Positions 1 to 64,000 of a stretch of 64,000 nt of DNA are shown here, one piece after another (positions within the stretch are counted from its first letter, which is position 1; every line of letters starts with the position of its first letter). The DNA comes from Choricystis sp. odSpoLacu1 (lineage: Eukaryota > Chlorophyta > Trebouxiophyceae). A program made the translations under genes and the position numbers. The notes beneath the pieces are model-generated. The model was not told where the DNA came from and did no database searches. It was given only the letters and a program-made list of their open reading frames with translations. The stretch covers positions 310,001 to 374,000 of the forward strand of contig OY253651.1 in NCBI GenBank assembly GCA_958009055.1, in the 5' to 3' direction.

Positions 1-616
1 TCGCGATCGCGCCGGCCCGAGTGCGCGCGCTCCCCCTTCCGCCGCATCACGCCCAAGCCACCGCCTGCCGCACTGCATCACGCCCAGTGCGTGTCTCGCG
101 CACCACCCGGACGGGGTGGCGGGCGCCGGGCGCGTCGGATCGGGCACACAGCGGCGTGCGGCGAGTGGTGTGTTGCTCGCATCGAGTGCGACCGAAGCAC
201 GCCCCCCCCCGCCGCCGTGCCTCCACTCCGCACCACACGCAGCCCGTCACAGCGCGCGCAAGCACCCACTGCGTGCACACGGGGGGTGCGACGCGGGTGG
301 GAGCGGCGCCAGGGCAGGGAACGGGGGCAGCAGCAACCGAGCGACCGAGTGCCCGGCCGCCGCCGCCCGCCGTGAAAGCGCGTGCGTGCTGGTGGCCTGT
401 GCCCCACACAAACGCCTCCCACCGCCACCCGCGCCCTCCCAGTCGGTATCTGGGTGTTCACACACTCCGTGATTGGGGGACGCGGAGGTGGTGGCAGGGC
501 GGGCGGGGCCGGGGCACGGTCCGTGCACTGCGCCGGCGGCCTGCGGCAATCGCGGCGCCCTCCGCACGCCCCGCCGCCGCCGCCAGGTGCGGCCGCACAC
601 GCCTCCACACACTTAC
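1..616 (-). other. First intron of the RPS3A gene (incomplete)
   Basis: This GC-rich stretch follows the RPS3A donor. Long open frames occur on both strands but none shows recognisable protein similarity or plausible splice borders, so they look like GC-driven chance frames. No acceptor joining to eS1 sequence was found. Confidence 0.55.
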
Positions 617-669
617 GTCTTCTTCTTGCCGCGCTTGCCGGGCTTGATCTTGTTCTTGCCAACAGCCAT
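617..669 (-). CDS. RPS3A: 40S ribosomal protein S3a, first exon only (partial)
   Basis: This short exon encodes MAVGKNKIKPGKRGKKKT, the conserved basic N-terminus of cytosolic ribosomal protein eS1 (S3a), a structural protein of the small subunit near the mRNA exit. It ends in a clear GTAAGT donor (intron begins at 616, phase 2). No continuation is visible before base 1, so the intron exceeds 616 bp, which is long for this window, and the rest of the gene lies outside. The ATG at 669 is preceded on the coding strand by a pyrimidine-rich leader, as is common for ribosomal protein genes. The identity rests on the N-terminal signature alone, but that signature is distinctive. Confidence 0.8.
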
Positions 670-916
670 TGTGAGGGTTGGAACGGGGGGGAGAGGGGGG
701 AAAAAGAAGAAAAGTTCTGCGTTTTTTTGGTTGATTCGGCTGCGCTCTTCGCTCTCGCTCCCCTCTCGTCCTCCCCCAAACTCGCGTCGACCGTCAATCG
801 CTCTTGCTGACGACGACAACCCACCCACCATCTGAGATGACCCAAAAAACGTCGAATAAAAAACAGTTAAAGAAAAAAACCAACCACCCCCAAAAAACTT
901 GGGCAACCCTCACGAT

Positions 917-1884
917 TTAGGTTTTGCACAAAATGTCGTTCTCGTGCACCACCACAAACGCGTCCCCGCTGGGCGTCTCCATGGCGTCCCCCGCCCACTT
1001 GAAGTAGAGGACGCGGTCGCCTTCCTTGACTTTGGGAGTGATGCGCTCGCCGTCGTCGCCCCGTTTGCCGGGCCCCGTGCGCACAACGACGCCAGCCACC
1101 GGCTTTTCTTTAGCAGAGTCGGGCAGCACGACGCCGCCCGCCGTGATGCCGGCCGCGGGCGTTACTTTCAGCAGGACGCGGTCGGAGCAGGGTTTAAGCT
1201 GGGGGATGTCAGCCGCCGTCGCAGCAGAGCGCGGCATCGTCCCGATCACGTCCACCTCCCGGATCAGGATGTGGGGCTTGCCGCCCAGCAGGAGGTCGGT
1301 GGCGCCCAGCCCAAACTTGGAGTAGAGGATGGTGTCGCCGGGTTTGAGGTCGGGCGGGGAGGGAGGGCCGGCCGGGTTGTTTTTGGGGGGCGCGCCGCTG
1401 CCGACCGCGACCACGTCTCCCGACGTCGGCGCCCGCTGCGCCGTGGTGGGCAGCAGCACGCCCGCCGTGGTGGCGGTCTCGGTGTCGGCGACAGCGGCCA
1501 GGATGTACTCGCCGCGCGGGGTGAGCTGGGTGGAGGGTGTGGAGGCAAACAAAAGGGTGTGAGGTTTGTTTGTGCGGCGACGACGGCTGCTGCTACGGCC
1601 GTCTCAGGCGGCGGTTGGCGTCCGTGCCTGCCTGGGGAAGGCTTCCCTGGCCTGGAATGCGCGTCCTGGGGGTGGAATGCAGGCGCACAGGCGGCGAGGG
1701 GGCGCGGAGCAGGCCCGCGTGTTTCGGGTCTCTAGAAACAGCGGCCTCGTTCTCCTCTGCTCACCTTGCTGTACTGGCTCGGGATCTCAATCGGGTCCCG
1801 ACCGCCCAGCGCACGAGGCGGCGGAGCGCGCACCGGGGTGCGAGCAGAGCCCAGGGCGCGGCGGGGGAGGGTGGGGGCGCGCAT
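917..1884 (-). CDS. CPN20: Chloroplast 20-kDa co-chaperonin with two GroES domains
   Basis: Two exons (1765-1884 and 917-1525) give 242 aa. Residues 1-30 form an Arg/Ala/Pro-rich plastid transit peptide. The mature part starts near IPSQYSKLTPRGEYIL and continues as two tandem Cpn10 folds, the second beginning near KPCSDRVLLKV and ending VVVHENDILCKT. The double GroES arrangement is specific to plastid Cpn20, which caps Cpn60 during folding of Rubisco and other stromal proteins. The intron interrupts exactly between SQYSK and LTPRG (GTGAGC donor, CACCCAG acceptor, phase 0). The gene is divergent from a glutathione transferase whose ATG is only 112 bp away. Confidence 0.93.
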
Positions 1885-1996
1885 GGAGAGGCAGGCGACG
1901 GACAAAAACAAACAAAAAAGGAGTGCTCGAAAAACACGCGTCGCCCGTCGGTTCGTCGTTGGTTTCTCTTTGCATTCCCCAAACCTCACACACGCT
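1885..1996. promoter_or_regulatory. Shared 112-bp promoter between CPN20 and the GST gene
   Basis: The two ATGs face away from each other with only 112 bp between them, so both 5' UTRs and core promoters must fit here or overlap coding DNA. The stretch is A-rich at its left end. No TATA box was identified. Confidence 0.5.
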
Positions 1997-2978
1997 ATGC
2001 GTGCCTCCCCTGTGCGTGCCTCCGCCACCGCCCCTGCAGCCGCGGGCGTGGCCACCCCCTTCCGCCCGGCCAAGGCGACACTGTTTTTGGTGCCCCTGTC
2101 GAACAAGGCGGCCCAGGTGAGCGATTGTGAGAGGATGTTGGGGCGGGGCGCTGTGCCCCAGCGCACACCGAACATGCTGCTGGCTGTGTTTGTGTGTGTT
2201 GATGTGTGGGGGATGCGGGGAAGAGCGGGCAGGGTGTGTTTGTCGCTCACACACGGACACCGTGACGTTTCCTAACCCCTCTCCTCCTCCCCTCACACCA
2301 CCAACAGGTGCGCTACATCATCTACACCAAGGGCCTGGACGTCGACATCGTTTCCCCCGGAACTTTGAACGTTTGAAATCTCCCGAGTACCTGGCCTTGA
2401 ACCCGCACGGCAAGATGCCCCTGCTCGTCCTGCCCGACGGCACTGCTTTGCCTGAAAGTGACACGATTGCGCGCTACCTGCTGGACGAGTACGCGGGCCA
2501 GGGGCCGAGCTTTGACCCGGGTTCGCCGAAAGAGCGCGCGCGCGCCAACCTGGCGGCCCGCACGCTCGACAACTACATCTTTCCGTGCCAGGGCGCGATG
2601 TACAAAGAGATGCCTGCCGAAGAGAGGGCGAAGCAGCTGGCGGAACTCGATGCCCAACTGGATGTGATCGAAAACATTCTCAGCGACGCCGGTCCGCACG
2701 TGTGCGGCAAAGAGTTGTCGATCGGCGACACCGCCCTCTTCCCCACGCTCGTGTTCATCCTGGACATCGCCACCAAAGTGTTTGGGTGGGCCGACCCCCT
2801 GGCCCGCCGCCCCAAGCTGGCGGGGCACTGGCAAGAGATGAGTGAGGCGGATGCAGTGGGTAAGCGCGTCGTCGCCGAGATCCGCTCCGGCCTACAAAAC
2901 TGGGTCGACTCAAAGCGGTGGGATGAGCTGGGCATCACGGCCCAGGTTGCGGCGGATCCTGCCGCGTTTAAACACTGA
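1997..2978 (+). CDS. Glutathione S-transferase-like protein, apparent frame break
   Basis: Exon 1 (1997-2116) gives a 40-residue leader ending in an N-terminal thioredoxin-like start (ATLFLVPLSNKAAQ). Exon 2 (2308-2978) continues VRYIIYTKGLDVDIVSPG and then, after a one-base shift near 2357-2362, NFERLKSPEYLALNPHGKMP, the cis-Pro and glutathione-binding region, followed by an all-alpha C-terminal domain ending at residue about 263. Without the shift the frame stops a few codons later. One missing G in CCCCCGGA (GGG expected) restores the frame, so a sequencing or assembly error or a recent lesion is likely. The Ala/Pro/Arg leader could be an organelle signal. The GST class is not assigned. 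Confidence 0.8.
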
Positions 2979-3040
2979 TTGGTTGTTGTCCTAGAGGTGA
3001 CAAAAAAAAACAGCAAAACAAATGAACCAAACAACCCAAA

Positions 3041-3427
3041 TCACTGCCTACTCTCTCGCCTGGCTGCCGCCTCAGCCTCCAGCTTGGCCTCCAGCGCGGC
3101 AAACGCGTCCACGGACGCGGTGGCTGCAGTGTTGGCGGGGGGTGGCGGTGGCGAAAGACCCCCCCCCGACGCGGCTGCCACCGCCTCTCGATACCGTTTC
3201 AGGTCGGCGGCATACACGTCCCACATACAGCGTTCGCAGCCCGACTGGCAGCAGTCTTCGGGGCCGGGTTCGCGGGGTGGTTGGGGAGGGGGGGTGGGAG
3301 CGGGTGTTGCATTGTCGGTCGTCCCCGCTGCGGCGGTGGCAGACCCCGTTGTGGTGCCCCCCAGCGCGCGCACAGAGGCCGCTGGCGACGGTGCGCGCTG
3401 GCTGGTGGAGCGCAGGCGGGACCACAT
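3041..3427 (-). CDS. Oxidoreductase-like (OXLD1-type) Cys-rich protein
   Basis: A single exon gives 128 aa. The core EPGPEDCCQSGCERCMWDVY carries the Cys pattern of the oxidoreductase-like domain found in mitochondrial OXLD1 and plant relatives; its biochemical role is unknown. The N-terminus (MWSRLRSTSQRAPS) is Arg/Ser-rich and could be a mitochondrial or plastid presequence. It is followed by a Pro/Thr-rich linker and a short Ala/Glu helix at the C-terminus. The ATG at 3427 was chosen because the upstream continuation has no conserved sequence. It faces the TerD gene across a 607-bp gap. Confidence 0.8.
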   Translation of the reverse strand: MWSRLRSTSQRAPSPAASVRALGGTTTGSATAAAGTTDNATPAPTPPPQPPREPGPEDCCQSGCERCMWDVYAADLKRYREAVAAASGGGLSPPPPPANTAATASVDAFAALEAKLEAEAAARRESRQ

Positions 3428-4034
3428 AAATGGGGCAGAAAACTGAGTGAAAAATTGAGCGCCCCACAACTGCCACTACCTTTTTCAGGTGCGTGTGTGC
3501 CCCTCTGCACCCGCTCCCGACACGCGGGGACCACGCCCTCAGCTGAGCGTGGATCCACAAGCTCCCCCTGCCACGTGCGGGCCGCGTGTCCGGGGGGTAG
3601 TCGTGCGCGGCGGTCGGCGTTGCGGGTTGCATGGGCACGTAGCCGTTTGTCAGCAACTCTCCCGCGCGTTTCCTCTCCCACCCGGTCGCACCGCCCCTGG
3701 TTCACGACTGGTGCTTTCTAGTCTGGTGGAGCGCCGGGCGTGGGCCGGGTTGTGGGGAAGGCGTGTGTCGAGAGAGCGCGCTGCGCTGTCGAGGCGCTGC
3801 GTGTCGGATTTTCGCTCACCTATCCCCACCCTCCCACACAGGCGCGCGCCGCCCTCTCCCACACACACCACACGCCACTGTGAACACGCTCGACACTGGT
3901 CGTCTGTGACTGGCTCGCCCGCGCCTGTGTGTCGTCGGAGCCCCCCTACTTTCTTTTCATCCCAATCGCCCACCACGGCGACCGTCACCCCCTTCCCGCC
4001 GCCCCCGGCGGGCGGCCTCCCGCCCTCCGCCTCC
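3428..4034. other. Divergent intergenic region OXLD1 / TerD
   Basis: The region is 607 bp between two start codons pointing outward. Long GC-rich frames cross it but show no family similarity. It should hold both promoters; no specific motif was recognised. Confidence 0.5.
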
Positions 4035-4821
4035 ATGGAACTGGACCTGGACGCCATCACGGAGGGCCTGGCCTCCGTCCGCCTGAACCGGGGGGACAGG
4101 TACAGCGTGGACGGCGGCATCCGCCGCCTCGAGCTGGAGGAGAGGTGGTCGTGGGCGCAGGCGCAGAGCTATGATTCGACACGGTGAGTAGGGTGTTGTG
4201 TGTGTGTGTGGGTGGTGGTGGTGGCGCGTGGAGGTGTCGTGTGTGGGGACGTCTTTGTTTTTTCTCACCCACCCCGCACCCTCCACCCCCAGCTACCTTG
4301 ACGCCTCCTGCCTCATCTTTGGCCCCAACCGCCAGTTCATTGAAGTCGTGGACTACCAGTCCAAGCGCAACACCGCGCGCTCGGGCGCGGACGGCGCGGT
4401 GCGCCACTCGGGCGACATGCTGCGCTCCGTCCTGTGTGAGGGGACTCACACCATCTCCGTCGACCTCGACCGCCTGGAACCCGGCGTCTCCGAACTTTTC
4501 ATCTCGCTGTCCGCGTGGGCGGGGGCGCGCCTGGGCGAGATCCAGTGCCCCCGCGTCGCGTTGACCAATGGCGACACGCGCGCGCCGCTGTGCGAGTACC
4601 GGCTGGAGGGCGTCCCCAAGGACGCGCTGGACACGTACTCCTCTGTCGTCATGTGTCGCGTGTTCCGGGGGGCGGCGGGGCCGGGTGGAGCGCCCGGGGG
4701 GTGGCAGGTTGAAGCGATCGGGCAGCTAGGGCACGGCCACGCGGACGCATACGACCCTCTGCTGCACTGCATTCGCCACGAGCTGGCGCTGGCGGACACG
4801 CTGGCTGGGTGGAAGATGTGA
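4035..4821 (+). CDS. TerD-domain stress protein
   Basis: Two exons (4035-4183 and 4293-4821, phase 2) encode 225 aa. After a 35-residue leader, YLDASCLIFGPN, a DGAV-RHSGDML segment, a THTISVDL strand and the closing WQVEAIGQLGHG follow the order of the TerD fold (two beta-sandwich sheets binding calcium), known from bacterial tellurite/stress operons and from scattered eukaryotes. The acidic ligands of the canonical GDGDDE loop are reduced here (CEGTHT), so metal binding may be weaker. Bacterial Ter partners (TerB, TerC, TerZ) are absent from the window. The function in algae is unknown. Confidence 0.78.
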
Positions 4822-5041
4822 TGTGTGAGGGGTGTGGGTTTTTGCCTTTTTTCGCAGCGTTTTTCGTTTTTCGTTCGCGCTCTTTGTGGGTTGCCACCCA
4901 CCAAAGACAAAAAAACAACACTTGCCCCTTCACCCCCCACCAACGCCTGCTACCCGGTGGGCAAACCATGCGTGTAAAAACAGAGGAGAGAGATCAACGA
5001 GAGTGTGTTGCAAAAGTGTGTCGTTTTCGTTTCTTTCATTT

Positions 5042-5815
5042 TCACGCCGCCGCCGTCGTCTCCCCTCCCTCCTCCCGCGCCGCCGGCCCCACGCCGCTCA
5101 CATACACCCTCGCCGCCGACTCGGCCGCCGCCGCCCACCGGGGCGGCGCCCACGCCTCCTCATCGCGCGGCGCAAAGGCGGTGGTCCGCCCGTCGCGCCC
5201 CAGCACCACCGCCCCCAACGACCCCCCATCTCCCGCGTCGACGCCATCCTTCTCCAGGTGGCGTGTCAGGGCGGCCGCCAGGGCGGACCGGTCGGCGAGC
5301 GAGTCGGCGTGGAGGCGGACACCCCAGCGCACGCCCGCGACGAAAACTTTGACCCCCGCGCCGCGCGGCACGCGGGCCGCGGCTCTCGCTTTGCGGCGGG
5401 CGCGGGAGGCGGCGGCGGCGGCGGCTGCAGCTGCGTCGTCGGGGGGTGGGGGGGCGGGGGCGGCTGGTTTGTCGTCTGAGAGGGGTGAGGGAGGGAGGGA
5501 GGCTGTGTGAGGCCCGTGCTCGCGAGCCACACCTGCCGCAAACACACACACACAATTATCTATCTCCCTGCTCTCTCCATATCAACCCTACCTGTCGCCG
5601 CCCTTTTAGCAGCAGGCTCGTCGTCGCCGTCGCTGCCATGCGCGCGTGGCGCACCGCTCACCCCCCGCGTCCCCCGCCTCCGTCGTCTCCTCCGACGGCG
5701 GGGACGGACGAGCGTCGGAGTCGCCGTTGGATGCGGGCCCCGCGGCGGCGGCGTCGGCGGGCGGGGGGGCGGGGGCGGCGTCCATCGCGTCGTCGCGCGG
5801 AGGGGCGTCGGGCAT
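5042..5815 (-). CDS. Unknown two-exon protein, possible PB1-like C-terminal domain
   Basis: Exons 5662-5815 and 5042-5475 join in phase 1 to give 195 aa. The first 75 residues are Asp/Pro/Ala-rich and probably disordered. A short Arg/Ala helix leads to a compact region beginning GVKVFVAGVRWGVRLHADSL and ending near SAARVYVSG, which alternates predicted strands and helices. The Lys-strand start and the following helix faintly recall the PB1 fold of Aux/IAA proteins, but the acidic OPCA motif is not convincing. No function is assigned. The splice borders (GTGAGC, CCCTCTCAG) and the continuous frame support a real gene. Confidence 0.6.
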
Positions 5816-6122
5816 TGGGGTGTTTTGTGTCGTGAGGTTCAAGCAAAGGCCACTGCAGCTGTGGAGCTGGGATTGGGGTGAGCGTGTCGGGGGCGGCAGG
5901 GAGCGGCCGGTGGGGAGGGGCACGCGGGAGAGAGGGTGCGTTTTTTTTTTTCGAGTTGTGTTTTGGTGAAGGAAAACGCTTTGCTTCCTCCCTCTGCTGA
6001 CCCGCGCCCTCTGGCTCTGACTGTTTCTCACGCAAAATCCTGTCGATCGTTCCAATCACAAGCACACGGTGCGTACTCACGCGATACCCCTTTTTTACTC
6101 TTCCACAACCATTACTCTCCCT
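5816..6122. other. Intergenic, 307 bp
   Basis: The gap separates the start of the unknown gene at 5815 from the stop of GLG1 on the same strand. A T10 tract and AT-richer sequence near 5941-6110 suit GLG1 3' processing. No gene was seen. Confidence 0.5.
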
Positions 6123-9078
6123 TCACCCGTCGCTGCTGCTCGCCCGCGCCTCCACCCGAGGCGCGTGCGTCGGCAGGCGCCGCCTCGCCTTCACGACGCG
6201 CGTGTACCCCTTGTGGAAGCCCTTGTGGCGGGCGTAGGCGGCGCCCACGGCCACGATGGCGACGAGGGTGAGGGCCGCGACGCCGGCGACCGCGCCCCAC
6301 CCCGTCAGCGTCAGCGTGGCGACCGCCCCCGCGGCGGCGCCACGGCTCGCGGCCGCCGCGCGGGCAGCGTGGGGCGGGGTCTGGGTGCCGGGGGCGAGGC
6401 CCAGGCGGGACTCGAGGCGCGCCGCGCCGGCCGCCAGCGCGCCGAGCGCGAGGGACGACTCAAACGCGCCGTACGAGGCGCGCGGCTCGGCGATGGCCAC
6501 CAGGGCAGCACAGGAAGGGGAGAGAGACGAGGAGGTGGAGGCAGCCGCCGCGTCGGCGGCCAGGCGGCGGCGGGTGGGGTCGCCTTCTTCAGCTGCCGCT
6601 TCAACTGCAGCCTCATCATCAGCCGACGGCACAGCCGCCACCAGGCACGCCCGCACACCACCCACGCGGGCGCGGGCCGCGTCGTCGCAGCGAGCGGCCA
6701 CGTCAGCGTCGCAAGCGGTCGTGATGGGGGCGCCGGGCGCCCAAAACTGCAGGCCGCCGCGCACCGAGCGCGCGAGCGCGGCCGCGCACGCGGGCGCGAG
6801 CGCGGACGCTCCCTTGGCCGCCAAACACGCGTGCATCGCGCCGCCCCGCCCCTTGACGCCGGCGCAGTGGGACGCAGCGTCGGCCGCGCACGCGGCCCGC
6901 AGGCCGCCGTCGGCCTTCCACTCGCGGCCGCGCGCGGAGACCGCGGACCGAACCGCTTCGACGCACGCCTCCCCAAAATCAGCGCCATCAGCGGCCGCCA
7001 CCAGGCACGCCAGCACGCGCGCCTTGCCCGCGGGCACACCGTCGCAGTGGGCTTTGCGTTCGGCGGAGCAGGCGGACGCCAGGGCCGGCTGCAGGTCGAC
7101 CGACGCCGTGGCCACGCGCTCCAGGTCGGCCACCGCCGACGCGCACGCCGCGGACAGCGCCCCCCTGTGCTCCGCCAGGCAGGCGACAACCCCGCCCGGG
7201 GCCACGCCGCCACAAAAGGCGTCCACGTCGGCGCGGCAGGCTTCCGCCAGCAGGATGTCGTTGCGGAAGTCGTGCACCTCCATGCGCACGAAGTACTCCA
7301 CCTCCCTGCGGCACGCGTCATCATGGATCCCCTCCACCCGGTCCGCCAAGCAGCGCAGCACGGTGCCGCCGCACGGCACGTCGTCGGGGAAGGGGGGTCC
7401 ACCCGGAGGGGCGCACGCGCCCGCGCACAGGGTGGCGGCGGTGGGTTGACACGCGGCGGAGAGGCGCGCGTTTAACCGAAAGTCGCGCGCCGACGCGCGC
7501 ATGTGGGCCTCGACAGCAGTCGTGCAGTCGGTCGTGACGCCAGGGCGGCTGTCAAGCACAGCGTCCTGCAGGCAGCGCAGGGCGGCGGCCCGGGTGTGGG
7601 GCACGTCGGCGCAGAGCGTGCGCAGCTCGCCACGGCACGCGGTGGCGACGGAGGCTTGGAAGTCGATGGATTCACTCATCCTCACTTCAGCGTCGAACAG
7701 GGACGCCGCACATTCAGGCGTCAACGTCCCCCTCGCATCCTGCAGGCAGCGCAGCACGGCGGCGGAGCCGGGGGGGACGTGGCCGCACGCGCGCGCGCGG
7801 TCGCCCGCGCACGCGGCGGCCAGCGGCGCGTCGAACCGGATGTCGGCCGCGGCGCGCGCCAGGGAGGCGTGCACGGCGGCAGCGCAGTCCGGGGACTTGA
7901 GTTCATCCCTGTAATCTTGCAGGCAAGTCAGCACAGGGGCGTCATCGACGTCGGCGCCCGCGTCGTCTGATTCATCGAGCTCGAGCCCACACAACACGTC
8001 CGCGTCCGCCGCACACGCGGCCCGCAGCCCGGGGTCCAGCCTGAAGTCGGCTGCACGGCGAGCGAGCAGGGCGTCCAGCGCATCGCGGCAGGCGGGCGTG
8101 AACCCGGGTTTGTGGCGCGCGGCCTCGAGGCATGCCTGGGCCGCGCCGTGGCCGGGTGGGACAGAGGCACAGAACGCGCGCTTGTCGGGCAGGCAGGTGC
8201 GGAACAGGCCACCGTTCAACCTCAGGTCGTCCGCGTTCTCCACGTCCTGGCGGAAGACTTCGTCCCGGCACTCCCAGGTGAGGCGCCCCGGCTTGACGCG
8301 CAGGCACGCGCCGACCGCGCCAGGGGCGTCGCCCGCGTCGGAGCACAGTTCTGCCACGTCCCCTTCACACGCGGCCGCCAGCTCTGCGTCTGCCGACCAC
8401 ACGGCGGCAGCATCGGCTTGGCGCTGGGAGACGACAGTGGCGCAGGCGGGAGTCAGGTCGTCCTTGGCTTCGCGCAGGCAGCCGAGCAGGGAGAATTCAT
8501 CCTCCACGTCCGCACAGAACGCCTCCAGGTCGCCCGCGCACGCGTCCGCGAGAGGGACGTCCGCGTTTACGTTGTCCGCGCGTTCGGAGGCAAAGGCCAG
8601 CAGTTCAGCGCGGCAGGGGGGGGACGCGGTCAGGGGGGACCCGGACGCGCCGCCGTCGACCAACGCCCCAATCAGGCACTCGGCCAGCCGCCCCTCGCCA
8701 GGGCGCACATCCGAGCACGCAGCATCCAGCTCGGCTTCGCAGGGACCGTTGGTGGCCAGGTCGCCGGTGCCCGCGTGGAGCAGGGCGGGCGGGTCGACAG
8801 ACACGAGCGACGCTTCGACGGCGTGGGGCGCGGCCTCTTTCTCGTCTTGGGCGGCTTCAGCCACCTCCAGGGCGGCGTCCAGGGCTTCGCCGGTGAGGGG
8901 GACGACGGACTGGGCGGCGGCGGCGGTGGCCAGCAGCAGGAGGAGGGAGGCGCGGGCGAGCTGCTGGGGGGGAAGGTTTGAAAAACGTGCGCGCGCTTGT
9001 CAGTTTTTTTCGGGCGGCGGTTGGCGCCCCATACACTGCCCCCCAAAACCACTCTCTCCACGCGCACACACGCACCAT
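6123..9078 (-). CDS. GLG1: Golgi apparatus protein 1 (GLG1/ESL-1/CFR) with Cys-rich repeats
   Basis: The coding region is a start codon alone in exon 1 (9076-9078) spliced to exon 2 (6123-8963), giving 947 aa. The spliced N-terminus MQLARASLLLLLATAAAAQS is a clean signal peptide. The lumenal part is an array of roughly a dozen GLG1 repeats of about 60 residues, each with the spaced Cys pattern seen in CxxDxxxxC and AxxCLxxxR segments. A single membrane helix (about residues 885-911, GWGAVAGVAALTLVAIVAV) and a short basic cytosolic tail close the protein. In animals the family retains growth-factor receptors and E-selectin ligand in the Golgi; the algal role is unknown. The ATG-only exon is inferred from the donor GTGCGT and acceptor CCCCAG and needs transcript evidence. 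Confidence 0.85.
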
Positions 9079-9358
9079 TGTTCCCGTGCCAAAAGTTGGC
9101 AAGCTCGGAGTTGCTGGGGCGAGGGAGTAGCTGAAGAGGAAAAGGCAATGGGGATTGGTGTCGATGCGCAGTCTCACAACTCTGTGGCGCGCGCGGCCTG
9201 GCAACGCATATGCAGCGGCGGTTGGCAACAGCGGGTGACACGATGGAGCGCGTCCGCCGTGTCGAGCGCGTGTGGTGGGAGGGAGAGAGGGGGCGCACCT
9301 GCTTCTTTTCCTTTTCGGAGAGTGCGATGCCCCCACACCGATCGACCTTCTCCACGCA
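8964..9358. promoter_or_regulatory. Divergent promoter region GLG1 / CBR, including GLG1 intron 1
   Basis: Bases 8964-9075 are read as GLG1 intron 1. Bases 9079-9358 lie between the two ATGs and should hold both promoters. No specific element was recognised. Confidence 0.45.
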
Positions 9359-10282
9359 ATGTCCTTCCTCCGCGCCCTCGCCCCCCACACCCGGCGCCTG
9401 GCCGCGGTCGGCGCCGCCGCGATCAGCGGTGGCGCTCTGTTGGCCACCCAGACGTCCGCGCACGCGGACGCCGCGACGCGCGGCACACTCAACCCCGACG
9501 GCTGGACCCCTTTTGCTGTCACCCGCACCACCAAGCTCACCCACGACACGGTCCAGGTCACCCTCAAACTGGAGGACAAGCGCTCTGTGGGCGAGGTCAT
9601 GCCTGCTGCGTCCTGCCTGGTGGCCCGGCTGCCGGTGGGGGCGTTTGATGAAAAAGCTGGGCGCAACAAGTACGTCATTCGTGCATACACTCCCACCAAC
9701 GCGCCCTCCGAGAAAGGCGCCATCGACCTCGTCGTCAAGGTCTACCCCGACGGCAAGCTGACTCCCCACCTGGCGGCGTTGCGCCTGGGCGACAGTGTGG
9801 AGTTGAAGGGGCCGATCCCCAAACTGCCGTTCCCGCGCAACGCGTACGACCACGTGGCCTGCGTCGCGGGCGGCACGGGGATCACCCCCATGCTGCAAAT
9901 CATGCGTGCCGCCCTGGCCAATAAAGACGACAAGACGCGGTTCACTGTGCTGTATGGCAGCGTGTCCCCCAACGACATCATCTGCAAGCGTGAGCTCGAC
10001 GCCATCGCCGCGGCCCACCCGGGGCGCATCACGATCCACTACACCACCGACGTCGGCGGCCGTGGCTGATCCGGGCGCGTGGGGCGCATTGACAAGGACT
10101 GGCTGCGGGCGACGCTGCCGCCGCCCGGGGCGCCTGGCAAGAACCTGATCACGATTTGTGGGCCGCCGCCCATGCTGGCGGCCATCAGTGGCAACAAGGA
10201 CAAAGAGACCAAGACACAGGGCGTGCTGAGCGGAGCGCTGAAGGAGCTTGGGTACACAGAGAGCGACGTGTTTAAGTTTTGA
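9359..10282 (+). CDS. CBR1: NADH-cytochrome b5 reductase with an in-frame TGA
   Basis: The gene is intronless, 307 codons. Residues 1-40 hold a basic start and a hydrophobic anchor typical of outer-mitochondrial-membrane or ER forms. The FAD-binding motif RAYTPTN, the NADH-binding GGTGITPMLQ and the CGPPPM motif are all present, and it ends ESDVFKF. It passes electrons from NADH to cytochrome b5 for desaturases and related enzymes. At 10067-10069 a TGA interrupts the frame inside the segment DVGGRG-stop-SGRVGRIDKDW. Family members commonly have Trp at this point, so TGG to TGA is the simplest explanation. Everything after the TGA is conserved in the same frame, which argues against old decay. 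Confidence 0.85.
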
Positions 10283-10350
10283 GAGAGAGGGTGGTTTTGG
10301 GGGGGATGAAAAAGAAACGTTTTTCCTTTTTACACGTCTCGTTCCTCCTC

Positions 10351-11945
10351 TCACGCTTTCAGCGCCTCCTCGTACGCAGTCCACCCAGCCGCCCGGTACT
10401 GCTCCGCGGCAGCCGCGGGATCCACCGCCGCCACAATGCCGCGCCCCACGATGATGACGTCGGTGCCGCACTCGCCCACAACGCGCGACGGTGTGTTGTA
10501 CTGCTGCCCCAGCGCGTCGCCCCCTGCCGCCAGCTGCACCCCGGGCGTCATGTGGATCATGCCGGGGGACGCGGGTGGCGTCCAGGTGGACGGCGTCTGG
10601 GAGATGAAACCGCACACAAAGTCGGGGTTGGCTTCCGCGGCGGCCGCGACGGACGCCGCGTAAGAGGGTGTCGTCAGCGCGCCTTTCGACGACATCTCGG
10701 CCAGCAGCAGCAGGCCCCTGCCCTTGGCCCCACCCACGGTGCGCAGGCCGTCGATGATTCCCGGCCCGGGGACCAGGTGGGCGTTGGTGAGGTGAGCCCA
10801 GTCCGCGATTTTGTAGATGCCGCCGCCGTACTGAGACACGACGGTGTTGCCAATGTCGGCAAACTTGCGGTCCTCGAAAATGATGAAGTCGTGCTTGGCA
10901 GCCAGAGCGGTCAGAGCATCAGCATCAGCCTGCGTCCAACGGTCCAGCGCATCCACGTGCGTCTTGAAGACGCAGATGGAGGGGCCGACCGCGTCGGCAA
11001 GAGACAGCAGCGTGTCGGTCGACGGCACGTCGGCCGCGACCGCCAGGTTGGACCGCTTGCGGTCGATCAAGCGGAACAGGTCGGCGCCCGCGGGGCATGC
11101 GGCCAGGGAGGCGCGGTCGGCGTAGGGCAGGCGTTTGAAGGCGGGAGGCGGCGCGGGAGGCGCAGGCGTCGATCCAGCGTTGAACGTTTGGTTGGCCGCC
11201 ACAAAGGCACGCACCTTGGCCGCAACGTCGTCATCTACCAGCCCCTTGCCCGTCAACACGTCCAGCATGTAGGACAGCGTGAACGCGGAGTGCAGCTTGA
11301 GGCCGTTGGAGGCGCAGCGGGCGGCGCCGCCCTGCTCGCGGTCGATCAGAACGACGACGTCTTTCACTTGCAAGCCCTCTGCGAGCAGCAGCTCCACCGT
11401 CTCCATCACAGACGCGCCCGACGTCACCAAGTCTTCCACAATCAAGCAGGTCTGCCCTTTTTCAAAGGCGCCCTCAATCGCTTTCTTGGTGCCATAGTCT
11501 TTGACCTCTTTGCGCCGCATGAGCATCGGCGACCCGTGCGCCAGCGACATGCAAGTCGCGATCGGCAGCGCGGTGTACGGCACGCCACACATGTTGTCGA
11601 ATTTGGCGCCACCCTCCAGCACGCGGGCCCACATGGCGGCGGCGACGGAGGCCACGACGTCGGGGTAGGACACGATGACGCGCAAGTCGACATAAATAGG
11701 GGAGACCAGCCCACTTTTCAATGTAAACTCGCCAAACTTGACGGCCTGGATTTGATACAGGCGCACGACGAGGGCCTCAAACTCAGCGTCCTTGCCGGCG
11801 ACGGCCTGTGGTGTGTGTGTGTGGAGGGGGTGTGTCATTAAAAACCGTTGCCCCCTGGTTTCATTCACCCAGCCCCACCATCCCCCACTTTCTACCCTCT
11901 CACCTTTTGCATGGCCTCCGCCACAGTCTGCAGCGCGGTCGCCAT
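10351..11945 (-). CDS. UMPS: Bifunctional UMP synthase (OPRT then OMP decarboxylase)
   Basis: Exon 1 (11904-11945, MATALQTVAEAMQK) and exon 2 (10351-11805) encode 498 aa. The N-terminal half is orotate phosphoribosyltransferase with the PRPP motif VEDLVTSGAS. After a Pro/Ala linker comes OMP decarboxylase with the catalytic FEDRKFADIGNT and the phosphate-binding GVQLAAGGDALGQQ region. The enzyme makes UMP, the last steps of de novo pyrimidine synthesis. The OPRT-ODC order is that of plants and animals; several stramenopiles have the opposite order, so this supports a green affiliation. No organelle signal is seen; it is probably cytosolic. The gene is divergent from VARS. Confidence 0.95.
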
Positions 11946-12463
11946 GTCGGCGGGGCGTGGGGTGCGGCCGGGCGGCGGTGCGACGCGAGGGCTGAAACGG
12001 AAGAGAAAGAGTGTGGGGTTAAGGTGAGGACGCGTCGCGTGGCTTGATGTGACACATCAAAGCCAGCCAGGCAGCGATGAGTGGTCGGTCGGAGGCGAGG
12101 CGCGGTCGTCACCGGCGGAGCGCGCGCGCGCGAACCGTTGGCGGCTTTTTTTTTCGTCGCGTCAATCCTTCCTCCCGTCCCCCCACACTCTCGCACACAC
12201 CTGGTCACGCGGGGGCTGCTCCACCGGCCAGCGGGTGCAGAGACAGAGGGCGGAAGCGTGCGGCAGCGGGAGGGGAGACAGCGCTGCGAAACGTTGGCAT
12301 GAGAGTGAGAGTGCGAATCTTCGGTGCGTCGATTGAGCGAGTCACTCGGTCGGCTCGTTTTCTCTTGTGTTGTGCGCCCTCCTCCCTCGCATACACGCGC
12401 CTGCTGTGCCAGCAATCGGCGCTCGCTCTCGGTTACACACTTTTTCAGACCGCCCCCACAGCC
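11946..12463. promoter_or_regulatory. Divergent promoter UMPS / VARS with an imperfect palindrome
   Basis: The region is 518 bp between outward-facing ATGs. At about 12040-12065 TGGCTTGATGTG is mirrored by CACATCAAAGCCA with one bulge. A T-rich tract lies near 12148-12160. No ORF with family similarity was found. Confidence 0.45.
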
Positions 12464-13784
12464 ATGGCGGACGCGCCTGCCGCGCCCCCAGCCGACGCGC
12501 CGCCCGCGCCGGCTGGCGACGCTCCGGTCGACCCCGCAAAGAAGGCCAAAGCGGTGAGTTGATGTGTGAAGGGTGCAATCTCAACGCGTGCGTGCGAATG
12601 AGCGCCTGATCTGGGGAGAAGGGAGGCGGGGGAGGGGACAACATGCCCGACGGCTAACCCCTCTCTGTCGCTCGTCCCTCCCTTTCTCCCACCCTCCACA
12701 CAGGACGCCAAACGCGCCGCCAAGGACGCCAAGTTCGCCAAAGCTCGCGCCCGGGCCGCGGCTGCTGCTGCTGCTGCCGCCGCCGGCCCCGACCTTAACT
12801 CCAAGAAAGCCGCCCAAAAAGCGGAAAAAGAGGCCGCGCGCGCGGCCGATGCGGCCGAACTCGCGTCCTTCATCGACGCGGCGCGCGCCACGCCCGCCGG
12901 CGTCAAAAAAGACTACACGGGGGAGGCCCCCAAAGTGTACGACCCAAAATATGTGGAGGCGGCCACATACGCGTGGTGGGAGGCCTGCGACTTTTTCGCG
13001 CCCAAACCGCCGGCCGACGGGTGCGCGGACCCACCCTTTGTCATGGTGATTCCTCCCCCTAACGTCACCGGGTCCCTTCACCTGGGCCATGCTTTGATGG
13101 CGGCCATCGAGGATGCCGTCGTGCGGTGGGCCCGCATGCGGGGGCGCACGACGCTGTGGGTGCCAGGCACAGACCACGCCGGCATCGCCACCCAAACCGT
13201 CGTCGAAAAAACGCTGGCCCGTGAAAAGGGGATCACTCGCCGCGACCTGGGCCGCGACGCGTTCGTGGCCCAAGTGCACGAGTGGGTGGACAAGTATGGG
13301 GGGACCATTTGTCGCCAGCTGAGGCGCGTCGGCGCGTCGCCCGACTGGACGCGCCAAGCGTTCACCATGGACGCCAAGCTGACGGCGGCGGTGAAGGAAG
13401 CTTTTTTGAGGCTGCACAAGTCGGGAAAAGTGTACCGGGCGCACCGGCTGGTCAACTGGTCCACTCAACTCAAAACTGCGATTTCTGACATCGAGGTCGA
13501 CTACGTCGACGTCCCCGCCTACGCCAAGATCAAGGTGCCGGGTTACACAGACGCCGTCGAGTTTGGCGTGCTGACCAGCTTTGCGTACCCGTTGGAAAGT
13601 GGGGAGGGCGAGATTGTGGTGGCGACGACGCGGCCGGAAACGATGCTGGGCGACTCGGCGGTTGCAGTCCACCCCGACGACCCCCGCTACAAGACCCTCA
13701 TCGGCACCCACGTCCTGCACCCTCTGGACGGGCGCAAGCTGCCCATCGTGGCCGACGCCGAGCTCGTGGACATGGCGTTTGGGA

Positions 13785-13815
<31 letters not shown>

Positions 13816-15963
13816 CCCCAACGACTTTGCCACGGGGCAGCGCCACAGCCTGGCGTTTGTGTCTGTGTTTGATGATGAGGGGAGGATCAATGACAAGGGC
13901 GGCATGTTTGCTGGGCAGCCCAGGTTCAAGGTCAGGGGGTGGGGTGGGTGGGGGGGCGGGAGGGAGGTGGGTCTGTGTGTGTGTGTGTGTGTGTGTGTGT
14001 TTCATCCCAAACCCTCCTCTTCTGACCACCCCCTCAGGCCCGCATCACCGTCGTCGACTGGCTCAAAGACAAGGGCCTCTTCCGTGGCACAGAGGGCAAC
14101 CCCATGCGCCTGGGCCTCTGCTCCCGATCTGGCGACGTCGTCGAACCCACCCTCAAGCCGCAGTGGTGGGTCGCGTGTGGCGACATGGCCAAAGCCGCGG
14201 GCGACGCCGCGCGCGACGGCCGCCTCACCTTCGTCCCCCCCGAGTCGGAGGCCACGTGGCACCGCTGGCTGGACGGCATCCGCGACTGGTGTGTGTCGAG
14301 GCAGCTGTGGTGGGGGCACCGCATCCCCGCGTTTTACGTGTGCCTGCCGGGCGGCACCGACGCCCCCGGCGGCCCGACCGAGGAGACCGACCGCTGGGTC
14401 GTGGCCGCCGACGAAGCCGACGCCCTGGCCCAGGCGAGGGCCAAGTGGCCTGACCACGCGGATTCGTTGACCATTATCCAGGACGAAGACGTGCTCGACA
14501 CCTGGTTCTCGTCCGGCCTCTTCCCCTTCTCCGTCTTTGGCTGGCCCGACGCGACCCCCGACCTCGCCCGCTTCTACCCTACCTCCCTGCTGGAGACGGG
14601 GCACGACATCCTGTTCTTCTGGGTGGCGCGCATGGTCATGCTAGGCATGGAATTGACGGGGGAGGTGCCGTTTTCGACGGTGTACCTGCACACGATGGTG
14701 CGCGACGCGCACGGCCGCAAGATGTCCAAGTCCCTCGGCAACGTCATCGACCCGCTGCACGTGATTGACGGCATCTCGCTGGACGACTTGCACGCCACGC
14801 TGGAAGGGGGGAACCTGGATGCCAAAGAAGTGGAGACCGCCAAGGAAGGGCAGAAGGCCGACTTTCCCGACGGGATTGACGAGTGTGGCGCCGACGCGCT
14901 GCGCATGGCGCTCGTGTCCTACACGACGCAAGCGCGCGACATCAACCTGGACATCAAGCGCGTCATCACGTACCGGCTGTGGTGCAACAAGCTGTGGAAC
15001 GCGGTGCGGTTTGCGACGCTCAACCTGGGCGACGGGTTTGTGCCTGAAAAGTCGGCCCCCACCAAGCGCCGCCCGCTTGCGTGCCGCTGGATCCTGTCCC
15101 GCCTGGACGCCGCGGCCGTTGCCGCCAACACTGCGTTCGAGACGTGCGACTTTGCCGCTGTCGTGGGCGCTGCCTACGCGTTTTGGCAGTATGAGCTGTG
15201 TGACGTGTTCATCGAGTTGGTGAAACCCGCTGTTTACGCGGCCGACGTGGCCCCCGACGACGCCGCTTTAACCTCCACCGCCACCGCCTTCCGCCAAACC
15301 CTGTGGACGTGCCTGGACGCGGGCCTGAGGCTGCTCCACCCCCTGATGCCCTTCGTGACCGAAGAACTGTGGCAGCGCCTGCAGCGCGGGGGCGCGCCGC
15401 CCGACCCCGACTCCATCATGGTGGCCCCCTACCCCCGCCCCTCGGGCGCGGACGACGCCGACGCGGAGGTCTGCATGAAGGCGGTGCTGGATGCCGCCCA
15501 GTGCGTGCGCAACGCAAGGGTGGGGTACAGCCTGACGTCGCGCCAGCGCCCACCCCTGACCGTGCTGCCTGCGACGGACGCCGCCCGCAGGCCGTTTGTG
15601 GGGGAGGGGGCGGCGTATTTGGCTGCTCTGGCTCCCGCCGACGCGGCGGAAGTCGCGGAGCCCGGCGCGCCTGCTCCCAAGGGCGCGGGCGTCGCCGTCG
15701 TGTCGGAGGCGCTGTCCGTCGCCATTGTGCTGGCAGGCGTGCTGGACCCCGCCAAAGAAGTCGACAAACTGTCCGCCAAGCGAGAGGACACGGCCAAGCG
15801 GGCGGCCGCGATGCGGGCGCGCACGGAGGCGGAGGGGTATGGTGACAAGACGCCCGCCGACGTGCGCGCGGCTGACGCCGAACGCCTGGCCAAGGTGAAT
15901 GCCGAGGTGGCGCTGCTGGATTCGCACATTGCGGAGATGCAGAAGCTGTCGCTTGAGGGGTGA
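12464..15963 (+). CDS. VARS1: Valyl-tRNA synthetase
   Basis: Three exons (12464-12553, 12704-13930, 14038-15963) give 1080 aa. An Ala/Lys-rich N-terminal extension of about 110 residues, as in eukaryotic ValRS, precedes a class I core with the HIGH motif in PPNVTGSLHLGHA (about residue 150). An editing domain (VATTRPETMLGDSAV, GTGAVKITPAHD), the KMSKS loop GRKMSKSLGN (about residue 667), the anticodon-binding domain and a C-terminal coiled coil (DPAKEVDKLSAKREDTAKR) follow. It charges tRNA-Val. Intron 2 has a weaker donor (GTCAGG) and contains a (TG)14 run at 13974-14001. No obvious targeting peptide is present, so the cytosolic enzyme is likely, with dual use by organelles possible. Confidence 0.95.
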
Positions 15964-16046
15964 GAAGAGTGAGGGAGAGAGAGAGGGGACTGTTTGTGTT
16001 TCTGTGTCGAAAAATAGTTTTTTTCATCCCACCAAACAAAACAAAA

Positions 16047-18134
16047 TCAATCGCTCTCGCCGCCACTGTCGATGGACGGCAGCGACGCATCGTCATCATC
16101 GTCATCGTACGCGGCTGCTGCGGGTTCGGCAACGGCGGGGGCAGCGGCAGGCGGAGGAGGTGGTGGCGGCGGGGGCGGCGCGACGGGCGGCAGCGGTGGC
16201 GGTGCCGGAGCAACCACAGCTGCTGCCGGAGCCGGAGCGGGGGCAGCAGGCTGGGGTGGTGACTGTGGCTGTGGCGGCGGCAACGGCTCGTCATCGGCTT
16301 CAGCGTCGTCAGCCCCCGCGCTCACGCGAGCCCACCCCGCCTCCACCAACTCCACCGCCCCCCCGTCCGGCGTGCCGCCCGCCACCACGGGCACGGAGCG
16401 CGGGTGCAGCAGCCCGTCCAGGGCGGACACTCCGTCCCTCCCCGCGGCCGCGACGGAGGGGGCGGGGGCGCAGGCCGCGTCTGCGAGCAGGGAGGCGGCG
16501 AGCGCGGCGTGTGGCGGGCGCGCGGCGGACGGCGAAAGCACGGCCGCCGTCAGCGCGCGCAGCGAGGCGGCGCGTAGAGTGGCGGAGAAGACAGCGTCTG
16601 CGTCACCGGAGGATGGCGTGGCGTCGGCTGATGCGACGGCGGCGCGGGCGGCGAGTGCGTCGAGCGCCGCGCGGTCGCGCGGCGCGAGCGCGGCGCCAGC
16701 AGCACGCAGCAACGCGGTCGCTGCATCCAGGCCAGCAGCAGCGACGCGGGGCGCCAGTTCTGCGGCGTCCCCTCCGCCAGAAGCCAGAGCGGGAGGCAGA
16801 GGTTGCGCTGCATCATCATCGGCCGCGGCATTCTTTTTCCTGCGCTTGGCGGCGGGCGCGGTCGCGGGCGCCACGCGCGCGGGCGGCCCGAAAACATCAG
16901 CCTGCAGCAGAGGCGTGACCAGAGGTGCCAGAGCAGCCGTCCCCGCCGTCCCCACGACGTACACGGCCGCCGCCACCGCGCCATACAGGGCGCACCGTTC
17001 GGCCGCTGCGGGCGCGCCCGCATCGGCCGCGCGGCGCGCTGCGTCGGCGCCGCGCGCGGCGTCCCCCACGCACCTGGATGCAGCGGCTGCGTCTGCTGCT
17101 AAAGATGATGAAGGCAATGATGTCAACAATGTTGTCAACAGCGCCAACCCTGCGCCGCGGGGGCGGGGGTCGGACGCGCACGCACACCGCGCGGCCAGCG
17201 CGACGACCGCGGCGGCCGGCACGCGCACTGGCGCGTCGGTGCCGACCGCCAGCACCCGCTCCACCACATCCATGGCCGCCACCGCTGCAAAGACGGCATC
17301 CCCAGTCCAGAGCCAGGCGTCGACGCCGGGGACGAGAGCGGCCTTGGACGCGGCGGCAAGGTCGGGGTCGTCGACGCCGGCAAGAGCGTCGTCGAGCGCC
17401 GCGGCAGCCGTCGCCAGCGCGCCACCCGCCACCTGGGTCCACGCGTCCGGCGCGGTGGAGCACCGGTGGGAGCGGGCGAGCGCGGCCGCCGCCAGGTGGC
17501 GGTGGGGGCCGGGGGTGAGGGCGGTGGGCAGCGCCCACGCGCGCAGGCGCGGCGCGGACGCGCGCAGCGCGGCGGGGAACGCGTCCAGCGTGGCCACGAC
17601 GAGCGCGGCGGCGGCTGGCGGGGGTGGCGCCCCACCATCCTCCGTCAGCCGGGCCAACGCAAGCGTGGCCAAGCGGCCGGCGGGGGTGGCCACGTCACGG
17701 CGCAGGGTGGGTGCAGCGGGGGCGAGGCGGGCGCACCTGTGTGTGTAGGGAGGAAAACATGTGAGCACTTCAGCGAACATCCTTCCCTACCCGTCCAATC
17801 TCCCTCTCTCTTCTCCACACACACCTGTCCACCACGCAGCGCGCCGCGTCGAACAAGTAGGCCTCTGTCGCGGCGTCACCGCGCGACACCGACCGCAGCG
17901 CATCGCCCAGACCGGCCAGCCAGGCGCCCGCGTGTGCCGCCAGCACTGAGCCTGGTGCGCTCCAGGCACAGGCCGCCAGGTGGGGAGCGCATGTGGGGGC
18001 GTCGGACTGAGGGGAGGAGGGGGGGGAGGTGTTTAGATTGGCGGCTCCGCATGCGGGGTGCGCTCGAGACGATTCTGCTGCACCACCACGCTCACCGTCA
18101 GCCGCCCAAACTGGGCGCTGACATCGTCCACCAT
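16047..18134 (-). CDS. PELP1/Rix1-like ribosome biogenesis protein
   Basis: Three exons (18096-18134, 17825-18006, 16047-17736) give 636 aa. The first 350 residues are Ala/Leu-rich helical repeats. The segment LRRDVATPAGRLATLAL, then LDAFPAALRASAPRLRAW, then DAWTQVAGGALATAAAAL follows the order of the human PELP1 RIX1 domain (FRDIS, YFPRACGSLKGKL, SWEQELHSLLASL). A basic KRRKKN nuclear signal, a Pro-rich stretch and an acidic tail (YDDDDDDASLPSID) also match PELP1. In yeast and humans Rix1/PELP1 works with Ipi1/TEX10 and Ipi3/WDR18 in 60S maturation and ITS2 processing. An Ipi1 gene lies 1.4 kb away, which strengthens the call. Sequence divergence keeps it tentative. Confidence 0.62.
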
Positions 18135-18220
18135 GCTGGCGTGTGGGGAGAGGGAGTGTGGGACTCTCTCTCTCTCTCCCTTGGATGTGAGAACACGTTC
18201 GACCGTTTTTTCTTCTTCTC

Positions 18221-19291
18221 TCACTTCTTGCCTTCAGCCTCCCTGGCAGCATACCAGTCGCTGCCCAGCCTCCAAAACACGCTGAACAGGGCGCCCTGCA
18301 TCGCGTTGCTCAACAGCTTCACTTTCAACCCCCGGCCAAACAGACCCACCAACCCGTCCTTGGCCACAATGTCGCGCACGACAGCGGGGTACGTCGTCGC
18401 TGACGCGGCCGACTGCTTGGACACTTTGACGACGCGAATGGAATTGGAGACGGTGTCCGACACAGCGGACGCGCCAAACCCGATGAACGCCGACCGGCCG
18501 AGCTTGGCCACTTGGCCGTCGCCCAGCGCGTTTTGCGGCACCTTTTCTTGCAAAAAGTTATACATCGCAAACCACGGCCAGTGACCTGCACTCGTAGCGG
18601 CCGCAGACGCCAGCGCGCTGTGCCACAGCACAGTGGGCCCCGACGCCCGCATCTTGGCAGTCAGTTTGGGCAGCCCCGACGCGCCCTCCACTTGCAGCGT
18701 GGTTTTGAGGGTGTCGATCGGCAGCAGCACGATGCGAAACGCTCCCGCCGCCAACGATCCGACGCCTGTTTTCACGGCGGTGGGGAGACCACGCGTCGAC
18801 TCATAAGAGTCGAGCAACGCGAACGCACCCGCGTTGCTCGCGGTGTCCCCGAACCGGGAAAGGGGGCCCTGGATCAGGGCGGGGCCGACGCCGCGGTAGA
18901 AGCGGCGCAGGCCGCCGTCGGCGTGAAGAGTGCGCGCGGCCAACGGAAGGGTCTCTCCATACCGATACTGGCGGTTGACGATCGTACGCAATGGCATCAA
19001 CGTCAAAACATTGGCCCCCATGGCCACGGCGCCTGGGATGCCGCCCCCGAGCGCGCGGCGTCCGGCGCGGCGCAAAACGTCGCCCAGCGGTTCGGGCTCA
19101 GATGACGATGCGGCGACGATGGGAGCAGTCTGCGATGCTTCCAGGCAGCTGGCATCATAGCTTCGTGCCGCACGCTGGCGTGCTGGCCCCAGGGCGGCAG
19201 CCGTGCCGGGGAAAGGGTGGGTTGGGTGGGAGGGTGTTTGCTGTGCGGGCAGCGGCCACGCACCCACCCGCGACAGGGGCAGGGTGAGCAT
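18221..19291 (-). CDS. Mitochondrial carrier family protein with degenerate repeats
   Basis: A single exon gives 356 aa. The first 80 residues are a Ser/Ala/Arg-rich extension that may target an organelle. The carrier fold follows, with the canonical signature only in the middle repeat (LLPIDTLKTTLQVEG). The matching points of repeat 1 (LMPLRTIVNRQYRYG) and repeat 3 (SNSIRVVKVSKQS) have lost the PxD/E motif. RRFYRGVGPALIQGP and GLFGRGLKVKLLSNA correspond to the usual post-helix motifs. The substrate cannot be inferred. Asymmetric repeats occur in several plant and algal carriers of unknown role. The start at 19291 is the most upstream ATG of the frame; a later one is possible. Confidence 0.8.
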   Translation of the reverse strand: MLTLPLSRVGAWPLPAQQTPSHPTHPFPGTAAALGPARQRAARSYDASCLEASQTAPIVAASSSEPEPLGDVLRRAGRRALGGGIPGAVAMGANVLTLMPLRTIVNRQYRYGETLPLAARTLHADGGLRRFYRGVGPALIQGPLSRFGDTASNAGAFALLDSYESTRGLPTAVKTGVGSLAAGAFRIVLLPIDTLKTTLQVEGASGLPKLTAKMRASGPTVLWHSALASAAATSAGHWPWFAMYNFLQEKVPQNALGDGQVAKLGRSAFIGFGASAVSDTVSNSIRVVKVSKQSAASATTYPAVVRDIVAKDGLVGLFGRGLKVKLLSNAMQGALFSVFWRLGSDWYAAREAEGKK

Positions 19292-19394
19292 CTATGATAT
19301 CGCAATGAAAATCGAGACCTGTGAGAGTGTAGGGCGTGCCGTGCACAGCGTGTCGAGTGTGTGCGACGAGCGCCCCCCAACCGAATTCGGATAG

Positions 19395-19414
19395 AAAAAA
19401 AAAAAAAAAAAAAA
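19395..19414 (+). repeat. Poly-A run (20 A)
   Basis: It lies between the divergent SLC25-like and IPI1 genes, 126 bp before the IPI1 ATG, probably a nucleosome-excluding promoter element. Confidence 0.8.
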
Positions 19415-19540
19415 CGGGGGTGAATGCGTTCGAATACAGAAAAAATCCGACCACACCTCGCTCGACTTTCTTTCGCGTGTGGGGGCGCGCCCGGCGCCCC
19501 CCTTTTCCCCCAACCACACAAACCACACATACACACCACC

Positions 19541-22264
19541 ATGCCCAAAGCCCGCAAAGCCAAACGCAAGAACGCGGGCGTCGGCGTCGACTTTGCGCGC
19601 GTCAAGCGGCGCGTCGGGCGCAAGCTGGCCCCCGCCGACAACGCCACCGACACGCGCGTCGTGGCGCGCCGGGTCACGCTCCCCGGGCAGAGCCTTGCTG
19701 AGGAGCGTGGCGTGGCTGTGAGTGAGCGCAACCTGACGTTGAAGGTGTGGTTGGAAGTGGTGGGGTGGTGGTTGGCGAAACTAAGGCCGCCGCGTCCCCC
19801 CCGTCGATGGGCGCCTCCACCCCTTCCCTCCCTCCCTTCTCTCCTCAGGAACTCATCGTCCAGCTCAACCACTATGCCGCCCGTGTGCGCAAAGACGCGC
19901 TCGTGGGCGTGGCCGAGGTGGCGACACGGCACCCGGCCGAGGTGGCCAAACAGGTGCGCAAATTGGCTTGGAATTGGTTGGCAGCTGGCGGCGCCTCCCC
20001 CGCCTCTCCTCCTCACACACACACCCACACGCACTCACACACAGGCTGGCCGTACCCTGGAAGCACTGGCCGAGCGCGCCGCCGACCCCGACCCCACCGT
20101 CCGCGCCGCGCTACCGCCCACGCTGGCCGCCGTGGCCACCGCGCTGGCCCCGGCGGGCGGGCTGACCCCCTTCATGGCGTTTTTGATGGCGCACGCACGG
20201 CGTGCGCTGACCGCCACCGACCCCGCCACCCGGCGCGACGGACTGGCGTTGGCTGCCTGTGTCGCACGGTCTGCGCCGCGCGGCGCGGCCGCGCCCCACG
20301 TTGCTGCCGCCCTGGACCAGTGTTCAGCAGCGCTGGCGACTAGGGAGAGAGCACGATCGTTAAAGGCGGGATCGATGGACGCGCTTGGGGGCGCGGTGGG
20401 GGGCGTGAAGGCGTTTTTGGAGGCAGCGTTTGTTGGTGGTGATGACACGCTCTCGCCACCCACACCCACCACTGGCGGCCCTCTCTTCGCCCGCAAATCA
20501 TGCTGGGTACAGGATACCACGTCATCATCTGCCACCACCGACCGGGCCGGCGCGACCGCGCTGTTGACGTCACTCACGGGCGCGCTGGCCGACGCGGCCG
20601 CGGGCGAAGGCGCGGCCGCGGCTGCCGTGGCGGCCGACATCATTGACTGTGCGCGCCTGATGGTGGCTGACGATCCGCCGCTGGCGACCACGCCGTCCGC
20701 GGTCGCGCTGGCGGACGCGGTGGGGGTGCGGTTGCCGGCGCCCGCGCCGGGGGGTGCGCCAACGGCCGCTGCCCTGGACTCAGCGGCCGCGCTAAACGTG
20801 TCCGCCGCCCGGTTCCTGGCCAGGATGCTGCCTCAGGATGGTGGCGCCACCCCACCTTCCTGGGCCCCCCGCTTGCTAACCTGGTGCGACGCAGTGGCCG
20901 CGCGCGGCGACGCGCTGCCGCCTCCACCCGGCACGCAGCCGCCCCCCACCCCGCTGCGCCCCCTGCCCGATGGAGATGCCACGGCCTCGTTGATGACTTG
21001 CCTGGATGCAGGCTTGATGGCTGGCGGGCGAGCCCGAGGTGCCGCACACGCTGCCGCACTCGCCTCCGTCTGCGCGCGCGCACCGCCCCCCGCGCCCGCG
21101 GGGGCGGCCGCCCTGGCGGCTCAAGCCGCCGTGCTGGTCGACCCGCGTGGCAGGCTGGTGGCTGTGGGCGAAGCCGCGGCTGCGGCCTGGGTGCGTGACC
21201 TGCCGCAGCATTTGTGGCATGCGGGGAGTGGCGCGGTGCGCGCGCGCGGTGGGCCGCGCGCGCCCGCACTAGCATCCCTAGACGCCGGCTTGAGCGCGCT
21301 GCTGGATGCGGCGCGCTATGGCGCCCCCAATGGTCCCCTGCACGCCGCCCTGGCCTCCGTCGCCGACCAGTTGGCCCCGCTGCTGGCAGCCACCGCGCCG
21401 CCGCAGAAACCCGGGGCGACACCCCGCCTGCTGCCCGGCGTGCTGGCCAAGCTGCCGCCTGCCGCAGGCCTCAAGTTTGTGGATGCGTGGCACTACCTGC
21501 CGAGCGTGCCGGCCCAGCTGGTGGCTGCAGGCGTGCTGGTGGTGGTGGGCGCGTCGTTGGCGTCGCCTGTTGGTGAGCGCGGCCTGGTGACGCTGGCGCG
21601 CCGGGTGGCGTGCGGGGACGCCGGCGTGGACGGGCGTGACCTTGATAACGCTGTTGCCACCCTGCTGGAGGGTGGTGGCGCTGGTGGCGGCGCGGTACCG
21701 CCGCTCGGGTGGGAGGTTCACTCCCGCGCGCTGTCCGCCGCGCGAGCCGTGCTGGCGGCTGCTGGGCCTGCTGCTGACACTCTGCTCGCCAACATCGCGC
21801 CAAGGCTGGTGGCGGCCATGGATGCCGACGGTGACGGCCGTGCCGCGGCGGGGTGCCTGGCTGCGGCGGCGTCTGTGGAGACACCACCGAGCGTGGTGGC
21901 GGCCGCGCTGCCGCGCGCGGTCTCTTGCTACACCCTGCTCGGTGGAGCCGCTGCTGGCGTCGACCTTGCTGTTCAAGCTCTTTCAGTTGTGCCTGCGTCA
22001 CTGGCGCAGGCGCTGCGTGAGCTCGCCAGCGGGGCTGCTGCCGCTGACGCCAGCGGCGTGACGGGCGCGGCACGCACACTGGCCGCCATCACGGCCGCAG
22101 ACGCCCTGCGCCCTGCTTTGATGAAGGCAGCTGAGGACGCCATGCCCGCCATCACGTGCCTGCGATCTCGCTGCGATGAACTGGGGGGCAGCGGTGCTGG
22201 CGTCGCGGGCATCGCCGACGCGGTCGCCGCGGCGGAAGCGGGCGTGGCGGCCGTGTTTGGTTGA
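19541..22264 (+). CDS. IPI1: Ipi1/TEX10-like subunit of the Rix1 complex
   Basis: Three exons (19541-19717, 19849-19953, 20045-22264) give 833 aa. The N-terminus MPKARKAKRKNAGVGVDFAR and the LAPADNATDT segment are hallmarks of Ipi1/TEX10. They are followed by ELIVQLNHYAARVRKDALVG and HEAT-like repeats through PDPTVRAALPP and GLTPFMAFLMAHARRAL. The long Ala-rich C-terminal half matches TEX10 in length and position but poorly in sequence. The protein is expected in the nucleolus, helping pre-60S particles mature with Rix1 and Rea1/Midasin. All introns are phase 0 with good borders. Confidence 0.85.
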   Translation: MPKARKAKRKNAGVGVDFARVKRRVGRKLAPADNATDTRVVARRVTLPGQSLAEERGVAVSERNLTLKVWLEVVGWWLAKLRPPRPPRRWAPPPLPSLPSLLRNSSSSSTTMPPVCAKTRSWAWPRWRHGTRPRWPNRCANWLGIGWQLAAPPPPLLLTHTPTRTHTQAGRTLEALAERAADPDPTVRAALPPTLAAVATALAPAGGLTPFMAFLMAHARRALTATDPATRRDGLALAACVARSAPRGAAAPHVAAALDQCSAALATRERARSLKAGSMDALGGAVGGVKAFLEAAFVGGDDTLSPPTPTTGGPLFARKSCWVQDTTSSSATTDRAGATALLTSLTGALADAAAGEGAAAAAVAADIIDCARLMVADDPPLATTPSAVALADAVGVRLPAPAPGGAPTAAALDSAAALNVSAARFLARMLPQDGGATPPSWAPRLLTWCDAVAARGDALPPPPGTQPPPTPLRPLPDGDATASLMTCLDAGLMAGGRARGAAHAAALASVCARAPPPAPAGAAALAAQAAVLVDPRGRLVAVGEAAAAAWVRDLPQHLWHAGSGAVRARGGPRAPALASLDAGLSALLDAARYGAPNGPLHAALASVADQLAPLLAATAPPQKPGATPRLLPGVLAKLPPAAGLKFVDAWHYLPSVPAQLVAAGVLVVVGASLASPVGERGLVTLARRVACGDAGVDGRDLDNAVATLLEGGGAGGGAVPPLGWEVHSRALSAARAVLAAAGPAADTLLANIAPRLVAAMDADGDGRAAAGCLAAAASVETPPSVVAAALPRAVSCYTLLGGAAAGVDLAVQALSVVPASLAQALRELASGAAAADASGVTGAARTLAAITAADALRPALMKAAEDAMPAITCLRSRCDELGGSGAGVAGIADAVAAAEAGVAAVFG

Positions 22265-22354
22265 GGAATGCTTTGTGCCCTGATTCGATTTTAAAACTCA
22301 CCCCCTGCATGCCAACAAAGAAACGCGTTCGAAACACACACACTCTTTTCTCTT

Positions 22355-22867
22355 TCATCCAATGACCGTGATGCCGGGCGCCCGCGTGCGCCGCTTGGTG
22401 GTGGCCTGCGGTGCAGCACCTCCCTCTCCTTCTCCCGCCTCTTCGCTGCCACCATCATCACTGTCAATACCGGATGATGAAGAAGATGGTGCCGGCGCAG
22501 CAGTGGGTCCATCGTCATCGGCGCCACGCGCGACCGCCGCCTCTGCCGCGCGCACCGCCGCGTCGTCCCCCAACTCCAGCACGCCCGCCGCCACGTCCAT
22601 CTCGACATGGTCAACCCCCTCGTCCACACACTCCACATTGTGGTCATCACCCCGGCCGGCCGCCACGTCGGCCGCCAGCGCGTCGTTGGCGGCGGCGAGC
22701 GCGGGCAGAAACGCGGCGACGCGCGCGGCTATGGCGCTTGGAGGCGTGGGAAACGTGGGTCCGACGGGTTGCGTGGATGGTGATGCGAGGAAGCGTTCTG
22801 TGTGTGGTGAAAGAGGTTGGGGCGTGAGTGGCTGGCAGCGTGAGGTGAGGGTCCCCGCATGCGGCAT
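22355..22867 (-). CDS. NOPCHAP1-like (DUF4598) box C/D snoRNP assembly factor
   Basis: The frame gives 170 aa from the ATG at 22867. The core IAARVAAFLPALAAANDAL, followed by an acidic stretch and VEMDVAAGVLELGDD, follows the NOPCHAP1/C12orf45 pattern (helix ending FLPxLxxAN, then an EMD-LGVLE segment). The tail is acidic and Ser-rich with a basic KRRTRA end. In animals this protein links NOP58 to the R2TP chaperone during snoRNP assembly. An upstream exon is possible because an acceptor-like CACCACACAG precedes the conserved part. It is convergent with IPI1. Confidence 0.55.
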   Translation of the reverse strand: MPHAGTLTSRCQPLTPQPLSPHTERFLASPSTQPVGPTFPTPPSAIAARVAAFLPALAAANDALAADVAAGRGDDHNVECVDEGVDHVEMDVAAGVLELGDDAAVRAAEAAVARGADDDGPTAAPAPSSSSSGIDSDDGGSEEAGEGEGGAAPQATTKRRTRAPGITVIG

Positions 22868-23253
22868 TTGCTGGCGCCGCAACCGCGGGCGTTGACGCAA
22901 GCGTCAACGCGCGCCGACCTCTCTCCCTCGCTAGTCGTGTCACATGCGTCTCGAACGTCCACGCTGGCACAGCCGACAGAGCGTTGACGGGGCAACGCAC
23001 ACGGTCTGGTGTGAAACCACATTTCGCGCTGTCACCGTTCCTGCCGCCCACACCCGCCTGCACACACGCACCCACGCTCGTGACGTGGGGCACGTCCAGC
23101 TTTTCGCGATGCATGGCTGTGTTTGTGGCGCGTAAAGGCGGCGCCTGCGAAAAAAAAGTTTTGTGTCGAAAACACAAAAAAAAAAACACGAAAAATAAAA
23201 ACACGGGTTGACGTTGGGCGGCTTGTAACTTCTCCAGGCCTCTCCTTCCGCCG
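22868..23253. promoter_or_regulatory. Divergent region NOPCHAP1-like / YchF GTPase
   Basis: The gap is 386 bp. It holds a 22-nt hairpin palindrome at 22889-22910 and an A-rich stretch at 23150-23200 directly upstream of the GTPase gene. No ORF with similarity was found. Confidence 0.45.
22889..22910. repeat. Palindrome: 10-bp arms, 2-nt loop
   Basis: Left arm GCGTTGACGC, loop AA, right arm GCGTCAACGC. It lies 22 bp outside the NOPCHAP1-like ATG on the promoter side. The core TTGAC/GTCAA resembles a W-box, but that may be chance. Confidence 0.8.
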
Positions 23254-24799
23254 ATGCTGCGCACCACACATCGCCTCACCGCCCACGTGGCGCGTGGCGC
23301 TCACCCGTCCCTGGGGCGCCCCACCCCCGGCCGCCACGCCGTGTCCGCGCTGGCCACACCCCTCCGCGCCGCGCTGGCCCCTCCCCCCGCCCCTCGCCCT
23401 GGCCTGGTGGGCGCGGTGCCGTCCAGCCGCGGCCTACGTGCCTCGTCCGCCACGGCGCGCGGGTTGAAGACGGGCATTGTGGGCCTGCCCAACGTGGGCA
23501 AGGTGGGTTGTGAGAATAAGGGAGGGAAAGGCGCGCTGCCTGGTGTCGCACAGGGTGGCCTGCTGCTGTCGAAGCTGTTGCAGACTAGAATGCGCGTTGT
23601 GGCAGGGAAGAAAGAATAGGGGAGGGCGTAGATGTGCCTGAATTGCGCGTGGCACCGACCCGAGCCGTCGTCAAAAAAACGCGTGGCGCTCACCCTCTCC
23701 CCTCCTCTCCACCAAACCCCTCTCTCAGTCCACCCTCTTCAACGCCATCACCGAGTCCGGCAAAGCCCAGGCCGCCAACTTCCCCTTCTGCACCATTGAA
23801 CTCAACGTCGGCACCGTGGCCGTGCCCGACCCCCGCCTCGACGTGCTGTCGTCCCTCTCCGGCTCCAAGGCCATCATCCCCACCTCCGTCGAGTTTGTCG
23901 ACATCGCCGGCCTTGTGAAAGGCGCATCCAAAGGAGAAGGCCTGGGCAACCAGTTCCTGGCCAACATTCGAGAGTGCGACGCTGTTGTCCATGTTGTGCG
24001 CTGTTTTGATGATGGCGACGTGATTCACGTCGCGGGGCGCGTCGACCCTGCGGACGACGCCGACGTCATCAACTTTGAGCTGGCCCTGGCTGACTATGCT
24101 CAAGTCGAGAAGCGACTGGAGAGGCTGGGCAGGGGGTCGCGCTCGAAAAGCAGGGAGGAGGCGGCCGCCCTCGACGTTGAGAAACGCGCGCTGGAGCGCG
24201 TCGCCGCCGCCCTCGAGGTCGGCACCCCCGCCCGCTCCGTGGTGCTGGCTGACGATGAAGTTGAAGCCGTGCGTGGCCTGCAACTGTTGACCGCCAAGCC
24301 CATGGTGTACGCCGCGAATGTGGCGGAGGGCGACCTGGCGACCGCGGCCGACCACCCCCATGTTGCGACTGTGCGCGCTCTGGCCGACAAGGCGGGGTCC
24401 CCCATGGTCATCGTGTCTGCCCAGGTGGAGGCGGAGCTGAGGGAGCTGGAGGCGGAGGAGGCGTCTGAGTATCTTGCCTCGCTGGGCGTGCCCGAGGGTG
24501 GCTTGGCATCGCTGATTCGGGCCACCTACTCTGCTCTCGGCCTGCAAACCTATTTCACGACGGGTGAAAAGGAGACGCGCGCCTGGACCGTGCGGGCGGG
24601 TGCCACCGCGCCCCAGGCGGCGGGGGTCATCCACACCGATTTTGAGAAGGGGTTCATTCGCGCGGAGACGGTCGCATACGACGATTATGTGCGGGAAGGC
24701 GGCCTCGCCGGCGCAAAAGAAAAGGGCAAGGTGCGGCTCGAGGGCAAGGAGTATGTGGTGGCCGAGGGGGACGTCATGAACTTCCGGTTTGCAAACTGA
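23254..24799 (+). CDS. Organellar YchF/OLA1-type GTPase
   Basis: Exons 23254-23502 and 23729-24799 encode 439 aa. The first 70 residues are an Arg/Ala/Pro/Ser-rich presequence. The G1 loop GLPNVGK-ST is split by the intron. [13 protein letters not shown], the switch [16 protein letters not shown] and the NVAE motif (in place of NKxD, typical of YchF and giving ATP/GTP dual specificity) follow, then a coiled coil and a C-terminal TGS domain ([13 protein letters not shown]). It ends [11 protein letters not shown]. The bacterial-like sequence and leader suggest a mitochondrial or plastid protein acting in ribosome or redox stress functions. Confidence 0.93.
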
Positions 24800-24868
24800 T
24801 TTTTTCGGTGGAAAACGAGGTCGGTGGAGCGATGAGAAGGGGACGGCACATTTGCGGCAGGTCTTTTT

Positions 24869-24927
24869 CGCAAAGTCCTGCCAACGACGCTGTGGAAACG
24901 CGTCGCAAAGTCCTGCGACGCGTTTCC
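24869..24927. repeat. 13-nt direct repeat plus a 13-bp-stem hairpin
   Basis: CGCAAAGTCCTGC occurs at 24869-24881 and again at 24904-24916. The second copy forms the centre of an inverted repeat: GGAAACGCGTCGC (24894-24906), an 8-nt loop, GCGACGCGTTTCC (24915-24927). It sits between the YchF stop and the CAX start. Confidence 0.8.
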
Positions 24928-25060
24928 TCTCCGCCCTCCCCACTTGCTGTTCGGAGGCGTCCTGCGCAGAGGTGCAACACACTCCCACCTCTTTATCGCG
25001 TGGCCCGCCCTAGCGTGCCTGCCCTCGCCCCTGCCTCTCTCTCCACCAACATTCGCTCGC

Positions 25061-27076
25061 ATGCCGCCCTCCACCGACGGCGCGCCGTCCGCGCCGTCGC
25101 CGGGCCGCCCCTCCGCCCCATCCCGGCGCAACACGGACCCTGCCCTGTCCCTGGTCCATGAACGCGACTCGGCCGCCGAGATGAAGCGCGACGCGAAGCG
25201 CGCGCGCGCCGCACTGCGGTCGCTGCAGAAACGGTCCTCCGTGCTACGCCTGCAGCAGGCGTCGGGCGCCCCCGACAGCGTGCCGCCGGTGGGGGAGGAT
25301 GTGAGGCGCACCGTGAGCGCGGACCAGGCCCTGGTGGCACCCTTGTTGGCAGAGGTGAGGAAGTGTTTGTGTTCTAGGTCGTTGGTGGTGTTTGGTGCCC
25401 ACCCCCTCCTGCTGCGTTGCGGCCGGTGTGGCCCGCCTTGACTGCCGCAACCTGAAGAAGAGAGCCCCCACACCATGCACACACGAAACAGCTCACTGAT
25501 TTTCCTTGCTCCCTTTTTTCTTCCCGTCACAGGCCGACGTCGCGCGCGCCGCCGCACGCGCCGCCCGCTCCTCCGCCCTGCGCCCCATCCTGTCCGAGAT
25601 GGCGGCACCATCCTTCAGGTCCACTGCCACGGCGGCAGACACCGAGACGCCCCCCCCGGGGTGGATCAACCCGCGCGCCGACGCGCTCGCCCTTCTCGAC
25701 ATCCTCACCTCCTCCCGCCTCAACGCCCTCCTCACTGCCGTCCCGCTGGGCGTGGCGTCCCACGTGGCGGGGTGGGGCGTCGTCCCCTCGTTCGCCATCA
25801 ACTTGGTGGCGCTCGTCCCTCTGGCCCTCGTCCTCGGCCAAATCACGGAAGACCTGGCCGAACGCTTTGGCGACACCATTGGCGGCCTCATCAACGCCAC
25901 CTTTGGCAATGTGGTGGAGATGATTCTGACCCTGGCCGCTCTCAAACAGGGACTGTACAGCGTCGTGTCTGCATCACTCGTTGGGTCGATTCTGTCGAAT
26001 TTGTTGCTGGTGCTGGGCTTCTGCTACCTGGTGGGCGGGCTGCGCTACCCTGAGCAGAGATTTTCGACGCTGGCGAACAAGGTGTGTGTGTTGTGCGTGT
26101 GTGTGAAAACGAGGGAGACAGAGGTGGTTTCCTCGAGCGCGTTTTGCTAATGATCCACCTTTCCCCCCATCCACCTCCCTCAGGCCTACTGTTCCCTTCT
26201 ATTCATGGCCTGCATCGCCTTGCTCGTCCCCACCGCCGCCTCCCTCATGTACAGGCACGGTGAACTGCCCTCCGCCGCCCTGCTGCCCGTGTCCCGTGCC
26301 ACGGCTGTCATCCTGATGGCCATGTACGGGCTGTACCTGTACTTCACGCTGGGAACGCATGGCGACTTGGTGGAAGAGGTGAGACGAGGAGAGAGAGAGA
26401 GAGAGAGAGAACATGGTGGCAGACGAAAAGCTGGTTGTTTAATCGACCCAACACACCCGACCTCTTCCCCCCCTTCCCCCAGGATGCCCGCGTCTCGGCC
26501 GCTGCCGCCCGCTGCCTGCCCTCCGGCCGCGTCAACGGTGCCGACGAGGAGTCAGGCCTGCCCACCTGCCTCCACGACGACGACGATTCAGACGACACGC
26601 ACGGCGGCCCCTCGATGTCGTTGCTGGGCGCGCTGGCCGCCCTCCTCCTCATCACGGTCGCCATCGCGTTCGCGTCCGAAGTGCTGTGTGCCAAGATTGA
26701 GGAGGTGGCCGCCAACATCGGCATCTCGTCCTCGTTTCTGGGGCTCGTCCTGCTGCCGATCGCGGGCAACGCGTGCGAACACATCGTGGCTGTCCAAGTC
26801 GCGGCAAAGGGCAAGATGGACCTCGCCCAATCCATCGCCCTGGGCTCCTCCCTCCAGATCGCGGTGTTTGCATTCCCCGCGGCTGTGTTGTTTGGGTGGG
26901 GCATGGGCAAGCCCTACACACTGGTCCTCGACCCGTACATCGCGCTCGTCCTCACCCTCTCCGTGACGCACGCCTACACCGCGTCCGCGGATGGCGCGTC
27001 CAACTGGTTGCTGGGGGCCCAACTGGTGGGGACATACTGCTTGATCTGCCTGCCGTTTCTGTATTTGGCCAAGTGA
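25061..27076 (+). CDS. CAX: CAX-type cation/proton exchanger
   Basis: Four exons (25061-25354, 25533-26081, 26184-26378, 26483-27076), all phase 0, give 543 aa. About 180 hydrophilic N-terminal residues with a Lys/Arg helix resemble the autoinhibitory region of plant CAX proteins. Eleven or so membrane helices follow in two halves carrying the alpha motifs GNVVEMILTLAAL and GNACEHIVAVQVAA, whose Glu residues carry Ca2+/H+. An acidic loop (DDDDSDDTHGG) joins the halves, as in CAX. It probably works in the vacuole or an acidic store, moving Ca2+ or Mn2+ against protons. Intron 3 has a GA-repeat at about 26389-26410. Confidence 0.93.
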
Positions 27077-27168
27077 TTGAGAAGAGGGGGGGGGTAATAG
27101 GGGGAAGGAGAGAGTGTTTGTTTTTGTTTTTCGTGTCAAATTTTCTTTGTTTTAGGTCACCACACAAT

Positions 27169-27849
27169 TCACGGTATCCTATCAAACGGGGCCGTGTCCT
27201 TGAAGCAAGCGTCAAACACGCGGTCCACGGCCGCCTCCGCGCCCTTGCCCCCGCCACACGCGGGGTTCATGGCGACAGAGAGCGCCGCCCTCCGCCGCGC
27301 ACACGTTTGGTGCTGCCCCCTCAGCCCCACGTTGCCGCGCAGCAGTTCGTTGGAGAAGGTGCAGTCGCCGCTCAGGGAGGCGGCCCGCACCTCGGAGCAG
27401 GCGTGGTGGTCGCAGTCGGCCCAGTCGAGCGTCGCGGCGCGGCAGTGGTCGTACGCGTGCACCAACTCGTGCGCCATGGCTTGAGTCACGTCCAGCGCGC
27501 GGGGTAGGTGGTTGTGGCACAGGACGACACCTTCTGGAGGGCGGAAGCCGCCGCCCACGGCCTCGGTGCAGGGCTCCACTTTGAAGAAGGCGCGGTCGAC
27601 GCGGCAGCCGGCCTGGGGTGTGGAGGGTGGTGGTGACGCTGAGTTGCTGCACTCCCCGCCTCTCTCTCATCACTCTGCACCACAAACATCGTCCCAACCC
27701 CTCACCTCTGCCATTTTGTCTAGCATGAAGCGCACGCGCGGGTCACGTTCGACCGCTTTGTCAACGACCGCGTCGCAGTCGGACCGCCGCATTCCCGTCC
27801 AGGCGGGGGCGGGCGTGGACGTGGATGGCTGTGTAGGTGGATCCGACAT
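27169..27849 (-). CDS. ATP23: ATP23 mitochondrial inner-membrane metalloprotease
   Basis: Exons 27706-27849 and 27169-27612 encode 195 aa. The zinc motif HELVH (residues 96-100) lies in MAHELVHAYDHCRA, and the Cys pairs around it (CRVDRAFFKVEPC, CDHHACSEVRAA) match ATP23. In yeast the enzyme processes Atp6 and helps F1Fo assembly in the intermembrane space through twin-Cys import. There is no cleavable presequence, consistent with the Mia40 route. The gene is divergent from the unknown membrane protein at 27965, with 115 bp between ATGs. Confidence 0.93.
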
Positions 27850-27964
27850 AGTGGTGGTTGTGGCACGAGGCGCGGACCGGTGGGGCGGTCGGCTAGCGAG
27901 ACGCCCGCAGTCAAATTTGTAAAGCAGCACACTTCGTTTTCTTTTTTCTGTTGCCTCTCCCGCG

Positions 27965-29485
27965 ATGCTCGCCCCGCGGCCGCACTGCGTCCCTCGGCGC
28001 CAGGTGCACGCCTGTGCAGGCCACTGTGGCCGGCCAGACCCCACACCACAGCCCCCCCCCGCGTCCGTCGCGCTAGCTGCAATCGCGGTCACCCTGCTGG
28101 CCGCCCCCCCCGCCCACGCGGGCGACGCCTGGCCCCACGGCTGGCGCAACGGGGACCGGCCTCGCCGCCACAAACGGCAGATGGGGGGTGGACGGTTTGA
28201 CTTTTTCCCTGCTGATGTGCGGAGGCTGTACCTCGGCCGCGGCGACGCCACCCGCCGCGCACCACGCACCACTGACACCGCTGCCGACGAGGCTGGCCTT
28301 ATCGACAGAGCGGCCGACAGTGCGGCCGCGATGGTGGAGGAGGCTGCGTCTGCCGCGACGCGGGTTGGGCGACTGCTGGGCCGCGCCAAAAACGCGGTCG
28401 TCCGCCGTGCCGGCGACACCGCCCCCGACTCGTTCACCATGTCTGCGTCGGCGCCCACGGCGCTGGGGGTGGACCCCACCCCGCGGCGGGGTGTCGCATC
28501 CCCGTCGCCACAGACGGTGGCCACTCTTGGTGCAGGCGTGACGATCGTCGCCGCCGTGGCTGCCGCCTTCGCTGTCGCCGCCTCCCTGCGCGCCGCCTGG
28601 ACCCGGGCCCGCCCCACCGGGCGATGGGTGCGGGACCGCAACCTGGGCGGCAAGCTGGTGTGGATGGATGGTGGGGCGGGTGTGACCCCCGCCAACCAGC
28701 GCCCGCCGCCACCCGCTGACCTGCTGCCTCTGTCGGGGGACGATTTTGTGCCGAATGAATGGGACGCGACTGCGCCCGAGGATGTGGCCCAGCCTGTGCA
28801 GCCCTCGTCATCTGGCTCCATCCTGCCGGCGTGGTGGACGCCTCCCTCATTGATGCGCACTGCCGCCGCCCGTTCCGCTGAAGCAGCCGCCGCCCCCATC
28901 CTCGCCTCCCTCCAGGAAGCCAAGCTGCAAGGCCGCGACTACGACGTTGATTCCCTCGTCGCCCTGCGCCTGGCCCTCGGCAGCACGGGTGGGCGTGCGA
29001 CCCCGCGCGCCACCAACGTTCGCGACGCCATTTTCCGCGCGGCCGCGTCGGCCGCCGCCTCTGCCGCCGCGTCCGGCTCCGGCGCAGCCGGCCTGGGCGG
29101 CGTCCTCCCCGCCTCCCTGGTGTGCGGCCTGGCGGCTGATCTGGGAGTGCCGGATGCCGACGGTGCCAACATCACACTGGCAGCCGTCGCCGCTAGGTCA
29201 CGTGCCCTCCTCGTCGACGCCGCCGCCGCCGCGCGCGCTGCGGGCGGCAACCCGGGCGCAGCCCTGCTGCCGCTAGCCTCCCTGGCCGCCCTGCTGACCG
29301 AGCTGCCGTTGGGCGAGGACGCGCCCCAAGTGCCGCTCATCGCTGCCGCGATCGGCCAGCGCGCGTCGCTGGGCGAGCGGCGCGCCCTGTTCCTCGAGTA
29401 CGGGCGGTCGGTGGATGCTGCGACGGCGCCCGTGGTGGCCGCCATGCTGGGGTTTGACGCGGGGCTGGTGATGAAGGAGTTGTGA
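27965..29485 (+). CDS. Unknown Ala-rich membrane protein, probably plastid
   Basis: A single exon gives 506 aa. The N-terminus has a Cys/Pro/Arg-rich region and then a hydrophobic stretch ending AAPPAHAGDAW, which looks like a bipartite plastid/thylakoid signal with an AxA cleavage site. A second membrane helix (about residues 180-205, ATLGAGVTIVAAVAAAFAVAA) is followed by GRWVRDRNLGGKLVWMD, an ILPAWWTPPS motif and a long helical Ala-rich domain. I recognise no family, though the RWVRDRNLGGKxVW block looks conserved rather than random. There are no introns and the codon use matches the neighbours. Confidence 0.75.
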   Translation: MLAPRPHCVPRRQVHACAGHCGRPDPTPQPPPASVALAAIAVTLLAAPPAHAGDAWPHGWRNGDRPRRHKRQMGGGRFDFFPADVRRLYLGRGDATRRAPRTTDTAADEAGLIDRAADSAAAMVEEAASAATRVGRLLGRAKNAVVRRAGDTAPDSFTMSASAPTALGVDPTPRRGVASPSPQTVATLGAGVTIVAAVAAAFAVAASLRAAWTRARPTGRWVRDRNLGGKLVWMDGGAGVTPANQRPPPPADLLPLSGDDFVPNEWDATAPEDVAQPVQPSSSGSILPAWWTPPSLMRTAAARSAEAAAAPILASLQEAKLQGRDYDVDSLVALRLALGSTGGRATPRATNVRDAIFRAAASAAASAAASGSGAAGLGGVLPASLVCGLAADLGVPDADGANITLAAVAARSRALLVDAAAAARAAGGNPGAALLPLASLAALLTELPLGEDAPQVPLIAAAIGQRASLGERRALFLEYGRSVDAATAPVVAAMLGFDAGLVMKEL

Positions 29486-29580
29486 TGGAGGGGAGGAAGG
29501 GGAGGAAACAAAAAACACAGTTATCTTTAACACAAGCCCCGCACCCCGCGCACTTCCACACAAAACATGAAACAATGGCT

Positions 29581-29850
29581 TCACTTGCCCCCTCTCTTGC
29601 GCTTGGTGTGGGCGGGCCGTCGTGCGGCGTCGCCGTCGTCCTCCCCGGCCGACACTTCTTCCTCCAGCATGTTGACCTCCTCCCCCGCGTCTGGCGCCGC
29701 GCCAGCAGCCGCCATGTGGGCCGTCAAAAAGGCGCCTGTGTCGGTTTTGAGGGCGGCAAGGGCGTCGGAGGCGAGGCCCCCGGGCGGCCGCGTCAGCGTG
29801 TGCAGCGTGGCGCCGTCCAGCTGGATGGTGGCGTCGACGGCGCCTGACAT
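29581..29850 (-). CDS. Small acidic/basic protein, unknown (possibly GON7-like)
   Basis: The frame gives 89 aa. A short ordered part (ATIQLDGATLHTLTRPPGGL, then ALAALKTDTGAFLTAHM) is followed by an acidic run (EEVNMLEEEVSAGEDDGD) and the basic tail HTKRKRGGK. Length and layout recall GON7, the disordered KEOPS subunit, but similarity is weak and the call is only a suggestion. It faces the Rtt106-domain gene across 174 bp. Confidence 0.55.
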   Translation of the reverse strand: MSGAVDATIQLDGATLHTLTRPPGGLASDALAALKTDTGAFLTAHMAAAGAAPDAGEEVNMLEEEVSAGEDDGDAARRPAHTKRKRGGK

Positions 29851-30024
29851 TTGTGTGTTTGGGAGAGGGCAGAGTTTAGGAGTTGGCAGTGTGCAGCAGC
29901 GGGCCGTCAGCTCCGTTGGAGGGCGGCGTTTTTTGGCCCTCAGTGTGGAGATGCACGAAGAAAGAAAGAAAAAAAAACTCTTCTGTTCTCCTCCCCCTCC
30001 GCTCTCTCCCCCCTCACACAAACC

Positions 30025-31451
30025 ATGGACGCCCTCGCGTCCCGCGTCACCAGCCTTCCCGCTGGTACCGCCCTGCTGGACGCGCTGCGCGGGCTGCCGG
30101 CGGGAGCCGATATCGATGGGCTTGCCAAGGCCGTGCTGGCGGTGCTGGCGTCGGCGACGGCGCCGGGTGAGTGTGTGGAGGAATGCGAGTGGGGTGTGTC
30201 GTGCCTTGGATGGGTGGTGGTGGAGCGGTTGGGTGTGGGAAGACGCGGGTCGGGAGGTCGCATCAATTCGTCACGCCACGCACGCTGCGTGTTTTGAAAA
30301 GGCATACGGCCCGACCCACCGACCCGCCTGCTGCTGGGCCTTGTCACCGCACGTTCACGCACACACACCCAACCCCACATTCTCAGGCAAAGAAAACGGC
30401 GCCCCCCTCCCTCCCCCCCCTCCCCTCCCTCGACGACGCGGACGCCGTGCTGCGCGGCCTCTCGCTCACCACCCCCCACGGTCCCCACGACGTCGCGTTC
30501 TACCCTAAAGACAGGCTCGTGTTTCGGCCTACGTCGGCGCCGCGTGGTGGGGCGGCCGCCAGTGGGAAATCCCGCGACCTGATCGTCCCTGTTTCCTCCA
30601 TCACCGCCGTCGCCGTTCTGGACGCCGTCCCCGAGGACACCGCCGTCTACGTCCTGCTGCGCGTGGCGGGGGCGGGGCTGACTGCGGGGGCGGGGGACAG
30701 GCCGGTGCCCGTGCTTTGTGTGCGCGTGCCCTCGTCGGCGTCCACCAGCGTCACGTTCAGCGGCGCCTCCCTCGCCGGCAACACCGCCGTCGTCCTCTGC
30801 CAAGCTCTAGGCAAAGTCGGCGTCCCTCCCTCCGCTTTCTTGGCCCCCTCTCCCTCCGTCTTCCGGGGGGTGGGGGGCGGCCCCGCTGTGCGCGCGGCTG
30901 TTCGCGCTGACCAAGGGTTCGCCTTCCCCCTGGCCTCGGCCCTCGCCTTTGTCAAGAAGCCCGCCCTGCTGCTGCCCACGGCGTCGCTGGCGGCTGTCGA
31001 GCTGCGGCGCACGGAGGGTGGGTCCTCCACGTTTGACGTGGTGCTGCACTTCAAGGATGGGTCGCCGGGCGCCGACCTCGCCGCCCCGATCGAACTCTCG
31101 TCCCTGCCGCGCGACGACCTGCCCCCCCTCAAAACCTGGCTGGCTTCGTGCGGCGTGGCTGTGGGAGCGGGCGACGTTGACGCGCCCGTGCGGCGGGGCG
31201 GCGGCGGTGAAGTCGCGCCTGACGACGCCAGCCCAGCGTCCGACACCGGCGATGATGATGACGACGACGACGACGACTCGGACGAGGACGACGAGTTTGA
31301 CCCGGATGCGGTATCTGTGTCGTCCAGGGACAGCGACGACAGCGGCACTGATGACGAGGAGGAGGGTGGCGGTGGTGGCTGCAGCGGCAGCGATGACGTC
31401 GACGCTTCGCCCGCGACCAAGCGCCCTAAAGTTGAGGACGACGGAGAGTGA
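30025..31451 (+). CDS. Rtt106-domain histone chaperone-like protein, possible frame break
   Basis: Exon 1 (30025-30166) and exon 2 (30387-31451) give about 401 aa. A helical N-terminus leads to tandem PH-like modules: FYPKDRLVFRP, LIVPVSSITAVAVLD, then FVKKPALLLPTASLAAVELR, STFDVVLHFKDG and LPPLKTWLASCG, the pattern of Rtt106 and the SSRP1/Pob3 middle domain that binds H3-H4. A long Asp/Glu/Ser tail ends TKRPKVEDDGE. There is no HMG box, so it is not a full SSRP1. Splicing GTGAGT to TCTCAG gives GKENGAPLP and then leaves the frame by one base; one C fewer in the C8 run at 30413-30420 restores it. Confidence 0.75.
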
Positions 31452-31649
31452 GTGCGTGCAGTGGTTAGAGTCGGAGTTTTGGGGGGCGGTCGGTCGGGTG
31501 GAGGGCTGTGTGGAACGACGACCGAAAACACAAACAAAAATATTTTTTTTTATCGAATTCCGACGCCAGTCTCCCCCCGCCGCCCGGGCTGACACGGCCG
31601 GAACATAGCCACGTCTGTAACTTTCTCACCACCGCATTCTGGCGCCCCC

Positions 31650-31895
31650 ATGTCCACCGACGACGACCCCCCCATCGACGGCGTGTTTCGTCAAATCGTC
31701 TCCCCTGCCCTCGCCACCGCCGCCGCGGCCGCCGCCCCTCGCGTCCTGCGCGCCAGTGCGGGGGAAACCACTGCTTGGGCAGCCCTGGTGACGCTCCCCG
31801 GGGGCGGCGTGTGGCAGGCCGTGTTTGGGACGCGGGCAGAGGCGGTGGACGCGCTGGCTGCAATCGCTGTGTCGGCGCCCGTGGTGGATGATTAG
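31650..31895 (+). CDS. Small hypothetical protein, 81 aa
   Basis: An uninterrupted frame from MSTDDDPPIDGVFRQIVSP to VSAPVVDD. It is Ala-rich, with a central TTAWAALVTLPGGGVWQAVF segment that could form a small alpha/beta unit. No family was recognised. It lies 198 bp after the histone chaperone gene in the same direction. Composition fits coding DNA, but the evidence is only the frame and position. Confidence 0.45.
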   Translation: MSTDDDPPIDGVFRQIVSPALATAAAAAAPRVLRASAGETTAWAALVTLPGGGVWQAVFGTRAEAVDALAAIAVSAPVVDD

Positions 31896-32110
31896 TTGGG
31901 GGAGAGTTGGCGTTGAGCAGAGTAGTTGTGTTAGGATAGTGCTTGTTTTTGTGAGTGGAACACCCTCACACCAGTTTTTTTCATTTTGTTAAACACACGC
32001 CCACCAAAAAGAATGCACCAGCGCTGCCTCCCACCACCACGTGTGAGGCGCGGGGTTCGACCGAGCCCTAGCACACACACGCACAATCCAGCAACATTGT
32101 TTTCCGCCCC

Positions 32111-33108
32111 TCAGCGCCGCGTGCCACGCAAAAACCCGCCGCTGCCCCCGCCGCCGCCCGCGTTGCCGACAAACGAGCCGCGCTTGCTGCCGCCGCCACC
32201 GCCACCACCAGGCATGGCCACCCGCCGCGTGGCCTGCGGAGGCGCGGCCGCCTTGTCGTTGAAAATTATGACGCGAACAGCGGCGGGCGTGGTGCCACCG
32301 CCGCCGCCGCTACCGCCTTTCTTGCCGGGCAGCTTGACGCCTTTGAGGCTGGTGGGGCGGCCGCTGTTGAGTGTGTGTGTGTGGAGAAAGGTGGCGTGAG
32401 TCAGTGGTTGAGCACAAGCCGGTTTTCTCGTCTCTCGTACTTCCCCCCCTCTCAGAACACGCACCCGTGCAGCGCCACCGCGCCCTTTTTCTTGGTCTTC
32501 TTCTTCTTGCCGCCAGTGCCGATGTCCATCGCCATGGGCGCGGGCGCGCCCACGCCGCGCGCGCCGCGCCGTGCGTTCACTGCGGCCGCGCGCGCGGCGG
32601 CAGACGCGGCCGCGGCGGCCCCCTTGTTGGCCACCTTGGCGCCGTTGGCCTGAGAGGTGGCTCCACCGCCACCGCCACGCTTCTTCTTGGGGCGGCGCGC
32701 TTTCTTGGGGCCGCCAGTGGAGGCGGCGGGGGCTTGAGGCTTGGCGGGGGTCTGTGGAAAAGAGGGTTGGGGCGTGGGTCAGGTACTGGGCTCCATGCAT
32801 CGCACAACAGGCAGCATGATCCAGCTCATTTCACGGCAGCGGTCAGAGGGGAGGGTGGGCGAGGGCGGACGGGGCGGCAGGCCTCCAGCTTTGCCGATTG
32901 CCAGCAACGCAGGGGTGCACCATGGACCGGGCGTACCCGCCTCGCTCCTCCCGCCGCTCCCTCGTCAGACACATGTACCGGGCTCTCTCACACGCGCACA
33001 CACACGCGCGCGCAGCCAGGCAGAGCGCACACCCACCTTGGCCACCTCCTTGGTTTTGTTGATGATGTCGTCCAGGCTCATGCCCAGGCGCGCCTCGATG
33101 CCGGCCAT
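32111..33108 (-). CDS. UAP56-binding-motif mRNA export adaptor-like protein
   Basis: Three exons (33037-33108, 32465-32751, 32111-32363) give 203 aa. Exon 1 encodes MAGIEARLGMSLDDIINKTK, which contains the UAP56-binding motif (LDxSLDDIIK) found at the N-terminus of ALY/REF and UIF export adaptors. The middle is Lys/Arg/Ala-rich (KKARRPKKKRGGGGG, KKKKTKKKG). The C-terminus has VRVIIFNDKAAAPP, then Gly-rich RGG-like runs ending GGGGSGGFLRGTRR. There is no RRM between the parts, so it is closer to UIF (FYTTD1) in design than to ALY. Expected role: bridging the helicase UAP56 and mRNA in the nucleus. Confidence 0.6.
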
Positions 33109-33315
33109 AGCGGGCGGGGTGGCGATGGGTCCTGGGTGTTGGGCTGATGTGTCTGCGAGTGGTGCACGAGCGGTGGACGGCGACGTGGGAAAGAGAAGAG
33201 AAGAGCGCCGGAGTGTGCATTTGTTTTTCTTACTTCATTCCTCGCTTCTCACCGCGGGTGTGGGCGACGGACGACAAAAACGGTGGGCACACGCTCGTAC
33301 GTCGGCGTGTCCACC

Positions 33316-33960
33316 ATGCCCGCGGGCGACTCTCCACCAGACGCCCTGCCCGTGGGCTGGCAAGCGACGCGCAAAGTTGTCGCCCCCGCGCCAGCCCCTC
33401 TGGCCGGCGTGTCAGCGCGGGGCGTGCTGGAGTTGCGCTCCGAATTGGAACACATGCGTCACGGGGGTTGGGCACCGCCCAAACTGCGGCGCGTGAAAGG
33501 GGACACACTGGCTGGCACAAAAAACGTGGGCGTCGAGGCACGAGCAGCGCGCGACGCGGCGGCGGCGGCCGAGGTGGCCACCACCCACTCGCTGGAACGA
33601 AAGGCCGCGCTATATGACGCACTGGCGGAGGGACGGGTGGCGTCTGGTCCCGAGGGGCTGGTTGATTTCAGCGGTCGGGCGAGGGCGGGCGGCGTGCGGC
33701 CACCCCCGCCACCACCCCTCACTGGCGCCGCCACCCCCGGCCTCGGCTACGATGGCCACGACCTGCGCCGCGCAGCCCGCGTCGCAGCAGCCGCCTACGA
33801 TGCTGCTGACACGGCCGCCGCGCGCGCAGCTGCGGCAGACGCACGCGCGGCAGCAGAGGCGGCAGCCGCCGCCCGCCGCGCCGCCTTGAGGAGACGATTT
33901 GTGAAAGCCAAAGTGGAGGAATTGGCGGCGAGCGGTGCAGACCCAGAGACGGCGCCTTGA
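33316..33960 (+). CDS. CCDC174-like protein
   Basis: A single exon gives 214 aa. The order SARGVLELRSELEHM, then KNVGVEARAARDAAAAAEV, SLERKAALYDALAEGRV and GLVDFSGRA follows CCDC174, a nuclear protein linked to the exon junction complex in animals. A Pro-rich linker and a long Ala/Arg helix (coiled-coil-like) end the protein. The ATG at 33316 is the first in frame next to the conserved part. It is shorter than animal CCDC174, which has extra C-terminal sequence. Confidence 0.6.
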   Translation: MPAGDSPPDALPVGWQATRKVVAPAPAPLAGVSARGVLELRSELEHMRHGGWAPPKLRRVKGDTLAGTKNVGVEARAARDAAAAAEVATTHSLERKAALYDALAEGRVASGPEGLVDFSGRARAGGVRPPPPPPLTGAATPGLGYDGHDLRRAARVAAAAYDAADTAAARAAAADARAAAEAAAAARRAALRRRFVKAKVEELAASGADPETAP

Positions 33961-34047
33961 TTGGAAAAATGGTTTTGTTTTGTTTTCCTAGTTTTGCAGA
34001 ATTTTGCGCCCGCCTACCACGACCCATCTAAGCATCACCGCTAACTC

Positions 34048-34385
34048 TCATTCCACGGGCGGCGGCAGCCTCACCGTCACACCCTTCTCCGCCGCTTGGC
34101 GTGTCACCTCTGCGCGCAGCGCGCGCTCAAACTCGCGCCGCTCCTCGGCCACCGCCTCCAGACGTTCGGCTTCCAGGTTTGTGACGGTGTCGTAGAAGCC
34201 GGTCTTGATCATGAACATCTCCATGGTGCCGCCTGTCTGCGTGTGGAGGGAAGAAATGGGGTTGGTGGGTGCAAAGGCTAGGTGTCGGGCAGTGTCGCCA
34301 GCCGTGCACACTCCCCCCACGCACACGCACGCACCACGAAGCACAGGGCCGCAATCTTGGCGTAAAAGGCGGGCGGGTGGCGCAT
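34048..34385 (-). CDS. SMIM4/UQCC5-like single-pass mitochondrial protein
   Basis: Exons 34335-34385 and 34048-34236 join in phase 0 to 79 aa. FYAKIAALCFV-TGGTMEMFMIK spans the exon junction and corresponds to the FFFVLGGTMEWIMIK membrane segment of animal SMIM4 (UQCC5), a complex III assembly factor of the inner membrane. A TGFYDTVTNLEAERL helix and a charged tail follow. The single membrane helix lies at about residues 8-26. The conserved GGTME-x2-MIK block is the main evidence. Confidence 0.62.
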
Positions 34386-36269
<1,884 letters not shown>

Positions 36270-36306
36270 TCAAGAAAAGAAAAGAAAAACTCTCCCTCTC
36301 CCTCTC

Positions 36307-37913
36307 TCACGTCAGCTTGCCCAGGTCGCGCTTGCGCGCGGTGCGTGCCGCGGCCCCCGTCACCCCCGCCTCCACCACCCCCGCCAACGACCACACGCCC
36401 CCCACCACCGCGGCCGCGCCCGCGGCAAACGATGCAAATGAGGGGCGTGCCGTCACAGCCTCAACGCGGATGGGGGAGAGATCGTAATAGAAAAAGACGC
36501 CCGGCGGGTCGATGCCGTCACCCAACGGCGTGCGCACGTGCTCTGCCACCGAGTAGGAGGACGACCACGTCGTCTCGTTGACGCCGCTTGGGGTGGGGGT
36601 GGTGGCCGCCAGGCCGTGGGCGGGGGCGTGGGAGGCGGCGCGGGTGTGGGTGGTGGGGACGACCTGTGGGAAAGGGGAAAGGGGTCGTGAGGGACGACGC
36701 CTGTTTTTCTTCACTCTCTTCCCTCGCTCTCACCCCTTGCCCTCTCACACCCACCTTCAAAAAGTATTGCAGCGCGGCCGGCTTGCCCCCGCCCGGCACC
36801 TGGGCCGCCTCGCCACGCACAGACGCGCCGTCCAGGGGGTTGACTTGCCCCGGGAACGGCGCGCCAAACGACAGCGCGTGCACGGTGTGCTCCACCGACA
36901 AGTGATCCACGTTGAAGAAGGACAGGTCGTGCGCGTGACCGATAGGGCCTCCATTGTATGACTTTCCCGGCGCGATGTGGAAGTTGCCGGCCACGCGGCC
37001 GACGTGCAGCGTGCCCCACAGGTGGCACCCTTCGTCTGTTTGGGCGAGCAGTTCCTCCCTGTGAGACTCGTCGTGGCACTGTTTGACGGTGGCGGGATCA
37101 GGCAACGACCAGTGCTTGCTCTTGTAGGCTTCCCGCACATCGTCGCACGTGTTGCAGCACGGGCTTTCTGCATCAGACGCGCCGTAGCACGATCCACACT
37201 CGGCCGTCCCGTCCTCAGGCAGCAGCTCCACCTTGTGTTGAGGCCCCACGTCCCGCCTGTCGATGGCCCCCGTGAACGCGTTGCCTTCCGGGTCCAGCCT
37301 CCGCGTCCACACGTCGTGGTGGACGTCTAACTCTGTAGAGCCGGAGACGTCCATCACGTCGAGCGACAGCCAGGAACACGGTAGGTGGTGCATGGTGATG
37401 TCAAAGTTGATGGCCATCTTGGTGGCGCGGGAGTTGTCGACGGTGAGGCGGGAGACGGTGTGGGGGGTGAGGTAGTGGGCTGTGGGACGGAGGGAGGGAG
37501 AGCGGTGGGTCGGGGCCTACGTTGAAACGAACTGCGCGCGCGCAATGGGCGTGCCTTCCTCTCCTCCCGTCATCCAACAACTCTCCCCACTCCTCCCATC
37601 ACTCACTCAGCTCGCTCAAAAACAGCAGCGCCATCAGCACCACCGCCACCAGGGTGACGACGCCCCCCGTGGCGGAGCGCGCGGCAAAGTCTTCCGCGAC
37701 TTTCGGGAAGAAGTCCAGGGACCGCAGGCTCAGCGACCGGGACGACTTGCGGCGCGGAGGGGGAGGGACGGATTCTGGGTTGCCGCCACCGCTGCCGACG
37801 GCGTGGGGCGGGGCGGAGGGGGCGGGGGAGGCGCCGTAGGCGGAGGGCGCGTAGGCATTGACGACCATGGGGGGCGGACCCGCGCCGTAGGACGGGTGGC
37901 TGCCGCCGTACAT
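36307..37913 (-). CDS. ERV46: ERV46/ERGIC3 COPII vesicle protein
   Basis: Exons 37607-37913, 36755-37479 and 36307-36663 give 462 aa. A Pro/Tyr/Ser-rich cytosolic N-terminus is followed by LRSLDFFPKVAEDFAARSATGG-type sequence and a membrane helix (VVTLVAVVLMALLFL). The large lumenal domain has the Cys-rich CGSCYGASDAESPCCNTC cluster and HDLSFFNVDHLSVEHTVH, and a second membrane helix precedes a short basic tail. Erv46 pairs with Erv41 to retrieve ER proteins and to travel between ER and Golgi. The final residues lack a clear dilysine or FxxLxF signal. Confidence 0.92.
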
Positions 37914-38052
37914 GGAGAGGGGAGGTTGATGCCGTGTCAGTGGGGGGTGGCCACTCGCGTGCGGAGCGGGGGGGCGGCGAGGCGCACGCGTGGTTTATTT
38001 GAATCGTGGTGTCTTGTTTTTCATTCTTGCTCTCGCTTTCACTCTCTTCTCT

Positions 38053-40174
38053 CTACCCACCACCCGCCGCCGCCCGCGCCCGGGCCTCCGCGCGCAACAC
38101 CTGGGCCGCCCTCGCCTTAATGGTATCTGCACTGGGCACGGCACCATCCTCCCAGTCGCCCGCGTCGTCCGCGGGCGCGTTCTCCGCGTCGTCGGCGTCG
38201 GTGGGGCGGCGTTTGGGGGGGGCAGACCGCAGCTGCTGCGGCCTGGCACCAATCTTCCCGCGCCCCGTCGTGGTAACGGGTTTGGAGGGGCGGCCTTGGG
38301 GCTCGGTGGTCGGCGGGGCGGCCGCCGCGGCGGCGGCCAGGGCGGGCAGGCGGGTGGTGAGAGCGACCAGGGTGGCGGCCGCCTTGTCGTCCACGGCCGC
38401 CACCGCCCCGACAGACGGGAGACGACACGCCCCGATCGACGCACGGCTGGCGCGGGGCGGTGCCTCCACCGACGCGCGGCTGGCGCGCGGCCGCGGCGCG
38501 CCAACCGGCGCGCGGCTGGCGTGCGCGCCACCACCCCCCAGCGCAATCTCCACCGACGCCAGCAGGCGGTCTAACGTGACTTTGGCAACCGTGGTGGCAG
38601 CTTCCAGGCGGTCGGCGTCTGCGGCGGCGGCCACAGCAGCTGCACGGGCGGCAGTGACAGCGGCTGAGAGGGCCGTGGTGTCGGGAGCTACGCCGCCACC
38701 ATCCTCCACCGGCGCACCCCCCCCCACCCTGCCACCAGTCGCTTGCTCCAGCGCCACCCCCGCCGCCTCCTCCTCCGCGTCCGCAGCGGCGGCGGCAGCC
38801 CGCAGCTCTGCCTCGCGCGCCACCACCCCCTTCCACGCCGCAATCACACCATCCACGCTGGCCGCCCCCGCCATGGCCTTCAGCTCGGCCAGCACCGCCG
38901 TCGTGAACTGCAGTGCGGGCAGCAGCTCGGCCACGGCGGCCGCGTCCGCCTCCCCAGCGTCGATATCAGCGTCGGTGCGCTTGCGCGCGGCGCGCGCACG
39001 CTCCGCCGCAGCGGCGGCGGCGCGAGTAGCACGGGCGGTGTCGCGGGTGGCGTCACGTTCGAGGTCGTCGATCTGTTGTGTTGGGGTGGAGGGAGGGGAG
39101 GTTTATGATGCGTTTGATGAAACCACGCCCCCCTCCTCCAACTCCCCAATCAAACCACTACTCGCCTCGCGCTGCCTGTCCGCCATGCGGCGCCGCCAAG
39201 TGGCGTCCGCCTGGGCGGCCGCCTCCTTGGCTCTCGCCAGGGCCGCCTCCGCCGCGCCGCGCGCGCCGCGCACAGCCGCGCGAAACGCCACCAGGGAAGC
39301 GCCGTCGGCGGCGTGTCCGTCGGCGGCGGCTTGGGCTACTTTGAGGCGGGCGAGATAGGCATCGTGGTCGCGTCTGGTGGGGGAGGAGGGAACGTGTGTG
39401 AGGGTTGGTCAAAACAGACTGGTCTCTCCTCCTCCACTCACCTCCCCTCCCCCTCTCCCTCCACATTCACCTCGTCCTCTCCTCCAGCAGCGTGTACAGC
39501 CGCTGTCGAGTTGCGTCCCCATCCAGCGCCGCCTCCGCGGTCGCCAGGGCCGCCCTCAACTCCGCCACCCGGCGTGCCGCGGGCAACGGCGGGCCGCGGC
39601 CTGCTTCCGCGTAGATGGTTGCGAGCCTCATCTTCTCCGCCGCCGCCTCCAACGCCGACCTCTCCTCACGAGCTGCATCCAGGGCTGCCCGCTTGGCCGC
39701 CACGTCAGCCCGCAGGCGGGCTTCATCCGCGGCCTGCAGGGCAGCCCCCGTGTCGGCCGCCCCTGCACGCGCGGCGGCCAAGGAGGCCAGCAGGGAGGCG
39801 TGCTCATTTTTGACGCAGGCAAGTTCAGCGTTCAGGGCTTCGGCGTCGGAGAGAGTGTCGTCCGCGGTGGGGCGGCGGGGTGGAAGGGGGGCGGGGTTGC
39901 GGGTGGTGGTGCCGCGGGCAGCGGGCGCGGCTGGCTCGGTGGGGGCCGCTCCCAGCAGGTGGGCCAGCTCGGGGGCGGCCTGAAGGTATGGAAACGCGAG
40001 GTATGAGGCAAAGAAAGGCGGTGGAGAGGAGGGTGAGTGGCGTCATCCCTGCGAGACGCGTTGGTTGACCCCTCCCCCTTCCTCTCCCTTCCCACGCCTC
40101 CCTCTTACCGAGGCCAGGTCCGCGCGCATGCGCAGGCGAGGCAAGTAGACGACTCCTGGCGAGGCGGACGCCAT
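38053..40174 (-). CDS. Ala-rich coiled-coil protein, unknown
   Basis: Four exons (40109-40174, 39471-39979, 39166-39373, 38053-39072) give 600 aa. Long heptad-like Ala/Glu/Arg/Leu helices (AAREERSALEAAAEKMRL, RVAELRAALATAEAAL, LAELKAMAGAASVDG) dominate. The C-terminal third contains a three-fold ASRASxxA/P motif near GAPRPRASRASVEAPP and a Lys/Arg-rich end. No family is recognised; outer-arm-dynein docking or other cytoskeletal coiled-coil proteins are possible look-alikes. Intron 3 appears to be GC-AG (GAG then GCGAGT), the only border keeping both flanking frames. Confidence 0.68.
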
Positions 40175-40440
40175 GGTGTGTGTGGCAGGGGTGGACGGGC
40201 AGAGAGCCGAAAATAGAAAGGGAGAGGAGAGTCGGTCTCGGTCGCTTTTTCTTCGTCCCAACCACTCTTCCCCCCTTTGGCCTTCGGGGCGCTTCCTCAT
40301 CCCCGCGCCCTCTTTCCCGCTTTCCCCGTCGTCAGGTGCTACACGACATTGATATCCACCCTCTGGGGCCCCCACAAACCGCCCACACCCGCCAACCGCC
40401 GCCCATCGCGTCCCGCGCACGCTCGCATTAACCCAATCCC

Positions 40441-40572
40441 ATGCCGGCCCGCCTGCGCACCCTTGCCGCCAGCCTGAAGGACTGGGCCGCCCACGAAGGC
40501 ATCGACATGTTTGTGCGGGCCGTCATCCTGGCGGAAGTCATGTGCTTGGTGGGCGTCATCACGGCGGCGTGA
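40441..40572 (+). CDS. Microprotein of 43 aa with a C-terminal hydrophobic segment
   Basis: The frame starts MPARLRTLAASLKDWAAHEG and continues IDMFVRAVILAEVMCLVGVI, ending TAA. It has an amphipathic basic start and one likely membrane helix, the layout of small mitochondrial membrane proteins. No family was recognised. The stop overlaps GTGAGA, which could also be a splice donor, so a longer spliced form cannot be excluded, although the downstream acceptors tried give only short tails. It faces the coiled-coil gene (266-bp gap). Confidence 0.5.
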   Translation: MPARLRTLAASLKDWAAHEGIDMFVRAVILAEVMCLVGVITAA

Positions 40573-40911
40573 GAAGGACTCGGGTGGGCAGGCAGACGTT
40601 CCCTCGGCTTCCTTCCCTCTCGCGTCGTCCCCTCCGCCGCCTTTTTTTTTTTTCTCAAGTGTCCATGGTGTGCACTGCTCAAGCTTGTCATGTTTTAGGT
40701 TTCATTGTTGATGGACGCCGCGGTTTTGTGTGCAAACAACAAAAAAACGGTCGGCTCGGAGGTCGAGGTCGAGGCTGCGCGACGGCGCAGCCTCGACCCG
40801 CAATGAGCCGCAACGTTTTTTTTTTTTTTTTCCTTCAAAAAACACTCTCTCGCGCCCCCACTCTCCCCCCACTCCCCTCCCACACCCTCTGACACGCTTA
40901 ACCAGGCCACA
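40573..40911. other. Intergenic, 339 bp, upstream of CYP97
   Basis: It contains T-rich and A-rich tracts and the 32-nt hairpin at 40767-40798. It probably holds the microprotein 3' UTR and the CYP97 promoter. Confidence 0.5.
40767..40798. repeat. Palindrome: 14-bp arms, 4-nt loop (32 nt)
   Basis: Left arm GGTCGAGGCTGCGC, loop GACG, right arm GCGCAGCCTCGACC, a perfect match. GGTCGA is also repeated just upstream at 40761-40766. It lies about 114 bp before the CYP97 start. Confidence 0.82.
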
Positions 40912-42738
40912 ATGCGTGTCCCCACCAGGGCACACGCCCTCTCCGCCCTCCGCCCAAGGTCCCCCCACACCCCTCGCATTCCCTGCCGCCGCCTCCCCCC
41001 CACCCCCGCCCTGGCCGACGCAGCCGCCGACATCGCCCTCTTTCTCACACCAGGCGCCCTGGCCGCTGTCTACGCCCTGTACCTGGGCAAAGGCAATCTG
41101 TCGGACGGCGCGTCGCGGCTGTTGACCAATATTTCACAAGGCTACTTTCAACCCGACGTCGGCGGCGCCAACATCCCTGTCGCCACCGGCGAACTCTCTG
41201 ACCTGGCGGGCGATGAACCGCTGTTCAAAGCCCTGTACGGCTGGTTCATTGAGTCAGGAGGGGTGTATAAGCTGGCATTCGGCCCAAAGGCTTTTGTCAT
41301 CGTGTCAGACCCCGTCGTCGTGCGCCACCTGCTCCGCGACAACGCGTTCAACTATGACAAGGGCGTGCTGGCCGAGATTCTGGAGCCCATCATGGGCAAG
41401 GGCCTGATCCCCGCCGACCTGGAGACGTGGAAACCGAGGCGGCGCGCGATCGTGCCCGCGTTTCATGCAGCCTATATAAATGCCATGGTGCGCATGTTTG
41501 GCGAGTGCGCGGCCCAGTGTGCGGCCAGCCTGGATGCATCCATTGAGGCGGCTTCTGGGGGTGGAGTCACCACCAACGCGCCTGTGATCGACATGGAGGA
41601 GAGGTGCCTATCTTACGGCTTGGACGTCATCGGGCGTGGCGTCTTCAACTTCGACTTTGGGTCCACCGACACCGAGTCACCCGTCATTCGGGCGGTGTAT
41701 GGCGTGCTCAAGGAGGCGGAGCACAGGTCCACGTTTTACATTCCGTACTGGAACCTGCCGCTTGCCGACGTGCTCGTCCCGCGCCAGCGCGCCTTCCGCG
41801 CCGACCTGGCCGTCATCAACGCCACCCTGGATGACTTGATCGACAGAGCCCGTGCGACTCGCTCTGAAGACGACGCTGAAGCCTTGGCCGCCCGCGACTA
41901 TGACAACGTGTCTGATCCCTCCATTCTGCGTTTTCTCGTCGACGCGCGGGGCGCCGACCTGGGCGACACCCAGCTGCGCGACGACTTGATGACCATGCTG
42001 ATTGCGGGGCACGAGACCACGGCAGCCGTGCTGACGTGGGCGTTGTTTTCGCTCGTCCAGGACGACCGCGTGCGTGCAAAGGCAGTCGCCGAAGTCGACG
42101 CCGTGTGCGCCGACGGGCGCGCGCCCACCCTGACCGACGTCGGCTCCCTGCCCTACATCCGGTCCTGCATCGCTGAATCGTTGAGAATGTATCCTCAGCC
42201 TCCGATTCTGATTCGCAGGTCACTGGCGGCGGACACGTTGCCTCCCGGGTTGAACGGGGCAGAGTGCGGCTACCCGATTGGTCCGGGGGCAGACCTCTTC
42301 ATCAGCGTGTGGAACCTGCACCGCTCCCCCCACCTGTGGCGCGAGCCGGACGTGTACCGGCCGGAGAGGTTTGAGGAGAAGTTTGAAAACCCTGCGTTCA
42401 ATGGCGCGTGGGCTGGGTTCGACCCTGCACGGGCCGCGTCTGCTCAATACCCCAACGAAGTCGCCTCCGACTTCGCCTTCATCCCATTTGGCGGCGGCGC
42501 CCGCAAGTGTGTGGGCGACCAGTTCGCCCTGCTGGAGGCGGTGGTGTTGCTGGGCGTGCTGCTGCGGCGGTACGAGTTTGAACTGCCGGCGGGCCCCGGC
42601 GCGGTCGGCATGGCGACGGGGGCCACGATTCACACCGCCAACGGGCTCAAGATGCGGGTGACGAGGCGGGCGGACGCGCCGCCCGCGAGTGCGGCTGTGC
42701 CGGTGGGCAAGGTGGCTGTGCCGACGCGGGCGGCATGA
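40912..42738 (+). CDS. CYP97: Cytochrome P450 of family CYP97 (carotenoid hydroxylase)
   Basis: A single exon gives 608 aa, including a plastid-type leader of about 50 residues. The I-helix AGHETTAAVLTW, the ExxR motif in ESLRMYPQPPILIRR and the heme loop FGGGARKCVGDQF (Cys ligand) are intact. LRDDLMTMLIAGHETTAAV and IMGKGLIPAD are CYP97 signatures. These enzymes hydroxylate the rings of carotenes on the way to lutein and zeaxanthin, and in some algae act on other xanthophylls. The GAWAGFDPARAASAQYPNEV insert before the heme loop is shared with CYP97B and stramenopile CYP97s, while other blocks look CYP97A-like, so the subfamily is left open. Confidence 0.93.
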   Translation: MRVPTRAHALSALRPRSPHTPRIPCRRLPPTPALADAAADIALFLTPGALAAVYALYLGKGNLSDGASRLLTNISQGYFQPDVGGANIPVATGELSDLAGDEPLFKALYGWFIESGGVYKLAFGPKAFVIVSDPVVVRHLLRDNAFNYDKGVLAEILEPIMGKGLIPADLETWKPRRRAIVPAFHAAYINAMVRMFGECAAQCAASLDASIEAASGGGVTTNAPVIDMEERCLSYGLDVIGRGVFNFDFGSTDTESPVIRAVYGVLKEAEHRSTFYIPYWNLPLADVLVPRQRAFRADLAVINATLDDLIDRARATRSEDDAEALAARDYDNVSDPSILRFLVDARGADLGDTQLRDDLMTMLIAGHETTAAVLTWALFSLVQDDRVRAKAVAEVDAVCADGRAPTLTDVGSLPYIRSCIAESLRMYPQPPILIRRSLAADTLPPGLNGAECGYPIGPGADLFISVWNLHRSPHLWREPDVYRPERFEEKFENPAFNGAWAGFDPARAASAQYPNEVASDFAFIPFGGGARKCVGDQFALLEAVVLLGVLLRRYEFELPAGPGAVGMATGATIHTANGLKMRVTRRADAPPASAAVPVGKVAVPTRAA

Positions 42739-42793
42739 GAGATTTGGGTGTGTGTTCTTCTTCTTCTTTTTTTGCAACTCCCAACAAAACTGT

Positions 42794-45378
42794 TTATCCA
42801 CCGCCCGCCTCCCGCGCCGCATCCTCTGCCGCCGCCAGCTCAGCTGCGTCTGATGCAGCTGCCGCTTGCAGAGCAGCAAGCTCGGCCCTCAGCGCGTCCC
42901 CGCGGCGTGCCCGCTCCTCTGCCCGCGCCCTGGCGCCCGCTCTCACCGTCTCGAGCTGCACGTTTGCCGTCGCGGCGGACGCCTGCCTCGCTAGCTCCCT
43001 GGCTGCCACCAGCACGGAAGGATGGTCGGGAGGCAGGCACGGCAACTGTGACGGCGGCGCAGCAGGCGCGCCTGCGTCTGTGACCAAGCCCAGCCCAATC
43101 AAAAACGCGCGGTTGGCAGCGACGCGCGCGGCACGCGCGAGCTCGAGCGCTGTCATCACGTCTCCATTGTCCTCATCAGCATCAACAGCTGGCACCCAGC
43201 GAGGCCGAGGAGGTAGCTTGGTCGCCCACTTGATGGCGGCATCGTCCAACACGATAACGTCAGCGGCCTGGATCAGTGGCGAGGGCGGCGGCAGCGGCCG
43301 TGAAACGGCGCGCGGCGTCGTCGGCGCCACCGGAGACGCAGGCAGCGCCGCCTCCCCCACCGGCCCGTCCCCGATCTGGCGTCCGTCATCATCGGGTGCC
43401 GTGCAGGCGGGTGCATAATGCACACCATCCTCCTCCTCCCACGTCAACGGCGCGCCACACCCGCCGCCGCACGCCCACTCATCGGCGGCCGCCGCGATCG
43501 CTGCCACTTCGCGTGTGACCCTCCTCCACGCGCGGCACGCGTTGCACTGAGCCCAGTGGTCGCGCGTGTTGGTGTCCGAGTGCTCGCGCAGTCGGGTTAA
43601 AAGGGCAGCGTAGGCGGGCGTCGCCGCAAACTCGGCATCGATCGCGGCGCACGGTTCCCCGTGATGGCCAAACGCGGCCAGGAAACGCTGCGTCATGGCC
43701 GACGCGGACGCAGCATCGTGGCGCACCATCAACACGACCACGATGCCAAACCCAATCGGAGTGGACGCATAGTCTTTGAAACACACCGCCGACCGGCGCA
43801 ACAGCACTTTGGGGTAGGGGCGCAGCCGTTGGTAGTAGTTGGTGTCGGTGGACCCGCGCGTGATAAACAGGATGGCGGGGACTTCTCGGTTCTCCACCTG
43901 GTCGATCGCACGGTTGACGAATCGCCACGCGACCGCTGATGGTGTGTGGGCGGGGTGAGAGAGGCGCGGGCCAGCGCAAACCGTCAAGCCCCAAACCCCC
44001 CTCCTCTCACCTGATTTAAACTCTGGGTTGAGAATGATGTGGAAGCCGGACCACGAGTTGCTCAGGCGCAGGCCGTCGTCTTCTTTGGTGTAAATCTTTT
44101 CCGCTGGTATGTTGGGGCACACGCGCGAGTTGGAGCATGGACCCAGCAGCCCTCGAATGGTGGGCGCCTCTGGCGACGGCAGCGCCAACCCAAACACAGA
44201 CACGGCGGCCTCGATCATCCAGTCGGGGGTCAGGCCCTGCCGATCGATGGCGCTGGTGGCGCCAGGTTTGGGGGCGGGCGGGGGCGGGTGGTGAGTAGCG
44301 CACGCGGGGCACGTCCACGCGCCGCCGCCGGGCAGGTCAAAAGAGGCCAGCGCGGGCGTGCCCGCGGTCTGTGACACTGGCAAGCACACGACGTGAAAGG
44401 AGGCCATGCACCCGAGTACACACGTGAGCGCGGACGCTGCCCCCGCGCCATCCAGCTGCACCACGTCACCACAAGCCGCACAAGGCGGGTGGGACGCCTT
44501 GGCACGCGCGTCCAGCGCGTGTGAGCGCGAGGTAGCTACACGTGCGGCCTCTGCCCCCGCGTCGGCGAGGGAGAGCCCGACCTGGTGCGCGGCCGAGGTG
44601 GCGGCCCCCGCGTCGCGCTTGCCGCGGCACGACGCCACGAGCGCGTCCACACGGGCGGGCGTGGAGGCTGCATCAAAGGAAGTGACGTCCTCTGCGCGCG
44701 CCCACCCGAGCGTGGCTTCGCCGTAAAAGAGAACGAGGATGGGGGGTGGTGGTGCCGGCACGCCGTCGCCAGCAGCCAGCACCGCTGCCCGCACCGCGCG
44801 TGTGTGTGCCTCCACCAGCCCCGGCAGATCGCCCGGGCGCGCGCGCGACAAGCACCACAGCACGCCCGGCCAGCGCGGTGCGCCTCGCTTGAGTGTGACC
44901 CAGATACGCGTGCCTACGGGGGGGGGTGGCGTCCGAGGGGGCAGCCTTCAGCCCGTCCAGCAACGCCACCAGCTCTGGCCCGATGCGTAGCGGGGCTTGG
45001 TCGCCAGGGGCTGTCTTCTTGGCCACACGCCGTCGCTGCAACGGCGCCTTGGCGCGCGACCGGCGCGGACCGCGGTCGCGCGGCGCCTTTTTGCGGGGCT
45101 TGAGCTCCAACGCTTCTATGGACGACAGAGGCAGGTGCAAACTGACGCCCCGTACGTCGCTGAGCTTGACTACCGCGATGTCGCCGCCGGGGCGGCCGCG
45201 CAGTATGCGGGTGACGACGCCCTAGGAGGGAGAGGGTGAGGGAGGGAGGGGTGACCACTTGCGACTTTGGTTTTATTTGATCGTGCCCCTCATGTTCGAC
45301 ACGGTCACGTCTCACGTGCAGCCTCCCAGGCTGGGGTTCGGGTAACAGGTCGCCCGGAATGAGCACTTCGCGTGGCAT
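42794..45378 (-). CDS. PWWP-PHD-Dam-like methyltransferase-CW chromatin protein
   Basis: Exons 45316-45378, 44011-45221 and 42794-43935 give about 804 aa. The order is: a short N-terminal strand-rich region (GVVTRILRGRPGGDIAVV); a PWWP domain (RIWVTLKRGAPRWPGVLWCL); a PHD finger (CAACGDVV, GCMASFHVVC, WTCPACATH); a domain resembling phage Dam N6-adenine methyltransferase (TPDWMIEAAVSVFG, YTKEDDGLRL, SWSGFHIILNPEFKS, GSTDTNYYQRL); a CW zinc finger (HWAQCNACRAWRR, EWACGGGC); and a C-terminal coiled coil. The catalytic motif IV is NPEF, not NPPY/F, so activity is uncertain. The second splice junction falls directly after NPEFKS. A C9 run (minus strand) at 44928-44936 puts PWWP out of frame by one base; with eight C the frame is open and the splice phases agree. 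It is probably nuclear, reading histone marks. Confidence 0.78.
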
Positions 45379-45682
45379 GGCTTGGCGGCTAGTTTCGTTG
45401 AATTGTGGTGCTGGCGGCCTTGTGTCAATACGACCAGACGCCCAGGGAGGTGATAATGGCTTAGAATGTGCACACTGCGAGTATCACAAGGACTCAAAAA
45501 CGGGGGCAACGCGCTCGATGGCGGGGGAGTGTTTTCTTTGCCGTCGTTGAAACAAATTTGTGGTCGTTTTTTTTTTGTGTGTGTGTGTGTGGTGGTTTGC
45601 AAAACCGCTCGCCTCCCCGCCCCACGCGTGTGCTGCGGGGCGACGGGCTCCACACTGGTCGACTAACCTACACCGTCACACC
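45379..45682. promoter_or_regulatory. Divergent promoter, chromatin gene / mitochondrial carrier
   Basis: The gap is 304 bp between outward ATGs. Its left half is less GC-rich than the surroundings, and a T9 followed by a GT-run lies at about 45568-45592. No ORF with similarity was found. Confidence 0.45.
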
Positions 45683-46764
45683 ATGGCGGACGGCGACGGC
45701 GCAGGGCCACGCCAACCGTCACCCGCGGCTGCCGCAGTCGCGGGCGCCGTCGCGTCGGTCGTGTCCAAAGCGTTGACACGTGAGTGCTGAGAGGGAGAGA
45801 GGCGTGTATTGTGTGGTGTTTTGCATACCTGGATCAAAGGAAAGACGGCCAGCGAGATCAACCACCACTTTTTTCCACCCCCCTTTCGTCCCACTCAGAC
45901 CCCATCGACACCCTCAAAGCCCAGCTCCAGGTCGCTGGCGCGGTGGCGCCGGGCCGGGCCGCGTCTGCAGCCGCGGTGGCTCGCCAGGTGAGTTTTTGCG
46001 AGGGAGATTGATGTGTTTTGCGACACGCCCGCTTTTTCCGCTCACACTCCCTCACTCACACCCTCCCCCAGATCATCGCCACCGACGGCCCCCGCGGCTT
46101 CTACCGCGGCCTGCCCGCCGTCCTGCTGGGCGCTGGCCCCGCGTCCGCTGTCTATTTCGGTGCGGCCGAAGCGGCGCGGTCCTCATACACCCGCTTGGGC
46201 GTGCCAGCGGCCGCCACCGAGCCCCTGGTCGGCCTCGTCGCCCAGCTGGCCGCTGGCGCAGCCTTCACCCCGGTCGACGTCATCAAGGAGAGGCTGCAGG
46301 CGGGCCGGTTGACGGGGGGCGACACCGGCAGCACACGAGCCGCAGTCGCTGCAGCGCTGCGCTCCGGTGGCCCGTCCTCCCTGCTGCGCGGCTACTGGGT
46401 CACCAACGCGGTATGGCTTCCCTGGAGTGCACTGTACTTTGAAGCCTACAGCCGGCTGAAAGAGTGGGCGGGAGTGGGCGGCCCAGACGCGCCGCCGTTG
46501 CCGCCACTCACGCAACTCAGTGTTGGCGCCACCGCCGCCGCCGCTGCCTCGCTGGCCACCCACCCACTGGACGTCATCAAGACGCGCACCCAGGTGCTGT
46601 CCGCGTCAGATCCAGGGCTGACGGCGCGGGCGGCTGCTGTGGCTGCCTGGCGGCGTGAGGGGGTGCGTGCATTTTGGGCGGGGGCAGGGCCGCGAGCCGC
46701 CCAGCTGGCGGCGGCCACGGGGCTGCAGTGGTTGGTCTATGAGAGGGCCAGGGCTGAGCTGTAG
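45683..46764 (+). CDS. Mitochondrial carrier family (SLC25) transporter
   Basis: Exons 45683-45779, 45899-45987 and 46072-46764 give 292 aa. All three repeats keep the signature: HPIDTLKAQLQ, TPVDVIKERLQ and HPLDVIKTRTQ. GFYRGLPAVLLG, SLLRGYWVTNAVWLPWSA and AFWAGAGPRAAQL mark the even helices. It is a normal inner-membrane carrier length without presequence. The substrate is not evident; the Gly/Trp-rich contact region (AVWLPWSALYF) may help classify it by comparison. Both introns interrupt repeat 1. Confidence 0.9.
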
Positions 46765-47296
46765 AGAGAGATATGTTTTCTGTGTGATGTAGAAGAAGAG
46801 GGGAAAACTTTTTTTTTTGCACAAGGACGGCGAGGGACGCTGATGCGCCTCCCCACCATCGAAAAGCGGCGTGGAAAAAAAAATACATAGAAGCATTTTG
46901 AGTGCGACAGGGGGGGGGGGGGGGGGGGGGAGCGTGGGCGGCGGAAATGGTGGTGCACGCACAGCGGGAAAGGGGGGGAGGTGTCCCCCCTCGATCCGCG
47001 AAGCGGGGCAACTCTTAATTAGATGGGACAGGGAATGATTGATTATACTGGGGGAGGAGCACAGGCGGCGGCGAGCGCCCGCTGTGCAAGACAAAACATG
47101 GGTAATGAGGTGGGGGGCACGGGGGTGAAAAGGACAAGGGGGGGTAAAGGGGAACGCAAGCGGCAAACGCTTTGAGAAAGGCTCATCGGAAAAAGGAATC
47201 CGTACATTGTTGTGGGGTAGGGACGAACCTCTAAAATGTTTTGAGGGGGGGAAAAAACTTCGGTGCGAAAAGAATGAAAAAACGCTCCTGTTTGTT
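46765..47296. other. Convergent intergenic region, 532 bp, with a G21 run
   Basis: The gap lies between the carrier stop (plus) and the expansin stop (minus). It contains T and A tracts and a run of 21 G at 46910-46930. It should hold two 3' UTRs. No gene was seen. Confidence 0.5.
46910..46930 (+). repeat. Poly-G run (21 G)
   Basis: An uninterrupted run of 21 G on the plus strand inside the convergent gap, able to form a G-quadruplex. Confidence 0.85.
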
Positions 47297-48696
47297 TCAC
47301 GCCAGCAGCAGGCGGCGCCCGCCCGACGCGACGGACGCGGACTGCACCGCGGGCGCGCCGCCCGCCGCCTTGGCGGCGGAGGCCGCCGCAGCGCCGTTGT
47401 CAGCGGGGGCGCCCCCGACCGACCCCTTGTTGGGCAGGTTGAGCGGGGGCACGCCCTTGCCCGGGTAGCCCGCGCCGGGGGCGCCGCCCCCCGTCTCCTT
47501 GAAGTTGACGGTGCCCGTGTTGCCCGCCTGGTTAGTCACCTTGTCAGTCACCGTCTCCCCCGTGACGGACGTCACCTTGATGTCCATGGGCCACGAGGCA
47601 GGGCCTTTCTCGGAATAATAAGCCCACTGGTTGTTGAACACGCGCTTCAGCGGGATCCAGCCGCCACCGCCACCCGTGCTGTTGCCGCCACTGCCGCCGC
47701 CCCACTTGACCTGGGCGTCGGTGATGGGCACGGGGTGGTTGGACACCACCATGGAGAACCAGTAGGGGGAGGATTTGACGACCTTGTAGTCCAGTTTGGA
47801 GGACCCCACGTTGCAGGGCACCGCGTACCACTCCGCCTTCCACCGCCCGTCGCCCGCGATGTTGAGGTCGATGTCGCCGTTGGCGCATTCGGGGCAGCGG
47901 TTGTTGACGAAGCCGCGGTACCATCTGAGGGGAGGGGAGAGGAAAAGGGGTTAAAAAAATAATAAAAAAAAAAAACGCAAACACACACCCCGCCCCCAGA
48001 CTCCCCCACGCACCCACCAACCCACACCCACACCAAACTCTCTCTCTCACCTGTCCGTCGCCAGGGGCATCGTGCCGATGCCCGACCCGGTGCCCCGGTA
48101 CATGATGCAGAGGCCGCACCCCTTGCCGTAGTCAAATTGCGCGTCGTTCAGCGCAATCGTCGTCGAGATACCCTGCGTCCAGGGCAGGCCGTTGGTGTTG
48201 GCATAGTTTTCGGAGAAGGAGCACGTGCCTTGCGCGTCCTGGGCTTCCTGGTGGCCGTAGAAGGTGGCCTGTGAGGAGGGAGGGGAGAGGGGGGGGTGAG
48301 ACTTTTATGCAGTGGGGAAGAGGGTTAGGAGGAGGCACGAACCACCGCGCGTGCAGCGGCGGCGGCAACACACGCAGCAGGCGCGGACCACGCACTGCGA
48401 CGAAAAGTGAGGCGGCAGCCAGTCAGCCTGAACAAAAAGCGCGCGCGCGTCTCACTGGACTCTGCGTCAGACGGGCGCTCTTTTAAGCGCTTTTGTCGCC
48501 CCCACGCAGCAAAGCTTTTGGGCCTGCCGCCGCCCAGCAAGCGTCACGCCCCTCCCAATGGTCCGTCTCTCTCCCATCCACCATCACTCACGTCACCCTG
48601 TTGCTTGGAGGACGTGGAGGTGACGGCGCCCCAGTCGAAACCAGCGTGCGCGGCCAGCGGCAGCAGCAGCGCCGCGAAGAGGACGGAAGCACGCAT
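47297..48696 (-). CDS. Expansin-like secreted protein
   Basis: Exons 48592-48696, 48051-48268 and 47297-47924 give 316 aa. A signal peptide (MRASVLFAALLLPLAAHAG) is followed by the double-psi beta-barrel: ATFYG, GTCSFSENY, GKGCGLCIMYRGTGSG and CPECANGDIDLN. A beta-sandwich carbohydrate-binding part follows (WKAEWYAVPCNVG, PLKRVFNNQWAYYSEKG). Expansins loosen cellulose networks without hydrolysis. The Asp expected at the end of the barrel is present in GDIDLN. The tail is low-complexity Gly/Ala, and the closing basic RRLLLA could be a membrane or sorting signal. It implies a polysaccharide wall or theca in this organism. Confidence 0.88.
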
Positions 48697-49439
48697 TGTG
48701 GAGAGGGTGTTGGTGGGAAACGTGGGTCTGTGAAATTGAGGGAGGGTGGGCATCAGTTATCGAGCGTCAATGGAGGAGGCGCCAGGGCCAGCGACAGCGT
48801 GCGTGGGGGCGGGGGGCGCGGGGAGGAAGGCAAAAAAGTCGCTGCGTCGCGACGCAGCGACTTCAGGCAGGGAAAACGGTCGGCGCACCAGCCGCCATAC
48901 GCACCCACGGCGCACGACACCGCGGACCGCCCACTGGCGGAGTTTGACCACCATGTCGACGCACCGGGAGGGGGGAAAGGGGGGTGGGAAGGGGGTCGTG
49001 GAGGGAGGGAGGGAAGGAAAAAGACCAATTTTGTGGCGGGCCCTCGACCGACGCCAATTCTCGAGAGGCAGACCGAGCGCCCTCCCGTCCGACTCCGGGG
49101 CTGTGGGTCGACACACAAAGCGCTGCAGTGTCTTTCTGACCGCCCGGAGGCGCAGACTCCCTCTCCCAGCCCCTGCTATCTCACACTAACCCCAGAGCAG
49201 GGCGCCGCGGGCCCGGTGTGGCGGCTGGGGCGGCTGGCTGGCTGGATCGTTCGCATCATCCCTCCCTTCCTCCCTCCCTGCGTGCGCCACACCCTTTAAC
49301 CAGCCTGGATCACGCACACTCACACCACGTATTGCACAGTCGCTGACACAAAATCAATAAACACACGCCCGAACCAAGCACACCAAGTTTTCGTTCTGGG
49401 CAGCGGGACGAAAAACAGACACCCCCCCCCTATTTTCCC
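48697..49439. other. Intergenic, 743 bp, with a 28-bp perfect palindrome
   Basis: This is the longest gap of the window, upstream of expansin and downstream of CGI121. Purine-rich runs lie at about 48960-49020. The palindrome is at 48836-48863. Frames crossing it show no similarity to known proteins. Confidence 0.5.
48836..48863. repeat. Perfect 28-bp palindrome
   Basis: The half site is AAGTCGCTGCGTCG, followed directly by its reverse complement with no spacer. It lies 140 bp upstream of the expansin ATG. Confidence 0.85.
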
Positions 49440-50178
49440 TCAACACTCGCGCGCCGCCATTCGGCACACGGCGGCGTCGTCCAGGGGGCCGACCTCTGTG
49501 TCGCCTATGTGGAACGCCTGGAGAGAGGGGGATGGAAGAGGGGGAGGGAGAAGGGTGGGTGTGAGCCGACGCTCGAGCCCCCAGCCCCAGCCACTCGATC
49601 ACGCCCTCCCCACCCCCACCCACCCACCCAACGCACCTTTCTCATGGCGTCCTCATCCCGCACGCTGGCCAGTTCATCCAGAGACACCAGCGTGCCCTGC
49701 ACAGCTGCCACTGCGGCGTCGCCGTCGCCCTCCCCAGCGTCAAACCGGCACACCACCAGGTGCCTCGCTGCCTCCGACAGCCCAAACGTGGCCAAGGCGG
49801 TGCCAATGTTGCGCCCTCCGGACATCGCGAGCACAAGCTCGGTGCAGGGGGACCGCGTGCGTGACCGACCGCGCGTCGCGGCTGCGCGTGCCGCGAACGC
49901 GGCCAGAGCCAGGCCGCGCGTCCCCGGGACGAGGGCCGCGTTGAGGTAGGCAAAGTCGGGGGTGATGCTGCCGGCTATGACGGCGGCGCGCAGGGCTCTG
50001 GTGTGGGGTGGGGGAGGGTGTGTGGGTGAGCGTTGGAAAGGTAGGGGGGCAAAGGCTGCGCGCCCCGACACCACACCACACACAACACTCACTCCACATT
50101 CTGGACGTCTTTGAACAGCCACACACGCACACTGCCGCCCGCGGGGCCGAGGGCGAGGTCGGTGCCTACGGCGGCCAT
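49440..50178 (-). CDS. CGI121: EKC/KEOPS subunit CGI121 (TPRKB)
   Basis: Exons 50093-50178, 49637-49997 and 49440-49517 give 174 aa. VRVWLFKDVQNVEALRAAV, then AYLNAALVPGTRGLALAAF, RTRSPCTELVLAMSGGRNIG, a DELASVRDEDAMRKAFHI segment and the final DDAAVCRMAAREC match CGI121/TPRKB across its whole length. It binds the Bud32 kinase and, in archaea, recruits tRNA for the t6A modification made by Kae1. The protein ends two residues after AARE, slightly shorter than human TPRKB. The phases (2 then 0) and frames agree. Confidence 0.9.
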
Positions 50179-50499
50179 TGGGAGTCCGTGTGCGCTCCGC
50201 CCTCCCCCCGGCAATCTGCAGCCAGTCACGCCAGACGTATGGAGAACGTGGGCACAACGACCGCACACGCGGCGCGGGAGCACGCACTAGTGTGGGAAGA
50301 AAAGGGGCGGCCCTGCCCGAATGTGTGTGGGAGTGTTTTTTTTTTTTTTATACCAACGTTTTTCACTCTCGTTTTTTTTGCGTTGACCGCCCAGCGCACC
50401 CACAGCGCGCGGGCTCCCGTTGCAACGGTGTCTGCGCCGTGCGGACGTGATCCTGTTCTTCCTCCGCTCCCCGGCCGACACACACACGCCCTCTCTTTC
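50179..50499. promoter_or_regulatory. Divergent promoter CGI121 / ankyrin-RING gene
   Basis: The gap is 321 bp between outward ATGs, with T-runs at about 50335-50349 and 50371-50378. No ORF with similarity was found. Confidence 0.45.
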
Positions 50500-52123
50500 A
50501 TGGGTGCCGCCGCGTCGGCCGCGCACCGCCGCCGAGCGGCGCCGTCGCAGGCCGCCCTCATCAAGCGCGCCGCCCTGGCGGACGACGCCCGCGTGCTGGA
50601 GGTAAGGGCGGAGGCAGGCAGCGAACAGGGAGGCGGGGAAGGGAAGCACCCCGGCCGTTTTCTCGGGCGTCGGGGGGTGGGCAGGCAGGAGAGTCAATAA
50701 AAGAACGCGCGCCCCAAGCGACGCGCCCGCTGCGCTCTTTCCCCGTCGCCCGCCCACCTCTCTCCTCTCCTCCCCTCCTCCACAGGCCCTCCAGTCGCGC
50801 CCCGAGCTAGCAGCCAAGCCGGCTGCCTCGTTTCGGGAAAAGGGCATCACCCTGCTGCACGCGACGGCAGGTGCGAGAGAGATTGAGAGAGACACGTGCG
50901 CCCCGATGGCGACGAGGCCGACGCCGCGCAACGCCGACCACCCACACACCTCCCAACCCCCCTTTTTCCCTTTACTCCCAGCCACCGGCAGAGTGGACGT
51001 CCTGGCCGCCGCCCTGGCCGCCCTGGCCAGAGCCGACGAGGGGCGGGCGGCCACGACACCCCTCCTCCTCGCTCCTGCGCTCGACGCGCGCGCGGCCGGG
51101 GGGGCCACCCCCCTCCACCTGGCCGCCGCGGGCGACCACGCGTCTGCCGTGGCCGCCCTGCTGACTGCGGGCGCCCGCCCTGACGCGGTGGACGCGCGTG
51201 GGAGGACTCCACTGCACGTGGCCGCAGCCGCGCGTGCCGCCGCCGCGCTGGCCGTGCTCGCCCCCGCCTGCCCCCACATCGACACGCCCACGGTGGATGA
51301 TTTCGGGCTCACTGCCCTCCACCTGGCTGCCGGCACGGGGTGCCACCGCAGCGTGCGGGCGCTCGCACGTGCGGGCGCCAGCCCCTGCGCCCGCACCGGC
51401 CGCCGCTGGCCCCCCAACGCCGTCGACTGTGGGCCGGGCGCCACCCCGCTGCACGTGGCAGCGTCCCGCTACCATGTGGCCGCCTGCCAAGCCATGCTGG
51501 AGGCTCTCGTGTCCACCCACGGCGGCGGGCGGGGCGGCCCCTCTGCGCGGCGTGCCTGGGAGGCAGACCCGTCCCTCGACCCTCGCGCCGCGGTGGACGG
51601 CACCGGCAACATGCCATACCATGTCGCCTGGATGGCGGGCGCGCCCGACCTGTCGGGCGCGCTCAACCCGGGGGTGAGTATCGACACCGCGCGCGAGTGC
51701 GTCGCACGCCTCCCTGGCAGCGCCGGCCCCCACCCCCTGGCCTCCCTGGCCGCGTACGCGGTGCGGGATGGTTTGATCGCGGGGCTGGTGTCTGTCGTGG
51801 CGGAGGAAACGCGGCGGGAGCAGGGGAGCGGTGTTGGTGAAGACGCGGCGTCGTCGCTGTCTGCCGCTCCTTCCTCCCTCGCCTCCACCGACTGCGGCGT
51901 CTGCTTCGACCCGGCCCCCTCCCCCGTCACCGCGCCCTGCGGCCACGCCCTGTGCGCGGGGTGCGCGCTGTCGTTGACGCACGCCGACCCCCGCCCCCCG
52001 CGCTGCCCGTTTTGCCGGGCAGACGTCGACATGTGGACCCGCGGCAGGGTGCGCGTGTGGACGCCGCCCCTGACAGCGGCCACTGCGGACAATGTGTCGG
52101 CGTGCGTGTCTGGGTGTCGGTGA
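50500..52123 (+). CDS. Ankyrin-repeat RING E3 ligase, XBAT-like
   Basis: Exons 50500-50601, 50786-50870 and 50982-52123 give 442 aa. MGAAASAA is a good N-myristoylation site. About five ankyrin repeats follow (GGATPLHLAAAGDHASAV, GRTPLHVAAAARAA, FGLTALHLAAGTGCHRSV, GATPLHVAASRYHVAAC). A C3HC4 RING near residues 370-410 contains CGVCFDPAPSPVTAPCGHAL and CPFCRAD. Plant XBAT33/34-type ligases have the same layout. It is expected to act with E2 enzymes such as the UBC4/5 in this window, possibly at a membrane because of the lipid anchor. Confidence 0.88.
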
Positions 52124-52485
52124 ATGCAGATGGGAGGGGGGATCTGTTTCGGGGACGTCTGTTTTTTTTTTTTTGGGGGGGGGGGGGACCTAACCCTCCC
52201 GAAACCCACACCAACGAACCCCATTCTTGCTCTCACACACACACTATGCAAACAACTGACACACACGAATATGTGCATGTGTCAACGAAGACGAGTGGGG
52301 AGAGGGAAGCGATGTTTTTTTTTTTTTTTTTAACGTCGACGCAAAACGCCTCGGCCGTCGTTCACTCACGCCTTCCCATTTCGTGTGTATGGTGCGCACG
52401 CCGTGCCACCAACCCCCACTCTCTCCCCACCCCACACCAGCATCCATCTAGTGCTTCCACAAAACTGCTCCACAGCACCGCGTGC

Positions 52486-52518
<33 letters not shown>
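52124..52518. other. Intergenic, 395 bp, ending in a (CA)14 repeat
   Basis: It contains a T11 followed by G10-12 near 52163-52188, a T15 tract near 52315-52331 and (CA)14 at 52491-52518 touching the TIM8 ATG. It probably holds the upstream 3' UTR and the TIM8 promoter and leader. Confidence 0.5.
52491..52518 (+). repeat. (CA)14 microsatellite abutting the TIM8 start codon
   Basis: Fourteen CA units run directly into ATG, so the repeat is expected to be the end of the 5' UTR. Confidence 0.85.
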
Positions 52519-52519
<1 letters not shown>

Positions 52520-52938
52520 TGGCCGCCCCGGGCGACGGCAAGGTGTCGTCCGAGCTGCAACACTTCCTGGCCCAGGAGCAGGCCAAGGCGCAGGTGCGGC
52601 TGTGTGAAAGCCATGTGAATATCATTGTGCCACGTCATCCTGGCAGCGTGAGAGAGAGCTGATGGACTCAACCTCGCGCGTCGGCCACAGCACGCAACCT
52701 GACCCGCTGTCACTCACCCACCGACCCACCCCCCACACACCAACAGATACAGCGAACCGTGGCCCGCGTCACCGACCTGTGCTGGGACAAGTGCATGGGG
52801 ACGCCGGGGAGGTCGCTCGGGTCGCGTGAGTCGGCATGCCTGCGCGACTGTGCCCAACGCTTCCTGGACACGACCCAGTTCATTGTGCAGAGGTTTCAAG
52901 CCAAGTCGAGGGAAGGGTGTGGGGGTGGGCTGGAGTGA
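52519..52938 (+). CDS. TIM8: Small TIM chaperone TIM8
   Basis: Exons 52519-52593 and 52747-52938 give 88 aa. The twin CX3C motif is C37-WDK-C41 and C56-LRD-C60 with a 14-residue spacer, as in small TIMs. SSELQHFLAQEQAKAQIQRTV at the N-terminus and RFLDTTQFIVQRFQ at the end match Tim8. With Tim13 it escorts hydrophobic proteins across the mitochondrial intermembrane space. It has no presequence, consistent with Mia40 import. The Gly-rich C-terminal tail is family-variable. Confidence 0.92.
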
Positions 52939-53439
52939 TGGGGAGAGGGAGAGGAAAACATGCCCGCGTGTAAAACTGACTGCCACCAGCTGTCTCTCCT
53001 CACCGCCTTGTTTTGAGGGGGCAAAAAACGATGTTGTTTGTCTCACAATGCCCCCCCCACACACACGCGCGCGCGTCGCACTCGCATCCCGCATTCCCTC
53101 TCTCACTCGCTCTTGCTCTCGCTCGCTCAGCACCAGAAGAAGGAAAAAAATGGGGGGCATAGGCTGATTGTCTCTCGTCTCTCACGCTCGCTCACACTCG
53201 ACTCTCTCCAGCGCGGGCGCCACCAAGGGAAGGGGGGGGGGGGGGCGGGATAAGGGGGCAGGGGGGCAGGGGCGACAGCCTCTCTGCCCTACCACCAACC
53301 TCATTCGCCCCACAATGACCCCCCGAACCGCCCATCACGCCCAAACAAAAGACGGGGGAATGAAAAAATGTGTTGAAATAGGATGGGGGGCGCATATGAA
53401 AGAAAAGGGTGGGGTGCCACGGACCAACACACACGCGCC
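52939..53439. other. Convergent intergenic region, 501 bp
   Basis: The gap lies between the stops of TIM8 and ACCase alpha. It has CT- and CA-rich runs and a G13 run near 53232-53245. No gene was seen. Confidence 0.5.
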
Positions 53440-55495
53440 TCACTGCGGCGCCGCGGCCGCCTGCGCCGCGCGCCGCGCTTCCACGGCCGCCGACGCGCCG
53501 CCCGACACCGCGCGCGCGGCCTCCGCCATCGCCAACGTCGTCTCCATGACGCCCGACCGCAGCAGCCCTGGCGGCTGGGCGGGTTTGTTGACCCACTCAT
53601 CCTTGCCCCGCAGGCGGGCGTCCCACGCTTCGTCCGCGTCGGCCAGGGCTTCGACCATGGCGGCCTCGTCGGCGGTCGGCGCCCACGTCCCGGCCGCCGT
53701 GCGCGCGCCCTCGGCCTCTGCGCGCGCGGCGCGAGCCTCGCGCCACCGCCCGCCCGCCACCAGGAACTCTTCAAACATGCCCAGCTTGCGGAACTTGGCG
53801 TAGCGGTCGAGGCGGATGGCGTCGCCGTCGACGCCCTCGTACTTTGTGCGGTAGGTGTTGAGAATGGCTTCCCGCACCGCGGGGAACGCGGCCACCGGGT
53901 CCGAGTGGGCGGCGCCCAGGGGTTCAGGCACAATCTCGTCCATGACGCCAAACTTGACGAGCTCGGCGGACGTGATGCGGAGAGCCTCGGTCGCGGTGCC
54001 CGCCTTGTCGCGCGATTTCCACAGAATGGCAGCGCACGCTTCCGGGGACGCCACGTAGTACACCGCGTGCTCCATGATCAGGTTGTGGTTGGCACACCCG
54101 ATGGCCAGGGCGCCGCCGGAGCCTCCTTCACCGATGACGACGGAGATGATGGGGACGCGGAAACCAAACATTTCGCGCAGGTTGACGGCAATGGCTTCAC
54201 CCTGGCCAGACTCTTCCGCCAATTTCCCGGCATACGCACCAGGCGTGTCCACGAAAGTCACAATCGGAAACCCAAAGTGGTCGGCGTGCCGCATAAAGCG
54301 CAACGCTTTGCGGTAGCCGTTGGGCTGCGGCATGCCAAAGTTGCGGTAAATGTTTTCTTTGGTGTTGCGCCCTTTCTGGTGCCCAATGAACATGAAGGTG
54401 ACTCCATCCACGGACGCCAGGCCGCACACCATGGCGGGGTCGTCCAGGCCGGCGCGGTCGCCGTGGAGTTCGACAAACTTGTCGGAGATGTTGAGCGCAA
54501 TGTCGAGGAAGGTGGGGCGGTTGGGGTGGCGGGCGACTTGCAGGCGTTGGGTGGGGGTGAGTCGGGAGTAGGTGTCGCGGCGCAGCTGTTGTGGAGTGGT
54601 GGTGGGGTGGGGTGGTGGGGGTGAGGGGGAGTGCAAAGCAGCACGCGCCGGCCGCGGGTCGGGCCTCCGCGCCCTCGGCCCCTCGTTCCTCCCATCTCTC
54701 ACCTGCTTGGCGCGCGCCTCCAGCTCCTGGATCGAGGCCGACACGTCCACCCCGTTATCTTCAGCGACGCGCGTGACCTGCGTGTGGTTGGAGGAGGGAG
54801 GGAGTGGGAGGGTGAGCGTGGCGGGCTGAGCGGCGCGAGAGAACAAGACAAACCAGCCGCGGCCGGCGCTCGTGGGTGGTGAGCGTTCTGCGGCGCCGCC
54901 GACGCTGGGAGCGGCCTTCCATTCGTGCGCGATCCCACCCGCGCACGCCCCTCGTGACACACGCCACTGTTCCCAGGCCGTGCGCATGGGGAGGTCGTGG
55001 GGTGGGGCGGGCCCAGGCGCGACGAAAGTGGGGGGCGGCGCAGACGCAGACAAGCCAGGCTTCGGGGCGCCCGTTTGGGTGGGGAAAGCTGCGGCGCCAC
55101 CGCTGGCGCGCCCCCGCCGCACACGCGCCACCCTCCCCACCCCCGCATTGGGGGCGCACACACCCTCCTGCAGCAGCACAGCCCGTCGGCATGCCTGCAA
55201 ACACCTCCAACCCTCCTCTCACCTCCTTGATGCGGTTGTCGAGCTCGACCAGCGGCTTCTCAAAGTCCAGCACCGCCGTGTTCTCCGCTTTCTCGGACAC
55301 AGGCCCAAACTTGGACAGGATGGAGGCCAGCCATGCGCCCCGGCCGCCGCCCGCGGGGGGGGCGTCCTTGGGGACGTCAGGCGGCGTCGCGGCGAGCGGC
55401 GCGGAGTGGCGCGGGCGCGCCGGCGCGCGTAGCGCGGGCGCCGGGGCGCGGGTCGGCGCGGCCGCCCGGCCGCCGGTGAGCGGGCGGAAGGCCAT
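53440..55495 (-). CDS. ACCA: Plastid acetyl-CoA carboxylase, carboxyltransferase alpha subunit
   Basis: Exons 55223-55495, 54703-54777 and 53440-54585 give 497 aa. A transit peptide of about 50 Ala/Arg/Pro residues precedes LDFEKPLVELDNRIKE, the start of bacterial AccA. RLQVARHPNRPTFLD, then FVELHGDRAGLDDPAMV, FVDTPGAYAGKLAEESGQGE and VIGEGGSGGALAIG follow and include the oxyanion-hole glycines. It makes malonyl-CoA with AccD, AccB and AccC in the stroma, the first step of fatty-acid synthesis. A nuclear accA is the green-lineage situation. The C-terminal 110 residues form an Ala-rich helical extension, shorter than in flowering plants. Confidence 0.95.
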
Positions 55496-55836
55496 GCGCG
55501 CGAGGGTGGGCGGGAATGGGGGGAGGGGGAGAGGGGGAGAGAGTTTGAGCAAGAGGCCGCACACGCGCTAGGACGGCGGAGTGTGGTCACCCCCGCGTCG
55601 TCGTTTGCAGGTCAAAAAACTGCGACCACTGTGCTTGCCTTTCTTTCTCCGTGCGTCCCGCGGTTTGTCCACCGCCCGCCGTGCATGTGATGGCCGCCAA
55701 AAGGTTGTGGTTTTGCAAAAAAGGGTTGATCAAAATCAACGCCTTTTTTTTCGACTCACCCCACGTGGGGTGAGTCGACTGTCGACTCTTCTCACACACC
55801 ACCCAACCTATTCTTCCCCCCCACTCTTTCCCCGCA
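55496..55836. other. Intergenic, 341 bp, with a 28-bp palindrome centred on CACGTG
   Basis: The gap lies upstream of ACCA and downstream of the small Cys-rich frame. It includes the palindrome at 55751-55778 and a T8 tract next to it. Confidence 0.5.
55751..55778. repeat. Perfect 28-bp palindrome with a G-box core
   Basis: The half site is TCGACTCACCCCAC, mirrored without spacer, giving CCCACGTGGG at the centre. A partial copy of the arm (GTCGACTCTT) follows directly. Confidence 0.85.
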
Positions 55837-56152
55837 TCACCGAGGCCCACACGCCTTCTCGAACACGTCGCCAACCAGGTACCCGCACTTGGACTCAAAC
55901 GCGTTCCAGCGCAGGTCCGTCTCGCACACACGCGCGCGCGCGCGCACGCGGCCGTCTCGCACACGCACCCGCGCGCGCGTGGGCGGCCGCCTTGAAGCAC
56001 GCCGCCCCCTGCCCCGACCTGCACTGTTGAAAGTGCAGGCTGCGCGAGGCTGGCGCGTGCGACTCCAGGCGAGCCTCCATGCGCATCGCGGACGAGCACA
56101 CGCCCAGCGTGTCGGACGGTGCGGCGCACACGAGCGTGACGCCCTCCAGCAT
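55837..56152 (-). CDS. Small Cys-containing protein, structure uncertain
   Basis: Starting at the ATG at 56152, the frame gives MLEGVTLVCAAPSDTLGVCS, then HFQQCRSGQGAACFKAAAHA. It enters a (CG)n stretch and then stops at 55895. A second frame beginning after that stretch gives CETDLRWNAFESKCGYLVGD and FEKACGPR before a stop at 55837. Both halves look coding and Cys-spaced, so either a small intron or a length error in the CG repeat (about 55931-55985) separates them. No family was recognised; an upstream exon is possible. Confidence 0.35.
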
Positions 56153-56725
56153 CACGACGCGCAGCGCGGTGGGGGCCGCCACCAACTTCCACAGGTTGAC
56201 GCGCGGCTTGGGGCCCCAAGCCGCGCGGTTTCAACGCGGTTTCAACACAAACCGCCCGCTTTTTTTCCCTCCCTTCTTCAACCTCTACTTTTTCATCAAG
56301 TCAAGTTTTCACTGTCAAAAACAAAGGGGGCTTCTTTCATTTTGCCTGCTCTCCCTCGGAAAACACACACACACACACACACACACGCGTCGGAGGGTCG
56401 GAGAGGGCACGGAGGCGCTCCCCCCCTCGTGATATGACGCGGCGCCCGCGCCGTTGACGTCAGGGTTTTAGTGACAGTCAGGGACTGACATCCCGGAGCC
56501 GCGCGCTGACGGCAGGACGCCGGAGAGGGGGAGCGTTTTTGGAAAACAGGCGAATTGTGTCCTCACAACCCTTCGATTTGTCTCTTCCTCTTCCCGCCTG
56601 AGCGGCCAGAGTATTTTTCTTGTTTTTCGAGGGCTCGGCGGCCAGCCCTCGACCACGGACCTCAGTCCCCCACAGCGCACGCGTGTGTGGTTGACACTGT
56701 CTGCTGGTGCCTCACCCCACCCACA
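56153..56725. other. Intergenic, 573 bp, with a 28-bp palindrome and a CA repeat
   Basis: It contains the palindrome at 56200-56227, two copies of GCGGTTTCAAC next to it (56225-56247) and a (CA)n repeat at 56363-56386. It precedes the gene at 56726. Frames crossing it show no similarity. Confidence 0.45.
56200..56227. repeat. Perfect 28-bp palindrome
   Basis: The half site is CGCGCGGCTTGGGG, mirrored without spacer around GGCC. Confidence 0.85.
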
Positions 56726-57154
56726 ATGCGGGTCGCGACCGCCATGGCGGCCGCACTGCGCCGCTGCTATGCGGCCGACGCTGCAACCAGCGGCCCCAAA
56801 GCCGTGCTGCGCGGAATCCTGGAAGCGGCTCCCGGGCCGATGACGGCGGAGTCCGTGTGGGGAGCTGCACAGGTGAGATGGGAGGAGAGGAGAGAGGAAG
56901 AGAGAGGAGGCGGGGGTGTGCCGACGTCGCGTCCGATGGCTGCAGCACTTCACGCACTAGCCACACGCACTGTCGCCACCCACCAACCAAACTACCCGCA
57001 CGCACACACCCCACAGTCGTCCGGCCTCAAGTCCAAGCGGTTCACCAAAGAGATGCTGGTCCAGATGCGGCGCGCCGGCGCGCTGCGCACGGTGCCCCGC
57101 GTCGACGGCAAGAGCTATGGCTACACGCTGGCGGAGGTCAAAGATGGCGAGTGA
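56726..57154 (+). CDS. Small basic protein, probably mitochondrial, unknown
   Basis: Exons 56726-56872 and 57017-57154 give 94 aa. MRVATAMAAALRRCYAADAA looks like a mitochondrial presequence. The mature part (GPMTAESVWGAAQSSGLKSK, then RFTKEMLVQMRRAGALRTVP) has the helix-turn-helix spacing of a small winged-helix or mitoribosome-associated protein, and ends GKSYGYTLAEVKDGE. No family is named with confidence. The splice borders (GTGAGA, CCCACAG) are good. Confidence 0.7.
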   Translation: MRVATAMAAALRRCYAADAATSGPKAVLRGILEAAPGPMTAESVWGAAQVRWEERREEERGGGGVPTSRPMAAALHALATRTVATHQPNYPHAHTPQSSGLKSKRFTKEMLVQMRRAGALRTVPRVDGKSYGYTLAEVKDGE

Positions 57155-57376
57155 GAGGTGATCGTCAGAGGCTTCTGTCTTTGATTTTGGGAGAGAAATG
57201 AAAGGGTGTTTATTGCTTTCGTTTTTTTTTATTCTTTTAGCTGTCCAAACCATCCGCCTTGCGCTACACATTCCACCATCCAGGCAGCCAAACAAAGCGG
57301 TGTTTGTTGCTTGCAAAGCAGAGCACTGCAGGGGGAAGAAAATGTTAAAAATACACAAAGAAACTCTATCTTTCCC

Positions 57377-60300
57377 TCATCCACCCCCCCGCGTCGCCCG
57401 CCGCCCCGGCGCCGCCTCCTCCCCACTCCCCCGCGTCGCCCGCGGCGGCGGCGGCGGCACCCCAGGCGGGCGCCCCCGCTTGCGCGGCGGGTCGGCAGGG
57501 GGGGAGCCGCCCCGCTTGCTGGCACCCCCCGTGCTGGCTGCGCCGACCGACCCGCCGCGCGACGGCGGCCGCGCCGCGGCTGAGGGGGGGCGCCCCCGCC
57601 CTCGGCCACGCCCCCGCCCCCGCCCACCACCCGTCGAGGACGCGGGCGTGGCGGAGGGCTTGATGCCTCCGTTGACGGCGGCGGCGGCGTCGGCTTCAGC
57701 GTCGGACTCCTCCGAATCGATCAGCGACGCGATGACGCCGCTGTCGTCGCCACTGGGGGCGGCGTCACCATCCCCACTCGCACGAGACCGCCTGCGTGCC
57801 GTCTCCGAGTAGTTGACGCCCTCCCGCGTCGCGCGGCGGGCGCCGCGCCCCAGGTCTTCTTCTTCCGCCGCGTCTGCCCCCTCGTCGCCATCCTCCCCGC
57901 CCGGCAGCTCCCGCGCAAAGGCGGGCACCTCCCCCTCGCCCATCAGCGGGGGCAGCCCCTTGGCCGCCGCCTCCCGGGTGGCGTCCATGGCCTTGAAGAG
58001 GGTCAGTTCGTCGTCGGTGCGGGCGAGGGCTCTGTTGACGGCGGACGCGTCGGTCACCCCCGTCCCCACGCCCGCCGCCCCCGCCGCCAGCAGGGCTTGC
58101 AGGGCGCGGGTGCGCTCTCTATGGGTGGACTCCTGGTTGAACATGCCGGCTTGGATGACTTTGGCGTCGAGGGCGCGCTTGCGGGAGGCGCGGTCGAGAA
58201 TGACTTCCTCGATTGTGCCCGCCGCCGCCAGCACGAGGACGAGGACGTCTTTGGTTTGGCCGATACGGTGGGCGCGGTCTTCGGCCTGAGTGTGGGTGTG
58301 AGTGGGAGGGTGCGTGAGTGATTGCTTTCCTTTTCTCTGCACACCGACCCGCCACCACCCCTCCCCTAACCCTCCCTCACCTGGGCGTCCGCCTGCGGGT
58401 TCCAGTCCGAGTCAAACATGATCACCGTGTCCGCGGTCTGCAGGTTGAGGCCCAGCCCCCCCGCCCGCGTGGACAGGAGGAAGACAAAGTGGGGGGAGCC
58501 GGGCGCATTGAACTCGGCCAACAACCGCGCTCGCTCCTCCGTCTTGGTCATGCCGTCCAGGCGGAGGTGGGTGTAGCCCCGGTCGTCCAGGAAGTCGGCC
58601 AGAATGTCCAGAGCGCGCGTCATCTGGGAGAAGAGGAGGACGCGGTGCCCCGTGGCGAAGAGTTTGGCGAGCGCGTTGTCCAGCAACGCCAGCTTGCCGG
58701 ACGCGCGCACGCGTTCGTCGGGGGCGGCGGCGATGTGGTAGGGCGGGGTGCCCAGGCCCTCCAGGAACAGATACGGGTGGAGGCAGATTTTTCGGAGTTG
58801 GACCGCGATGTTGCGCAGCCCGCCGCGCGCGCGCTTGTGGCCCGGGCCGGCTGCATCCCCCAGCGCCACACACCCACGCTCCGCGATCTGTTTGTACCAG
58901 AGGGCCTGCCACGCAGACAGGCCGCACCGCACGACGCGGGAGGCTTTGGAGGGGAGGTCTGACTCGACCTCTGCCTTTGTCCTGCGCAGCATGAACGGGC
59001 GCAGCACCTGGTGCAGCCGCGTGATGACGAGCAGCTGCTCCTCTTCATTCAGAGGGGCGGCCGAGGCGGCTGCTGAAGCGGCGCCCGGGAGGGAGGGCCC
59101 CGCGTCGGCGCCCAGGGGGGCGGCAAACCAGTCGTCAAAGGAGGAGGCCGAGTCAAACACGCGCGGCAGCACAAAGTTGAGCAAAGCCCACAGTTCTTTC
59201 AACGAGTTCTGGAGCGGCGTCCCCGTCAGCAGCACGCGGTGGGCGGCGGTGAGCGACTTGAGGGCGGTGCCGAGGCGGGCGTCCGCGTTTTTGAGGCGGT
59301 GGCCTTCGTCGACGACGAGGAGGCCCCAGTCGACGGAGCGCAGGGCGCGCGCGTCGCGCAGCGCCAAGTCGTAGTGAGTGACCAGGGCATGAAACGAACT
59401 GGGCCTCGACAACCATTCATCGCGAATGGCTTTGCGGGTGTCGGGGGGGCCGTCGTACAGGACGGCGCGGAGGGAGGGTGCCCAGCGCGCAAACTCATTC
59501 ATCCAGTTGGGCAGGACGGCTTTGGGGGCCAGGATGAGGTGGGGGCCTGCGAGGCGCCCGGTTTCCAGGAGGTGGGCGACCAGGGCAATGGTTTGCACGG
59601 TTTTGCCGAGGCCCATCTGGGGGGAGGTGGGAGGAAAGGGAGGGTGGTGGGTTCGGAGTTTTCAAGTCATTTTTGATTGCGCCCCACGCCACCCACCCTC
59701 TCTCCCGCTCCCTCTCTTCTCACCTCGTCCGCCAGAATGCCATTCACCCGGTTGTTGACCAACGACGCCAGGAAGTGGAGCCCGGTCAGTTGGTAGGAGC
59801 GCAGGTCCCCCCCCCGTCAACAGCGCGGGTTGGGCCACCTCCTCCCGAATGGCGTGCACCGCGCCATAGTACTCGCGTTGGGTGGCCAGCAGATGGGCGG
59901 CCTCCGGGTCGGCCGCCGCGTCGGGGGGGAGGGGGGCGTCGGGGGCGAGCTCGGGCGGGGCAAAGGAGGGGGCCGCGACGGTGGGGGGGGGGCGCGAGCG
60001 GGCCGTCGTCGTCGTCATCCCCATCCTCCTCCCGCTTGGCGGCCGCTGCCCGCCGGGACGCCGCCGCGCTGCGCACCGCCTCCGCTTCCGCGCGCTGGGC
60101 GGGGACGCGGGCTTTGAGGGCGGCGACGATGGCGTCGGTGCGGGACAGGAGTTCAGTCAGGCGCGCATCTTTGGCTTTGGCCGCCAGTTTGACATAGCCT
60201 TCGTAGTCTGCGCCCTTGAGCGCGGCCACACGGGCAGCCCCGTCGCGCGCAATGGCCCTCCCCATGCGCCCGTGCCAAGCGCGGGCCGCGTTGTTGCGCT

Positions 60301-61375
60301 GCAGGCGGCGCTTGTCAGCGGCCGCACGCGCGGACCGCAGGCCGCCGTCGCCACGCAGCCCTGCGACCGCGTCGGCTGCCACCGCGGCGCGCGCGTCCCA
60401 GGCCGCCCTCTCGGCGCGGGCGGCGGCCAGGGCGGCCGCCAGGCGGGCGGAGCCCGCTTCGGAGCGGGCGGCGGCCGCGGCGGCGGCGGCCGCGGCGCGG
60501 CGGGAGGGGGGGGCGGAGCGCGCGGCAGCTGCGCGCGCAGACGCGGCGGCCGCGTCCTGGTCGGCCGCGGTGACACGGGGGCCAGAGGGGATGTGGGTGG
60601 GATAAGCCAGCTCCCAGGGCGCGGCCACGCGCCAGCGCGTCCACTCGGCCAGGGTGGAGACGTCAGACAAGGCGGCAGCGGCCTCGGCGTCGGCGACCAC
60701 GGCCGCCCGCAGCGCCGCCTGGCGGGGCGCCAGGCGCGCCGCTTTGGCGCGCAGCAGGGAGGCCAGGCGAGCGTCGTGGGGAGCTTTCACGTCGGCCGCG
60801 GCGCGGGAGGCGTCGGTGGCCAGGGCGCGCAGGCGCGCGCGCTCGCGGTCGGCCACGGACCGGCGCGCGGCGGCCGCGTCGTCGGCGGTGAGGGGGGGGC
60901 GGACAGGGGTTTCAACCCTCACCCCCGGCCAGGCGGTGTCTGCGACGGCGCTGTTGATGACGCGGGGGGAGCGGGCCAGCACGGCGCGCAGGTGGGCGGT
61001 CTGTGTGGGGAGGGGTGGGTGGAGAGTGAGCGCAAAGAAAAAAACGCGTCGAAACGGCGTTCCTCCATCCAACAAAAAAATACTCACCGCTTCGCCTCCA
61101 CCCCCCACCGCCTCCAGCAACTGGCCAGACAGCGGCACACCCCGCGTCAACAGGGCCAGAGCTGCCGCCTGCGCGCGCGCGCGGGCGGCCAGGGGCGCCC
61201 ATTCGGCGTCGACGACGCCCGCACCCGCGGCGCGGCGGTCGCCGCGCGCGTCCAAGGTTGTCAGCGTGCGTTCTATGATGGCCGCGTTATTGGTGTGGCG
61301 TGGTTTGCCCGACGACTCGCGCAGGGAGGCGGCGGCCTCGACGAGGGCCGTGCGTGGGGATGGCGGCCGCTCCAT
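57377..61375 (-). CDS. SNF2/Brahma-type chromatin remodelling ATPase
   Basis: Exons 61088-61375, 59724-61000, 58381-59616 and 57377-58285 give about 1235 aa. An HSA-like Ala/Arg helix ([18 protein letters not shown]), [15 protein letters not shown] and [13 protein letters not shown] lead to the ATPase: MGLGKT, DEGH in [30 protein letters not shown] and AHRIGQ. A SnAC region ([14 protein letters not shown]) and a Gly/Arg AT-hook-like tail follow. There is no bromodomain, as in plant MINU ATPases. Two runs, C10 at 59982-59991 and C9 at 59807-59815, each put the frame out by +1; removing one base from each gives exon 2 exactly 425 codons and phase 0. Confidence 0.9.
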
Positions 61376-61385
61376 CGGGTGTGTC

Positions 61386-61388
<3 letters not shown>

Positions 61389-61437
<49 letters not shown>
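61389..61437 (+). repeat. (GT)n microsatellite, 49 nt, 13 bp from the SNF2 start codon
   Basis: An uninterrupted GT run, which is CA-repeat on the coding strand of the SNF2 gene and would lie in its leader or promoter. Confidence 0.9.
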
Positions 61438-61443
<6 letters not shown>

Positions 61444-61626
61444 CCGGCGAGCGTCGGCGCGCCCTACACGGTGGGGTCACACCAAGAGCTGCAGACACGC
61501 CGCGTGGGCGTGTGGCGCGCGGCAGTTGAAAAGGGGAGAGAGAAGAGGGAAACGGAGTTGTGGCTAGAGCACTCTCGACACAACGAAGCTTTGCTCTCTC
61601 CCTCCCCCCCCACCCCTCTTGGCTCG

Positions 61627-62184
61627 ATGCGACCCCCGCCCGCCCCACGGCGACCACCGTGCGTCGGCAAGCACTCCCTACCCGCTCGCGGTCCGCCTCC
61701 ACCCCGCGCGGTCTGGCCGTTTGGCGCCAAGCCCCCCTCCACCGTCGCCGGCGTCACCTTTCTGACGGGCGAACCCGGGGACGCCGTCGCGGACGCCCCC
61801 TCCGTGGCCGCCCTGTGGCGAGCGTCCGCCCCCGTGCCTGGCGTGAGTGGCATGGATGAGGGCCGCGTGGCGGTGGCACTGGCGGGGACGTGGTCGGCAG
61901 TCGCAGCCTATTCAAAAGACGGCGCCCTCGTCGGCATCGCCCGCATCATCTCGGACGGCGTCTTTGCCGCATTATTAGTGGACGTAGCCGTCGCCCCCGG
62001 TTGGCGGAGAAAGGGCGTGGGGAGAGCACTGGTGGCGCGTGCCACGGCAGACGCGCGCGCGCGCGGCGCGTCCAGTGTGGTCGCCTTTGTTCCGCCGGGG
62101 AAAAATCGCCTGTTTTTTCAGAGGTGTGGGTTCCGCATCAGCACAGCGTACCGGATGTTGAGGCATGAGGAGTCGACGGGGTAG
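61627..62184 (+). CDS. GNAT-family N-acetyltransferase
   Basis: A single exon gives 185 aa. A Pro/Arg-rich N-terminus of about 35 residues resembles a plastid transit peptide. The acetyl-CoA motif A is LLVDVAVAPGWRRKGVGRAL (R-R-K-G-V-G), followed by GASSVVAFVPPGKNRLFFQR, CGFRIS and a closing strand. Plastid GNATs of plants acetylate protein N-termini and lysines, or serotonin. The substrate here is not determinable. It is divergent from the SNF2 gene (251-bp gap containing the GT repeat). Confidence 0.85.
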   Translation: MRPPPAPRRPPCVGKHSLPARGPPPPRAVWPFGAKPPSTVAGVTFLTGEPGDAVADAPSVAALWRASAPVPGVSGMDEGRVAVALAGTWSAVAAYSKDGALVGIARIISDGVFAALLVDVAVAPGWRRKGVGRALVARATADARARGASSVVAFVPPGKNRLFFQRCGFRISTAYRMLRHEESTG

Positions 62185-62525
62185 AAAAGAGAGAATGAAA
62201 AGGTTTGTTTTTGTTTTTTCGACATGTTTTTTTTTTTTCGCTCAACACTTGGAGACAGAGAGACACACGCACGCACTAGCCACACTTTGTAAAAGGATTG
62301 AATGAAAGGAAACTACACGCGCGGGGGGGGGGGGGGAAAGGGGCTCGCGTCTCACCGTTTTTTTCGAGGGCACAAAACCACCTCGCCACCCCCACTCCTC
62401 CCACTCTTCCACACGCACCCGCCCAGACCCCACACACCCGCACGCAAATAGGCCAAAGGGCCACATTGGAACACCCTCTTAAAAAAAATCCTAGTTTTCA
62501 CCAAAAAAAAAACTCCTCTCTGCCA
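62185..62525. other. Convergent intergenic region, 341 bp
   Basis: The gap lies between the stops of the GNAT and cytochrome c1 genes. It has T11, G12 and A9 tracts. Nothing coding was seen. Confidence 0.5.
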
Positions 62526-63826
62526 TCAGTTGATCGCGTCCACAATGATGCGCCGACTCTTGATCGGCGCCCACTTCCACCGCTTGTAGTACAGCGCGGT
62601 CGCCCACACGAGGGCCAGCACCAGGGTCCACTTGGCGCCCGCCAGCTTGCGGTCGTCGGCTTCAGGTTCAGCCGCCCAGGCGAGGAAGGTGGCCACGTCT
62701 TTTGCTTGCTGCGCTTCGGTCGCGGGCGTCCCGTCATCATACTCCGTCCCCTCATCCACCAGCATTTTGGGCATGGCGATGGCCCCCCCGGGGAAGTAGG
62801 GGTTGTAGTACAGGCCCTCGCGCACATTGACGCCGGCCGGGGGGTCGCGGTAGCCAAGCAGGAGGGCCATCAAGTAGTTTTGACCGTCATGCCGCGCTTT
62901 GGTGATCAGCGTGAGGTCGGGAGGGTAGGCGCCCCCATTCGCAAACCGAGCCGCCTCCTCCGATGCGTACGGCCTCGGCAGCGGGTCGGACAGGCGCCCC
63001 GGGCGCTCAAACATCTCGCCCTCGTCATTTGGGCCGTCGGTCACCTCAGCCTCAGCCGCCATCGCCTTCGCCTCCTCCTCCGTGTAGCACACGCCCACCA
63101 GGTTGCGGTAGTGCAGCGTGTTGACAGAGTGGCAGGCGGCGCAGACCTAGTGGAGAGGTGGGGTGGGAGAGAGCGTGTGAGTCGCCAGTCGTTTTTTTTG
63201 TTTCGTTCCGCCACGGCCCACCCCTCTCTCCATCCATCCTTCTCACCTGGGTGTACACCTGGTGTCCCCGCCGAATGGAGGCATAGTCGTACGACGAGAA
63301 CAGGCCTTCGTGTGACCAGGCGAAGCGGGGGGGTTGGAGGCCGTGGTCGGCCTCGTCTTCAGCGAGCGCGGGCGCGAGCGCGGCGGCCAGGCCGACAGCC
63401 GCGCCGCCCGCCAGGATGGCGCCGCCCCAGCGGGAGTCGGAGGAGGAGGTGGAGGCGGCGGCGGTGGCGGGCAGGGCCTGAGAAGGGGGGTGGGAGGAGA
63501 GGTGGGCAGGGTCGCGAATTGGATGGCGGCGGCCGTTTTTTTTTGCGCAGGGCGTCTCTTCAACGCAGCAACAGACGCTCCCCCCACCCCCGCCCACGCC
63601 TGCGCTGCACCCGCCTCCGCGAAAAGGGGGCGGTGGGAGTGGAGGCGCGAGCGTGTGGGGGCGCCACCCGCGACCCCGCGACGCCGCCCCCGCGACGCCG
63701 CCCCAAAAACGCGAGCCAAAAAACGCGCGCTCGCGCCACCCAAAACACACGCACCTCTGCCACCCCGGTGCGGCCGGTGACTGACGCCGCCCTGCGCAGC
63801 AGCGCGGCCGCGGTGGTGCGCAACAT
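62526..63826 (-). CDS. CYC1: Cytochrome c1, mitochondrial complex III
   Basis: Exons 63755-63826, 63247-63477 and 62526-63146 give 307 aa. A bipartite presequence (MLRTTAAALLRRAASVTGRT, then a hydrophobic AILAGGAAVGLAAALAPALA) precedes the mature start. HEGLFSSYDYASIRRGHQVY, the heme motif CAACH (C103-H107), RNLVGVCYTEEEAK and the axial-Met region GGAIAMPKMLVDEGTEYDDG follow. A C-terminal membrane anchor (WTLVLALVWATALYYKRWKW) and IKSRRIIVDAIN end the protein, which is the standard layout. The first acceptor is CTTCTCAG and the second CACTAG, both phase 0. Confidence 0.96.
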
Positions 63827-64000
63827 CGGGACGCAGGAAGGGAGAGCGCGGAGGGGGAACAAAAGAGGACGCACGCCGCGTGCGAAGAGTGAACACAACG
63901 ATCGAGCGTTTCTCTCTTCCTCCCTCTCTCGCGCCTGCTCCCCCGTGCCTCCCGTGCGCACAGGGGCTCGTGAAGAGGCGTCTCACCCAGACACCGGGAG

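Follow-up and report, generated by a model that had tools for sequence, protein, structure and literature searches.

A phage Dam-like domain within a PWWP-PHD-CW protein of Choricystis sp. odSpoLacu1 and its green-algal relatives

Dam-type enzymes in eukaryotes are reportedly treated in surveys by the group of Iyer et al. A 2012 survey of PWWP proteins (PMC3457860) described Volvox and Chlamydomonas members without land-plant counterparts and "closely related to bacterial proteins", among them the "solo PWWP" proteins XP_002949372 of Volvox (with a duplicated PWWP) and XP_001696496 and XP_001696190 of Chlamydomonas; its passages on these algal proteins name no Dam, PHD or CW part. The 2025 survey of 6mA in eukaryotes (PMC12695648) has AMT1 as its subject, and Dam is mentioned in its passages on the matter as bacterial only.

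We analysed a window of 64,000 nucleotides (contig OY253651.1, positions 310,001 to 374,000). Three protein searches gave 3, 46 and 84 matches, in total P0001-P0100, of which P0004 is the window's own record, leaving 99 relatives. On the minus strand of the window, the gene at 45378..42794 comprises, in a single unit, a PWWP, a PHD, a Dam-like and a CW part. The initial annotation had proposed one protein with these parts; this was confirmed in part, since the gene with its four parts is present but is interrupted by two introns and apparently by a frameshift of one base. The features are as follows.

45316..45378, minus strand: exon 1, encoding the first 21 residues, with the start codon at 45378-45376 and a GTGAGA donor
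45222..45315, minus strand: putative intron 1 (GT...AG), from splice consensus only
44927..45221, minus strand: exon 2 in its first frame, the N-terminal part ahead of the PWWP, its later portion matched by P0005
44918..44926, minus strand: nine-base homopolymer (G9 on the plus strand), where the reading frame changes by one
44684..44914, minus strand: PWWP (GTRIWVTLK...RAEDV), borders drawn by eye
44300..44482, minus strand: PHD finger, C4HC3, from profile match and ligands
43724..44233, minus strand: Dam-like N6-adenine methyltransferase-fold domain, from PHROG 111, a phage-Dam HMM and the folds of relatives; split by the intron at 44010-43936
44141..44143, minus strand: motif I position, Gly (GGT) within LLGPC, from an alignment of 94 rows
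44018..44029, minus strand: motif IV, NPEF where NPP(Y/F) is expected, from the sequence
43936..44010, minus strand: 75-base GT-AG intron within the Dam-like domain, in frame and stop-free, its residues missing from P0005 and P0006
43463..43558, minus strand: CW zinc finger, from profile and four Cys
42794..43462, minus strand: C-terminal part, containing the family segment LELARxARIAANRA and terminating at the stop codon

Exon 1 has no backing from the relatives, P0005 and P0006 starting further downstream, and both of these continue without a break across the site of the frame change. From just upstream of the PWWP to the gene end the frame is open for 717 codons, and splicing gives a product of 804 aa that carries an X at the frame change. 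The window protein showed 88.5% identity with P0005 overall (93% in the Dam part) and 64.5% with P0006. Through a search of the 14.6 Mb genome (19 contigs) with the P0005 domain, we found a single locus, the window gene.

The neighbouring genes at 40807-42738 (+) and about 45683-46764 (+) appear by eye to encode a cytochrome P450 and a mitochondrial carrier, and no functional link was seen. A 958-codon open frame at 6123-8999 (-) contains repeated Cys-rich units and, we assume, resembles Golgi Cys-rich GLG1-type proteins.

The PWWP was recognised by Pfam or fold match. All eight ligands of the PHD finger were found by eye, with profile E values of 0.093 and 0.002, both below the cut-off. The CW profile gave 3.9e-5 and 24 bits, below the 27.5 cut-off, and 27.8 bits, above it, in the genome search. 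The C-terminal part is predicted to form a long helix in the structure model of P0005. Judging from their families, the PWWP, PHD and CW parts would bind methylated histone H3.

The middle domain had been claimed as akin to phage Dam, and this claim held: inside a histone-reader-type protein, it matched PHROG 111 ("DNA methyltransferase") at 5.4e-7 and an HMM of 12 phage and plasmid Dam proteins at 1.7e-13. PHROG 111 also matched 32 of 34 relatives (best 1.8e-9). Of the 101 algal proteins, the small set in which the E value of the window was obtained, the HMM matched 97 at E <1e-3. The 12 reference proteins were retrieved with an algal query and are a near, not a random, sample; PF05869 matched all ten of those scanned at <=5.3e-15. 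The expected match of the 804-aa product to PF05869 failed, with none up to E 1 in the Pfam search. In the own genome, the six-frame search with PF05869 was also blank, because the domain is intron-split and divergent. At E 0.1 this family was matched by 4/34 relatives (best 0.009) and by P0062 (0.0032), all below its cut-off; TIGR01712 matched one of four (0.037). Through profile-profile comparison, 92 algal domains matched the 12 Dam proteins with a probability of 98.9% (E 2.3e-17), and the probability was 98.8% when the NPP rows were removed (74 left); the reversed algal alignment, used as control, was negative (0.1%).

Searches with structure models of the relatives P0005 and P0001 placed PCIF1, E. 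coli Dam and T4 Dam as the nearest solved folds, so that a methyltransferase fold, as the initial annotation had supposed, is indicated by modelled relatives. A second model was made because the PDB list of the first whole-protein model was taken up by the PWWP. Foldseek against solved structures gave no match with E under 0.001, the sequence search of the PDB found no methyltransferase for the window domain (profiles E 0.57 or worse), and no solved PF05869 protein was found there by sequence. A match to artificial multi-copy RecA chains (1.4e-16) was rejected as chance: one 40-residue stretch near the domain end was summed, and a single RecA gave 0.17. As far as the sequence tells, Dam and fold matches were obtained for what appears to be one gene, where the initial annotation had named missing matches or separate genes as the outcomes that would count against it. 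We consider the homology to Dam as good as certain.

For a donor, the Helicosporidium domain found nothing among phages at E 0.01 by tblastn. With a composite query at E 10 there were 672 phage records, all covering at most 80% of the query and the best listed at 3e-5, as well as 12 plasmid records led by one at 4e-5. Pattern matches from scans for close relatives, 20 in viral and 74 in genome stretches, yielded none that was confirmed, so that no donor is named.

Motif I contains Asp in 93/94 rows, with Gly in the window alone, and LD in all 12 phage and plasmid proteins. In motif IV the Asn, the first Pro and the Tyr/Phe are each invariant (94/94). The second Pro is present in 18 rows and replaced in 76, including the window, by Asp (33), Glu (22), Ser (20) or Ala (1). 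NPPY is found in 12/12 phage and plasmid Dam proteins, and the N6-methyltransferase pattern quoted in PMC3814359 fits these 12/12 and 18/101 algal domains. We considered whether NPE was an erosion peculiar to the window and rejected it, since it is found family-wide. P0005 likewise reads NPEF and Volvox P0012 NPEY, and P0062 reads NPPY. NPP occurs on three separate branches of the tree, namely Helicosporidium/Auxenochlorella, P0100, and a clade also containing the NPSY group. The four classes (Pro, acid, Ser, Ala) need at least five changes on the tree, and its unsure root leaves loss or regain of the Pro undirected. In the relevant part of PMC3814359 the Asp/Asn and the first Pro, through its carbonyl, are credited with the chemistry. 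A prophage Dam carrying NPPY no longer methylated GATC after a point mutation in the motif (PMC12435837), and a Phytophthora EPPH protein is reported as active in one species and inactive in another (PMC6211444). Judged by these cases, an altered motif is proof neither of activity nor of inactivity. That the window encodes an active 6mA enzyme, one of the roles initially suggested, is doubtful from its sequence, because NPEF is joined by the loss of the motif I Asp, and we regard it as unlikely that this copy is a working writer.

The domain order had been thought possibly new. However, relatives are spread over many green algae, the name "DNA N-6-adenine-methyltransferase (Dam)" has already been given to one of them in GenBank, and the algal proteins of PMC3457860 are probably of the same family, likened by description and not by accession. 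The doubled-PWWP protein of that survey is probably Volvox carteri P0012, in which we found two PWWP motifs by eye. Among the literature passages searched, there was no description of the PWWP-PHD-Dam-CW architecture. All relatives with an organism name are green algae; land plants and other eukaryotes were absent among the named matches, the searches being restricted both by shared words and by length. The genera are Volvox, Yamagishiella, Pleodorina, Gonium, Edaphochlamys, Tetradesmus, Bryopsis (two), Trebouxia, Myrmecia, Apatococcus, Elliptochloris, Coccomyxa, Botryococcus, Chlorella, Micractinium, Parachlorella, Auxenochlorella and Helicosporidium, which we take to be chlorophytes, together with Chloropicon, Pseudoscourfieldia and Cymbomonas, which represent three classes of Chlorophyta according to the taxonomy looked up. 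At E 0.1, the 34 relatives scanned included 32 with CW, 27 with PWWP and 27 with PHD. The RAMA and CW domains are joined to the Dam-like domain in P0093 and P0095, both with NPPY. The gene tree broadly follows algal lineage, with long branches and 27 of 62 inner forks weak; this grouping fits an old vertical inheritance, as something compatible and not as proof. The Bryopsis paralogues P0007 and P0028 stand apart from each other in the tree. The family is real, widely conserved and under-described, and the window protein is not unique.

Other methylation genes were found in the genome. An MT-A70 gene with DPPW at C1:258793-259407 had its best PDB chains in "MT-a70 family protein" 7f4r (3.8e-65, vs METTL3 2.7e-32), which we take to be ciliate MTA1. 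From its sequence, this gene is nearest to the AMT1/MTA1 group and is likely the main 6mA writer of the alga. At C3:69458-69778 (L024:1994-3970), RAMA is followed in one frame by an MPN/JAMM-like segment, seen by eye; the protein is MPND-like and by analogy a candidate 6mA sensor. MPND was proposed as a 6mA sensor in PMC9963953, where, in the part considered, the authors saw its DNA binding unaffected by 6mA. A cytosine-5 DNA methyltransferase (PF00145) is encoded at C14:166569-168009, so adenine and cytosine methylation systems may coexist in this alga. The AMT1-like gene, the RAMA protein and the RAMA-fused relatives link the Dam-like family to adenine methylation by association only. AT is given by PMC12695648, in its relevant passages, as the main 6mA context in all AMT1-encoding species, among which we infer Chlorella variabilis, profiled for 6mA in the same work. 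This context is as AMT1 predicts, which makes a second writer unnecessary.

On the established homology, architecture, spread and motif conservation, we tentatively favour, with slightly less than even confidence, a domesticated phage Dam within a histone-reader protein that acts, in some or all of the family, as an enzyme guided by histones. A Dam domain of phage or bacterial derivation may have joined a PWWP-PHD-CW protein early in green-algal history and been retained since. From their usual ligands, PWWP, PHD and CW would tether the protein on active chromatin (H3K4me/H3K36me-type marks). The Dam-like part could still bind the cofactor and a flipped adenine, because the motif I Asp and the residues of the adenine pocket (Asn, first Pro and aromatic) are retained in nearly all relatives. 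Members with NPPY would then methylate DNA near active genes, beside the AMT1 enzyme. The window copy is probably weakened or inactive and chiefly a chromatin-bound adaptor; its protein could be either an enzyme whose methylation is guided by histones or the disarmed remnant of such an enzyme. We might speculate further, with some reserve, on a second green-algal adenine-methylation system separate from AMT1, in which the domesticated phage Dam guided by histone readers keeps NPPY in some lineages (with RAMA in two records) and has a tuned NP(D/E/S)(Y/F) in others.

The enzyme reading has to face the second Pro, lost in 76/94 algal rows vs NPPY throughout the phage and plasmid set, the Gly of the window at motif I, the AT context that AMT1 already accounts for, the absence of solved-structure matches with E under 0.001, and the long and weakly supported branches of the tree. 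The losses of the Pro and the Asp would suit a pseudo-methyltransferase in most of the family, a non-catalytic DNA- or SAM-binding module that would deliver the AMT1 complex, or other factors, to chromatin with H3K4me/H3K36me, comparable to METTL14 beside METTL3. The AMT1-like gene of this genome agrees with such a role, and a histone reader has been tied to 6mA before, in the PHD of p1, the ichthyosporean AMT1 partner (PMC12695648, in part). However, Asn-Pro-x-aromatic in every row and motif I Asp in all rows but one are unexpected under drift, NPP stands at three separate places of the tree, both residues of the chemistry as assigned in PMC3814359 are retained, and a degenerate EPPH is active in one Phytophthora species (PMC6211444), so we rate this module as possible but somewhat doubtful. 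For the window copy itself, either recent decay to a pseudogene (frameshift and catalytic loss) or a normal gene misread through assembly damage is suggested by the shift of one base in the nine-base homopolymer and by the one-base Asp to Gly change seen in no other row; the otherwise open 717 codons and the high identity to P0005, above all in the Dam part, put this on the unlikely side.

Activity on another substrate, either nascent or capped RNA like PCIF1/CAPAM or protein, is improbable. The relatives resemble phage DNA methyltransferases by sequence and have no PCIF1 Pfam match, PCIF1 may rank first among folds only since the nearest true fold, a solved PF05869, is missing, and the fusion with RAMA, a domain of adenine-methylase systems, indicates DNA. 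A chance likeness to Dam in an unrelated domain could appeal to the blank PF05869 result in the window and its few weak matches in the relatives, but PHROG 111, the Dam HMM, the profile comparison and the folds make it very improbable, and we regard it as refuted.

Compared with known systems, the algal family is like phage and bacterial Dam (PF05869, PHROG 111, TIGR01712) in motif order (W.TP, LDPC, NGL, W.G, NP.(Y/F), TDT..F) and, in models of relatives, in its adenine-methyltransferase fold. Unlike them, it is eukaryotic, is set within PWWP-PHD-CW and has mostly replaced the second motif IV Pro, and its signatures PNIPAE and RLRPYPRVLLRR are absent from the consensus of the 12 phage and plasmid proteins. 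The modelled relatives also match the methyltransferase-domain fold of PCIF1/CAPAM, but the identity is only 12-13% and the partner domains differ, PCIF1 carrying a WW domain. Membership of PCIF1, considered for this fold likeness, was ruled out by sequence: the PCIF1 model was absent from the 23 Pfam families matched by the 34 relatives at E 0.1, and the A3 profile found no PCIF1 chain up to E 10 among PDB sequences. AMT1/MTA1 (MT-A70), the complex that writes 6mA in ciliates, early fungi and Chlamydomonas, belongs to a different methyltransferase family; what it shares with the Dam-like protein is that both are proposed to act on active chromatin bearing H3K4me3 (PMC12695648, in part). The Dam-like family bears on the question of the 6mA writer in algae and of its connection with histone marks, its interest lying in this histone and adenine methylation link and in the conserved non-canonical motif. 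In the way it might work, the closest comparison is DNMT3 (PWWP, ADD and cytosine methyltransferase) and the algal PWWP-DNMT, where a DNA methyltransferase is guided by histone readers; the Dam-like protein is adenine-type and the catalytic families are unrelated. If inactive, the family would be a chlorophyte-wide example of a phage-type enzyme made into a chromatin adaptor; if active, it would form a direct protein link from histone methylation to adenine methylation, parallel to DNMT3 for cytosine.
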